IMG/VR virus record: IMGVR_UViG_3300006805_000085
Location: 1-34,128 of that record
Length of the DNA: 34,128 nucleotides
Source: a virus
Direction: 5' to 3' (one strand)
Position numbers and translations under genes: made by a program. This document shows, one piece after another, positions 1 through 34,128 of this stretch (within the stretch, counting starts at the first letter, position 1; every line of letters starts with the position of its first letter). Below the pieces are notes generated by a model. The model was not told where the DNA came from. It saw only the letters and a list, made by a program, of their open reading frames with translations, and made no database searches.

Positions 1-96
1 ATGGCAAATTTTTGGGAACGATTTGTGACAAGGCGTTTTTGCACAAGCGTTTTTGTGGTAAAATTAACGCATGAAGGGTATGACACTGATATTTAA
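1..96 (+). CDS. 31-aa ORF at window edge, doubtful
   Basis: An ATG at the first base opens a 31-residue frame (starts MANFWERFVTRR, stop at 94-96). It may be a real small protein, the first bases of a rotated circular genome, or nothing. It overlaps the next gene by 26 nt in another frame, no ribosome binding site can be judged because the window begins here, and I recognise no family. Confidence 0.2.
   Translation: MANFWERFVTRRFCTSVFVVKLTHEGYDTDI
56..64 (+). promoter_or_regulatory. Extended -10 promoter, leaderless start
   Basis: TGG followed by TAAAAT (59-64) lies exactly 6 nt before the ATG at 71. Transcription would be expected to begin at or beside that ATG, giving a leaderless mRNA. 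No Shine-Dalgarno sequence precedes the gene. No convincing -35 is seen. Confidence 0.5.
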
Positions 97-406
97 TAAA
101 CAAGTTGAGGTTGGACTCAATGAGTTTAACGAGCCGATCACTGAACTCGAGCAAATCAGTGTCGACGATTGTTTGATTGCACCCATTACTGAACCGACCA
201 CGGCACGCGAGCAGCAAGCCATCAGCCAGAGCCGCATACAAATGCGCATACATTTGCCAAAGCTATTCAGTGGCGATGTGTCGAACTCGACTGTCGGTTA
301 CGACGGCAAGCTGTTTGAAGTTGACAGCGATAGTGTGGTCTTTATGCCCGAGAACACGCCGACCCGATGGAACAGGTACTTTCGCGCCGAGGTAATTACG
401 CAATGA
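71..406 (+). CDS. Head-tail joining (head closure-like) protein
   Basis: This 111-residue protein has the size, composition and position of siphovirus head-closure/stopper proteins, which form a ring under the portal and seal the filled head. It is rich in beta-strand-like segments, with an RIQMRIHLPK stretch near residues 56-65 and a repeated 'GYDGKLFEVDSDSVVF' region that resembles the barrel core of these proteins. The stop overlaps the next gene as ATGA, so the two are translationally coupled, and that gene looks like a tail terminator, which supports a neck role. A start at the ATG of residue 4 is also possible. No motif is diagnostic; the assignment rests on size, order and general fold pattern. 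Confidence 0.5.
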   Translation: MKGMTLIFNKQVEVGLNEFNEPITELEQISVDDCLIAPITEPTTAREQQAISQSRIQMRIHLPKLFSGDVSNSTVGYDGKLFEVDSDSVVFMPENTPTRWNRYFRAEVITQ

Positions 407-759
407 TTGATGTTGAAGATACTGTATTTCTTTGGCTCAAGAGCTGGCTACCGAGCGACGTAAAGCCGTTCACTCAAAAGCCCGACCAAGTGCCAGAGAA
501 ATATATTTTGCTTGATCGTACTGGCGGTCCTCGTGAGGCAATGGTACTTGACCGCGCCGAAATACTTATCGAGGTGTACAACAAAACCGACCGACGCGCA
601 GCAAAAGAGCTTGCGCTCACTATCGGCAACAAAATCAAAGAGCTTGAGCTGGTCCATAACGTAGAACACGCCGCAATCAACTCGACGGTACGGCTCGATG
701 ACACACTCACAAAGTATTGGCGATACCAAGTTTATTGCGACGTCAATTACCGCATGTAA
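403..759 (+). CDS. Tail terminator-like neck protein
   Basis: I place the start at ATG 403, which overlaps the previous stop as ATGA; a longer frame from 367 has no support. The 118-residue product carries the pattern typical of actinophage-type tail terminators: a strand with 'LLDRTGGPREAMVLDRAEI', then 'IEVYNKTDRRAAKELALTI', a beta strand followed by an alanine-rich helix. Tail terminators cap the tail tube at its head-proximal end and stop polymerisation. Coupling to the upstream head-closure-like gene fits a neck unit. It is unusual that these genes precede the capsid gene and lie far from the tail tube gene. Confidence 0.6.
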   Translation: MIDVEDTVFLWLKSWLPSDVKPFTQKPDQVPEKYILLDRTGGPREAMVLDRAEILIEVYNKTDRRAAKELALTIGNKIKELELVHNVEHAAINSTVRLDDTLTKYWRYQVYCDVNYRM

Positions 760-780
760 AAAATGTGTTCGTTGTAGTAT

Positions 781-809
781 TTGCTTGAACAAATTGTTTA
801 TGCTAATAT
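781..809 (+). promoter_or_regulatory. Promoter for scaffold/capsid genes
   Basis: TTGCTT (781-786), 17 nt, then TAATAT (804-809) preceded by TGC, matches a sigma-70-type promoter with extended -10. A leader of about 45 nt with AAAGGA (844-849) follows before the ATG at 861. Confidence 0.55.
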
Positions 810-860
810 TTAAGTAAGTCAGAAACACAGGCGACGGTCTGGAAAGGAAAAACGGAAATT

Positions 861-1334
861 ATGGCTGAGTATTTTACCAAAGAGGGTGATGAGTTCAAGA
901 AAGTTGACTCATTTACCGAAGAGCAAATTGACGAGATAGCTGGCGATGTGCCATGGCTAACCAAGAGGCTCGATAGGGCGCGTGAAAATGAGCGATCAAA
1001 GTTTGCAGACTATGACGATGTAAAGTCAAAGGCTACCGACCTAGAAACAAAGCTCACGGCAGCGACGACCGAAAAGGATGACCTAGCTAAACAGTTGGGC
1101 GCAACCAAACTCGAAGTCGATAAGGTCAAAATTGTCAATGAGTTCAAACTAGGCGACGATTTAGCGGAGTTTGTCGTCGGTGAAAACGCTGAAGAGATGC
1201 GTAAGCGAGCTGAAAAGCTGGCAAACGGTATCAAACCAAGTGGCGTACACATCGACAAGAAAGACAAGCCAGACGAGAAAAAGTCTGACGCAAAACGTAT
1301 TGCTGGTGAATTATTCGGACGTAAAAAAGACTGA
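861..1334 (+). CDS. Capsid scaffolding protein
   Basis: This 157-residue, highly charged, Lys/Glu/Asp-rich protein sits directly upstream of the major capsid gene, the usual place for a scaffold. Residues about 35-95 form a predicted coiled coil (LETKLTAATTEKDDLAKQLG), and the C-terminus is strongly basic (AKRIAGELFGRKKD), as in scaffolds whose tail binds the capsid protein. Its job would be to chaperone capsid protein into a procapsid and then leave. The start has a good AAAGGA site and a promoter at 781-809. No protease motif is seen here or nearby. Confidence 0.75.
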   Translation: MAEYFTKEGDEFKKVDSFTEEQIDEIAGDVPWLTKRLDRARENERSKFADYDDVKSKATDLETKLTAATTEKDDLAKQLGATKLEVDKVKIVNEFKLGDDLAEFVVGENAEEMRKRAEKLANGIKPSGVHIDKKDKPDEKKSDAKRIAGELFGRKKD

Positions 1335-1372
1335 CCATAAATCAATCTAACTCTCTTTAAAGGAGAATTACC

Positions 1373-2287
1373 GTGGCAGACGTTTTACAAACATCAGATC
1401 TCGACCTTGCAGCTCACCAGAAAAAAGGTGTATGGCGCAAGGCAATCAAAACAGGTGTGCTTTCACAGCTCGCCGCAGCCGACCCAGAAATCAAAGTCGG
1501 TGATACCAACATTTTCACATTCTTAGACGCAGCCAAGGCTGAACTCGTCGGCGAAAGTGAAAACAAAAGCTCACAGGATGGTAAGCCAACCAACGCGACA
1601 GCGAAAACGTACAAAGTACAGGTTACTTACCGCATGAGCGACGAAGTTAAGTACGAAGATGAAGATTACCAGATCGGACTTGTTGAGGCATTGGTCGGTC
1701 GTGTTGGTGAGGCTCTATCTCGTGCGCTTGACCTCATTGCTATTCACGGTGTAAACCCAGCAACAGGTGAAGTATCAGCAAGCGTTACTCAGTACCTCGA
1801 CAAAGCAGGTTTCTTGGCAAGTGATCACGTTATCGCTGAAACGGCTGACAAAAACGCCGATGTTGAGGCTCTTGCAGGTGCATTGCAAGGTGATGGTTAC
1901 GGTGCGACAGCTGTTGCATTTGACCCACAATTTGCAGGTCAGCTTGCTCGATCTGAAACAGAGCAGGGTGTAAAGCGTTTCCCAGAACTTGGTCTTGGTT
2001 TCAATGTTACCAATTTCCAAGGGCTTGTTGCCGCATCAGGTGACACCGTATCTGGTCGAAACGAAATTGATACACCGCTTGTCAAGGCAATCATGGGTGA
2101 TTTCCGAGCATTTGTATGGGGTGTTGCACGACAAGTGCCACTACGCACAATTGAATACGGTGACCCAGATGGCAACGGCGACTTGCAGCGCAAGAACCAA
2201 ATCGCTATTCGTGCAGAGGCATACCTCGGTTTCGCCTTTGTCGATCCAAAAGCATTTGCGATTGTCAAAGCAAGCCCAAGCTCTTAA
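1373..2287 (+). CDS. Major capsid protein, HK97-like
   Basis: The 304-residue product starts at GTG 1373 behind a strong AAAGGAG (1360-1366). It has the features of an HK97-fold capsid protein of the N-terminal-arm type: an N-terminal segment, 'GDTNIFTFLDAAKAELVGESENK' as strand and E-loop region, a spine helix around 'GLVEALVGRVGEALSRALDLIAIHG', a P/A-domain segment 'ATAVAFDPQFAGQLARSET', and a C-terminal 'IAIRAEAYLGFAFVDPKAFAIVKA', which is a very common ending in this family. It would form the icosahedral shell. A strong intrinsic terminator follows at once, so the scaffold-capsid pair is its own transcription unit. Confidence 0.9.
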   Translation: MADVLQTSDLDLAAHQKKGVWRKAIKTGVLSQLAAADPEIKVGDTNIFTFLDAAKAELVGESENKSSQDGKPTNATAKTYKVQVTYRMSDEVKYEDEDYQIGLVEALVGRVGEALSRALDLIAIHGVNPATGEVSASVTQYLDKAGFLASDHVIAETADKNADVEALAGALQGDGYGATAVAFDPQFAGQLARSETEQGVKRFPELGLGFNVTNFQGLVAASGDTVSGRNEIDTPLVKAIMGDFRAFVWGVARQVPLRTIEYGDPDGNGDLQRKNQIAIRAEAYLGFAFVDPKAFAIVKASPSS

Positions 2288-2308
2288 TCGAGTCTGGCAA
2301 ACACATAG

Positions 2309-2335
2309 AGCGCTCGGGAAACCGAGCGCTTTTTG
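2309..2335 (+). terminator. Intrinsic terminator after capsid gene
   Basis: A perfect 9-bp stem, AGCGCTCGG with CCGAGCGCT, encloses a GAAA tetraloop and is followed by TTTTG. Confidence 0.9.
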
Positions 2336-2349
2336 TTGTAAAGTTTTTA

Positions 2350-2358
2350 TGGTAATAT
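2350..2358 (+). promoter_or_regulatory. Extended -10 promoter, leaderless start
   Basis: TGG plus TAATAT (2353-2358) lies 6 nt before the ATG at 2365, directly behind the capsid terminator. There is no ribosome binding site, so a leaderless mRNA is expected. Confidence 0.55.
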
Positions 2359-2364
2359 AAGTCC

Positions 2365-2622
2365 ATGACAAAGGTAAATTACATCAACGAAAAAGGCGGC
2401 GAAATACGTCAGTTTGAAGAGGGAAAGCAGCCGAGCGGTTGGGTATTTTTACCACCAATGAAACGGTATCTTGATAATGATGGTAAGTTTCATTTGCGTG
2501 TTCAATTAGAGGATTGCGTAATCGATATTAGCGAGAGCGATGTACCCCGAGAAGTGCTTGCACAAGAGGGTGAAGTTGTCGAGGATGGAGAAAAACAAAG
2601 TGTCGAGCCAAGCGCAAAGTAA
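2365..2622 (+). CDS. Small acidic protein of the head module
   Basis: I do not recognise this 85-residue protein. It has a compact N-terminal part with aromatic residues (PSGWVFLPPMKRY, about 24-36) and a Glu-rich, probably disordered C-terminus (EGEVVEDGEKQSVEPSAK). Its position after the capsid gene would suit a head-tail connector or a head decoration protein, but nothing in the sequence proves either. It has its own promoter and appears leaderless. The next gene overlaps its 3' end. Confidence 0.55.
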   Translation: MTKVNYINEKGGEIRQFEEGKQPSGWVFLPPMKRYLDNDGKFHLRVQLEDCVIDISESDVPREVLAQEGEVVEDGEKQSVEPSAK

Positions 2623-2911
2623 TTATATTGCCGATCTCGCGGTCGCCAAAACAAAAGAGTTCAAAGAGGTCAAAGAATTGATCATTTCGAGCGGCATTGT
2701 TGGTGAAAATGCGACAATTGTTGAAAAAGCACAATCAATTGCCGAGATTACGAACGCTCTGACAGACTTTCAAGCCTCAAAGCTCATCGATACCCTATCG
2801 GCGGCTAAAGAGCCAGCACGCGCCACACAGTACAGCCAAAAACGCATTGATAAAGCAACGCGGCTCATTGATGACGTAAAAGCCGCTATCGATAGTTGGG
2901 ATTTCTCATAA
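2585..2911 (+). CDS. Small helical protein, unknown role
   Basis: I chose ATG 2585 (108 residues); an in-frame ATG at 2540 would add 15 residues and enlarge the overlap with the upstream gene. The protein is almost wholly helical. 'SSQAQSNYIADLA' followed later by 'TDFQASKLIDTLSAAKEPA' resembles the short helical repeat domain (Q-x2-YI-x2-L ... QAS-x-LI) found at the ends of many phage and bacterial DNA-processing proteins. That resemblance is from memory and weak. It couples to the MuF-like gene by a TAATG overlap. Confidence 0.6.
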   Translation: MEKNKVSSQAQSNYIADLAVAKTKEFKEVKELIISSGIVGENATIVEKAQSIAEITNALTDFQASKLIDTLSAAKEPARATQYSQKRIDKATRLIDDVKAAIDSWDFS

Positions 2912-3453
2912 TGGACTATTCAAAGTTTACGCCAACCATCATCGAAAAGGTGATTGCCGCAATGCTGGTGATTAACAACCCAGAGATTGCACCCGACATA
3001 CGACAACGCAACCAAGAGATATTATTTCAACAGGTCGGCTCATCTGTATACGCAAAAATCTATGACATGAACGCGTTTGATATGCAGATTGAAAATACGA
3101 TCGGCGACGGCATTGATAATCGTTTCTATGGACTCGCAAAAGTAGCCAGCGCGTCGGTCGCAACTGGCTCGCTCGGTATTGATGAATATGTAAAAAACTT
3201 TATCGACAATACGATCGGTATGGCACAACGCGACGCGGTACGCAATGCTCGAGAGAATGGCAAGCGCCCGACGGTCACGCGAACTGAAAGCGCCGACTGT
3301 TGCAAATGGTGCCGCTCGAAAGCTGGCACATACACCGACCCAGATAGTAGCGTATTTGAACGGCACGGCGGTTGCTCTGGCAAGATTACGACATCGGGTT
3401 ATCGATCACGAAATGGGCTGTTGAGTAATTATGTCAAACCCTCAGATCGTTGA
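2911..3453 (+). CDS. MuF-like minor head protein
   Basis: The start at ATG 2911 overlaps the upstream stop as TAATG; a frame from 2896 is less likely. The 180-residue product ends in a Cys/His cluster, 'DCCKWCRSKAGTYTD' (C130, C131, C134) and 'FERHGGCSGKI' (H152, C155). This C-x2-C ... H-x2-C arrangement is typical of the C-terminal part of MuF/VG15-type minor capsid proteins, which attach to the portal inside the head and may be ejected with DNA. The N-terminal half is helical. It is shorter than many MuF proteins. In most phages this gene directly follows the portal; here it precedes it, with a RusA gene between. Confidence 0.65.
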   Translation: MDYSKFTPTIIEKVIAAMLVINNPEIAPDIRQRNQEILFQQVGSSVYAKIYDMNAFDMQIENTIGDGIDNRFYGLAKVASASVATGSLGIDEYVKNFIDNTIGMAQRDAVRNARENGKRPTVTRTESADCCKWCRSKAGTYTDPDSSVFERHGGCSGKITTSGYRSRNGLLSNYVKPSDR

Positions 3454-3877
3454 GCTGGTACTCGAGGGTAGCATACCCAGCAAAAAGAACTCACGCATAA
3501 ATACCAGCGATGGTAAATCATTTCCGAGTAAAGATTTTGTTCAGTGGCAAAAAAGCGCATTGACTCAGGTGCGTATGCAGACACAAAAACGGTTTTATAA
3601 CCCTGTATCGCTCGAGGTCATTATTTATTTTGCCACTGATGCGCGTGCTGATCTCGACAATAAGCTCACCAGCATTTTAGATATGCTGGTTGAGGGCATG
3701 CTGTTGCGAGATGACAAATGGCAAGAGGTGCCAATGATTGCAGTACAAGCCGCATACCGCCCGAAAAAAGCTGGTGCATTTATACGATTGACCGAGCTTG
3801 AAAGCGATGTTATGGGCGCCGAACTCGAGGCGGTACGAGCCAAGCGTAAGCCGCGTAATAAACTTATGGTAAAATAG
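3431..3877 (+). CDS. rusA: RusA-like Holliday junction resolvase
   Basis: The 148-residue protein fits the RusA family of homodimeric endonucleases that resolve Holliday junctions and branched DNA. It shows the N-terminal 'GSIPSKKNSRIN' (13-24), the acidic signature 'ARADLDNKLTSILDMLVEGML' with D74, D76 and N77, and 'RDDKWQEV' with D94 and D95. The acidic residues bind the catalytic metal. Length is normal (family about 120-150). A basic tail (KRKPRNKLMVK) follows the core. The gene overlaps the MuF-like gene by 23 nt, so it belongs to the head operon, where a resolvase would help remove branches before packaging. RusA genes usually sit in early regions. Confidence 0.85.
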   Translation: MSNPQIVELVLEGSIPSKKNSRINTSDGKSFPSKDFVQWQKSALTQVRMQTQKRFYNPVSLEVIIYFATDARADLDNKLTSILDMLVEGMLLRDDKWQEVPMIAVQAAYRPKKAGAFIRLTELESDVMGAELEAVRAKRKPRNKLMVK

Positions 3878-3893
3878 CAATATCTGCTATAAT
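3867..3893 (+). promoter_or_regulatory. Tandem extended -10 promoters for portal
   Basis: Two extended -10 elements lie in tandem: TGG-TAAAAT (3867-3875) and TGC-TATAAT (3885-3893). Both precede the leader that carries the 29-nt repeat at 3911-3939. Confidence 0.55.
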
Positions 3894-3910
3894 ATAATCA
3901 AATATCAAAG

Positions 3911-3939
3911 GTACGCCAACAGTTGCGGTAAAACTGGTT
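3911..3939 (+). repeat. 29-nt leader repeat, copy 1
   Basis: This 29-nt block begins GTACGCCAAC and ends AAACTGGTT. It is identical to 9940-9968. Each copy lies in the 5' leader, between an extended -10 promoter and the ribosome binding site, here of the portal gene. Confidence 0.9.
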
Positions 3940-3954
3940 TTGAAAAAGGAAACC

Positions 3955-5289
3955 ATGAACACCGACGAACTGATAATCGACCTCGCGGAAAGCACAGCCA
4001 AAGACTTACTCAATAAGTTGGGTACTCGTGCGCCGAACGTACAAGACAAGTACGATTATTATGACGCCGACAACGATGTTCATGACTTTGGCATTGCTAC
4101 ACCTCGTAAATTGAAGAAACACCGCCCAGGCATTGGTTGGGCGAAACGAGCGGTCAACACTCTTGCTGATCGTGTTGTTTTTGATGGTTTTGCAAATGAC
4201 AAAGCTGGTATCAATGCAATGCTCGACGACATCAACGGTACCACCACTATCAACAACGTAAAAGATGATGCTTTCATTGTCGGTGTCGCATTTGCAGCCG
4301 TATCAGACGATGGCAACGGTAGAAAGGTGATTGTACCATTCACCGCGCTCGAGGCAACTGGTGTCGTCGACATGACTACTGGCTTGCTGTCATCTGGTTT
4401 AGCGATCACTCGATGGGGCTTGCCAAATGATGGGCGATATAAGCAAGTGCTGACGGCGCTTGATTTCGTATTGTTTTTGCCAGAGTTCACGGCTGTTTTC
4501 AAAAATCGTACATTGTGCGACGTATACATGAACGCGTCAAAACGTACTCAACTACATAGAATTACCCACGGCTCAAGTGCAAACCGCCCACTTGGTAAAG
4601 GTCGTATCACCAACACAGTGCGCCGCATCATCCAAGAGGTATCACGACTCAAGGTGCGCGAAGAAATTGCCGAAGAGTTTTACGCATTGCCACAACGATA
4701 CATTACTGGACTTGCTCAAGGTGCCGAAAAAGACTCAAACCTCGACAGCGCCATCGGTTTAGTTTGGGCGATTACTAAAGACGAAGATGGTGACGCGCCA
4801 AAGGTCGACCAATTGCAGCAAATGAGCATCGATGGTTTCATCGGCGCAAAGAAAGACAAAGCACGCGACTTTTGTGCAGAAACCGCACTCACATTACGCA
4901 ACCTTGGGTATGAAACTGGCAACCCGACCAGCGCCGAGAGCTTGAGCGCGATGTCTGATGACCTATTACTCGAGGCAAAGAATAGTCAGAAAGAAATGGG
5001 CGAGCAAATCAAACAGCTGGTCACAACTCTATACATGGAAACGCAACAAATTGATACAGTGCCAACGGCACTCAAAGAAATCGCACCAGCATGGGAGTCA
5101 ATTTTTCAAGTCGACATCGGCGCAGCTGGCGACGCTGTATTTAAACTCAGTCAAGCATTGCCAGAGCTTATGGGTACGCCCGAAGTTTACCAGATGCTCG
5201 GTATCAATATACGACAGGCTGAGAAACTTATGGCGGCTCGAGCAGCAGCGAAAACTAATGGCTTTATGCAGCCGCAAGGAGGGGCGTAA
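3955..5289 (+). CDS. Portal protein
   Basis: I place the start at ATG 3955 behind AAGGA; an upstream TTG at 3940 would overlap the leader. The 444-residue protein matches SPP1-gp6-type portals in length and pattern: 'RPGIGWAKRAVNTLADRVVFDGF' near the N-terminus, a central wing segment, the 'VREEIAEEFYALPQRYITG' helix, and the late motif 'ETGNPTSAESLSAMSDDLLLEAKNSQKEMGEQI', in which NP-x-SAE-S is the most recognisable element. Portals form the dodecameric DNA gate at one capsid vertex and dock the terminase. A head-tail adaptor follows after 2 nt. The terminase genes are about 14 kb away, an uncommon separation. Confidence 0.88.
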   Translation: MNTDELIIDLAESTAKDLLNKLGTRAPNVQDKYDYYDADNDVHDFGIATPRKLKKHRPGIGWAKRAVNTLADRVVFDGFANDKAGINAMLDDINGTTTINNVKDDAFIVGVAFAAVSDDGNGRKVIVPFTALEATGVVDMTTGLLSSGLAITRWGLPNDGRYKQVLTALDFVLFLPEFTAVFKNRTLCDVYMNASKRTQLHRITHGSSANRPLGKGRITNTVRRIIQEVSRLKVREEIAEEFYALPQRYITGLAQGAEKDSNLDSAIGLVWAITKDEDGDAPKVDQLQQMSIDGFIGAKKDKARDFCAETALTLRNLGYETGNPTSAESLSAMSDDLLLEAKNSQKEMGEQIKQLVTTLYMETQQIDTVPTALKEIAPAWESIFQVDIGAAGDAVFKLSQALPELMGTPEVYQMLGINIRQAEKLMAARAAAKTNGFMQPQGGA

Positions 5290-5291
5290 TC

Positions 5292-5705
5292 GTGGCTTTA
5301 CAATCACTCGTCACAGTCCAAGAGCTTGAGGCTTTTTGGCGCCCACTCGTCGGTGCAGAAACCGCACGCGCAACGACATTGCTGTTAGTTGCGAGCAACC
5401 GCTTGCGTGGCAAGGCTGAAAGAATTGGCATCAATCTTGATGAAAAAGTAGCCGCAAGCGAGATATACAAATCAAACGTGCAGTATGTCATCATGGAGGC
5501 AGTCAAGCGAGCGATCAGTACGCCGATTGACCAAGCGCCAGTGAACAGCGAACAAATTACGGCTGGTCCATACTCGCAAAACATTACATTCACGAACCCG
5601 AGCGGCGATTTATGGTTTAAAAATGCTGATCTAGCAGAGATCGGGCTATCGGGTAGTCAATCATTAAATAGTATTTCAACAACTCGAAAGGAGCTGTACT
5701 CGTGA
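5292..5705 (+). CDS. Head-tail adaptor, gp6/gp15-like
   Basis: The start is GTG 5292 with AAGGAGG (5278-5284), a strong site. The 137-residue product has an N-terminal helical bundle (VQELEAFWRPL; ARATTLLLVASNRLRGKAE) and the C-terminal signature 'ITAGPYSQNITFTNPSGDLWFKNADLAEIGL', which closely follows the GPYS-x-S...NP-G-LY-L...E--LG pattern of the HK97 gp6/SPP1 gp15-like connector proteins of actinophages. It would form the first ring under the portal, fitting its place right after the portal gene. Its stop overlaps the next GTG as GTGA. Confidence 0.8.
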   Translation: MALQSLVTVQELEAFWRPLVGAETARATTLLLVASNRLRGKAERIGINLDEKVAASEIYKSNVQYVIMEAVKRAISTPIDQAPVNSEQITAGPYSQNITFTNPSGDLWFKNADLAEIGLSGSQSLNSISTTRKELYS

Positions 5706-6712
5706 GTAAAAAAGTATTTAACATGCAGGGCGGCAAGCACAGTGCAGCCGCATATAGTGAATTAGAAAAATGGATGTATGGCAGCATCGTCGCAAATGCC
5801 GCCAGCTTTGTCGTAAGTGCTGGCACAGGCATGTTGGTCAACATCTCGACTGGTGCTGGCTTAATCAGCGACACAATCGCACGCCGCATCGGTACTGATG
5901 CCGTCGAAACCGCAACCGTGCCAACCGCAAGCGCATCGTTTAACCGTATCGATACTGTACTTGCATATATCGATACATCTGTCACGCCATCAACAGGGGT
6001 CACAGATAACACAAACGATATACTCAAGTTCGTTGTCGTCGCTGGTACAGCCGCATCGACGCCTGTTGCGCCAACTGGTGCAGCAATCATATCAGCAATC
6101 GGTGCTGGTAAGCCGTACATGGTACTTTACGATGTGCTGGTGCCTCAAAACGCAACCAATACATCTGGTATGACATTCACTGATCGACGCGTATTGCCGA
6201 CATCACAATCAATCGCTGATGCTATTGTGACAGCCGCAAAGATCGCCACAAGTGCAGTCACGACCGCAAAGGTGGCAACCAACGCCATCACTGGTGATAA
6301 ATTGGCAACCAACGCCATATTGCTCGGTTACGCAGACACCGCGACAACACAGGGCGGTATCACAACAACTGAAACCGATTTGACTGGTCTTACTATTACC
6401 GTGACCGTGCCAGCTGGTGGGCGCTCAATCAAAATTAGCGCCTCAACATGGCTCTCGTCATCGGCAGCTGGTGACACGACGCGTGTGTTCATTAAAGAGG
6501 GGTCAACTTACCTAGGCTTTCATACTCTCGCAATGCCGAATGTGTTTGGTTACAATACTCACTGGTCAGTTATCGTACCAGCACCATCAGCAGGTAGCCA
6601 CACATACAAGCTCACGGCTTATCGCCAAAGTGGTAGCGGTACAATCGCATCGAACGCTGGCGCAATCAGTACATCTAATACAAAACCATTTATCTATGCG
6701 GAGATGGTTTAA
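5702..6712 (+). CDS. Fibre- or receptor-binding-like structural protein
   Basis: The 336-residue protein starts at GTG 5702. Residues 1-165 resemble the N-terminal domain of small phage appendage proteins (NTNDILKFVVVAG, 'YMVLYDVLVPQNAT'). Residues about 170-205 are a run of short repeats, 'AKIATSAVTTAKV' and 'ATNAITGDKLATNAI', the kind of slender trimeric fibre motif seen in many tail fibres. The remainder (about 205-336) is a Thr/Ser/Gly-rich beta-sandwich-like head with 'GRSIKISASTWLSSS' and 'SHTYKLTAYRQSGSG'. I infer a trimeric fibre ending in a receptor-binding or carbohydrate-binding domain. Its site between head genes and the membrane-protein cluster, not at the tail tip, is odd. Confidence 0.7.
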   Translation: MSKKVFNMQGGKHSAAAYSELEKWMYGSIVANAASFVVSAGTGMLVNISTGAGLISDTIARRIGTDAVETATVPTASASFNRIDTVLAYIDTSVTPSTGVTDNTNDILKFVVVAGTAASTPVAPTGAAIISAIGAGKPYMVLYDVLVPQNATNTSGMTFTDRRVLPTSQSIADAIVTAAKIATSAVTTAKVATNAITGDKLATNAILLGYADTATTQGGITTTETDLTGLTITVTVPAGGRSIKISASTWLSSSAAGDTTRVFIKEGSTYLGFHTLAMPNVFGYNTHWSVIVPAPSAGSHTYKLTAYRQSGSGTIASNAGAISTSNTKPFIYAEMV

Positions 6713-6778
6713 AGTGAAAACTCTTATTTGTGAGATTGCTCACACAAAAATTACGCAAAACGGCGTAGGATAAGAGGC

Positions 6779-6901
6779 ATGATGGACATGCTATTTATCC
6801 TCATCGCTTTTGCATTAGGCTACATATGTGGTCTTATTACAAAACATGAAATGTGGATATGGGTAAAAAAGCATGACGGCGAAACAAAAAAAGGTAAATA
6901 A
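6779..6901 (+). CDS. Small single-span membrane protein
   Basis: This 40-residue frame starts at ATG 6779 or the adjacent ATG 6782, behind AAGAGG. Residues 4-20 (MLFILIAFALGYICGLI) form one membrane helix, followed by a short charged tail (KKHDGETKKGK). It overlaps the next membrane-protein gene by 29 nt in another frame. It opens a group of three membrane-protein genes inside the structural region. Function unknown. Confidence 0.6.
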   Translation: MMDMLFILIAFALGYICGLITKHEMWIWVKKHDGETKKGK

Positions 6902-7130
6902 GCAGCAAATCATTGAGCAACAGCAAGAGCGTGTTGATAATTTCGCACGCATCTTGCAGATTGTTGCAATAATCGGTGTCGTTGCAATTGTTATCGTGAG
7001 CCAATTGGTAAAGAGCGATAACCCAATACCTGTATGGATACCAGCAGGTTTGATGGGTGTTGCAATCGGTTTAAGCCCAGAGCAATTTATCGAGTTAATT
7101 AAAGCATTTTTCACAGGACGGAAAAAATAG
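6873..7130 (+). CDS. Two-span membrane protein, holin-like
   Basis: The 85-residue product has a charged, glutamine-rich N-terminus (MTAKQKKVNKQQIIEQQQER), a membrane helix at about 27-46 (LQIVAIIGVVAIVIVSQLV), a second hydrophobic segment at about 52-68 (PVWIPAGLMGVAIGLS) and a basic tail (TGRKK). Size and topology would suit a class II holin, but another holin-like gene already sits beside the endolysin. It could be an antiholin partner or an envelope protein acting in infection. The downstream neighbour, 2 nt away, is a membrane-anchored protein with an outer domain. Confidence 0.65.
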   Translation: MTAKQKKVNKQQIIEQQQERVDNFARILQIVAIIGVVAIVIVSQLVKSDNPIPVWIPAGLMGVAIGLSPEQFIELIKAFFTGRKK

Positions 7131-7132
7131 CC

Positions 7133-7831
7133 ATGAAATTACCATCTCCAAACCTATCACCCAAAGCAAGTGAGCGTGTGACACGCGTATACGGCATTTT
7201 CAGAGCCGTTATGATAAAACTGGTACCAGTAATCATCTTTGCGTTTATATTGTCACAGGTGGCTATACTAATTGATCAAAAAAGCTATCGTGATGCGCCA
7301 GCTGACGATTTCTTGAAATATACCGAGTTCAGCGTGCAAAATGCTCGAGAAAACGAAGATGTGTACTTTAAAGTTTGCCGCGATCGCGTGAGCAACATTC
7401 AATACGATGGCGACTTGAGCATTTATATAATCGCCAACGCTGATAAGCCCGAAGAGAGCAAAGCTCAAGTATATAGTCGAGATATTGGCGGCACCATTCA
7501 AAACGATTGTGAAAACAAAGTCATACGCGCATCTGATTTCAAACATAATGTCGGCACTTATGAGATGGGCTTTTGTGTACGTTTTAAAGTGAAATACGGT
7601 TACGAAAAAGAGCAATGCAAAACTAGCAATCGATACCGCATTTATAGCCAGCCTCAAGACGTCGACACACGCATACGCGATCTCGAACAGCAACTCGAAA
7701 GCGCCCGACAAGAGCGTGCCGACTCAGGTGGTAATATCAATGGCGTTCAAGACAATAGCCTCGCGGTGCCGAGGGTACCAATCACCAATGACAACACAGC
7801 TCAAACGCCATCGAACAACGGTGGCAATTAA
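7133..7831 (+). CDS. Membrane-anchored protein with outer domain
   Basis: The 232-residue protein has a membrane helix at about 28-47 (IKLVPVIIFAFILSQVAILI), then a soluble domain with several cysteines (VCRDR, NDCEN, GFCVRF, EQCKT) that could make two disulfides outside the membrane, a short coiled coil (RIRDLEQQLESARQERA, about 180-196) and a Gly/Asn/Thr-rich tail. The frame stops at TAA 7829-7831, but the same frame then runs on for 38 codons to TGA 7946-7948 with the same Gly/Asn-rich composition and an added cysteine pair, so the stop may be a nonsense mutation, a readthrough site or a sequence error. I do not recognise the family. Confidence 0.7.
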   Translation: MKLPSPNLSPKASERVTRVYGIFRAVMIKLVPVIIFAFILSQVAILIDQKSYRDAPADDFLKYTEFSVQNARENEDVYFKVCRDRVSNIQYDGDLSIYIIANADKPEESKAQVYSRDIGGTIQNDCENKVIRASDFKHNVGTYEMGFCVRFKVKYGYEKEQCKTSNRYRIYSQPQDVDTRIRDLEQQLESARQERADSGGNINGVQDNSLAVPRVPITNDNTAQTPSNNGGN

Positions 7832-7948
7832 AACAGTGGTAATAATGGTGGCGGCACTGGCACAGGTGTACAGCCACCATCATGCAGCTTAAACATACTA
7901 TTTGGCATTGGTATCGGTTGTGGGGATGACGGCTTAATACGCTTATGA
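7832..7948 (+). other. In-frame extension beyond TAA stop
   Basis: After the TAA at 7829-7831 the reading frame of the upstream gene continues for 38 codons: Gly/Asn-rich (NSGNNGGGTGTGVQPPS), then a hydrophobic Gly/Ile segment 'LNILFGIGIGCGDDG', ending at TGA 7946-7948. The last codons overlap the extended -10 of the next promoter. The join GGN-stop-NSGNNGGG suggests one protein was once, or still is, read across the stop. Confidence 0.6.
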
Positions 7949-7954
7949 TATAAT
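7946..7954 (+). promoter_or_regulatory. Promoter for major tail protein
   Basis: TGA-TATAAT (7946-7954) within CTTATGATATAAT is a strong extended -10. ATGACG at 7926-7931 is a weak -35 at 17-nt spacing. The leader to the GTG at 8019 is about 58 nt. Confidence 0.65.
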
Positions 7955-8018
7955 GTTTGCAAACAGAGCTTTCATTATTTGATTGTTGTGTCAGCATCCA
8001 AAACGGAGAAAAAATATC

Positions 8019-8585
8019 GTGGAACCAAACAACGCAGAAAACGTATCATTTGGTAAGCCAAAAGCAACAGGTGCGCTTTTTTACGCGCCAAAGGGTACGA
8101 CTGTACCAACCAACGCAACAACCGAATTGCCAGAGGCATTTCGTAACGTAGGATTTATTAGCGAAGATGGACTGGTCAACGCTACTGAAACCGACACCGA
8201 AACTGTAAACGACTGGTCTGGTCAAGAGGTCCTATCGGGTCAAACCTCATTTGCCGAGATGTTTACATACAACATGCTCGAAGTGAACGCCAACTCAATG
8301 CGTCACTATTACGGCGAGGATAATGTCGAACTTGACGGCGAGGGTAACATCACCGCAATTCACGTTAAACCAGCCGAACTCGAAGAGGTTGTGTTTGTCG
8401 CCGAAGTGGTACTCACAGGCGGTCGCATCAAGCGTGTCGTTGTACCTCGTGGTAAGTTTGTTGATCGTAGTGGTGAAATCTCATACGTCAACTCTGAGGC
8501 TGTTACATATCCTGTACAGCTCAAGGCATACCCAATCGCTGACACCAGCACCCACTCTGAATACTTTGCATCAGTCGCATCGTAA
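8019..8585 (+). CDS. Major tail (tube) protein
   Basis: I choose GTG 8019, preceded by CGGAG (8004-8008); a longer frame from 7983 runs into the leader. The 188-residue protein matches the tail tube family in size and pattern: 'VSFGKPKATGALFYAPKGT' and 'LPEAFRNVGFISEDGLVNATETDTETVNDWSGQEVL' are typical of actinophage-type tube proteins (G-ISEDG-x-T--------I--W-G), followed by 'FAEMFTYNMLEVN' and a C-terminal 'VQLKAYPIADTSTHSEYFAS'. It would polymerise into the DNA conduit. It is a monocistronic unit with its own promoter and terminator, which suits the high copy number needed. Confidence 0.88.
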   Translation: MEPNNAENVSFGKPKATGALFYAPKGTTVPTNATTELPEAFRNVGFISEDGLVNATETDTETVNDWSGQEVLSGQTSFAEMFTYNMLEVNANSMRHYYGEDNVELDGEGNITAIHVKPAELEEVVFVAEVVLTGGRIKRVVVPRGKFVDRSGEISYVNSEAVTYPVQLKAYPIADTSTHSEYFASVAS

Positions 8586-8601
8586 TCGGTCCAACAAAAA
8601 T

Positions 8602-8633
8602 AAAACCCCCGATGGCACCTGTCGGGGGTTTTT
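8602..8633 (+). terminator. Intrinsic terminator after tail tube gene
   Basis: ACCCCCGA (8605-8612) pairs with TCGGGGGT (8622-8629) around a 9-nt loop and is followed by TTTTT. Confidence 0.9.
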
Positions 8634-8647
8634 GTTTGCGTTGCTTA

Positions 8648-8656
8648 TGCTATAAT
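8648..8656 (+). promoter_or_regulatory. Promoter for tail chaperone genes
   Basis: TGC-TATAAT within CTTATGCTATAAT. The leader contains a nested hairpin: CGCAC (8664-8668) with GTGCG (8690-8694), and inside it CCAG (8676-8679) with CTGG (8685-8688). The site GAAATGGAG (8710-8718) then serves the ATG at 8728. Confidence 0.65.
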
Positions 8657-8727
8657 TTTAGTACGCACCGACTCGCCAGCGATACTGGTGTGCGGTTAAA
8701 CAAAATAAGAAATGGAGTAATACCAAT

Positions 8728-9063
8728 ATGGCAAAGCCAGACGAAACAGCAACCACCGAAAATGATGAACTGAAACTCATTAAAGTCGACGACTATGAGT
8801 TCTATTGCGACACCGACTTAATGGATGACGTCGAGGCACTTGATATTATTCACCAGATCGAAGATAAAAACCGCGTGTCAGCAATCGTGCCGCTCTTGCA
8901 CTTTTTGCTTTCAGATGACGAGTACAATAAGCTCGCTCAACATTTCATCAAAGCCGACGCAGCCGATCATAAAGATAAAAAGGATTACCGCCCACGTTTC
9001 CGCGCATCAAAGCTCACAGCTGTATACAACGCGGTCATTGCGCAATTTAGCCCAAAAGGTTAG
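8728..9063 (+). CDS. Tail assembly chaperone, short form (gpG-like)
   Basis: The 111-residue product has the position (between tail tube and tape measure) and the make-up of gpG-like tail chaperones: small, acidic, helical, with 'TDLMDDVEALDIIHQIEDKNRVSAIVPLLHFLLSDDEYNKLAQHF', a region reminiscent of the actinophage chaperone core. These proteins coat the tape measure before tube assembly and are absent from the mature virion. The frame ends PKG-stop; two codons before the stop lies a CCCAAAA slippery heptamer that gives access to the -1 frame. The ribosome binding site is ATGGAG. Confidence 0.85.
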   Translation: MAKPDETATTENDELKLIKVDDYEFYCDTDLMDDVEALDIIHQIEDKNRVSAIVPLLHFLLSDDEYNKLAQHFIKADAADHKDKKDYRPRFRASKLTAVYNAVIAQFSPKG

Positions 9064-9449
9064 CCCTCGCCAAATTACGCCGACAGTATTTTGATGAGAT
9101 CGAGGCTGACTTTCACGAGTATTACCATTTAGATATTACGCAAATAAAGTCGGATAAAGCGGCACGTTTGCTTTTCCAGTTGCCAGCAGGTAGCCGAATA
9201 TATAGGCGATTGCAGCCAGCAAACACATGGGGCTGGCAAGAAGTATTGCAAAATCAAATGGTGTATTTACTCAATGTGATTGCATGGCAAAGCACGAAAG
9301 ATGCCGCCAAAAAAGTACCACTCAATGCGCCAAAGCCGTTTATGCCAGAGTTTATGCGTAACTTGCAGACTGAGCAGAAAATGAACAAAGATATTGAGGC
9401 TCATGACATCGATGACATCAAGGCAATACTTGCAAAACCGCGTAAATAG
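8728..9449 (+). CDS. Tail assembly chaperone, frameshift fusion (gpGT-like)
   Basis: A -1 shift on CCCAAAA (9051-9057) fuses the first 110 codons to the -1 frame, which is open from 9057 to the TAG at 9447-9449 (130 codons), giving about 240 residues. The -1 part begins RLALAKLRRQYFDEIEADFHE and continues through 'DKAARLLFQLPAGSRIYRRLQPANTWGWQEVLQNQMVYLLNVIAWQ', the classic T-domain pattern with a W-W aromatic region that in actinophages and others binds the tail tube or tape measure. The -1 frame has no good start of its own before 9168. The long form is normally made at a few percent of the short form. Confidence 0.85.
9051..9057 (+). other. -1 frameshift slippery heptamer CCCAAAA
   Basis: In the zero frame it reads C CCA AAA, so both tRNAs can re-pair on CCC AAA after slipping back one base. 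The zero-frame stop follows one codon later at 9061-9063, and the -1 frame is open for 130 codons. Confidence 0.88.
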
Positions 9450-9475
9450 GTTGTTGTAAATAATGACGTAAGATT

Positions 9476-9503
9476 TAACAGGGGTGCGACCCCTGTTATT
9501 TTT
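9476..9503 (+). terminator. Intrinsic terminator after chaperones
   Basis: A 10-bp stem, TAACAGGGGT (9476-9485) with ACCCCTGTTA (9489-9498), has a 3-nt loop GCG and is followed by TTTTT. Confidence 0.9.
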
Positions 9504-9598
9504 ACCACTCCCCTACCCCGCCAAAACCACTACTCTAACACCTTACAGCTAAAAATCAAGCGACACCCAAGGCGAAGAGGGGAGTGTGGTGGCGCTAG

Positions 9599-9607
9599 TG
9601 CTATAAT
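9599..9607 (+). promoter_or_regulatory. Extended -10 promoter, near-leaderless start
   Basis: TGC-TATAAT ends 9 nt before the ATG at 9617. The transcript would carry at most a few leader bases, and no ribosome binding site is visible. Confidence 0.55.
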
Positions 9608-9616
9608 AGAAACAAT

Positions 9617-9913
9617 ATGGCAAGTAGTGATGTATCATTTGTACTCGACACAGCGGCAGCCGAAGAGCTGTTGACAAGCATGGCGATGCCAACCGTAAAG
9701 ACATCAGCCGAGGCAATTGTGAACCGCGCACGCTCAATGGCATCGGGCATGTCGAGCGACCCACCAGAGTTCAGCGTCACAACAGAAATAGGTACGATCA
9801 AGCGCGGTGTGCGTGCCATCGCAACCATTGCAGTACAGGCGACCGACGCCCACCAAAATTACATAGGCTTTATGGCTCTCTCAAAAGCAAAGGACGCTGG
9901 GAATGTCAACTAG
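9617..9913 (+). CDS. HK97 gp10-like tail completion protein
   Basis: The 98-residue product follows the gp10-like pattern: an N-terminal strand, a helix carrying 'KTSAEAIVNRARSMAS', a Pro-rich turn 'MSSDPPEFSVTTEIGTIKRGVRAIATIAVQATDAHQNYIGFMALSKAKDAG'. The SDPPE-(S/T)...G...R--ATI-----DA ending is common in actinophage neck proteins. Such proteins help join tail to head. It is a single-gene unit between a terminator and the tape measure promoter, far from the other neck genes at 71-759 and 5292-5705. An in-frame role as chaperone-associated protein cannot be excluded. Confidence 0.65.
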   Translation: MASSDVSFVLDTAAAEELLTSMAMPTVKTSAEAIVNRARSMASGMSSDPPEFSVTTEIGTIKRGVRAIATIAVQATDAHQNYIGFMALSKAKDAGNVN

Positions 9914-9917
9914 CTTA

Positions 9918-9926
9918 TGGTATGAT
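9918..9926 (+). promoter_or_regulatory. Promoter for tape measure operon
   Basis: TGG-TATGAT within CTTATGGTATGAT is an extended -10. It is followed by the second copy of the 29-nt leader repeat and GAAAGG (9975-9980) upstream of the ATG at 9997. Confidence 0.55.
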
Positions 9927-9939
9927 ATAAGCAAATAAA

Positions 9940-9968
9940 GTACGCCAACAGTTGCGGTAAAACTGGTT
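9940..9968 (+). repeat. 29-nt leader repeat, copy 2
   Basis: Identical over 29 nt to 3911-3939. It lies in the leader of the tape measure gene, 14 nt after the -10 element. Confidence 0.9.
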
Positions 9969-9996
9969 ATCATAGAAAGGTAATCAAGCAACCAAC

Positions 9997-11895
9997 ATGG
10001 CTGGCGCAACAATCGGAACCGCATATTTCAAACTAGCACCGAACATGCAGGGTGTTCAGGGCAAGATTGCGGCTGGCATGAAAGGCGCAGGTGCGCAAGC
10101 CACTAAAGATTTGGGTAATGAAATTGACTCAAACTCTGGTGGTTTTCAAGGCGCCATTGGTAAGCTCGGTGGTTTAGCAAAGGCTGGTGGTGTAGCAATA
10201 GCATCTGGCATCGCCGCTGGTGCCGCTGGCATCGCCGCATTGACTGGCAAGATGCTCATGTCGGGTGCAGAGCTTGAACAGCAACTCGGAGGCTCTGAGG
10301 CGGTGTTTGGCGAGTATGCCACAAATATTCAAAACACCGCATTGACCGCATACAAAAATATGGGTCTGTCGCAAAATGAGTTTTTGCAGGGCGCAAACAA
10401 AATGGGGTCACTCTTTCAAGGCGCTGGTTTTGATGTTCAATCATCAATGAAGATGTCGAGCGAGTCAATGCAACGTGCATCTGACATCGCCTCAATCATG
10501 GGTATCGATACAACCGCCGCGCTCGAGGCGGTCACTGGTATGGCAAAAGGCAACTTTACCATGATGGATAACTTGGGTGTCGCAATGAATGATACCGCGA
10601 TCGGTGCATACGCACTATCAAAGGGCATCAACAAATCGACCGCTCAAATGTCTATTCAGGAAAAGGTCGGACTCGCACAGCAAATGTTCATGGAGAAAAC
10701 CGCGAAATATGCTGGCAACTATGCAAAAGAAAATGATACGCTGGCTGGCTCGATCAACACGACCAAAAAAGCATTTGATGATTTCCTATCAGGTGGCAAT
10801 ACAATCGATGGATTTATTCAAAGTCTTATCGGTACAATCAAAATCGCGGTGCCACAAATTACAGCCATCTTGCCAGAGATTGTAAACGGTATCGGTCAAG
10901 TCACACAGGCTATCGTACCAGCGCTCGCAGAGGCATTGCCGAAACTATTACCAGCACTCATCACGGCAGCTGTCGGCTTGCTCGATCAGCTCGTTAAAGC
11001 ATTGCCAACCATCATCGGCGTATTAGTCGCCGCATTGCCACAATTCATTGAGGGCTTTGTAAAGATATTCATTGGTATCGTACAAGCATTGCCACAAATT
11101 ATCACGGTCCTAGTAAACGCGATACCAACCATCATCGATAGCCTCGTAAACGCACTCACAAACCCCGAGTCACTAACAGCTATCATTTTGGGCGCCATAC
11201 AGCTGTTTCTAGCGCTCTTACAGGCAATACCAGTCATAATCGTGGCTTTGGTCAAAGCGGTGCCTGTAATCATCGAGAACATCATTAAAACGCTAACCAG
11301 TCCAGCATTTATCGCTGGTCTTATGGGCGCAGGTGTTCAATTGCTCAAGGGCTTAATCACTGGTGTCGTATCGATGGTCGGTGCGGTCGGTGGCGCAATC
11401 GGCAAAATCGTCGGTATCATCGGCGATACGCTGGCACCAAGCAACCTCGCTCGCATCGGTGGCGATTTAGTCAAAGGCTTGTGGAATGGTATTACCGATC
11501 TCACTGGTTGGATTGTCGGCAAAATCAAAGGCTTTGGCGATAGCATACTCGGTGGGATTAAATCATTCTTTGGTATTCACTCACCATCAACCGTATTTGC
11601 TGGCATCGGGCGCGACCTCGACCGTGGACTTGCAAAGGGTATCACCGACAATGCTGGTCTGGTTGATAAATCTGTCACCAGCATGGCTAACGACGCGCTC
11701 ACAGGCATGTCGGCAATCAATGGCTCAATGGCAGCTGGCTTTAATGCAAACGTCACCACGGCGCAAAGCATACAGGCTGGTGAGTATGAGTCGGCACCAA
11801 AAGTCGTACAATACATTGATATTAAAAAGATGGCTGAACCTCTTGACGCGAAAGCGGTTGCAAGTGACCTAGGCTTTATGGTCGCAAATGCGTAA
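9997..11895 (+). CDS. Tape measure protein
   Basis: The 632-residue protein has the architecture of a siphovirus tape measure: an N-terminal 'GTAYFKLAPNMQGVQGKIAAGMKGAGAQATKDLGNEID', an Ala/Gly-rich helical region, the TP901-type core 'EAVFGEYATNIQNTALTAYKNMGLSQNEFLQGANKMGSLFQGAG', and a long hydrophobic stretch (about 280-480) of tandem repeats of the type 'ALPQIITVLVNAIPTIIDSL'. The C-terminal 'FFGIHSPSTVFAGIGRDLDRGLAKGI' is a hallmark of the family. It sets tail length and probably inserts into the host membrane. At 632 residues and about 1.5 angstrom per residue, a tail near 95 nm is expected (inference). Confidence 0.92.
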   Translation: MAGATIGTAYFKLAPNMQGVQGKIAAGMKGAGAQATKDLGNEIDSNSGGFQGAIGKLGGLAKAGGVAIASGIAAGAAGIAALTGKMLMSGAELEQQLGGSEAVFGEYATNIQNTALTAYKNMGLSQNEFLQGANKMGSLFQGAGFDVQSSMKMSSESMQRASDIASIMGIDTTAALEAVTGMAKGNFTMMDNLGVAMNDTAIGAYALSKGINKSTAQMSIQEKVGLAQQMFMEKTAKYAGNYAKENDTLAGSINTTKKAFDDFLSGGNTIDGFIQSLIGTIKIAVPQITAILPEIVNGIGQVTQAIVPALAEALPKLLPALITAAVGLLDQLVKALPTIIGVLVAALPQFIEGFVKIFIGIVQALPQIITVLVNAIPTIIDSLVNALTNPESLTAIILGAIQLFLALLQAIPVIIVALVKAVPVIIENIIKTLTSPAFIAGLMGAGVQLLKGLITGVVSMVGAVGGAIGKIVGIIGDTLAPSNLARIGGDLVKGLWNGITDLTGWIVGKIKGFGDSILGGIKSFFGIHSPSTVFAGIGRDLDRGLAKGITDNAGLVDKSVTSMANDALTGMSAINGSMAAGFNANVTTAQSIQAGEYESAPKVVQYIDIKKMAEPLDAKAVASDLGFMVANA

Positions 11896-11916
11896 AATAG
11901 GATTAGGAAATAAAAT

Positions 11917-12774
11917 ATGAAAAATACTCAACTCTGGCTCATCGGCGCAAACACACAGATAAACTTGCAAAACCCAAGCGAGTCGTTTTACTTAAAGCCC
12001 CCACTCGAGGGGCTGACTGGCTTGCCAGATATACGCGTTGCGCAGGGTAACAACGTCGGTAAAGATGGTGGCTGGACTGGCAACCCACTCTTTGAGGCAC
12101 GGTTCATATCAGCCGTCGTGCAGATCGCAAATGAGAGCGTTGCCGTTGTCGAACAAAGGCGCCGCGAACTTGCAACATTGCTTGCCGAGCATAACCTCAC
12201 ACTCAAATATGTTACCGAGGGCGGCTCAATTTACACCACTAAGGTAAAAGTATTGAGAGCGCCAGCACCGCTCGAGCAATTACTCACACGAGTTGTGTAT
12301 AAGATCAATCTAAAAGCCGACGACCCATTGCTTTATGATTACGACAGCTCTGGTGGTCCATTAGTTGCGACGTTGCCAGTGTATCAAGCAAATGGTGGTT
12401 TTGAGATACCGTTTGAGTTTCCGCTTATTATCGAGGGTGGTGGCGAAATATCAACCGTCGACAACGCTGGTACCAGCACCGTCGCGCCAATCATCACGCT
12501 ATATGGTCCATTGCATGACCCAATAATCGTCAATCAGACAACCAACCAGCAAATGCAAATACTCGCGGAGTTAAGCCCGACTGATGTACTGGTAATGAAT
12601 ACGGCTCTTGAAACAATCACGCTCAATGGGCTTGATGTTTATTACTTGAAAGCCGAGGGGTCTGAGTTCATCACGATCGGTGCTGGCACCAATTACATGT
12701 ACTTGCAGAGCGACAACAGCGGTGATGCTGGTTATGCCGAGATACAATATAACTCTGGCTATATAGGTACATAA
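11917..12774 (+). CDS. Distal tail protein (Dit-like)
   Basis: The gene lies directly after the tape measure, where distal tail proteins are coded. The 285-residue product has an N-terminal ring-like part: 'FYLKPPLEGLTGLPDIRVAQGNNVGKDGGWTGNPLFEARFISAVVQIANES' and 'RRELATLLAEHNLTLKYVTEGGSIYTTKVKVLRAPAP', the pattern of the phage-tail/Dit family (G-L-LP-IR--------DG). A C-terminal beta-sandwich with 'APIITLYGPLHDPIIVNQTTNQQM' resembles the galectin-like domain of Dit proteins. It would form the hub between tail tube and tip. AGGA (11905-11908) may be the ribosome binding site. Confidence 0.8.
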   Translation: MKNTQLWLIGANTQINLQNPSESFYLKPPLEGLTGLPDIRVAQGNNVGKDGGWTGNPLFEARFISAVVQIANESVAVVEQRRRELATLLAEHNLTLKYVTEGGSIYTTKVKVLRAPAPLEQLLTRVVYKINLKADDPLLYDYDSSGGPLVATLPVYQANGGFEIPFEFPLIIEGGGEISTVDNAGTSTVAPIITLYGPLHDPIIVNQTTNQQMQILAELSPTDVLVMNTALETITLNGLDVYYLKAEGSEFITIGAGTNYMYLQSDNSGDAGYAEIQYNSGYIGT

Positions 12775-12776
12775 TC

Positions 12777-13862
12777 GTGGCTAAATATGAGGTATTAGTT
12801 TATAGCAAAGAGGGCTTGCCGATGGCAAACATATTCTCTTTGTGCAAAAACTTTAATTGGCAAAAAGTACGCAATGACGCTGGCAGCGTTTCATTTGATT
12901 TGAACCTCGAGCAATACGAGTCATACCTCGAAGAGATTGGCTTTGGCGACGACCCATTTGCCTTTTTAGAAACAGGGCGCAATGACATACGCATCAAGCG
13001 CAATGGTCAATGGTTGCACGGCGTAAACGTCATCAAGTTTGATTACTCGAATGACGAAACCGATGTCACGATGAAAGTGCAATGTACTGGCTATCTCAAT
13101 TTTTACAAAAAGCAATATGTCGACATCGACTTTGATGACACACCGCAAGAAGATATTATATGGGGCGCAATTGCCGCGTGTAATGCAAAGACTGGTGGCG
13201 ATTATGGTATCACCCAAGGTACTCATGTTGGGGCATCTATATTGCGCAGCCGTCACCAAGTACGCAAAGAGGTCAAATCATTTATTCAGCAAATGACTCA
13301 AGTAATCGGTGGCGTTGATGTTGAGATAACCGCCGACAAGAAACTGAACACATATATTGCTCAAGGTGCGTATCGACCAGATGTACGACTTGCATACCCT
13401 GGCAATATTTCTGGTTTCAACTTTAGTCGAAGTGTCGAAAGCGTCGCAAACTTTATATACGGTGTTGGCTCTGGTAACGGCGAGGATGCCATACAAGCCG
13501 AGTCAGAGGATGTCGACAGCGAAAACTATTTGTACCGACGCGAGCAAATCGCAAGCTATAACTCAGTAGTCGAAGAGGGTACGTTGCAACAAAATATCGA
13601 CGCGCTCAAACACTACACGGCCATGCCAATTGAGTTGCCAGCCATAACGGTCCAGCCAAACACGCTCGATTTATCATCAGTGGGTATCGGTGACACAATA
13701 CCGATTAGCATGACTGGTAATAAATCACTGGCTCACATCAATGGCTTTTACCGCATTGAAAGCATCTCATGTGCCGTAAATGAGCAAGGTGATGAAATGG
13801 TTGATCTGACGTTCGATGACATCGACATCAGTGAAATCATTGTGTTGCAAGAGGGGGCGTAA
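12777..13862 (+). CDS. Tail hub protein, Gp37-like
   Basis: The 361-residue protein (GTG start 2 nt after the Dit-like gene) fits the siphovirus ReqiPepy6 Gp37-like family, the actinophage counterpart of Tal/gp27-type hub proteins. It shows 'CKNFNWQKVRNDAGSVSFDLNL' (N-terminal strand pattern), 'GRNDIRIKRNGQWLHGVNVIKFDYSNDETDVTMKVQCTGYLNFYKKQYVD', and the later 'GNISGFNFSRSVESVANFIYGVGSGNGEDAIQAE' followed by 'YLYRREQIASYNSVVEEGTLQQNIDA'. It would close the tail tube below the Dit ring and carry the tip. No separate peptidase domain is seen. Confidence 0.82.
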   Translation: MAKYEVLVYSKEGLPMANIFSLCKNFNWQKVRNDAGSVSFDLNLEQYESYLEEIGFGDDPFAFLETGRNDIRIKRNGQWLHGVNVIKFDYSNDETDVTMKVQCTGYLNFYKKQYVDIDFDDTPQEDIIWGAIAACNAKTGGDYGITQGTHVGASILRSRHQVRKEVKSFIQQMTQVIGGVDVEITADKKLNTYIAQGAYRPDVRLAYPGNISGFNFSRSVESVANFIYGVGSGNGEDAIQAESEDVDSENYLYRREQIASYNSVVEEGTLQQNIDALKHYTAMPIELPAITVQPNTLDLSSVGIGDTIPISMTGNKSLAHINGFYRIESISCAVNEQGDEMVDLTFDDIDISEIIVLQEGA

Positions 13863-14461
13863 TGCGCCTCGGGCTTATCGGTCAAAGCATTGATGACCAA
13901 ATCGACGAGTTGCAACGCGACCTCGAAGAGATTAAGTCATTACAGTTCACGAGCCAAGACTCGGGTATGTTGGCTCATCTTGCGCGTGCGCAATTGCGTG
14001 ACCAGTACGGCGACATCGTTGAGCTTTCTGGTGACTTTACGCCAGCGACCACATCGCAAATACAATTGCCAGCAACACCCTCATCGTTTCAGCTCAACAC
14101 ACTTTATGCCGATCAGATATTTATACCAAAGCACGGCAAACCAGCTGTCGCTATACCATTGCTCAAATTAAAAGCGACTGGCGCTGGTGGCATACACGGT
14201 GAGAGCGAGCTTTTTGTCAGCGCTCAATGGGGCATCACTATGAAAATATACAATGGCTCAAACGTGCAGATCGGCAGCCTAGGCATCAACCAATCGCTCG
14301 GTGGGCTTTTTGAGCAGGTGTATCACCCGACTTATGATTACGCGTGGCAAACTATGATGGTGTACGAGTGTTCATCAGCCTTTACGCTTTCATATGAGTT
14401 TGTTGTACGATCATCAGACGACGGCAGCACTAGCAGCGAAATATCGGGGTTCTTTCAATGA
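13862..14461 (+). CDS. Minor tail/tip structural protein
   Basis: The 199-residue product begins with a helical, coiled-coil-like segment (SIDDQIDELQRDLEEIKSLQ, about 9-28) that could trimerise or bind the hub, then a beta-rich C-terminal domain with many Ser/Thr/Gly (LKATGAGGIHGESELFVSAQWGITMKIYNGSNVQIGSLG), resembling small receptor-binding or decoration domains. The start overlaps the upstream stop as TAATG. Two related-size beta-rich proteins follow, so the three probably build the tail tip. No known family recognised. Confidence 0.65.
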   Translation: MRLGLIGQSIDDQIDELQRDLEEIKSLQFTSQDSGMLAHLARAQLRDQYGDIVELSGDFTPATTSQIQLPATPSSFQLNTLYADQIFIPKHGKPAVAIPLLKLKATGAGGIHGESELFVSAQWGITMKIYNGSNVQIGSLGINQSLGGLFEQVYHPTYDYAWQTMMVYECSSAFTLSYEFVVRSSDDGSTSSEISGFFQ

Positions 14462-14922
14462 TACGCAGTAATAACGACATAATAAAAATGTTGCGCAAAG
14501 TGCTGATCGATATTGATGAGCTGAAAACATCGCAACCAGTCGGCACAAACCAGATCGTCGTAAAGCCATATGACACTGGCGCCGCATATGACGCGCAGTA
14601 CACAATTACCGCGCCGTTTCAGAGTGTCGGCTCATCATTTAAATTATTGAAAATCACGGTGACGCCAGACGCGCTCACCGATAACAACATCCTATTGTCA
14701 GAGGTTATACCAGAGTTGAAATATACGAATGGCGTGCGCATATCAAATTGGGGCGGTCCATCCAGTACAGGCTATGGTATCAGTCCAATCACCGACCCGA
14801 ATGATTTGGGTAAAAATACATACTTGCTATTTATCGTTGCACCAACAGGCACTATAATGCGACTCAAGACATACATTGTTGCAAATGCAAAAGTAACATT
14901 CACAGTACAGGATTTAATATAA
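14458..14922 (+). CDS. Minor tail/tip structural protein
   Basis: The 154-residue protein is coupled by ATGA to the preceding gene. It also opens with a helix (NNDIIKMLRKVLIDIDELKTSQ) followed by a beta-rich domain containing 'YTITAPFQSVGSSFKLLKITVTPDALTDNN' and 'NTYLLFIVAPTGTIMRLKTYIVANAKVTFTVQDLI'. The layout of helix plus beta sandwich is the same as in its two neighbours, suggesting duplicated and diverged tip proteins, though no close sequence identity is visible by eye. Confidence 0.6.
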   Translation: MIRSNNDIIKMLRKVLIDIDELKTSQPVGTNQIVVKPYDTGAAYDAQYTITAPFQSVGSSFKLLKITVTPDALTDNNILLSEVIPELKYTNGVRISNWGGPSSTGYGISPITDPNDLGKNTYLLFIVAPTGTIMRLKTYIVANAKVTFTVQDLI

Positions 14923-15317
14923 TGCCACCTCGAGCAAATAACAGTATCACAATGATGGTCGCACAAGCGCAGCAAAAAATGCGCGAGCTGAAAGAGTTGC
15001 AATTTTTTGGCGGTGACTCACTCAACTTACGACGATGGACTCAAAACGTAACGATACCAACCGACAGCGTAATGCATTGCTGGCAAGTGATTATCGTACC
15101 AGACGACCCGACGACCATGATGCCATTTAGCGCCATCATGAAACCAGCAAATGCGACATCATTTATTGGTGGTCAAGTTGAGGCGGTCCATCGTACCGAC
15201 GGCTCTTTTGAGTACCTGTTTATATTCAATGCTGAGTTTGGCGGCACACCACCAATCGCAAAGCTCGTAATCGAATACAGCGGCACGGCTACATTTAACG
15301 TCACTCAGATAGGCTAA
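14922..15317 (+). CDS. Minor tail/tip structural protein
   Basis: The 131-residue product starts at ATG 14922 in a TAATG overlap. Residues 1-30 are helical (NNSITMMVAQAQQKMRELKELQFFGGDSLN), the rest beta-rich: 'VTIPTDSVMHCWQVIIVPDDPTTMMPFSAIMKPAN' and 'FEYLFIFNAEFGGTPPIAKLVIEYSGTATFNVTQIG'. It closes the run of tip genes before an HNH nuclease. Function inferred only from position and overall make-up. Confidence 0.6.
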   Translation: MPPRANNSITMMVAQAQQKMRELKELQFFGGDSLNLRRWTQNVTIPTDSVMHCWQVIIVPDDPTTMMPFSAIMKPANATSFIGGQVEAVHRTDGSFEYLFIFNAEFGGTPPIAKLVIEYSGTATFNVTQIG

Positions 15318-15318
15318 T

Positions 15319-15678
15319 ATGAATATTGATGAAACAGTAAAAAAACCAAGACGATCATTGCCGAATGGTGAGGTATGGAACCAAGCCGCATGGAAAGATG
15401 CGCGACGGCGAGCTATCGCCAGCAAAGACCCACATTGCGCAGCGTGCCATTTATTTATCGATGTCACATTGCCTATGAATGACGAGAACGGCAAACGCAA
15501 TCTCATGTCAGTTGAAGTCGACCATATCATACCGACATCTCGCGGCGGTCCAATGTACGCACAAGAAAACTTGCAGCTTATGCATGTGCGATGCAACAGG
15601 CAAAAAGGCGCGAAAATGACCTCAGATTATGAGGGCTTGCAAACCGCAAACCCAGTACCCTTGTCAAACCAATGGTAA
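15319..15678 (+). CDS. HNH endonuclease
   Basis: The 119-residue protein has an HNH fold signature: a first cysteine pair 'CAAC' (C40, C43), 'VEVDHIIPTSRGG' with D68 and H69 (catalytic His), 'NLQLMHVRCNRQKG' with N84, H89 and C92. In many siphoviruses an HNH protein works with the terminase during cos cleavage; those genes are usually beside terminase, whereas this one sits between tail and lysis genes about 3.7 kb upstream of TerL. It may alternatively be a free homing-type nuclease. Length is typical for a phage HNH. Confidence 0.85.
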   Translation: MNIDETVKKPRRSLPNGEVWNQAAWKDARRRAIASKDPHCAACHLFIDVTLPMNDENGKRNLMSVEVDHIIPTSRGGPMYAQENLQLMHVRCNRQKGAKMTSDYEGLQTANPVPLSNQW

Positions 15679-15679
15679 T

Positions 15680-15708
15680 TTGATATGGCTTATGCTCAGT
15701 GTTATAAT
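15680..15708 (+). promoter_or_regulatory. Promoter for lysis cassette
   Basis: TTGATA (15680-15685), 17 nt, TATAAT (15703-15708), the latter preceded by TGT. The leader holds AAAAGGAG (15738-15745) before the ATG at 15755. Confidence 0.75.
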
Positions 15709-15754
15709 CGAAAGTGTATAAAATAATTACTCACCGAAAAGGAGTTTCAAAAAT

Positions 15755-16786
15755 ATGGGATGGCGACTAGCAAACAGTTTAGTACGATTACGAGATCAAG
15801 TTAATGCGGCATATCCAAACCGCAGCAAAGCGAGCGACGGCACTATTGGTGACGCGGCGCACGCATCTGGTGCATCTGACCACAACCCGAATGGCGCTGG
15901 TGTCGTTTGTGCAATGGATATTACCAACAGCCCACAAACTGGCTTTGATGTTCACGCATTAGCAGATCGCTTGCGTGTCAACCGTCACCCAGACCTCAAG
16001 TACATCATCAGCAATCGCCGTATTGCAGGTGCATGGACTGGTTGGGCTTGGGCGCCATACAACGGCAGCAACCCACACTCGAGCCACGCTCACTTTTCAG
16101 TCGGTCGCGGTAACGATGGTCAAAGCACCCCACCATACGACGACACAAACGATTGGGCTATCGGCGGCAGCGTAGCACCACCAGCTGGCGGTAAATCAAA
16201 CGAGCAAGTTGCGAGCGAAGTGCTTGCAGGTGAATGGGGTAATGGCGATGACCGTAAAAACAAACTTGCGGCAGCTGGCTATAACTTTGATGTTATCCAG
16301 TCAATCGTTAATAGCCGACTTGGTGGCGGTGGCGCAGCGCCTCGCAAATCAAACGACGTTGTTGCTCAAGAAGTATTGGCAGGTGCATGGGGTAACGGTC
16401 AAGACCGCGTAAACGCGCTCACAGCGGCAGGTTACGACTATAACGCTATACAAGCCATTGTGAATAGCAAAGCCGCACCAGCGGCACCAGCACGGCTCTC
16501 AAACGAGCAAGTTGCATCACAAGTAATTGCTGGCGCATGGGGCAACGGCGACGAGCGACGCAACCGACTGACACAAGCTGGCTACAATTACGATGCGGTC
16601 CAAGCAATCGTAAACGGTCAAGTGGGTGTCGGCACCGCAAAGAAATCAGCTGATCAAGTTGCAAACGAGATTATTGCTGGTCAAGGCGGTTGGGGTAATA
16701 ACCCTCAACGAGCGCAAAAGCTCGCACAGGCTGGTTACAATGCCAATGAAGTGCAGCAATTAGTCAACCGTAAACTAGGATATTAA
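15755..16786 (+). CDS. Endolysin: M15-like peptidase with four CW_7 repeats
   Basis: The 343-residue protein has two parts. Residues 1-120 look like a zinc D,D- or L,D-peptidase related to the M15 group: 'ASDHNPNG' with H43, 'CAMDITN' with D55 and 'SSHAHFSVG' with H113 are the likely metal ligands. From about 148 on are four CW_7 (Cpl-7-type) cell-wall-binding repeats, each close to 42 residues with the core 'VLAG-WGNG-DR---L--AGY----Q-IVN', starting near residues 148, 197, 248 and 298. CW_7 binds muramyl-dipeptide-like parts of peptidoglycan. The enzyme would cut host peptidoglycan at lysis. No signal peptide is seen, so release needs the holin. Confidence 0.9.
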   Translation: MGWRLANSLVRLRDQVNAAYPNRSKASDGTIGDAAHASGASDHNPNGAGVVCAMDITNSPQTGFDVHALADRLRVNRHPDLKYIISNRRIAGAWTGWAWAPYNGSNPHSSHAHFSVGRGNDGQSTPPYDDTNDWAIGGSVAPPAGGKSNEQVASEVLAGEWGNGDDRKNKLAAAGYNFDVIQSIVNSRLGGGGAAPRKSNDVVAQEVLAGAWGNGQDRVNALTAAGYDYNAIQAIVNSKAAPAAPARLSNEQVASQVIAGAWGNGDERRNRLTQAGYNYDAVQAIVNGQVGVGTAKKSADQVANEIIAGQGGWGNNPQRAQKLAQAGYNANEVQQLVNRKLGY

Positions 16787-16790
16787 AACC

Positions 16791-16976
16791 GTGAAAGTTT
16801 ACCCATACACAGCAACACACGACGGCGGTACTAGCATGGGGAGCGTTGAGGCTAGTACACCAGAGGCAGCCGAGAAAAAAATCATCAAGGCGCTCACAAG
16901 TACCGAAACGAAAAAAACTAAGATTGAGAACCTATCTGTAAAGATCGGTGACCCAATAGAAAACGAAGAGGAATAA
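16791..16976 (+). CDS. Small acidic protein in lysis cassette
   Basis: This 61-residue protein starts at GTG 16791, 4 nt after the endolysin stop. It begins with a strand (KVYPYTATHDGGTSMGSVEA), followed by a helix with TPEAAEKKIIKAL and an acidic tail (IENEEE). No membrane segment. It lies between endolysin and holin-like genes, so a regulatory part in lysis is possible, but no family is recognised. Confidence 0.6.
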   Translation: MKVYPYTATHDGGTSMGSVEASTPEAAEKKIIKALTSTETKKTKIENLSVKIGDPIENEEE

Positions 16977-16977
16977 A

Positions 16978-17325
16978 GTGTTTGAATTACTAGCAGTCGC
17001 AGCGGCACCAGTGGTTACGTTTTCACTTGACCCATCGCTTGTCATCCAGCTCGTACTCAGTACGGTGATGCCATTGCTGGTCGGTATCGTGACTGATCGC
17101 GTGACATCGGGCGCGGTCAAAGCGTGGCTCTTGGCAGCGTTTACGCTCGCCACATCAGTGCTTACAGGCATCGGTGATGCAATAGCAAGCGGTACGTCAT
17201 TTGACCTTGGGCTTGCGCTCATACTGTTTATACCAGCCTTTGTGGTATCGGTATCGACATACTATGGATTGTGGAAACCAACAGGTATTGCAGTCAAAGC
17301 ACAAGACGTCGGCTCGAACAAATAA
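16978..17325 (+). CDS. Holin-like protein
   Basis: The 115-residue product (GTG start, GAGGAA upstream) has three hydrophobic segments at about 18-37 (LVIQLVLSTVMPLLVGIV), 46-66 (AVKAWLLAAFTLATSVLTGIG) and 77-98 (GLALILFIPAFVVSVSTYYGLW), then 'KPTGIAVKAQDVGSNK'. The ending GLWKPTG-x-x-x-K is common in holin-type proteins of actinophages. It would open the membrane for the endolysin coded just upstream. An intrinsic terminator follows the stop by 15 nt. The stop codon lies inside the 19-bp repeat at 17315-17333. Confidence 0.75.
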   Translation: MFELLAVAAAPVVTFSLDPSLVIQLVLSTVMPLLVGIVTDRVTSGAVKAWLLAAFTLATSVLTGIGDAIASGTSFDLGLALILFIPAFVVSVSTYYGLWKPTGIAVKAQDVGSNK

Positions 17326-17333
17326 CTTATTCA
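17315..17333 (+). repeat. 19-bp direct repeat, left copy
   Basis: CGAACAAATAACTTATTCA, identical to 20623-20641. The two copies flank the ParB-TerS-TerL cassette. This copy contains the holin stop codon and part of a 13-nt palindrome, CTTATT-C-AATAAG (17326-17338). Confidence 0.85.
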
Positions 17334-17339
17334 ATAAGC

Positions 17340-17371
17340 AAAAAGCCCCTCTCGCAGATTGGGGCTTTTTT
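17340..17371 (+). terminator. Intrinsic terminator after lysis genes
   Basis: AAAAAGCCCC (17340-17349) pairs with GGGGCTTTTT (17361-17370) around an 11-nt loop. The A-run on the left means it could also work leftward. Confidence 0.9.
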
Positions 17372-17421
17372 GATGCACTAATGTTTGTTTTGTTTTATTA
17401 GTAGGTCCAGTATAGCACAGA

Positions 17422-17450
17422 TTGAGTAAAGACGCTTATGGTGTTATAAT
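17422..17450 (+). promoter_or_regulatory. Promoter for packaging cassette
   Basis: TTGAGT (17422-17427), 17 nt, TATAAT (17445-17450), with TGT before the -10. The leader contains GAAAGGAAAAACGG (17488-17501), also found before the scaffold gene (842-855). Confidence 0.75.
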
Positions 17451-17503
17451 TGCCACATACCGCACTCACGAGAACTCACTCGGTTAAGAAAGGAAAAACG
17501 GCG

Positions 17504-18004
17504 ATGTCAAAGAAAGATGTATCGGTTGAAATTAAAATCGTCAAACTAGATGATTTAATACAAAACGAAATCAACCCACGCAAGATCAAGCGCAAGGAAT
17601 ATGAAGAGCTGAAAAAATCATTGCTCGAGTTTCCCGATATGAAAAAATTGCGCGAAATAATTGTCGACGAAAAGATGATTATTTTGGCAGGTCACCAGCG
17701 CGTATATGCGCTCAAAGATTTGGGGTACGAAGATGTCGAAGTTAAACAGGTGCATAATCTTACGGAGGCGCAAAAGCGTCGTTTCATAGCGCTCGACAAT
17801 GACCACTCTGGTGATTGGGATTACGATATTATTGCAAACGTATGGGATACAAACGAACTCAAAGAGTGGGGTATCAAATCAATCAAATTGCCATCGATGG
17901 GCGGTGACCCAGCCGACAAAGAAGAGGTGCAGTTTGACGCAACAAAAACTAAAGATGTGGAATGTCCAAATTGCGGTTTTCACTTTGACCCCAAAGAAAA
18001 ATAA
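17504..18004 (+). CDS. ParB-like nuclease-domain protein with zinc ribbon
   Basis: I choose ATG 17504, behind AAAGGA; the frame could be read from 17450 but that lies within the promoter. The 166-residue product has a ParB/Srx-type N-terminal domain: 'VKLDDLIQNEINPRKIKRKEYEELKKSL', then 'GHQRVYALKDLGYEDVEV' (GHQR 63-66, the nucleotide-binding motif), and 'RRFIALDNDHSGDWDYDIIA'. The C-terminus has a zinc pair 'CPNCGF' (C153, C156). Such proteins are frequent beside phage terminases, sometimes as adaptors to methyltransferases; none is seen here. A role in packaging or DNA cleavage is inference. Confidence 0.82.
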   Translation: MSKKDVSVEIKIVKLDDLIQNEINPRKIKRKEYEELKKSLLEFPDMKKLREIIVDEKMIILAGHQRVYALKDLGYEDVEVKQVHNLTEAQKRRFIALDNDHSGDWDYDIIANVWDTNELKEWGIKSIKLPSMGGDPADKEEVQFDATKTKDVECPNCGFHFDPKEK

Positions 18005-18015
18005 GCGTTGCTCAT

Positions 18016-18267
18016 ATGCCGATAAAAATTAAGTTGGGTGACGAGATCGAAGATGTGACTACTCATCAAGTGGGTATTGCTCTTGGTTTTGCCACCTATC
18101 TTAATGGCGCCAAATACTGGATATTACAACCGTATGTGATGGAGGATAATATCGCGCCTCGTGAGCAGTTTATACCAGAGGCGTATATCAAACGGCGTGG
18201 TGAGGGTGTGTATGTGACAGCCAAGCCACCGATGGGCTTTCATGCTCGAGATGTTGAGAGGCGATAA
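18016..18267 (+). CDS. Small SH3-like phage protein
   Basis: The 83-residue product is mostly beta strand: 'LGDEIEDVTTHQVGIALGFATYLNGAKYWILQPYVMEDN' followed by 'EAYIKRRGEGVYVT'. This G-D-VT---GIA-G---YL-G---W-LQP pattern recurs in small proteins near phage terminases, with an SH3-like barrel expected. Its role is not known. It sits between the ParB-like and small terminase genes, 11 nt from the first and 2 nt from the second. Confidence 0.65.
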   Translation: MPIKIKLGDEIEDVTTHQVGIALGFATYLNGAKYWILQPYVMEDNIAPREQFIPEAYIKRRGEGVYVTAKPPMGFHARDVERR

Positions 18268-18269
18268 AT

Positions 18270-19076
18270 ATGGTTGCCAAGAAATCAGCGTCGACGACAA
18301 AGGCAGAAAACCAGCAAAGTAAACCTGAAAAGGTCACCGCACCAAAAAAGGCGAAATCTGTAAAACTGGATAAAGCACCAAGTAAAAAAGTTGTTCAGAA
18401 AAAAAAGACTACTCGGAAAAAAGCCGCGCCAAAAAAGCCAGTCATCACACCTCAGATGTTTGATGAGTATTTTGTTAAAATGTCACAAGACAAGTTTAAA
18501 GAGCTGTCGCAATTATGGAATGAGGAACGCTTAAAAATCAAGATACCAAAACTCGATGGGTATGATCAGTGGCTCAACTATTTCAAAACACTCACACCAA
18601 ATGCAATTAAACAGCTGGCGGTCACTGGTCTTGATTTCTTGCCGACTGAGGCATACACAGCGCTCGCGTGGTGGCACGACGTCATTGCATCGCCATACCG
18701 AATGGATAAAGTACACAAAGCTGGTTTGACGACAGCAACCAACGATGCCAAACCAAAAGAAACGATCGGGCAACTGGCAGCCAAAAACGACCGCCTAGGC
18801 GTGTTAAAAGCCATACGCGATAGTCTAGCAGCAAAACTCGACAAAGGCGCTGGTAACCGCGATACGGCATCTCTGGCGCAACAAATGACGGAAGTGATGA
18901 CGCAGATTGCAGACTTTGAAAAGCGGCAGGGTCCAAAGAAAGAAACCAAGCTCGGTCAATTGCTCGGTGAGTATGATGCCAGCCGATCAAAGGCAACCGC
19001 TGGCAAAGGCACTGGCTCTCGCAAAACAAGTTTTAAAACACGAGTCACTATTGACGATACAAAGAAAGTAGCATAA
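18270..19076 (+). CDS. terS: Probable small terminase with histone-like tail
   Basis: The gene overlaps the TerL start (TAATG). The 268-residue product has two parts. Residues 1-62 are a Lys/Ala/Pro-rich, disordered tail (KAPSKKVVQKKKTTRKKAAP), like histone H1 C-termini. Residues about 165-215 show the pattern seen in actinophage small terminases, 'DRLGVLKAIRDSLAAKLDKGAGNRDTASLAQQMTEVMTQIADFEKRQ' (L--L-A-RD-LA-----------LA--L--V---I--FE). Small terminases recognise the viral DNA and start packaging. The usual N-terminal HTH is not obvious; the basic tail may supply extra DNA binding. A second helical block at 68-130 (QMFDEYFVKMSQDKFKEL) is unassigned. Confidence 0.68.
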   Translation: MVAKKSASTTKAENQQSKPEKVTAPKKAKSVKLDKAPSKKVVQKKKTTRKKAAPKKPVITPQMFDEYFVKMSQDKFKELSQLWNEERLKIKIPKLDGYDQWLNYFKTLTPNAIKQLAVTGLDFLPTEAYTALAWWHDVIASPYRMDKVHKAGLTTATNDAKPKETIGQLAAKNDRLGVLKAIRDSLAAKLDKGAGNRDTASLAQQMTEVMTQIADFEKRQGPKKETKLGQLLGEYDASRSKATAGKGTGSRKTSFKTRVTIDDTKKVA

Positions 19077-20530
19077 TGGCACGACGATACGGAAATCAAG
19101 ACCCACGCATCGACATTTACAATAATGGTGATATTGAACTTGCTGACAAAACGATCGAGCTTTGTGAGGCGTATGGTATCAAGCTGTTGCCTTGGCAAAG
19201 AAACATATTGTATCGATGGATGGCAACCGATGAGTTTGAGAAATGGGTAAACCCCGAGTGTGGTTTATCAGTGCCGCGCCAAAACGGAAAGTCTGAGCTG
19301 ATCATTGTACGCATCATCGGTGGTATGGTGTTTTTGGGTGAGGCGCTAGTCTATACCGCTCAATCTGATAACACCGTAAAAGAAATCAAACGTCGTGTCA
19401 TGCGCTTTTTCTATGATGCCGATGAAGAGTTGCGCGACATGCTTACTGATGAGTTTGATAACGAGCCAAAGTCACTAGACTATGTTGAATTGCGTAATCG
19501 TGGTCGATGCGTATTTCGTACCCGAACGCGTACAAACGGCTTGGGTAGCACCAACGACACATTGATCATCGATGAGGCGCAAGAAGAAACTGACGCCCAG
19601 CAAGAGGCTCTATTGCCAACGCTTGCATCTGGTAAAAGCCAAAACCACCAAACCATACGAGCAGGTACGCCGCCGACAGCTGGCTCGGCTGGTACCGTAT
19701 GGACGCGCACACGCAACAGCGTACTCACTGGCAAGGCTGAAAGCTATTGCTGGCAAGAATGGTCAGTCGAGGCGATTACCGACGTCACAGATGAAGAGTC
19801 GTGGTATTTCACAAACCCATCGCTTGGTTATTTCTTGATGATTAGTGCGGTCCGTAATGAGTCGGCAACGATGGCGACCGATAGCTTTAATAAAATGCGC
19901 CTAGGCTGGTATGCAGGTGTTGAGAGCTTGCGAGCGATTAGTGATGATCAATGGTTGCCGCTGGCTGTTGAGGGCGTGCAGGTGCCGCCAGAGCCAAATA
20001 TTGTGTATGCCATCAAGTTTGCACCCGATCGATCAGCCGTGTCGCTTGCGGTGGGTGTATTGATGCCAGATGCAAGAGTGCATGTCGAGATCATTGAACG
20101 CCGCCAAATGAACGCTGGTATATCATGGTTGTCGATGTGGCTTATAGAGCGCTGGCGCAAATGCAACAAAATCATTATCGATGGCGCGGCTGGTACACAA
20201 TTATTAGTCGAAGAGCTTACGCGGTCCGACCCAAAGATCAGCAAAAAGATATTGACGCCAAATGTGAAAGAGGCTGGCGCGGCATACTCATCATTTCAAA
20301 CAGCGATCGAGCAACGCTTACTCACACACTTTAATCAGCCAGCACTCAACGTGTCGGTAAAGACGGTGAAAAAGCGCGACATCGGGCGTGACGGCATGTT
20401 TGGGTATGCGGCAATGAATAACGACATCCAAAGTGACCCGACCGAGGCGGCAGCATTTGCGTATTATGGCGCTGTTCGATTTAAGAAAGACAAGTCAAAC
20501 GCTAGTAGTACACAGAGGATAATGTTATAG
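19076..20530 (+). CDS. terL: Terminase large subunit
   Basis: The 484-residue protein is a complete terminase motor. Walker A 'VPRQNGKS' is at 66-73, an adenine-binding 'LLPWQRNIL' region at 37-45, Walker B plus catalytic Glu 'LIIDEAQE' at 163-170. The C-terminal nuclease half shows 'YAIKFAPDRSAVSLAVG' with its first acidic residue, 'KIIIDGAAGTQLLVEEL' with the second, and 'NNDIQSDPTEAAAFAYYGAV' near the end. It couples ATP hydrolysis to DNA translocation into the head and cuts the concatemer. The PRQNGKS form of Walker A is characteristic of actinophage-type terminases. A terminator follows. Confidence 0.93.
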   Translation: MARRYGNQDPRIDIYNNGDIELADKTIELCEAYGIKLLPWQRNILYRWMATDEFEKWVNPECGLSVPRQNGKSELIIVRIIGGMVFLGEALVYTAQSDNTVKEIKRRVMRFFYDADEELRDMLTDEFDNEPKSLDYVELRNRGRCVFRTRTRTNGLGSTNDTLIIDEAQEETDAQQEALLPTLASGKSQNHQTIRAGTPPTAGSAGTVWTRTRNSVLTGKAESYCWQEWSVEAITDVTDEESWYFTNPSLGYFLMISAVRNESATMATDSFNKMRLGWYAGVESLRAISDDQWLPLAVEGVQVPPEPNIVYAIKFAPDRSAVSLAVGVLMPDARVHVEIIERRQMNAGISWLSMWLIERWRKCNKIIIDGAAGTQLLVEELTRSDPKISKKILTPNVKEAGAAYSSFQTAIEQRLLTHFNQPALNVSVKTVKKRDIGRDGMFGYAAMNNDIQSDPTEAAAFAYYGAVRFKKDKSNASSTQRIML

Positions 20531-20540
20531 TTAATGATAG

Positions 20541-20567
20541 CCTGATAGGTGTAAAACCCTGATAGGT
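20541..20567 (+). repeat. Paired CCTGATAGGT repeats
   Basis: Two identical 10-mers CCTGATAGGT lie at 20541-20550 and 20558-20567, 17 nt apart start to start, just after the terminase stop. Each has CCT/AGG arms. They may be a protein-binding pair; no partner is known. Confidence 0.6.
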
Positions 20568-20588
20568 CAGAAACTCCATTTCGACTTT

Positions 20589-20616
20589 AAACCTCAACGG
20601 CGCTGTTGGGGTTTTT
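20589..20616 (+). terminator. Intrinsic terminator after terminase
   Basis: AAACCTCAAC (20589-20598) pairs with GTTGGGGTTT (20605-20614), one G-U pair, 6-nt loop GGCGCT, followed by Ts. Confidence 0.85.
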
Positions 20617-20622
20617 AGTTTG

Positions 20623-20641
20623 CGAACAAATAACTTATTCA
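20623..20641 (+). repeat. 19-bp direct repeat, right copy
   Basis: CGAACAAATAACTTATTCA, identical to 17315-17333; ends 12 nt before the -35 of the next promoter. Confidence 0.85.
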
Positions 20642-20653
20642 GTGGGTAGGGTA

Positions 20654-20682
20654 TTGACAAAAGATGGCTTGTGTGCTATTAT
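20654..20682 (+). promoter_or_regulatory. Consensus sigma-70 promoter, early region
   Basis: TTGACA (20654-20659), 17 nt, TATTAT (20677-20682): the best full-consensus match in the window together with that at 22748. It starts the early gene region. Confidence 0.85.
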
Positions 20683-20713
20683 GTATACATAACCACGAAA
20701 GGTTAAAACAAAT

Positions 20714-20845
20714 ATGAATAACATGAAAATATACCGCGACGGCAAGTACGACATCAAAGCAAACCTCGCCATGAAGATACGCATTAAAGCACCGATCATC
20801 TTGCAAAAACTCGACGACGGTTTCAACCGACTTTACGAATTATAG
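20714..20845 (+). CDS. Small basic protein, first early gene
   Basis: This 43-residue frame starts at ATG 20714 behind GAAAGG and lies between a strong promoter and a strong terminator, so it is its own unit. It reads as a compact alpha/beta peptide with Lys/Arg (MKIYRDGKYDIKANLAMKIR) and an aromatic end (DGFNRLYEL). As the first gene after a consensus promoter it is a candidate host-takeover peptide. No family recognised. Confidence 0.65.
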   Translation: MNNMKIYRDGKYDIKANLAMKIRIKAPIILQKLDDGFNRLYEL

Positions 20846-20849
20846 AAAC

Positions 20850-20873
20850 GACCGCGAAATTATCGCGGTCTTT
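20850..20873 (+). terminator. Intrinsic terminator after first early gene
   Basis: GACCGCGA (20850-20857) and TCGCGGTC (20863-20870) form a perfect 8-bp stem with a 5-nt loop, followed by TTT. Confidence 0.85.
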
Positions 20874-20896
20874 CATTTACAGAGGTCAGAGCCGAT

Positions 20897-20950
20897 ATTT
20901 ACATACTATATAGATTGTTTCAGTGAAACAGATTTACATACTATATAGAT
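20897..20950 (+). repeat. Direct repeats around a palindrome: operator or origin
   Basis: Two identical 19-mers ATTTACATACTATATAGAT lie at 20897-20915 and 20932-20950. Exactly between them is a perfect palindrome TGTTTCA-G-TGAAACA (20916-20930) plus one G. The block is non-coding, AT-rich, and lies between the terminator at 20873 and the early promoter at 21008. It could be an operator for an early regulator or an iteron-type replication origin. Confidence 0.8.
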
Positions 20951-21007
20951 ACAACCCATTAAATTAGCAGTTATTCACGCGTTTTACACAGGTTTATGCA
21001 CATGCGG

Positions 21008-21037
21008 TTTGCAAAGAAAAATGGAGCGTGATATATT
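21008..21037 (+). promoter_or_regulatory. Promoter of main early operon
   Basis: TTTGCA (21008-21013), 18 nt, TATATT (21032-21037), with TGA in front of the -10. AAACGAAATGGAG (21061-21073) precedes the ATG at 21079. Confidence 0.6.
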
Positions 21038-21078
21038 CAAGTCACGACCAAAAAAGACAAAAACGAAATGGAGGGTCA

Positions 21079-21585
21079 ATGTCTTTTAGTATTACTGAAC
21101 AGCGCCAACAAACCATGCTCAAACGTATCGGTAAAGATGCGGCAGAGCTTATCGATAACATGGCATATTTGCCATTTTTCCGCTCGGTCCAGATCAAGCT
21201 CGAGAAAAAAGGGCGTGCCGATGAATGGGGGCGAATGATCGAACTTGCCAACACAAAAACCAATAAGAAACAGTATTTTGCAAAATTGTGTAAGATGGTC
21301 CGTGACGAAACTTACCGCTATGTTGAAAAGGCTGTCGAGATTGCCAAAGAAACAGCACTGTTTATCGCTGATAAGATCGTGCGTTTTCAGTTTGGCAAAT
21401 ACCAGCCGTTTTATGTGCGCAAAGCTGACGCCTTTATAAAAGCAAATGGTATGGCTGGCTTTATCGAGTTGATCGAACTGGCTGAAAGGAAAAAGCTCTC
21501 GCAAAAATACGTTGCGAAATCGCTGATCAATGGAAAATCGCCGTCGAAATATTACCAAGAAAATGTGAAAGGTGCGGCAGCGTAA
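21079..21585 (+). CDS. Early protein, unknown, helical
   Basis: I choose ATG 21079 behind ATGGAGGG; the frame is open from a GTG at 21028, which overlaps the promoter. The 168-residue product is helical and basic, with 'FFRSVQIKLEKKGRADEWGRMIELANTK' and 'KKQYFAKLCKMVRDETYRYVEKAVEIAKE', and a C-terminal 'KYVAKSLINGKSPSKYYQENVKG'. The run of Lys/Arg suggests nucleic-acid contact. Not recognised. It heads the early operon and is coupled to the next gene by TAATG. Confidence 0.75.
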   Translation: MSFSITEQRQQTMLKRIGKDAAELIDNMAYLPFFRSVQIKLEKKGRADEWGRMIELANTKTNKKQYFAKLCKMVRDETYRYVEKAVEIAKETALFIADKIVRFQFGKYQPFYVRKADAFIKANGMAGFIELIELAERKKLSQKYVAKSLINGKSPSKYYQENVKGAAA

Positions 21586-21851
21586 TGGCACAGCTTAATA
21601 TTGACTCTGGTATCACGCTCAACCCAAACGATCAAAACGTCGTCGACCAAGTTAAAAAGCAGCAAATTGATTTTTTCATTGAAAAGTTTGGCGACAAATA
21701 CCCAATCACTCAAAAGCTAATTTCTTATGGTCAACCAAGGCTAGGTGTCAAATTAGATGGTAGTTCATTCATCATACGCACCAGCGCCCAGATACCCGAG
21801 GAAGATGTCGAGGCGATACGATTAAAGATAGCAAGTGATGAAAAGCTATGA
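21585..21851 (+). CDS. Small early protein, unknown
   Basis: The 88-residue product has no cysteines or membrane segment. It begins acidic/polar (MAQLNIDSGITLNPNDQNVVDQ), has a helix 'KKQQIDFFIEKFGDKYPITQKLI', then strands 'PRLGVKLDGSSFIIRTSAQI' and a terminal helix. A small alpha/beta fold is likely. Coupled on both sides (TAATG, ATGA). Confidence 0.7.
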   Translation: MAQLNIDSGITLNPNDQNVVDQVKKQQIDFFIEKFGDKYPITQKLISYGQPRLGVKLDGSSFIIRTSAQIPEEDVEAIRLKIASDEKL

Positions 21852-22072
21852 GCGACGGTACATTACGCATAGGTACTCAGATCGACGATGACACTGTTGT
21901 ATTTAGTCCACCCATGCCAGTGACCGATATTCATATTGAGCTTAACCCAGAGCCTTTTGACGATCGCTGGAAATGTCTTATGTGCCGCACAGCCGAGCGC
22001 ATTTGTGACTTTCACCAGAGCATGGAGGCTGACGGCTACAAACCACCATTGAACTTTAGCAACCTATTGTAA
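21848..22072 (+). CDS. Small zinc-finger-like early protein
   Basis: The 74-residue product contains 'WKCLMCRTAERICDFH' with C43, C46, C53 and H56, a likely single zinc site. The rest is acidic and Pro-rich. Small single-site zinc proteins of this kind are common in phage early operons, where some bind host proteins or DNA; the target here is unknown. Confidence 0.7.
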   Translation: MSDGTLRIGTQIDDDTVVFSPPMPVTDIHIELNPEPFDDRWKCLMCRTAERICDFHQSMEADGYKPPLNFSNLL

Positions 22073-22078
22073 TACAAT
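22049..22078 (+). promoter_or_regulatory. Promoter with overlapping palindromic operator
   Basis: TTGAAC (22049-22054), 18 nt, TACAAT (22073-22078). A perfect 13-nt palindrome ATTGTA-A-TACAAT (22066-22078) covers the -10. This looks like a repressible promoter for the gene at 22131. Confidence 0.55.
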
Positions 22079-22130
22079 ACGAATTGAGATCACACAAAAA
22101 TTAAAAAGTCAAACGAAATGGAGGGCTGAA

Positions 22131-22289
22131 ATGAACTTACTACTAACCGTACTCATTAAAATTGGGGTTATGCATCGCTACTATTGCGACTGTAATTTCA
22201 AGACAAATGACCGATCAAAGATGCTGGCGCACATACGAAATCACTCGCCACTCTTAAATATTGATCACGCTACTGCTAAAATTATGTAA
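22131..22289 (+). CDS. 52-aa protein with unusual C2H2-like finger
   Basis: The start is ATG 22131 behind AAACGAAATGGAG (22111-22123), the same leader as other early genes. The 52-residue protein carries 'YYCDCNFKTNDRSKMLAHIRNH': C19, C21, H34 and H38, with C-to-H and H-to-H spacings of 12 and 3 as in classical zinc fingers, but only one residue between the cysteines instead of 2-4. It overlaps the next gene as TAATG. A promoter for that next gene lies inside this coding sequence. Confidence 0.7.
   Translation: MNLLLTVLIKIGVMHRYYCDCNFKTNDRSKMLAHIRNHSPLLNIDHATAKIM
22274..22282 (+). promoter_or_regulatory. Extended -10 promoter, leaderless start
   Basis: TGC-TAAAAT ends exactly 6 nt before the ATG at 22289, within the end of the previous gene. 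The gene may thus be made both by coupling and from a leaderless mRNA. Confidence 0.45.
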
Positions 22290-22597
22290 TGAGATCTAAC
22301 CGTGGGCTAAACAAGATTAACCAGTATGGTTATCGAGGGCAGAAAAAACCAAAGCACACGCATACTTTTCAAAAAGCTCGCGTGGTTGTCACTCTGTATG
22401 ACGGCTCACAGTTCACCGACAATTACATGCGCGTTGAGGGTCGCAATCATATCTTTAAAGAGCGTGGGCGCGTCAAATCGTCAACCATTCATCAAATGAC
22501 ATTGCTATCAAAAAGTACCGAGATACAACGTAAAATCGAAGAGATCGAGAAAGGCAAATCAACATGGGTGAGGTCATCCACATTAAAGAATACCTAG
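22289..22597 (+). CDS. Small basic early protein, unknown
   Basis: The 102-residue product is basic. The N-terminus is rich in Lys/Gly/His (NQYGYRGQKKPKHTHTFQKA), then strands 'RVVVTLYDGSQFTDNYMRVEGRNHIFKERGRV', which resemble a small RNA-binding beta barrel (Hfq/Sm-like or YgdI-like turn pattern), then a C-terminal helix 'TEIQRKIEEIEKGK'. The barrel comparison is an inference by eye. Overlaps the next gene by 34 nt. Confidence 0.65.
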   Translation: MRSNRGLNKINQYGYRGQKKPKHTHTFQKARVVVTLYDGSQFTDNYMRVEGRNHIFKERGRVKSSTIHQMTLLSKSTEIQRKIEEIEKGKSTWVRSSTLKNT

Positions 22598-22728
22598 AGC
22601 GTAAGACTGGTCCGACTCGTGAGGATGTCAGCAAACGGCTCGCCGACATCGCATTACAGCAATTATTGCTCGCCTCTGAAAAGCACAGACTCGAGGCACA
22701 ATTATTGCAATTTAACAGGGGTGACTAA
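22564..22728 (+). CDS. 54-aa helical early protein
   Basis: Start ATG 22564 within the end of the upstream gene; the 54-residue product (MGEVIHIKEYLERKTGPTR onward) is helical, with a leucine-rich amphipathic stretch 'DIALQQLLLASEKHRLEAQLLQF' likely to form a coiled coil. The stop lies within the stem of the following terminator. Not recognised. Confidence 0.6.
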   Translation: MGEVIHIKEYLERKTGPTREDVSKRLADIALQQLLLASEKHRLEAQLLQFNRGD

Positions 22729-22745
22729 AAATCACCCTATTTTAT
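22718..22745 (+). terminator. Intrinsic terminator, moderate
   Basis: GGGTGA (22719-22724) pairs with TCACCC (22732-22737), loop of 7 nt, followed by TATTTTATT. The left arm contains TTTAACAGGGGTG, also the left arm of the terminator at 9476. Confidence 0.65.
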
Positions 22746-22747
22746 TG

Positions 22748-22776
22748 TTGACATGCGGTGGGGGGCATAATATAAT
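22748..22776 (+). promoter_or_regulatory. Consensus sigma-70 promoter
   Basis: TTGACA (22748-22753), 17 nt, TATAAT (22771-22776): a perfect consensus. The leader carries AAACGAAATGGAG (22800-22812). It drives the long early operon that follows. Confidence 0.9.
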
Positions 22777-22819
22777 CATAAGTACAGTACAAATGCATTA
22801 AACGAAATGGAGATCATAA

Positions 22820-22867
22820 ATGCAAAAACACACTAAAACCAACACCAATATGCAAGGTCACCTATGA
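22820..22867 (+). CDS. 15-aa leader peptide candidate
   Basis: ATG 22820 follows AAACGAAATGGAG at good distance and opens a 15-codon frame (MQKHTKTNTNMQGHL) ending at 22865-22867, overlapping the next ATG as ATGA. The strong promoter and ribosome binding site argue it is translated; it may serve to couple translation of the next frame. Confidence 0.45.
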   Translation: MQKHTKTNTNMQGHL

Positions 22868-22986
22868 CGGCGCATAACCCACCAAAAGGCATCTTACGAA
22901 AACCGATGCGCAACAAAATAATCAAAACAAAAAAGTTTAAACGAGCAAAAAATGAAAACCACCACAAAGACCACATTAACAATTAG
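22864..22986 (+). CDS. 40-aa strongly basic peptide
   Basis: ATG 22864 overlaps the leader peptide stop. The 40-residue product is very basic with 'GILRKPMRNKIIKTKKFKR', then an Asn/His-rich tail (NENHHKDHINN). It overlaps the next gene by 35 nt. Such basic peptides may bind nucleic acid or acidic host proteins; real expression is uncertain. Confidence 0.45.
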   Translation: MTAHNPPKGILRKPMRNKIIKTKKFKRAKNENHHKDHINN

Positions 22987-23137
22987 CGTATGCATAGCGA
23001 TAACGGCGTTCTCAGTGGCTTTCGCCATTGGAGAGCGTACAAGTGCCAATATGGACATATACGCCGCTCAAAACGATTGTGAGTGGGTGTACCAAGGCAC
23101 ATGGTACGGCGACGATCGTGATTACATTTGTAAATAA
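22952..23137 (+). CDS. Small exported or membrane-anchored protein
   Basis: The 61-residue product has an N-terminal signal or anchor (MKTTTKTTLTISVCIAITAFSVAFAIG, hydrophobic at about 8-26) and a short outer part with two cysteines (DCEW...YICK), which could form one disulfide outside. In phages, small exported proteins of this kind often alter the host surface or block superinfection; that is an inference. ATG 22952 lies in an AAAAA-rich stretch without a clear binding site. Confidence 0.65.
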   Translation: MKTTTKTTLTISVCIAITAFSVAFAIGERTSANMDIYAAQNDCEWVYQGTWYGDDRDYICK

Positions 23138-23150
23138 AGAAAGAGGGTAC

Positions 23151-23474
23151 ATGAGAAACATATTTTTTGGCAAACCGAAAGAGCGCGAATTGCCACCGCT
23201 AACATTTGAAGATGAGCCGAGTGACACCAAAGACGCATACAACGACACGCTCAATTACCTAGTCGGCTTGACCGATGACGAGTATGAAAAGATGCTCAAG
23301 TGCGCAAAGATTTATCGTGAGGCTGATAAAAAAGTCGCGGCGGTGATGGAAACCAAAGCGCCAAATGGCGGTGACGTAATCGAGGTCCGAGTCGTACCGA
23401 AAGCAGCCGACGACGATTTCATTGAAACTGATACAGAGAAAGGAAAAAAACCAAGTGCTAAAACAACTAAATAG
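23151..23474 (+). CDS. Acidic early protein, unknown
   Basis: I choose ATG 23151 behind AAAGAGG; the frame is open from 23028, but the upstream part overlaps the exported protein gene. The 107-residue product is acidic: 'PPLTFEDEPSDTKDAYNDTLNYLVGLTDDEYEKMLKCAKIYREADKKVAAVM' (helical) followed by a strand 'GDVIEVRVVP' and a charged tail. Not recognised. Confidence 0.65.
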   Translation: MRNIFFGKPKERELPPLTFEDEPSDTKDAYNDTLNYLVGLTDDEYEKMLKCAKIYREADKKVAAVMETKAPNGGDVIEVRVVPKAADDDFIETDTEKGKKPSAKTTK

Positions 23475-23529
23475 CTGGTGGTCACTAGAGTGGCAACGAG
23501 CAAAAATCACATGGAACCTCGACCGATGA
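23455..23529 (+). CDS. 24-aa peptide, candidate
   Basis: GTG 23455 lies 6 nt after GAAAGGA-type bases and opens a 24-residue, Trp-rich frame (LKQLNSWWSLEWQRAK...). Its stop overlaps the next start as ATGA, as for proven neighbours. Expression is plausible but unproven. Confidence 0.35.
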   Translation: MLKQLNSWWSLEWQRAKITWNLDR

Positions 23530-23756
23530 TAATGATTGAAAAAATACGCTATCTCGAAAGTAACCATTTCTCTGATTGGCTCGATACGCGCCGCAAAGTA
23601 GATGATGAGCTTTCAAGCAAACAAACCATGATGTGTGTATGCGGTCGGCTTGCCACTGGTATGCATGAGCGATCGTGCAGCCGATACAATGCAAAGGTCA
23701 ATAGTGAAACGGTCAAACGATTAAAGCACTTATTGCCAGCAAAGGTCGCCGCATGA
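23526..23756 (+). CDS. Small zinc-binding early protein
   Basis: I choose ATG 23526, in an ATGA overlap; the frame is open from 23478. The 76-residue product has a helical N-terminus (IEKIRYLESNHFSDWLDTRRKVDDEL) and a metal-site-like 'CVCGRLATGMHERSC' (C37, C39, H47, C51). The start could also be the second Met. Function unknown. Confidence 0.65.
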   Translation: MIMIEKIRYLESNHFSDWLDTRRKVDDELSSKQTMMCVCGRLATGMHERSCSRYNAKVNSETVKRLKHLLPAKVAA

Positions 23757-24016
23757 AACCATACACCGACGTATTTAAAAAGCCTCTCGATAAAAAAGAG
23801 GTTGCAACGGTGGTGATGGTGGTGGTCATGCAAAAGACAACATCAATAATCGAGGTCCAGCGGTACATCAATATCGGCGCTGGCAAACTTAACAAAATAT
23901 TTCAGTTGCTCGAGGATGCTGGCGTAATATCGTCGCCGCCACGATCAATATTATTAAATCGAGTCGACGCCGCGACGAACGCAGCATTTCGACAACTAAA
24001 GAAAGGTAAAAGGTAA
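23753..24016 (+). CDS. FtsK-gamma-like winged-helix protein
   Basis: The 87-residue protein contains, at about 28-62, 'QKTTSIIEVQRYINIGAGKLNKIFQLLEDAGVISS', which follows the FtsK gamma-domain pattern (S-S--QR---IGY-RA--L---LE--G-V-). In FtsK/SpoIIIE this winged helix binds the orienting KOPS/SRS DNA motifs. Here it is alone, without motor. It may be a DNA-binding regulator or an interferer with host chromosome segregation (inference). Coupled to its neighbour by ATGA. Confidence 0.75.
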   Translation: MKPYTDVFKKPLDKKEVATVVMVVVMQKTTSIIEVQRYINIGAGKLNKIFQLLEDAGVISSPPRSILLNRVDAATNAAFRQLKKGKR

Positions 24017-24021
24017 TAATT

Positions 24022-24408
24022 ATGCGCAACAATCAAAAAGGCTATATCGACGGAGATGTAATATTTGGGCTTGGTTTCATCATAGTGGTGGTACTGATCA
24101 TATTTTCAGCATTTTTTGTACGATTTCAATTATCAAACTCTGTAGTATCTGGCATCTCATACAACACCAGCAATGACAGTTTTATCGGTGGCAACACACA
24201 CTTTAGTGTGCGAGCTGGCGAAAACACACCAGTGAGTGAAGAGAACCAAAGCACCTATTGTTTGCCACCAAACTCACCATACAAAGATTTGGTCAACCGT
24301 GCGGCTCAAGACAAGCGCATCAAAATCGTGGTGACGGCTGAGAAGTATTTTGCAATCAAAGCCCCATGGGTATGCCAGCCAAACATCAAAGTAACGGAGG
24401 TAAAATAA
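24022..24408 (+). CDS. Membrane-anchored early protein
   Basis: The 128-residue product has one membrane helix at about 14-34 (VIFGLGFIIVVVLIIFSAFFV) and a C-terminal domain with two cysteines (TYCLPP, WVCQPN), probably outside the membrane and disulfide-linked. 'KRIKIVVTAEKYFAIKAPWVC' forms strands. Its two neighbours downstream are also membrane proteins. No family assigned. Confidence 0.7.
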   Translation: MRNNQKGYIDGDVIFGLGFIIVVVLIIFSAFFVRFQLSNSVVSGISYNTSNDSFIGGNTHFSVRAGENTPVSEENQSTYCLPPNSPYKDLVNRAAQDKRIKIVVTAEKYFAIKAPWVCQPNIKVTEVK

Positions 24409-24409
24409 A

Positions 24410-24613
24410 GTGTCATCTCAATCAAACAGCTCAAGTGGTGGTATCGGTTTTGTCGGTCTGCTAACGATCGTATTTATCACACTGAAACTTACAAACGTAA
24501 TTACATGGTCATGGTGGTGGGTCCTATCACCGCTATGGATTAGCGCCGCACTCGTAATATTATTTCTCATAATTGGCTTTATCATTTTCGTGATAGCAGA
24601 CTCGAGGCGATAG
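24410..24613 (+). CDS. Small membrane protein, Tmemb_185A-like
   Basis: The 67-residue product starts at GTG 24410. It has 'GIGFVGLLTIVFITLKLTNVITWSWWWVLSPLWISAALVILFLII', a pattern (GLL-IVFI-LKL-NVI-WSWWWVLSPLWI) very common in phage and bacterial small membrane proteins annotated as transmembrane Fragile-X-F-like (Tmemb_185A). Two membrane helices at about 12-30 and 42-64. The biological role of this family in phages is not known. Confidence 0.8.
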   Translation: MSSQSNSSSGGIGFVGLLTIVFITLKLTNVITWSWWWVLSPLWISAALVILFLIIGFIIFVIADSRR

Positions 24614-24709
24614 ATGGAGTGGCAACTATTTTGGCAAATCGTAGCACTGATGTTTTTTGCAGCAATGCTCGTAATCGCTGTCGCTGGCAGTATCAAAGGT
24701 AAAAAGTAA
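24614..24709 (+). CDS. 31-aa single-span membrane peptide
   Basis: ATG 24614 directly follows the upstream stop, and the stop overlaps the next ATG as TAATG. The 31 residues comprise one membrane helix (LFWQIVALMFFAAMLVIAVAG) and a basic end (SIKGKK). The tight packing on both sides supports a real gene. Confidence 0.6.
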   Translation: MEWQLFWQIVALMFFAAMLVIAVAGSIKGKK

Positions 24710-25026
24710 TGAGTAACGTAACTCGCAATGCAATATTGAGCATCAAGCTCGCAGTCGATGAGCAAGCCGAGAGGTACGCACCAAACACCAGCGAGTTTGA
24801 GCCGATACTCGATCACATCAATGAGATGTTGAAACAGTACCCAGAGCAAAAGAAAGTCAGTATCGGCGGCAAAGTTGTACACGGCGCTGGCATGGTGACA
24901 CTGGTGTTCAAGGTGAAAGGCAAGCTATATGCTCACACCGAAGAGAACGGCGAAATCATCGATCAATATTTACATACTGGCGATGCAACCGTACTCGATC
25001 AATTAAGTAATGAGGTACCGTTCTAA
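24709..25026 (+). CDS. Early protein, unknown
   Basis: The 105-residue product has an N-terminal helical half (NAILSIKLAVDEQAERY ... ILDHINEMLKQYPEQ) and a beta-rich C-terminal half (KVSIGGKVVHGAGMVTLVFKVKGKLYAHTEENGEI). No cysteines. Not recognised. Linked by TAATG at both ends. Confidence 0.7.
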   Translation: MSNVTRNAILSIKLAVDEQAERYAPNTSEFEPILDHINEMLKQYPEQKKVSIGGKVVHGAGMVTLVFKVKGKLYAHTEENGEIIDQYLHTGDATVLDQLSNEVPF

Positions 25027-25700
25027 TGGCTGATAAATCAAAGAAAACTACCAAGGCAAAGGTTATCAAACCGAAGTCGGCGAGCTGGCTTGCAAAGTTC
25101 AAGGTCGGCATCAAACTTAAATCGCCACATGGCATACGACTGACTCAAGGTGAAACCGAGGCGCTTGTCGAAATACAGCAAACCGATGTGCAGATATTGA
25201 AAGACAATCAGCAAGAGGTATTGTCGGCAATTGGTGTCACACGGTCCATTGAAGTGAAAAACCAAATCGACAAAGCAAAGTCGGTGCGCAATATTGCAGC
25301 TCGTACATACAAAGCGACCAAAGACCCTATCAAAAAGCGTGAGTGGGCGCGTAGGCTCGTTGTAGCCAACAATACTCACAAGTCACTGGTTGATATGAAA
25401 AACCGCATGGAGTCGACGCGTGACAGGCTCGAGATGATCAAAGGTGATCTCGAAATGCAAATCATCGAGGCTGAGGCACGAGTGGCTGAAACAACCGCAT
25501 ACGCAAAGGCTGGCAATCAATTGCGCCTAGCTGGTGAAACGCTTATCAATGCACGAACTCGAGCAAAGAGCGGTGCAGTCGAATATACAAATCTTGAGAT
25601 CAGCATGGAGGGTGCCGAGTCAATGATCAACGACACCAAACCAGAGGCATTACTCGCCGAGGCTGATGCGATTGTTGGTGGTGCTGATGATGAACGCTAG
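25026..25700 (+). CDS. Long coiled-coil early protein
   Basis: The 224-residue product is nearly all helix after a Lys-rich start (MADKSKKTTKAKVIKPK). Long heptad-like stretches run from about 50 to 215 (QQTDVQILKDNQQEVLSAIG; MKNRMESTRDRLEMIKGDLE; AEARVAETTAYAKAGNQLRL). The architecture recalls PspA/ESCRT-III-like membrane-binding helical hairpins, but only in general shape; no defining motif is seen. It is the largest protein of the early operon and has no homologue I can name. Confidence 0.72.
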   Translation: MADKSKKTTKAKVIKPKSASWLAKFKVGIKLKSPHGIRLTQGETEALVEIQQTDVQILKDNQQEVLSAIGVTRSIEVKNQIDKAKSVRNIAARTYKATKDPIKKREWARRLVVANNTHKSLVDMKNRMESTRDRLEMIKGDLEMQIIEAEARVAETTAYAKAGNQLRLAGETLINARTRAKSGAVEYTNLEISMEGAESMINDTKPEALLAEADAIVGGADDER

Positions 25701-25953
25701 AGATGCAGTATGGCGCGATTTCGTTGATGAACGTATCGAAGAGATCGCCAAGCACAATCAGTACATTACCAGCGATATGATCATTGGTGACCTAGAAAGG
25801 CACGGCAAAGGGTTATCAAATTACTCGCCTCTCGGTCCAGCATTGCAAGCAGCGCAGCGCAAGGGATTGATTGAAAAACAACCGACGACCCGAAAGTCAA
25901 AACGACCAACGACCGTATGGATAAGCAAAGTATATGGAGGTAAACAGTCATGA
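25687..25953 (+). CDS. Winged-helix protein
   Basis: I choose ATG 25687 (or the adjacent ATG 25690), overlapping the upstream stop by 14 nt. The 88-residue product shows 'NQYITSDMIIGDLERHGKGLSNYSPLGPALQAAQRKGLIEKQP' and then 'SKRPTTVWISKVY', the pattern of small winged-helix proteins common in phage replication regions (IT-DD----L--------PLG-AL--A-RKGLI ... VW-S). Probably binds DNA; target unknown. Confidence 0.72.
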   Translation: MMNARDAVWRDFVDERIEEIAKHNQYITSDMIIGDLERHGKGLSNYSPLGPALQAAQRKGLIEKQPTTRKSKRPTTVWISKVYGGKQS

Positions 25954-26159
25954 GTGTAGGTGAGGCAATACTCGTTGAGTTGAAACGCAACCGACAAATA
26001 CTGATTGATTTTGCACCTTGCAATAATTGCATGAGCCAAGCAGATTATATTGATCACGATAAAATAAATGCCGACATCGATGCCGCTGAAAAGGCGCTCG
26101 CCGAGCAAGACGTTATCGAAATATTAAAAAGCTATGAGGCTCTGAAAGGAAATCAATAA
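25950..26159 (+). CDS. Small early protein with cysteine pair
   Basis: The 69-residue protein starts at ATG 25950 (ATGA overlap) behind GGAGG. It has 'APCNNCMSQADYIDHDK' with a C-x2-C pair and helices on both sides. The pair could bind metal with the nearby His, or be redox-active. Not recognised. Confidence 0.65.
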   Translation: MSVGEAILVELKRNRQILIDFAPCNNCMSQADYIDHDKINADIDAAEKALAEQDVIEILKSYEALKGNQ

Positions 26160-26404
26160 TGCAGGAATTAACAATCGAAACTCAATTACAGGCAAAGCTC
26201 AATGAGCTGATGATGGTGTCGCTTGGTTTCAATGCATCAGTGATCGAATACGCCTCAATGGTTATTGCCGCTGGTCCAGTAAAAGACAAGCAACAGTATA
26301 AAAAGCATGTAACCGAGTTCAAGCGCATACACGATACCGCAAACGCCGCACACATTAAAATAATCGAACAAATGGAAAAGGTCGTCAGCGATGATCGTGA
26401 TTGA
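26159..26404 (+). CDS. Small helical early protein
   Basis: The 81-residue product is helical throughout (ELTIETQLQAKLNELMMVSLG; KDKQQYKKHVTEFKRIHDTANAAHIKIIEQMEKV). Start in TAATG overlap, AAAGGA site upstream. Not recognised. Confidence 0.65.
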   Translation: MQELTIETQLQAKLNELMMVSLGFNASVIEYASMVIAAGPVKDKQQYKKHVTEFKRIHDTANAAHIKIIEQMEKVVSDDRD

Positions 26405-26645
26405 TTGGGTACCAAACGGTCAAGGCGGCTTTTTCGCCAACGTATTGCTCGATGAGAAAACCAGCGAGCGATGGGTGTGGAACGGCAAAGACGATTGTTA
26501 TGATCTGATGTTGTCACCCGAAGAGAAAGCCAAGATCGCCGATGATGAAGATTTTGAACAGCGTAAAAAAATGTCACGCCACCCGAAATATCGCAAAGGC
26601 ACAGTCGGCGCAGCACTTGAAGAGAAAGCACGCAACCGATCATGA
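26391..26645 (+). CDS. Small early protein, unknown
   Basis: The 84-residue product has an N-terminal beta part with aromatic residues (VIDWVPNGQGGFFANVLLDEKTSERWVWNGKDD) and a charged helical C-terminus. It overlaps its upstream neighbour by 14 nt and its downstream one as ATGA. Not recognised. Confidence 0.65.
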   Translation: MIVIDWVPNGQGGFFANVLLDEKTSERWVWNGKDDCYDLMLSPEEKAKIADDEDFEQRKKMSRHPKYRKGTVGAALEEKARNRS

Positions 26646-27052
26646 GTGGCAACAGTACCATTAAACCCAAGCCTTGCAGCGTGTGCGGCTCGATATGGCA
26701 CAGTGCGATGTATCACAACCCTCGCAAGCCAATTGCCGTCAGAAAGCCGTTACAGCGCTCTAAAAAGCCAATACGGTACGAGAGCCAGAAAAACCAGACA
26801 AAGCGCCTAGCAACGCGTGAGGCATGGTTTGAGGCTAACCCACCAGACAAAGATGGTTATTGGTACTGTTACATTTCAAAACATCCGCTCTGTCCGAAAA
26901 AGCTGACCATCGATACGGTCCAGCTCGAGCATAATTTAAGCAAAGTGCGGCGCAAAGATTTGCGGTTTGATATAACCAACATTTTCCCAGCGTGTGAGCA
27001 TGATAACAAAGCAAAAGGTAGCCTATCGGCAAAGGAGTATATGGCATTATGA
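26642..27052 (+). CDS. HNH nuclease with N-terminal zinc motif
   Basis: The 136-residue protein has an N-terminal 'KPCSVCGSIWHSAMYH' (C12, C15, H20, H25) metal site, a basic linker with many Lys/Arg (KPLQRSKKPIRYESQKNQTKRLATRE), and an HNH core: C76/C84, 'LEHNLSKVRRKDLRFDITNIFPACEHDNKAKGS' with E96-H97, N113, C118, H120 and N122. The arrangement is reminiscent of NinG/Rap-type recombination nucleases, which also join a zinc motif and basic region. A role in recombination or host DNA breakdown is inference. Confidence 0.8.
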   Translation: MSGNSTIKPKPCSVCGSIWHSAMYHNPRKPIAVRKPLQRSKKPIRYESQKNQTKRLATREAWFEANPPDKDGYWYCYISKHPLCPKKLTIDTVQLEHNLSKVRRKDLRFDITNIFPACEHDNKAKGSLSAKEYMAL

Positions 27053-27585
27053 GTGAATATCAAGAAACAGAAAAGTTGCTCGATGAGCTTATGGCTCTCG
27101 ATAACTATAAACTCACCAAGGCAATCGAAAATCTGACGAGCCGACAAATACAGCTCTTAAATTGGAAAATGCCATATCTTAATACCAAGGTCCGAATACT
27201 CACTAAGCAATTGAAAGCCGCCCACATCGAGCGCTCAACCAATTACGATAAGCTGATCAAAAAAGCACGCACAATGTTTTGCGATCTCGACATTGAAATA
27301 CTGGAGATGCTAAACAACGATGAGATGTCATGGTACGCACGCGGCATTGCTCGCCATGTGAACGGTGACAGCGACAAGTGGACTAAATACAGCCTCGACG
27401 CGGTGCGCAAGCGCTTACGACTCTTGAAACGCCGTGGGCTGGTCGAAGTGATCAGCGGCTTGATGGATGAAGAGGATGGCATGTTAGCTGGCTCTGGTTA
27501 CAGCGCTGTATACAAGCAACAAAGCAATATTGAAAAAATAATCGCTAGTTACAAAGGCGAAAACGACACAAAGGAATTACTATAA
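27049..27585 (+). CDS. Winged-helix early protein
   Basis: The 178-residue product has an N-terminal helical region, 'TKAIENLTSRQIQLLNWKMPYLNTKVRILTKQLKAAH', and from about 85 a winged-helix-like domain: 'LDIEILEMLNNDEMSWYARGIARHVNGDSDKWTKYSLDAVRKRLRLLKRRGLVEVISG', with the recognition helix followed by 'LKRRGLVEV' as the first strand of the wing. Its context, just upstream of a clamp-like gene, suggests a DNA-related role. Coupled both sides (ATGA, TAATG). Confidence 0.75.
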   Translation: MSEYQETEKLLDELMALDNYKLTKAIENLTSRQIQLLNWKMPYLNTKVRILTKQLKAAHIERSTNYDKLIKKARTMFCDLDIEILEMLNNDEMSWYARGIARHVNGDSDKWTKYSLDAVRKRLRLLKRRGLVEVISGLMDEEDGMLAGSGYSAVYKQQSNIEKIIASYKGENDTKELL

Positions 27586-28184
27586 TGTTGGTATCAAAAT
27601 CACTACTCTCAACAATTGCCACGGCAAGCAAAGACGACACACGACCATTGCTCACATGCATACGCGTTTACAAAGAGGATGACAAAATCGTATCTGTCGC
27701 CACTGACGGCTATATCTTATCAGAGGTCATCGAAAGCACACCAAACACCGATGAGTACCCAGAGTTACCATTTGTAAAAACTGATGATACGCCAGAGTCA
27801 ATACTCATACCAGCTGAAACGGCAAAAAAGATGATCGGCTCGATTAAAAAGAATGACAGTGGCTTGCCGATATTGAGTTATGCGCAGCTGACAAAAGATA
27901 CACTCGTCACCACCGATCTTGAGCAAACAACCGCGTTGCATTTCCGCTCACCAGAGGGCAATTACCCAGAGTACCGCAAGCTCGTCGAGTTGGATGAAGA
28001 GAAAGCGAAAACGTACAAAAAAGCAACTGTAAACCCGAAATATTTAAAGCAAGTGCTGGCTCTATTCAAGGATGATTACAGTGTTGAGTTGAGCATATCC
28101 GAAGATAAGTTTGCGCCAGTGTTCATACGGTCCGAAAGCAACGGTGTTAAAAAGATGGCAGTAATCATGACACTGAAAGGGTAA
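27585..28184 (+). CDS. Sliding-clamp-like protein, two-domain length
   Basis: The 199-residue protein resembles the bacterial beta clamp (DnaN). Residues about 17-50, 'KDDTRPLLTCIRVYKEDDKIVSVATDGYILSEV', follow the DnaN pattern RP-L--V----------ATDGY-L; 'FRSPEGNYPEYRKLV' (about 124-139) resembles the domain entry FP-YP-Y-------; and the end 'FAPVFIRSESNGVKKMAVIMTLKG' matches the DnaN C-terminus (kP-----------vlMP-r). It is only half the usual 365-380 residues, so probably two domains instead of three, a ring of three subunits as in PCNA being one possibility. No phage polymerase is seen in the window. Confidence 0.7.
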   Translation: MLVSKSLLSTIATASKDDTRPLLTCIRVYKEDDKIVSVATDGYILSEVIESTPNTDEYPELPFVKTDDTPESILIPAETAKKMIGSIKKNDSGLPILSYAQLTKDTLVTTDLEQTTALHFRSPEGNYPEYRKLVELDEEKAKTYKKATVNPKYLKQVLALFKDDYSVELSISEDKFAPVFIRSESNGVKKMAVIMTLKG

Positions 28185-28188
28185 CGAT

Positions 28189-28422
28189 ATGGCAGGTAAA
28201 GAAAAAAGCCCACTCGAAAAAATGAAAGAGCAGCAAGAGCTTGAGATGCAACGCCGAGATCAGTTTCGTGAGTTGGTCCATGATGCAATCAAAAACGCAC
28301 CTGTAATGACTCAAACATTGCAAAACGGTGTCGGCTCGTACATCGAGTGGATGTCTGAACCACGCGGCTATATCGATAGCAAGAGCATTGCAAGTAAATT
28401 ATTTGGAGGTGACAAACAGTGA
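28189..28422 (+). CDS. Small charged helical protein
   Basis: The 77-residue product starts with a highly charged helix (KEKSPLEKMKEQQELEMQRRDQFRELVHDAIKNA) and ends with a short 'SYIEWMSEPRGYIDSKSIASKLFGG'. It begins 4 nt after the clamp-like gene, so it may be a partner, though no clamp-binding motif is clear. The next gene overlaps as GTGA. Confidence 0.65.
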   Translation: MAGKEKSPLEKMKEQQELEMQRRDQFRELVHDAIKNAPVMTQTLQNGVGSYIEWMSEPRGYIDSKSIASKLFGGDKQ

Positions 28423-28787
28423 AAGCAAAACTAGGCACATATCAAGTTACGTTTCAAGACGATGTGAAAATCATTGTCGGCAACAATTACAAGTCTTGGC
28501 TCACCCACGCAACTGAGTACGCCAGCTGGCGATTTGGTCGATGGGGCAAAGGCACCATGAGCCGCGAAGAGATCGCCGATCATGTCAAAAGTGTTGAGTA
28601 TAGCGACGTCGCATTTGTCGACGATGGTGGGCTGAAATACGCGTCACCAGAGGCATACCAAGAGGTCATTGACGACGAAACCAAGAAAGACGGCAAGTAC
28701 CGCACATCATACGCATTACTCAAAGATGAGATGATTGCATCACCGCAATTGCTCGCTCAATTAAGAAAAGAATTAAGGAGATTGTAA
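28419..28787 (+). CDS. Early protein, unknown
   Basis: Start GTG 28419 overlaps the upstream stop, behind TTGGAGGTGA. The 122-residue product has a beta-rich first third (GTYQVTFQDDVKIIVGNNYKSWLTHATEYASWRFGRWG), a helix around 'SREEIADHVKSVEYSD' and a final helix. Not recognised. Confidence 0.65.
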   Translation: MKAKLGTYQVTFQDDVKIIVGNNYKSWLTHATEYASWRFGRWGKGTMSREEIADHVKSVEYSDVAFVDDGGLKYASPEAYQEVIDDETKKDGKYRTSYALLKDEMIASPQLLAQLRKELRRL

Positions 28788-28788
28788 C

Positions 28789-29109
28789 GTGCCACAAGTA
28801 ACACCCCCACCAGCCGACCCAGTGAAAGGCGGTTTGACACAACAACAAAAGATTGTTGCCGAGATGTGCAGCAACCCAGATAAAAAGTGGTGGTTGCCTC
28901 AAGACTTTATGCAGGGCGGTCAATTCTTTGTCGGCTATGAGGCAAGCGCTCGCATGAGTGAATTGCAAAGCGAAAACCCCGACATGTTTGAGAGCCAGCG
29001 TAATGGTAAATACATGGAGCGACGCATCAAGTTTGAAACCATCGACGAATGGCTTGACAAATCAAAAACTTTAAAGTCGACTGTCGGCACACATTACAAG
29101 CGAGGCTGA
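28789..29109 (+). CDS. Small helix-turn-helix-like protein
   Basis: Start GTG 28789. The 106-residue product contains 'LTQQQKIVAEMCSNPDKKWWLPQDFMQGGQFFVGYEASARMSELQSENPDMFESQRNGKYMERRIKFE', which fits a winged-helix fold: helix, turn, 'GYEASARMSELQSE' as recognition helix, and 'RNGKYMERRIKF' as wing. It probably binds DNA. A GGAG-like AAGGAGA (28776-28782) serves the start. Confidence 0.7.
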   Translation: MPQVTPPPADPVKGGLTQQQKIVAEMCSNPDKKWWLPQDFMQGGQFFVGYEASARMSELQSENPDMFESQRNGKYMERRIKFETIDEWLDKSKTLKSTVGTHYKRG

Positions 29110-29110
29110 T

Positions 29111-29503
29111 ATGACCGATCACGATTTAGGGTTGAAGATTAAGCATAAAATATCGCAACACACTGGCAGCGGCAATGCTATGAACTCATACGCAACGCTC
29201 AAAGAAATCAACCAGCTTGGCGATGAGATTATGCAGCTCGTAAAAGAGCGCGATACAGCTGTTGATCGTTTTGAGGTAATTGACCACCGAGAGTGCGTAT
29301 GGTGCCGTGGTCGCAAGCTCGAGAACCGACTCGTCAAAGGTGAATACAAAGAGATGCCGTGCAGCAAATGCGACGGCAGCGGTATCATGGGCGGTCGAGT
29401 ATATACTGTTAGTAGCAACCCCGAGCGCAGCATCATTGCGGTCGAATTAAGCTATCAAGATGACGGCAAAACATTAAAAGTATTTGTGAAAGATCGAGGT
29501 TAG
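29111..29503 (+). CDS. Zinc-ribbon protein, DnaJ-type CxxC motifs
   Basis: The 130-residue product has a helical N-terminal half and two cysteine pairs: 'ECVWCRGRK' (C62, C65) and 'MPCSKCDGSGIMGG' (C84, C87). The C-x2-C-DGSG form is the zinc-finger repeat of DnaJ, here as a single site. The C-terminus is beta-rich (SIIAVELSYQDDGKTLKVFV). Such proteins are common in phages; partner unknown. Confidence 0.7.
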   Translation: MTDHDLGLKIKHKISQHTGSGNAMNSYATLKEINQLGDEIMQLVKERDTAVDRFEVIDHRECVWCRGRKLENRLVKGEYKEMPCSKCDGSGIMGGRVYTVSSNPERSIIAVELSYQDDGKTLKVFVKDRG

Positions 29504-29504
29504 T

Positions 29505-29933
29505 ATGAAACAAGACGATTACGAAAAGTTATGGGGCAAAAAGACGATGCAGCAAGCATTGCAGGATGCCATCGCCAAAGCTCACACAGGGTACAGTTAC
29601 GCGAAACTGGTATCAATGGTCCAAGACGAAGAGAATGACGATGGGCTTGAGGCTGACGAGGTAAAAGACGTCGATAAGCTCACAAACCTCATTGGTCACA
29701 TGTTTGAATACTATGGAGTCAAGCGGCTCGGTGAGGGATTTGATAAGCTCGAGATGGCATCACAAATGTATATCGTCGGTGGCATCGTACATCGTTTTAC
29801 TGCTGGCTTGCCAGAGGGTGCAGGGTTTGCCGAGGTAAAGATGGAAAATAGCGACTGGCAAGCGCTACTGGTCCGTAAAGGCTCTGGTTATCAGCCCGAG
29901 GTCGATGCACTAATTAAAGCGACTGAGGAATAA
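29505..29933 (+). CDS. Early protein, unknown
   Basis: The 142-residue acidic product is largely helical (MQQALQDAIAKAHTGYSYAKLVSMVQDEEN; VKDVDKLTNLIGHMFEYYGVKRLGEGFDKLE), with 'MYIVGGIVHRFTAG' near residue 90 and a short beta part. No cysteines. Not recognised. Confidence 0.68.
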   Translation: MKQDDYEKLWGKKTMQQALQDAIAKAHTGYSYAKLVSMVQDEENDDGLEADEVKDVDKLTNLIGHMFEYYGVKRLGEGFDKLEMASQMYIVGGIVHRFTAGLPEGAGFAEVKMENSDWQALLVRKGSGYQPEVDALIKATEE

Positions 29934-29937
29934 CGAT

Positions 29938-30219
29938 ATGACCGAGGCGATTATCGTAATTGTTGCACTCGCATGGTCGGCTATGATGTATGTAATTGGT
30001 CAAGAGAATGGCGAGGCAAAAGCAATCAATCGTGATAACAAAAAGCCAGATACCGAGATCAAGCATTTCGATCGTACCCACTTTACAGGCATCACCATTG
30101 GTGGTCGCAAGTTTTTGTATTGCCCTGTCGGTAATATAATCAGCTGGTCAGAGGGCGATCACGATAACAAGTGGTGCCATTATGAGCAAAAATACTTTGA
30201 GGAGATTGCGCGATCATGA
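29938..30219 (+). CDS. Membrane-anchored early protein
   Basis: The 93-residue product begins with a membrane helix (EAIIVIVALAWSAMMYVIG, about 3-21) followed by a basic linker and a small domain with 'FLYCPVGNIISWSEGDHDNKWCHYE' containing two cysteines. A reverse orientation with the domain in the cytoplasm is more likely given the short N-terminus and the basic linker. Not recognised. Confidence 0.65.
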   Translation: MTEAIIVIVALAWSAMMYVIGQENGEAKAINRDNKKPDTEIKHFDRTHFTGITIGGRKFLYCPVGNIISWSEGDHDNKWCHYEQKYFEEIARS

Positions 30220-30485
30220 AAAGGCTTGAGCAATTTATACACAACATCCGCAATCGCTATTACAAGCGTTTGGGCTATCTGTACGACCACGGCAAACGAA
30301 TGTGGTATCGCACTCGATCTGTCTGTTGCAACGCGACAGTGCATGGCGTGACGATGTATAATGGTAAGCCACTGACAAAGCCGTTCAGCCAATATAACGA
30401 TAAGCAACGCCCAAATATTTATTACCGCGATTGGTGTGATGAGTGCCAGAGGCAATGCACAACTAAAATGGAGGTAGTGACATGA
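30216..30485 (+). CDS. Small cysteine-containing basic protein
   Basis: The 89-residue product is basic at its start (MKRLEQFIHNIRNRYYKRLGYLYDHGKRMWYRTRS) and has 'VCCNATVHG' and 'DWCDECQRQC' further on, possibly one zinc site. Overlaps on both sides as ATGA-type couplings. Not recognised. Confidence 0.65.
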   Translation: MKRLEQFIHNIRNRYYKRLGYLYDHGKRMWYRTRSVCCNATVHGVTMYNGKPLTKPFSQYNDKQRPNIYYRDWCDECQRQCTTKMEVVT

Positions 30486-30874
30486 TGGGCGCACCGCAAA
30501 TAATCGATATTCAATACGATGGCAAAAGGCACTGGTTTAAAGTCTGGCGATACGCAACTGAACAAGATTTGTATTCAGCATTGCGCAGCGATCATATTAA
30601 AGTCGAAAACAATGACACTATCGCATACACCGATTGTTACCCAGCCGTCGTGAACGGTAAAGAAAACGAAGAGGCAGGGCGCATGTACTTTTTGGATAAG
30701 ACCGTCGATACGTTTGCTCACGAGGCGACGCACATGGCGCTTGGCATCATTGCGCGGCACGGTCACAAAAGTATCGTTGCAACAATTGACGAAGAGCCAG
30801 AGTTATCGCATGATTTGTGTTATCTGGTCGGTGTTATCACCTCAGAGTTGTATAGCAAGTCAAAAGCGTTCTAA
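30482..30874 (+). CDS. HEATH metallopeptidase-like protein
   Basis: The 130-residue protein carries 'DTFAHEATHMALGIIARHG' with H80-E81-x2-H84, the HExxH zinc motif, and a later acidic stretch 'IDEEPELSHDLCYLVG' that can supply the third ligand. Length and order fit small minimal gluzincin-type phage proteins. It would hydrolyse a protein, but no substrate is indicated. The start (ATG 30482 or 30485) follows GGAGG. Confidence 0.7.
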   Translation: MMGAPQIIDIQYDGKRHWFKVWRYATEQDLYSALRSDHIKVENNDTIAYTDCYPAVVNGKENEEAGRMYFLDKTVDTFAHEATHMALGIIARHGHKSIVATIDEEPELSHDLCYLVGVITSELYSKSKAF

Positions 30875-30910
30875 AAAGCTAATGTCGTAAAATATAAGAA
30901 AGGCAATATC

Positions 30911-31153
30911 ATGGCACGAAAGAAACAAATCACACTGATCAGCAAGAAAGTCGTTATTAAAATTGGTGAGGTCACAAAGTTGGAGGCTGGCAAAAGCTAT
31001 ATACTCAACGTACCCGACCATTTCGACTTTGAAGATCACCAAGCGTTGCAAGCTGAGTTTAACAAACGCGGTATCACTGATGTCATTGTCGTATGTTCAA
31101 ACAGCATGACGGTATATGAGGTACCAGAAAAAGTGACGGCTGATATAGAATAA
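30911..31153 (+). CDS. Small early protein, last of rightward run
   Basis: The 80-residue product is beta/alpha: 'QITLISKKVVIKIGEVTKLEAGKSYILNVPDHFDFEDHQALQAEFNKRGITDVIVVCSNSMTVYEVPE'. The gene is separated from the run by 36 nt and may have its own weak -10 (TAAAAT, 30888-30893), with AAAGG before the ATG. Its end overlaps the promoter of the candidate ncRNA. Not recognised. Confidence 0.7.
   Translation: MARKKQITLISKKVVIKIGEVTKLEAGKSYILNVPDHFDFEDHQALQAEFNKRGITDVIVVCSNSMTVYEVPEKVTADIE
31141..31149 (+). promoter_or_regulatory. Extended -10 promoter for candidate ncRNA
   Basis: TGA-TATAGA, in the last codons of the upstream gene. Transcription would start near 31156-31159, where the first predicted helix begins. 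Confidence 0.45.
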
Positions 31154-31157
31154 AATT

Positions 31158-31276
31158 GGTGCGGCACTCGACAGTGGTGGCGAGTAATGAAGAAATAGGT
31201 ATCAAGCCTGTCGCACTATCATAGAGATGAGAGCCTTTATGGATGTGGAGAGCGCCCCAGAAATGGGGCGTTTTAT
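31158..31276 (+). ncRNA. Candidate structured RNA with own terminator
   Basis: The stretch is non-coding and folds by inspection throughout. P1: GTGCGGC (31159-31165) with GTCGCAC (31210-31216), 7 bp with one G-U. Inside, P2: ACTCG (31166-31170) with CGAGT (31181-31185). P3: AGG (31197-31199) with CCT (31207-31209). This is a three-way junction with an 11-nt A-rich joint. Next a hairpin CATAGAG (31220-31226) with CTTTATG (31235-31241), then the terminator at 31253-31270. A promoter fits the 5' end. It could be a small regulatory RNA or a riboregulator. No known class recognised. Confidence 0.45.
31253..31276 (+). terminator. Intrinsic terminator, end of rightward genes
   Basis: CGCCCCA (31253-31259), GAAA loop, TGGGGCG (31264-31270), then TTTTAT. 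It faces the end of the leftward operon and separates the two. Confidence 0.88.
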
Positions 31277-31911
31277 ATTTCAGTTATTTGCTTGGTCCAG
31301 TCGACATCAGTGGCAATCATATTGCGTGCCACACGGCGACCTTGCGGTAAATCAGTGCGCCCCTCGATCAATGAGCCTATATCGTCATCATGGTCGACGA
31401 GTGATGGGTTTGTATATAGCACTCGCATCATATTGCCAAAATAAAACTTACCGATGCGCGTGTCGTATGGGTCCTCATCAGTATCACAAAACTCGAGCAA
31501 TGGCTCTATGTGGTCAGTCGGCAATGCGATGGCAACGCCCCAAAATAACAAGTAACCACTCAACCATGAGCCATCTTTTGCTGTTGCAACGGCTTTAGTC
31601 ACTCGATCATTGAATGGTCGAACAGTACCAGTGTAAAGCGATACACAGGTCCGTAATGGTGCCGCTGTCAATGCTTTCTCAAGGTTAGTGAAAAAGTATT
31701 CATTGATTATTGCATCATCTTGTAGTACGACATGCACATCAGCCTTGCCGATGCCATAAGCAAGCGCCCGACGACCAGTGTGCCACTCGCTATTTTGTTG
31801 GTCCCAAATGATATGTGGCGAAACAAATGGATATTGAGCAACTTTATTGTACAGAGCGACCGCTTGTACGGTCCGATCAGGATGCGCCATTATTGCGATT
31901 GATATTTTCAT
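31273..31911 (-). CDS. Glycosyltransferase, GT-A-like
   Basis: The 212-residue protein has the features of phage-type GT-A glycosyltransferases: N-terminal 'MKISIAIMAHPDRTVQAVAL', the nucleotide-sugar/metal motif 'HVVLQDDA' (D65, D66), and the late 'PSLVDHDDDIGSL ... GRRVARNMIA' (LVDH 171-174, GRR 191-193), a pattern I associate with actinophage glycosyltransferases. It overlaps the pyruvyl transferase gene by 4 nt and is last in the leftward operon. Acceptor unknown: virion glycan, host surface or other. Confidence 0.8.
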   Translation of the reverse strand: MKISIAIMAHPDRTVQAVALYNKVAQYPFVSPHIIWDQQNSEWHTGRRALAYGIGKADVHVVLQDDAIINEYFFTNLEKALTAAPLRTCVSLYTGTVRPFNDRVTKAVATAKDGSWLSGYLLFWGVAIALPTDHIEPLLEFCDTDEDPYDTRIGKFYFGNMMRVLYTNPSLVDHDDDIGSLIEGRTDLPQGRRVARNMIATDVDWTKQITEI

Positions 31912-32585
31912 AACTTGCCTATTGCCTCGAGCAAATCATCTTGTATCTCATTAAGCGGTTTCACAAAGGCTGTTTTGTAGTCCATCCATTTCCAGTTGCC
32001 ACTAATGACGTCATCTCGAGCAATGCGCATATTTGGTATGCCATACGAGTCGGCTATGATTAAACCGTGCAATGAGCTTGAGAGAATGACCCGACAGCTC
32101 GATATTTTCTTTATGACCGTTTCTGGTGGCTCTGTTGCGTCGATTACGATGTCGGCGAATGGGTAGTCATCTTTGTCGACATAATGCCGTACAACGCCGA
32201 TATTATAGCGTGCTGGTGCCTTGGTCCATATTCTCGGTGCCAATAAACCAATATCACCCAATACCGCATTGCTTTTGAGGTTGTTTTGTGTAAGCTGACC
32301 TCTCACAGCAAGTGTATAAAAATTGTGTTCACTATCATGGGTATAGCCAGAGCCAGCACCCAATACAGTGACATCTTTGTTTTGTGTTTCTGCTATATCG
32401 AGTATAGTGCCGATTATCACAACGTCGGCTTTGGATAATGCCACACGGCGCACTTTATAACCCAGCTTGGTCAATATAAGCGCACCCAGCTCATCACCAA
32501 AGTTATATGGCTTTTTGTTGGTACGCCACCACCATGCATTGATCGTTTTATTTGTGTCTGAACCAAGCATCAGTAACCGCCTCAT
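31908..32585 (-). CDS. Polysaccharide pyruvyl transferase-like
   Basis: The 225-residue protein matches the polysaccharide pyruvyl transferase family, which adds ketal-linked pyruvate from phosphoenolpyruvate to a sugar. It shows 'NFGDELGALILTKLGY' (28-43), 'AVRGQLTQ' (93-100), 'AVLGDIGLLAP' (107-117) and the C-terminal signature 'SSSLHGLIIADSYGIPN' (169-185). It is shorter than the 300-380 of bacterial homologues but contains the main blocks. The start overlaps the first gene of the operon by 38 nt. A pyruvyl group would add negative charge to a glycan. Confidence 0.85.
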   Translation of the reverse strand: MRRLLMLGSDTNKTINAWWWRTNKKPYNFGDELGALILTKLGYKVRRVALSKADVVIIGTILDIAETQNKDVTVLGAGSGYTHDSEHNFYTLAVRGQLTQNNLKSNAVLGDIGLLAPRIWTKAPARYNIGVVRHYVDKDDYPFADIVIDATEPPETVIKKISSCRVILSSSLHGLIIADSYGIPNMRIARDDVISGNWKWMDYKTAFVKPLNEIQDDLLEAIGKL

Positions 32586-33936
32586 ATTTCTTAAATAGTG
32601 ATGTTATGTGGCGCCCATATTCAACGCGGTCGGCATATTTGGTATGCAATAGCTTATTGAATATACCCATCTCAGTAAGGTCTTGCGGTCGCTCAAAGTG
32701 GTACTCGTACATGTCTTTGCATAGGTCCATAACGATACGACGATCACCACCAACGACGCCGCAATTGAGTAATGGCTTGGCGCCATTCTCTCTCAAGTAT
32801 CGATTAACCGACGGCTCAAGGTGCCGTGTGAGCATCCATTGATGATTGATTGTTAGCCTTGGCTCATCGCCGACATATAGCCTGTTTGGTTTGATGTGAG
32901 TAAATGGATTGTTCACCATGTCGACATCAGTGGCATCGACAACAAACACATTGGCTATCTCGGGATGGTCACGCAAGTATTGCCACTCTTTGAGCCAGCG
33001 CTCAAAGTACGGTGTAGTTGATATGGTGACGCGGTTTGGTGCATCGAAACAGTTGTGTATTAGTACGAACTCATAGCCCTTTGACTCAACAGATTGCTTG
33101 AGCTTATCGATTTCTTTTTCATTGGCAAACCACGCTTGATTGCGTTGTGGGTCCATCACATTAGCAAAGTAACAGGCTATGACGACATCCTTGCCATACG
33201 GTGCATACTCGGTCGAGTCAGCACGCTCTTTAAGCAATGCATGGTTTCTCACGATGCCATCAGTGCGATCGGCTTGCGATATGCTACTCGATACCTCTTG
33301 GTGTTGGTCCATGCTATGGATAAGCAAATCACTATCGATAACGTCCATATGTTTGAATGTAGTAAGCCCAGCATTGTGAATACGGTTTGACCAATCACCA
33401 TGCTCATCCATTGCCTTGCCGAACTGTACCGCCATACCACCCACAACGTCGAGTACGTCGTGCTTGATGTACAACATACAGCCCCTCGCATGGCTATGAG
33501 CAACGTGCTTGTTATCGGTGTATATGATGTCATCATCGCCCACTGGTGTACCATTAGCCCAATCTTTAAAGCAGTACATCAAGTGGCTCTCACTACTCTC
33601 AACGTATGGCACCCACCAGTTGGCAGCAATAGGGTATGTATCGTCATCAAATAGAAAGATATGGTCACAATCGGCAAGCAACTCAAGACATTTGTTTTTG
33701 GCGCGAGCAATGCCGACATTGTTATCAAAGCGGTACACATCACCCTCGATGTTTACTGGTGTCTTGCTGGCATCGTCGACCACCACGATCTTTGCATCGG
33801 GTGTCAGTGATGCTATCTTTGCATAGGTTTCAGCCGCCAGTTGGTTGCGGTTATGGGTAGTAATGCCAATGCCTATTGAAAAGTTTTTATTTTTTGTTTG
33901 TTCAACATAGCGAGCGCCATTGATTACAACATGCAT
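32548..33936 (-). CDS. Two-domain glycosyltransferase
   Basis: The 462-residue protein joins two domains. Residues about 20-235 are a GT2-type domain: 'IGIGITTHNRNQLA' (21-34), 'IVVVDDAS' (50-57), 'NVGIARAKN' (73-81) and the DxD-like 'FDDD' (96-99). Residues about 249-462 look like a second GT-A domain: 'VVIACYFANVMDPQRNQAW', 'VFVVDATDVDM' with a DxD-type motif (334-339), and 'PLLNCGVVGGDRRIVMDLC'. It could add two sugars in turn. It leads the leftward operon with a promoter at 33970-33978 and the ribosome site AAACGAAATGGAG, shared with early genes, so it is well fitted to this phage. Confidence 0.85.
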   Translation of the reverse strand: MHVVINGARYVEQTKNKNFSIGIGITTHNRNQLAAETYAKIASLTPDAKIVVVDDASKTPVNIEGDVYRFDNNVGIARAKNKCLELLADCDHIFLFDDDTYPIAANWWVPYVESSESHLMYCFKDWANGTPVGDDDIIYTDNKHVAHSHARGCMLYIKHDVLDVVGGMAVQFGKAMDEHGDWSNRIHNAGLTTFKHMDVIDSDLLIHSMDQHQEVSSSISQADRTDGIVRNHALLKERADSTEYAPYGKDVVIACYFANVMDPQRNQAWFANEKEIDKLKQSVESKGYEFVLIHNCFDAPNRVTISTTPYFERWLKEWQYLRDHPEIANVFVVDATDVDMVNNPFTHIKPNRLYVGDEPRLTINHQWMLTRHLEPSVNRYLRENGAKPLLNCGVVGGDRRIVMDLCKDMYEYHFERPQDLTEMGIFNKLLHTKYADRVEYGRHITSLFKKYEAVTDAWFRHK

Positions 33937-33969
33937 TTAATTTCTCCATTTCGTTTGTTGTTTGATTTA

Positions 33970-33978
33970 ATAATATCA
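33970..33978 (-). promoter_or_regulatory. Promoter of glycosyltransferase operon
   Basis: Read leftward: CTATGA-TATTAT, an extended -10 of the same form as in the rightward genes. The AAACGAAATGGAG leader (33956-33944, minus strand) lies between it and the ATG at 33936. Confidence 0.6.
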
Positions 33979-34128
33979 TAGCGTGCTTATGTTCACCGCC
34001 ACCAGCCAGCGCAAAACGAAAGTGAATAAAAAATGTATTCTAATTACAAAAAAAGATAACCTCATCATCTTTAGCTTGCTGGTAAATTAACGGGGGGGAG
34101 GGCGCCCTTTCTTTTTCAATTTGTAGAC
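33979..34128. other. Non-coding end of window
   Basis: No gene is seen. It holds a weak leftward terminator-like hairpin (AAAGAT/ATCTTT, 34052-34072, with a T-run on the minus strand), and near the end a run of seven G followed by the palindrome AGGGCGCCCT (34099-34108). The G-rich palindrome could belong to a cos or other packaging site, but nothing proves it. Confidence 0.4.

What the first reader, a model, noticed from the sequence alone, without database searches (positions are those of the whole stretch)
31141..31276. Free-standing structured RNA at the end of the rightward genes
The 118-nt stretch between the last rightward gene and the leftward operon is filled with helices: a three-way junction closed by 7 bp (31159-31165 with 31210-31216), a second 7-bp hairpin and a terminator. 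An extended -10 sits where transcription would start at the base of P1. It has no coding potential of note. Such a unit would suit a phage small RNA, an RNA decoy or a riboregulator. It matches no class I know.
Basis: partly seen in the sequence, partly recalled or inferred. Interest (0 to 1): 0.65.

Follow-up and report, generated by a model that had tools for sequence, protein, structure and literature searches.

The report
Small structured RNA in uncultured phages
Between two converging gene blocks, this phage carries a small folded RNA with its own promoter-like site and terminator; related phages keep the fold at the same place while its letters change, so it is a real RNA gene, matching no family in Rfam, whose job is still unknown.

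Summary
Window 31159-31276 folds as described: a three-way junction closed by 31159-31165/31210-31216, a hairpin at 31220-31241, and an intrinsic terminator (z -4.7; 0 of 200 shuffles fold as well). Two window-type homologues (L002, L005) keep the fold with changes on both sides of 4 pairs in P1, P2 and P3; the linking strand AAUGAAGAAAU is invariant. Eleven more distinct members sit in the same setting, at the end of the rightward genes. They have a different first domain but the same layout: -10-like TANAAT, P1-closed domain, UGAG-loop hairpin, terminator. P1 pairs in 87 of 89 positions over 14 loci despite divergent sequence. Of 19 clade records, 15 have the whole unit and 2 the hairpin plus terminator only. 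Nothing matches in Rfam, the phage or plasmid collections, or (by exact pattern) 84,980 prokaryote genomes. Best read: a free-standing phage small RNA gene. Transcription is inferred, not shown. Mechanism is open: I lean to a protein-binding or decoy RNA rather than an antisense RNA or riboswitch. The link between the window type and the other types rests on place and layout, not sequence.

The parts
31146..31151 (+). -10-like hexamer TAGAAT, 7 nt upstream of P1
   Evidence: TANAAT lies 2-8 nt upstream of P1 in 11 of 14 loci; the 8-mer GTANAATA is there in 9 of 14, against 0.155 per kb per strand in these loci
31159..31216 (+). Domain 1: three-way junction closed by P1 (31159-31165 with 31210-31216)
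   Evidence: fold; covariation among window-type homologues; P1 pairs in 87 of 89 positions over 14 loci
31166..31185 (+). P2 hairpin (31166-31170 with 31181-31185), loop holding GUGG at 31174-31177
   Evidence: changes on both sides at 2 pairs among 3 sequences; all cells paired
31186..31196 (+). Joining strand AAUGAAGAAAU, invariant in the three window-type members
   Evidence: alignments
31197..31209 (+). P3 hairpin, AGGU-AUCAA-GCCU
   Evidence: outer pair A-U / U-A compensated
31220..31241 (+). Domain 2: hairpin with UGAG in the loop; 3' strand GAGAGCCUUUAUGG invariant in window-type members
   Evidence: UGAG-loop hairpin at the same place in the other loci
31253..31274 (+). Intrinsic terminator: 7-bp core stem, GAAA loop, U tract; overlaps the stop codon of the leftward gene
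   Evidence: stems differ in sequence but still pair in homologues
30911..31153 (+). Preceding rightward gene (80 aa), no Pfam match; a 30%-identical homologue precedes the RNA in L003
31273..31911 (-). Facing leftward gene: glucosyltransferase-like (phrog_854); context, not part of the RNA

Best explanation
It is a small non-coding RNA gene of about 115 nt belonging to a clade of uncultured siphoviruses. It is probably transcribed from its own -10-type promoter at the end of the rightward gene block and ends at an intrinsic terminator. Shown by sequence comparison: a conserved multi-helix domain, a hairpin with a UGAG loop and a terminator, kept as a unit at one genomic place while helices change by compensation. 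Inferred: that it is made as a separate transcript starting near 31158. Proposed mechanism, inference only: it acts in trans as a folded RNA that binds a host or phage protein, as a decoy or as part of an RNA-protein particle. The single strands and loops are the conserved parts, the helices are free to change, and no pairing target was found.
For: Fold far better than shuffles. Three window-type members (R1 scores 97-105 bits): 95.7% of cells paired, 4 pairs with changes on both sides, covariation score reached by 1 of 500 shuffles and falling from 0.42 to 0.19 or less when partners are slid. Same architecture in the same setting in 15 of 19 clade records, hairpin plus terminator in 2 more. 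Three members (G003, G022, G023) were found by a model that did not include them, E 4.5e-14 to 5.9e-12. P1 pairs in 87 of 89 positions over 14 loci; with segments set by rule, own partners pair better than swapped ones, 545 of 200,000 permutations as good. Conserved -10-like element next to P1 in 11 of 14. Not tied to one downstream gene: in L005 two rightward genes follow it, and in G003 it lies about 5.6 kb from the glycosyltransferase operon.
Against: No transcript data exist. The upstream gene often ends within the -10-like element, so part of that conservation could be a stop codon. In most loci the RNA could equally be the 3' end of the upstream mRNA. The window-type first domain is not found by its own model in the other loci, and model R2 (hairpin plus terminator) does not hit the window's own copy, so common descent of the two types rests on place and layout. 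No partner protein was identified, so the mechanism is a preference by elimination.
Confidence: 0.5

Rival explanations
1. It is the structured 3' end of the rightward operon: the helices protect the mRNA from 3' exonucleases and the terminator insulates two converging operons. It has no separate transcript and no action in trans.
For: It follows directly on the last rightward gene in most loci, in the same strand, and ends in a terminator near the end of the leftward operon. Two members keep only the hairpin plus terminator.
Against: A plain stabiliser would not need an invariant joining strand or loop sequences (AAUGAAGAAAU; UUAAUA..GUUCAAUG in the other type). A -10-like element is held next to P1 across mostly unrelated upstream genes. 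In L203 a perfect TATAAT starts just before the hairpin.
Confidence: 0.27
2. It is a trans-acting antisense small RNA that pairs with phage or host mRNAs through its loops or joining strands.
For: Size, own terminator and unpaired conserved segments fit a bacterial small regulatory RNA.
Against: The best predicted duplex with the phage's own start regions is no better than for shuffled RNA (14 of 100 as good). The conserved strand differs between the types, which would require different targets. Host targets could not be tested because the host is unknown.
Confidence: 0.13
3. It is a cis-acting switch or an antitermination site (as in the lambda pR'-6S arrangement) controlling transcription beyond the terminator.
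For: Promoter-like site, short structured RNA, terminator is the right order of parts.
Against: In the window the DNA beyond the terminator is the leftward operon, so read-through would be antisense to it for 2.7 kb. The next gene differs between members. No Rfam riboswitch match.
Confidence: 0.05
4. It is a relic of tRNA capture or of an attachment site.
For: In L201 the same place holds a tRNA-like acceptor stem, canonical T arm and CCA.
Against: Only one member looks tRNA-like, and ARAGORN finds no tRNA in any. Only one of 19 records has a tyrosine integrase, and the window has none. The helices are under selection.
Confidence: 0.03

Closest known systems
Phage-encoded small non-coding RNAs in general (for example the lambda pR' 6S leader RNA; recalled, not tested)
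   Same: Short, structured, phage-encoded, promoter-like site upstream, intrinsic terminator
   Different: No sequence or covariance-model match to any Rfam family; not upstream of a late operon on the same strand in the window
Bacterial Y RNAs / YrlA (tRNA-mimicking RNAs bound by Ro/Rsr; recalled from own knowledge)
   Same: End-closing helix and an internal multi-helix domain; one member (L201) mimics the T arm and acceptor of tRNA
   Different: No YrlA or other Rfam hit; no Ro/TROVE protein in 17 clade records
tRNA
   Same: L201 only: 7-bp acceptor, T arm CUGGGUUCAAUUCCCAG, ACCA
   Different: D and anticodon arms not canonical; ARAGORN negative everywhere; the window copy has no T arm
Large ornate RNAs such as GOLLD (title and abstract seen only, PMC12286853)
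   Same: Structured non-coding bacterial RNA; phage link of GOLLD is from own knowledge
   Different: Those are described as giant; this one is about 115 nt and does not match any Rfam model

Membership tests
Any Rfam 15 family (4227 models) | covariance-model score at or above the gathering threshold | tested here: not met
   0 matches in the window and in 7 related loci; permissive scans of window, L002, L201 and L211 gave only sub-threshold hits
Structured non-coding RNA (as a kind) | conserved secondary structure supported by compensatory changes | tested here: met
   4 pairs with changes on both sides, slid controls collapse; P1 in 14 loci
Free-standing small RNA gene | own promoter | tested here: inconclusive
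   -10-like TANAAT next to P1 in 11 of 14 loci; no -35 was established and no transcript data are available; the window promoter scan did not list it
Free-standing small RNA gene | intrinsic terminator at the 3' end | tested here: met
   hairpin plus U tract in the window and homologues with differing stems
Free-standing small RNA gene | discrete transcript | not testable with these tools
   no RNA data
Y RNA / YrlA | match to the family model and a Ro (TROVE) protein partner | tested here: not met
   no Rfam hit; PF05731 absent in 17 records, although a host Ro protein cannot be excluded
tRNA or tmRNA | canonical cloverleaf or tmRNA fold | tested here: not met
   ARAGORN finds none in 18 sources including the window and L201
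Riboswitch / cis-regulatory leader | same class of regulated gene directly downstream | tested here: not met
   downstream context differs: leftward operon in the window, rightward genes in L005, distant from the operon in G003
Antisense small RNA | significant complementarity to a target's start region | tested here: inconclusive
   no phage target better than shuffles; host mRNAs untested

The most novel reading that the evidence does not exclude
The locus is a cassette: a constant 3' platform (UGAG-loop hairpin plus terminator) and promoter that carries exchangeable folded RNA domains, one of them a tRNA mimic, used by these phages as RNA decoys or inhibitors against changing host defences.
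Probability: 0.13. Interest if true: 0.82.

Novelty: new variant of a known kind. Interest (0 to 1): 0.58.

Why it matters
Small structured RNAs are rarely annotated in uncultured phages. Here one RNA locus is retained in about nine of ten members of a phage clade, which argues for a function the phage needs, yet it belongs to no catalogued family. Its domain 1 comes in several unrelated-looking forms on one constant frame, including one tRNA-like form, which gives a concrete, testable system for RNA-based host takeover or counter-defence.

Tried and rejected
A coding explanation: the 123-aa frame at 31227 is antisense to the leftward gene, and no frame is shared across homologues. A weak R1 hit in G007 at 19302-19395 (16.3 bits) lies inside tail genes and was rejected. 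Exact-pattern hits at 13 places in a collection of 84,980 species were scored with R1; none is convincing (best E 0.05). A possible repeated promoter word TGTCGTAAAATAT is not enriched in the window. Antisense targets within the phage: not significant. Low-scoring R2 hits (about 20-30 bits) in phages and bacteria look mostly like ordinary terminators, so R2 below about 50 bits was not used as evidence. Pattern search for the other type's core in 398 genomes of the phylum of a Leuconostoc locus found none (one search repeated largely the same set). No host could be assigned. My first P1 permutation runs had registration errors for L058 and L003; they were corrected. Literature searches found no description of this RNA, in an open-licence library only.

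Full report
Observation. The RNA folds at -46.9 kcal/mol against -30.6 +/- 3.5 for dinucleotide shuffles (z -4.7, 0 of 200). P1 closes a three-way junction (P2 31166-31185, P3 31197-31209). A second hairpin occupies 31220-31241, and a terminator stem with GAAA loop and U tract ends at 31274, overlapping the stop codon of the leftward gene. The window is a 34-kb siphovirus record: major head protein, portal, terminase, tape measure and endolysin are recognised. The facing leftward operon is a glucosyltransferase-like protein, a polysaccharide pyruvyl transferase and a family-2 glycosyltransferase.

Window-type homologues. Protein and pattern scans of IMG/VR found two more copies: L002 (operon proteins 84-95% identical) and L005 (46-62%). 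In all three the strand AAUGAAGAAAU, the loop word GUGG and the strand GAGAGCCUUUAUGG are unchanged, while the helices change. P2 has two pairs with changes on both sides, P3 one, P1 one. In all, 95.7% of cells pair, the covariation score is reached by 1 of 500 shuffles, and sliding partners by 1-3 columns drops pairing to 36-49%. The second hairpin (31220-31241) is kept in all three but shows only one-sided changes and two broken cells, so covariation support for it is weaker than for P1-P3.

The wider clade. A scan with the family of the adjacent 212-aa protein brought related phages. Between the rightward genes and the leftward operon, L003, L058, L059, L201, L204, L205, L207 and L211 hold the same order of parts: a -10-like hexamer, a domain closed by a 6-7 bp helix, a hairpin ACUACAU-GUGAG-GUGUAGU or a covarying version, and a terminator. 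A model of hairpin plus terminator (R2) run over whole records found three further complete members that were not in the model: G003 (E 4.5e-14), G023 (2.6e-12) and G022 (5.9e-12). Of 19 clade records 15 have the full unit (two of them, G024 and G025, carry the same RNA sequence). G006 and G018 have hairpin plus terminator only. G017, a 12-kb fragment, and G026 have none.

P1 as a test. Over 14 loci P1 pairs in 87 of 89 positions although almost every column varies. Those helices were picked by eye, so I also set segments by rule (22 nt after the -10 hexamer; 24 nt before the hairpin) and compared own with swapped partners over 11 loci: 545 of 200,000 permutations did as well. This supports the closing helix; relatedness among loci is not modelled.

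Promoter. TANAAT lies 2-8 nt upstream of P1 in 11 of 14 loci; the longer word GTANAATA is there in 9, where its density in these loci (0.155 per kb per strand) predicts far fewer than one. Upstream genes are mostly unrelated between members. In several loci the previous gene's stop codon overlaps this word, which weakens the argument, but L201 has TATAAT without needing it. No -35 was established. So transcription from a site at the base of P1 is likely but inferred.

The two types. Six of the newer members share a core GGUGCG - P2 - UUAAUA(n)GUUCAAUG - P3 - CAGC - P1', absent from the other loci fetched. L059 and L233 carry GUUCAAUGG followed by a short hairpin. L201 is tRNA-like (acceptor, T arm, CCA) but not a tRNA by ARAGORN. 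The window-type model does not hit any of these, and R2 does not hit the window's own copy. I therefore treat common descent of the types as likely from place and layout but not shown by sequence.

What it is not. Rfam has nothing at gathering threshold in the window or related loci, and permissive scans gave only sub-threshold hits. Phage and plasmid collections have no match to the RNA, and an exact pattern scan of 84,980 bacterial and archaeal species found no convincing copy. No TROVE protein accompanies it. It does not precede one fixed gene, so a riboswitch is unlikely.

Mechanism. Shown: selection on RNA structure and on unpaired strands, and a fixed genomic setting. Inferred: a separate transcript. 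Preferred by elimination: action in trans by binding a protein, either as decoy or as part of a particle. The main rival is a structured 3' end of the rightward mRNA with an insulating terminator. An antisense role found no support among phage start sites, but host targets are untested because the host is unknown.

Novelty. It is a small phage RNA, which is a known kind; the family itself appears uncatalogued, and the constant-3'-end, variable-domain layout is a variant I did not find described (open-licence papers only).

Noticed in passing
L201 3109-3250 (-): The RNA's first domain is tRNA-like: 7-bp acceptor GGGCGCG/CGCGUCC, canonical T arm CUGGGUUCAAUUCCCAG and ACCA, with non-canonical D and anticodon arms; possible capture of a tRNA end.
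   Followed up: partly
window 31273-33936 (-): Leftward operon of a glucosyltransferase-like protein (phrog_854), a polysaccharide pyruvyl transferase and a family-2 glycosyltransferase whose relatives (about 42% identical) occur in many contigs of about 53-61 kb; probable virion or surface glycosylation genes.
   Followed up: partly
window 17315-17372 (+) and L242: A terminator AAAAGCCCCTCTCGC..GGGGCTTTTTT after the gene at 16978-17325 is almost identical in G001 and similar in G007 and G018.
   Followed up: no
window 30874-30911, L058 and L005 upstream of the RNA: The word GTCGTAAAATAT or CGTAAAATATAA recurs: directly upstream of the RNA in L058 and L005, but one gene earlier in the window, as if an 80-aa gene had been inserted between promoter and RNA.
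   Followed up: partly
window 27585-28184 (+): A 199-aa protein matches the central domain of the DNA polymerase III beta clamp (PF02767, E 1.4e-6), a short phage-encoded clamp-like protein.
   Followed up: no
G018 29676-30203 (-), locus L225: The only tyrosine integrase among 19 clade records; that record also has only the short form (hairpin plus terminator) of the RNA.
   Followed up: no
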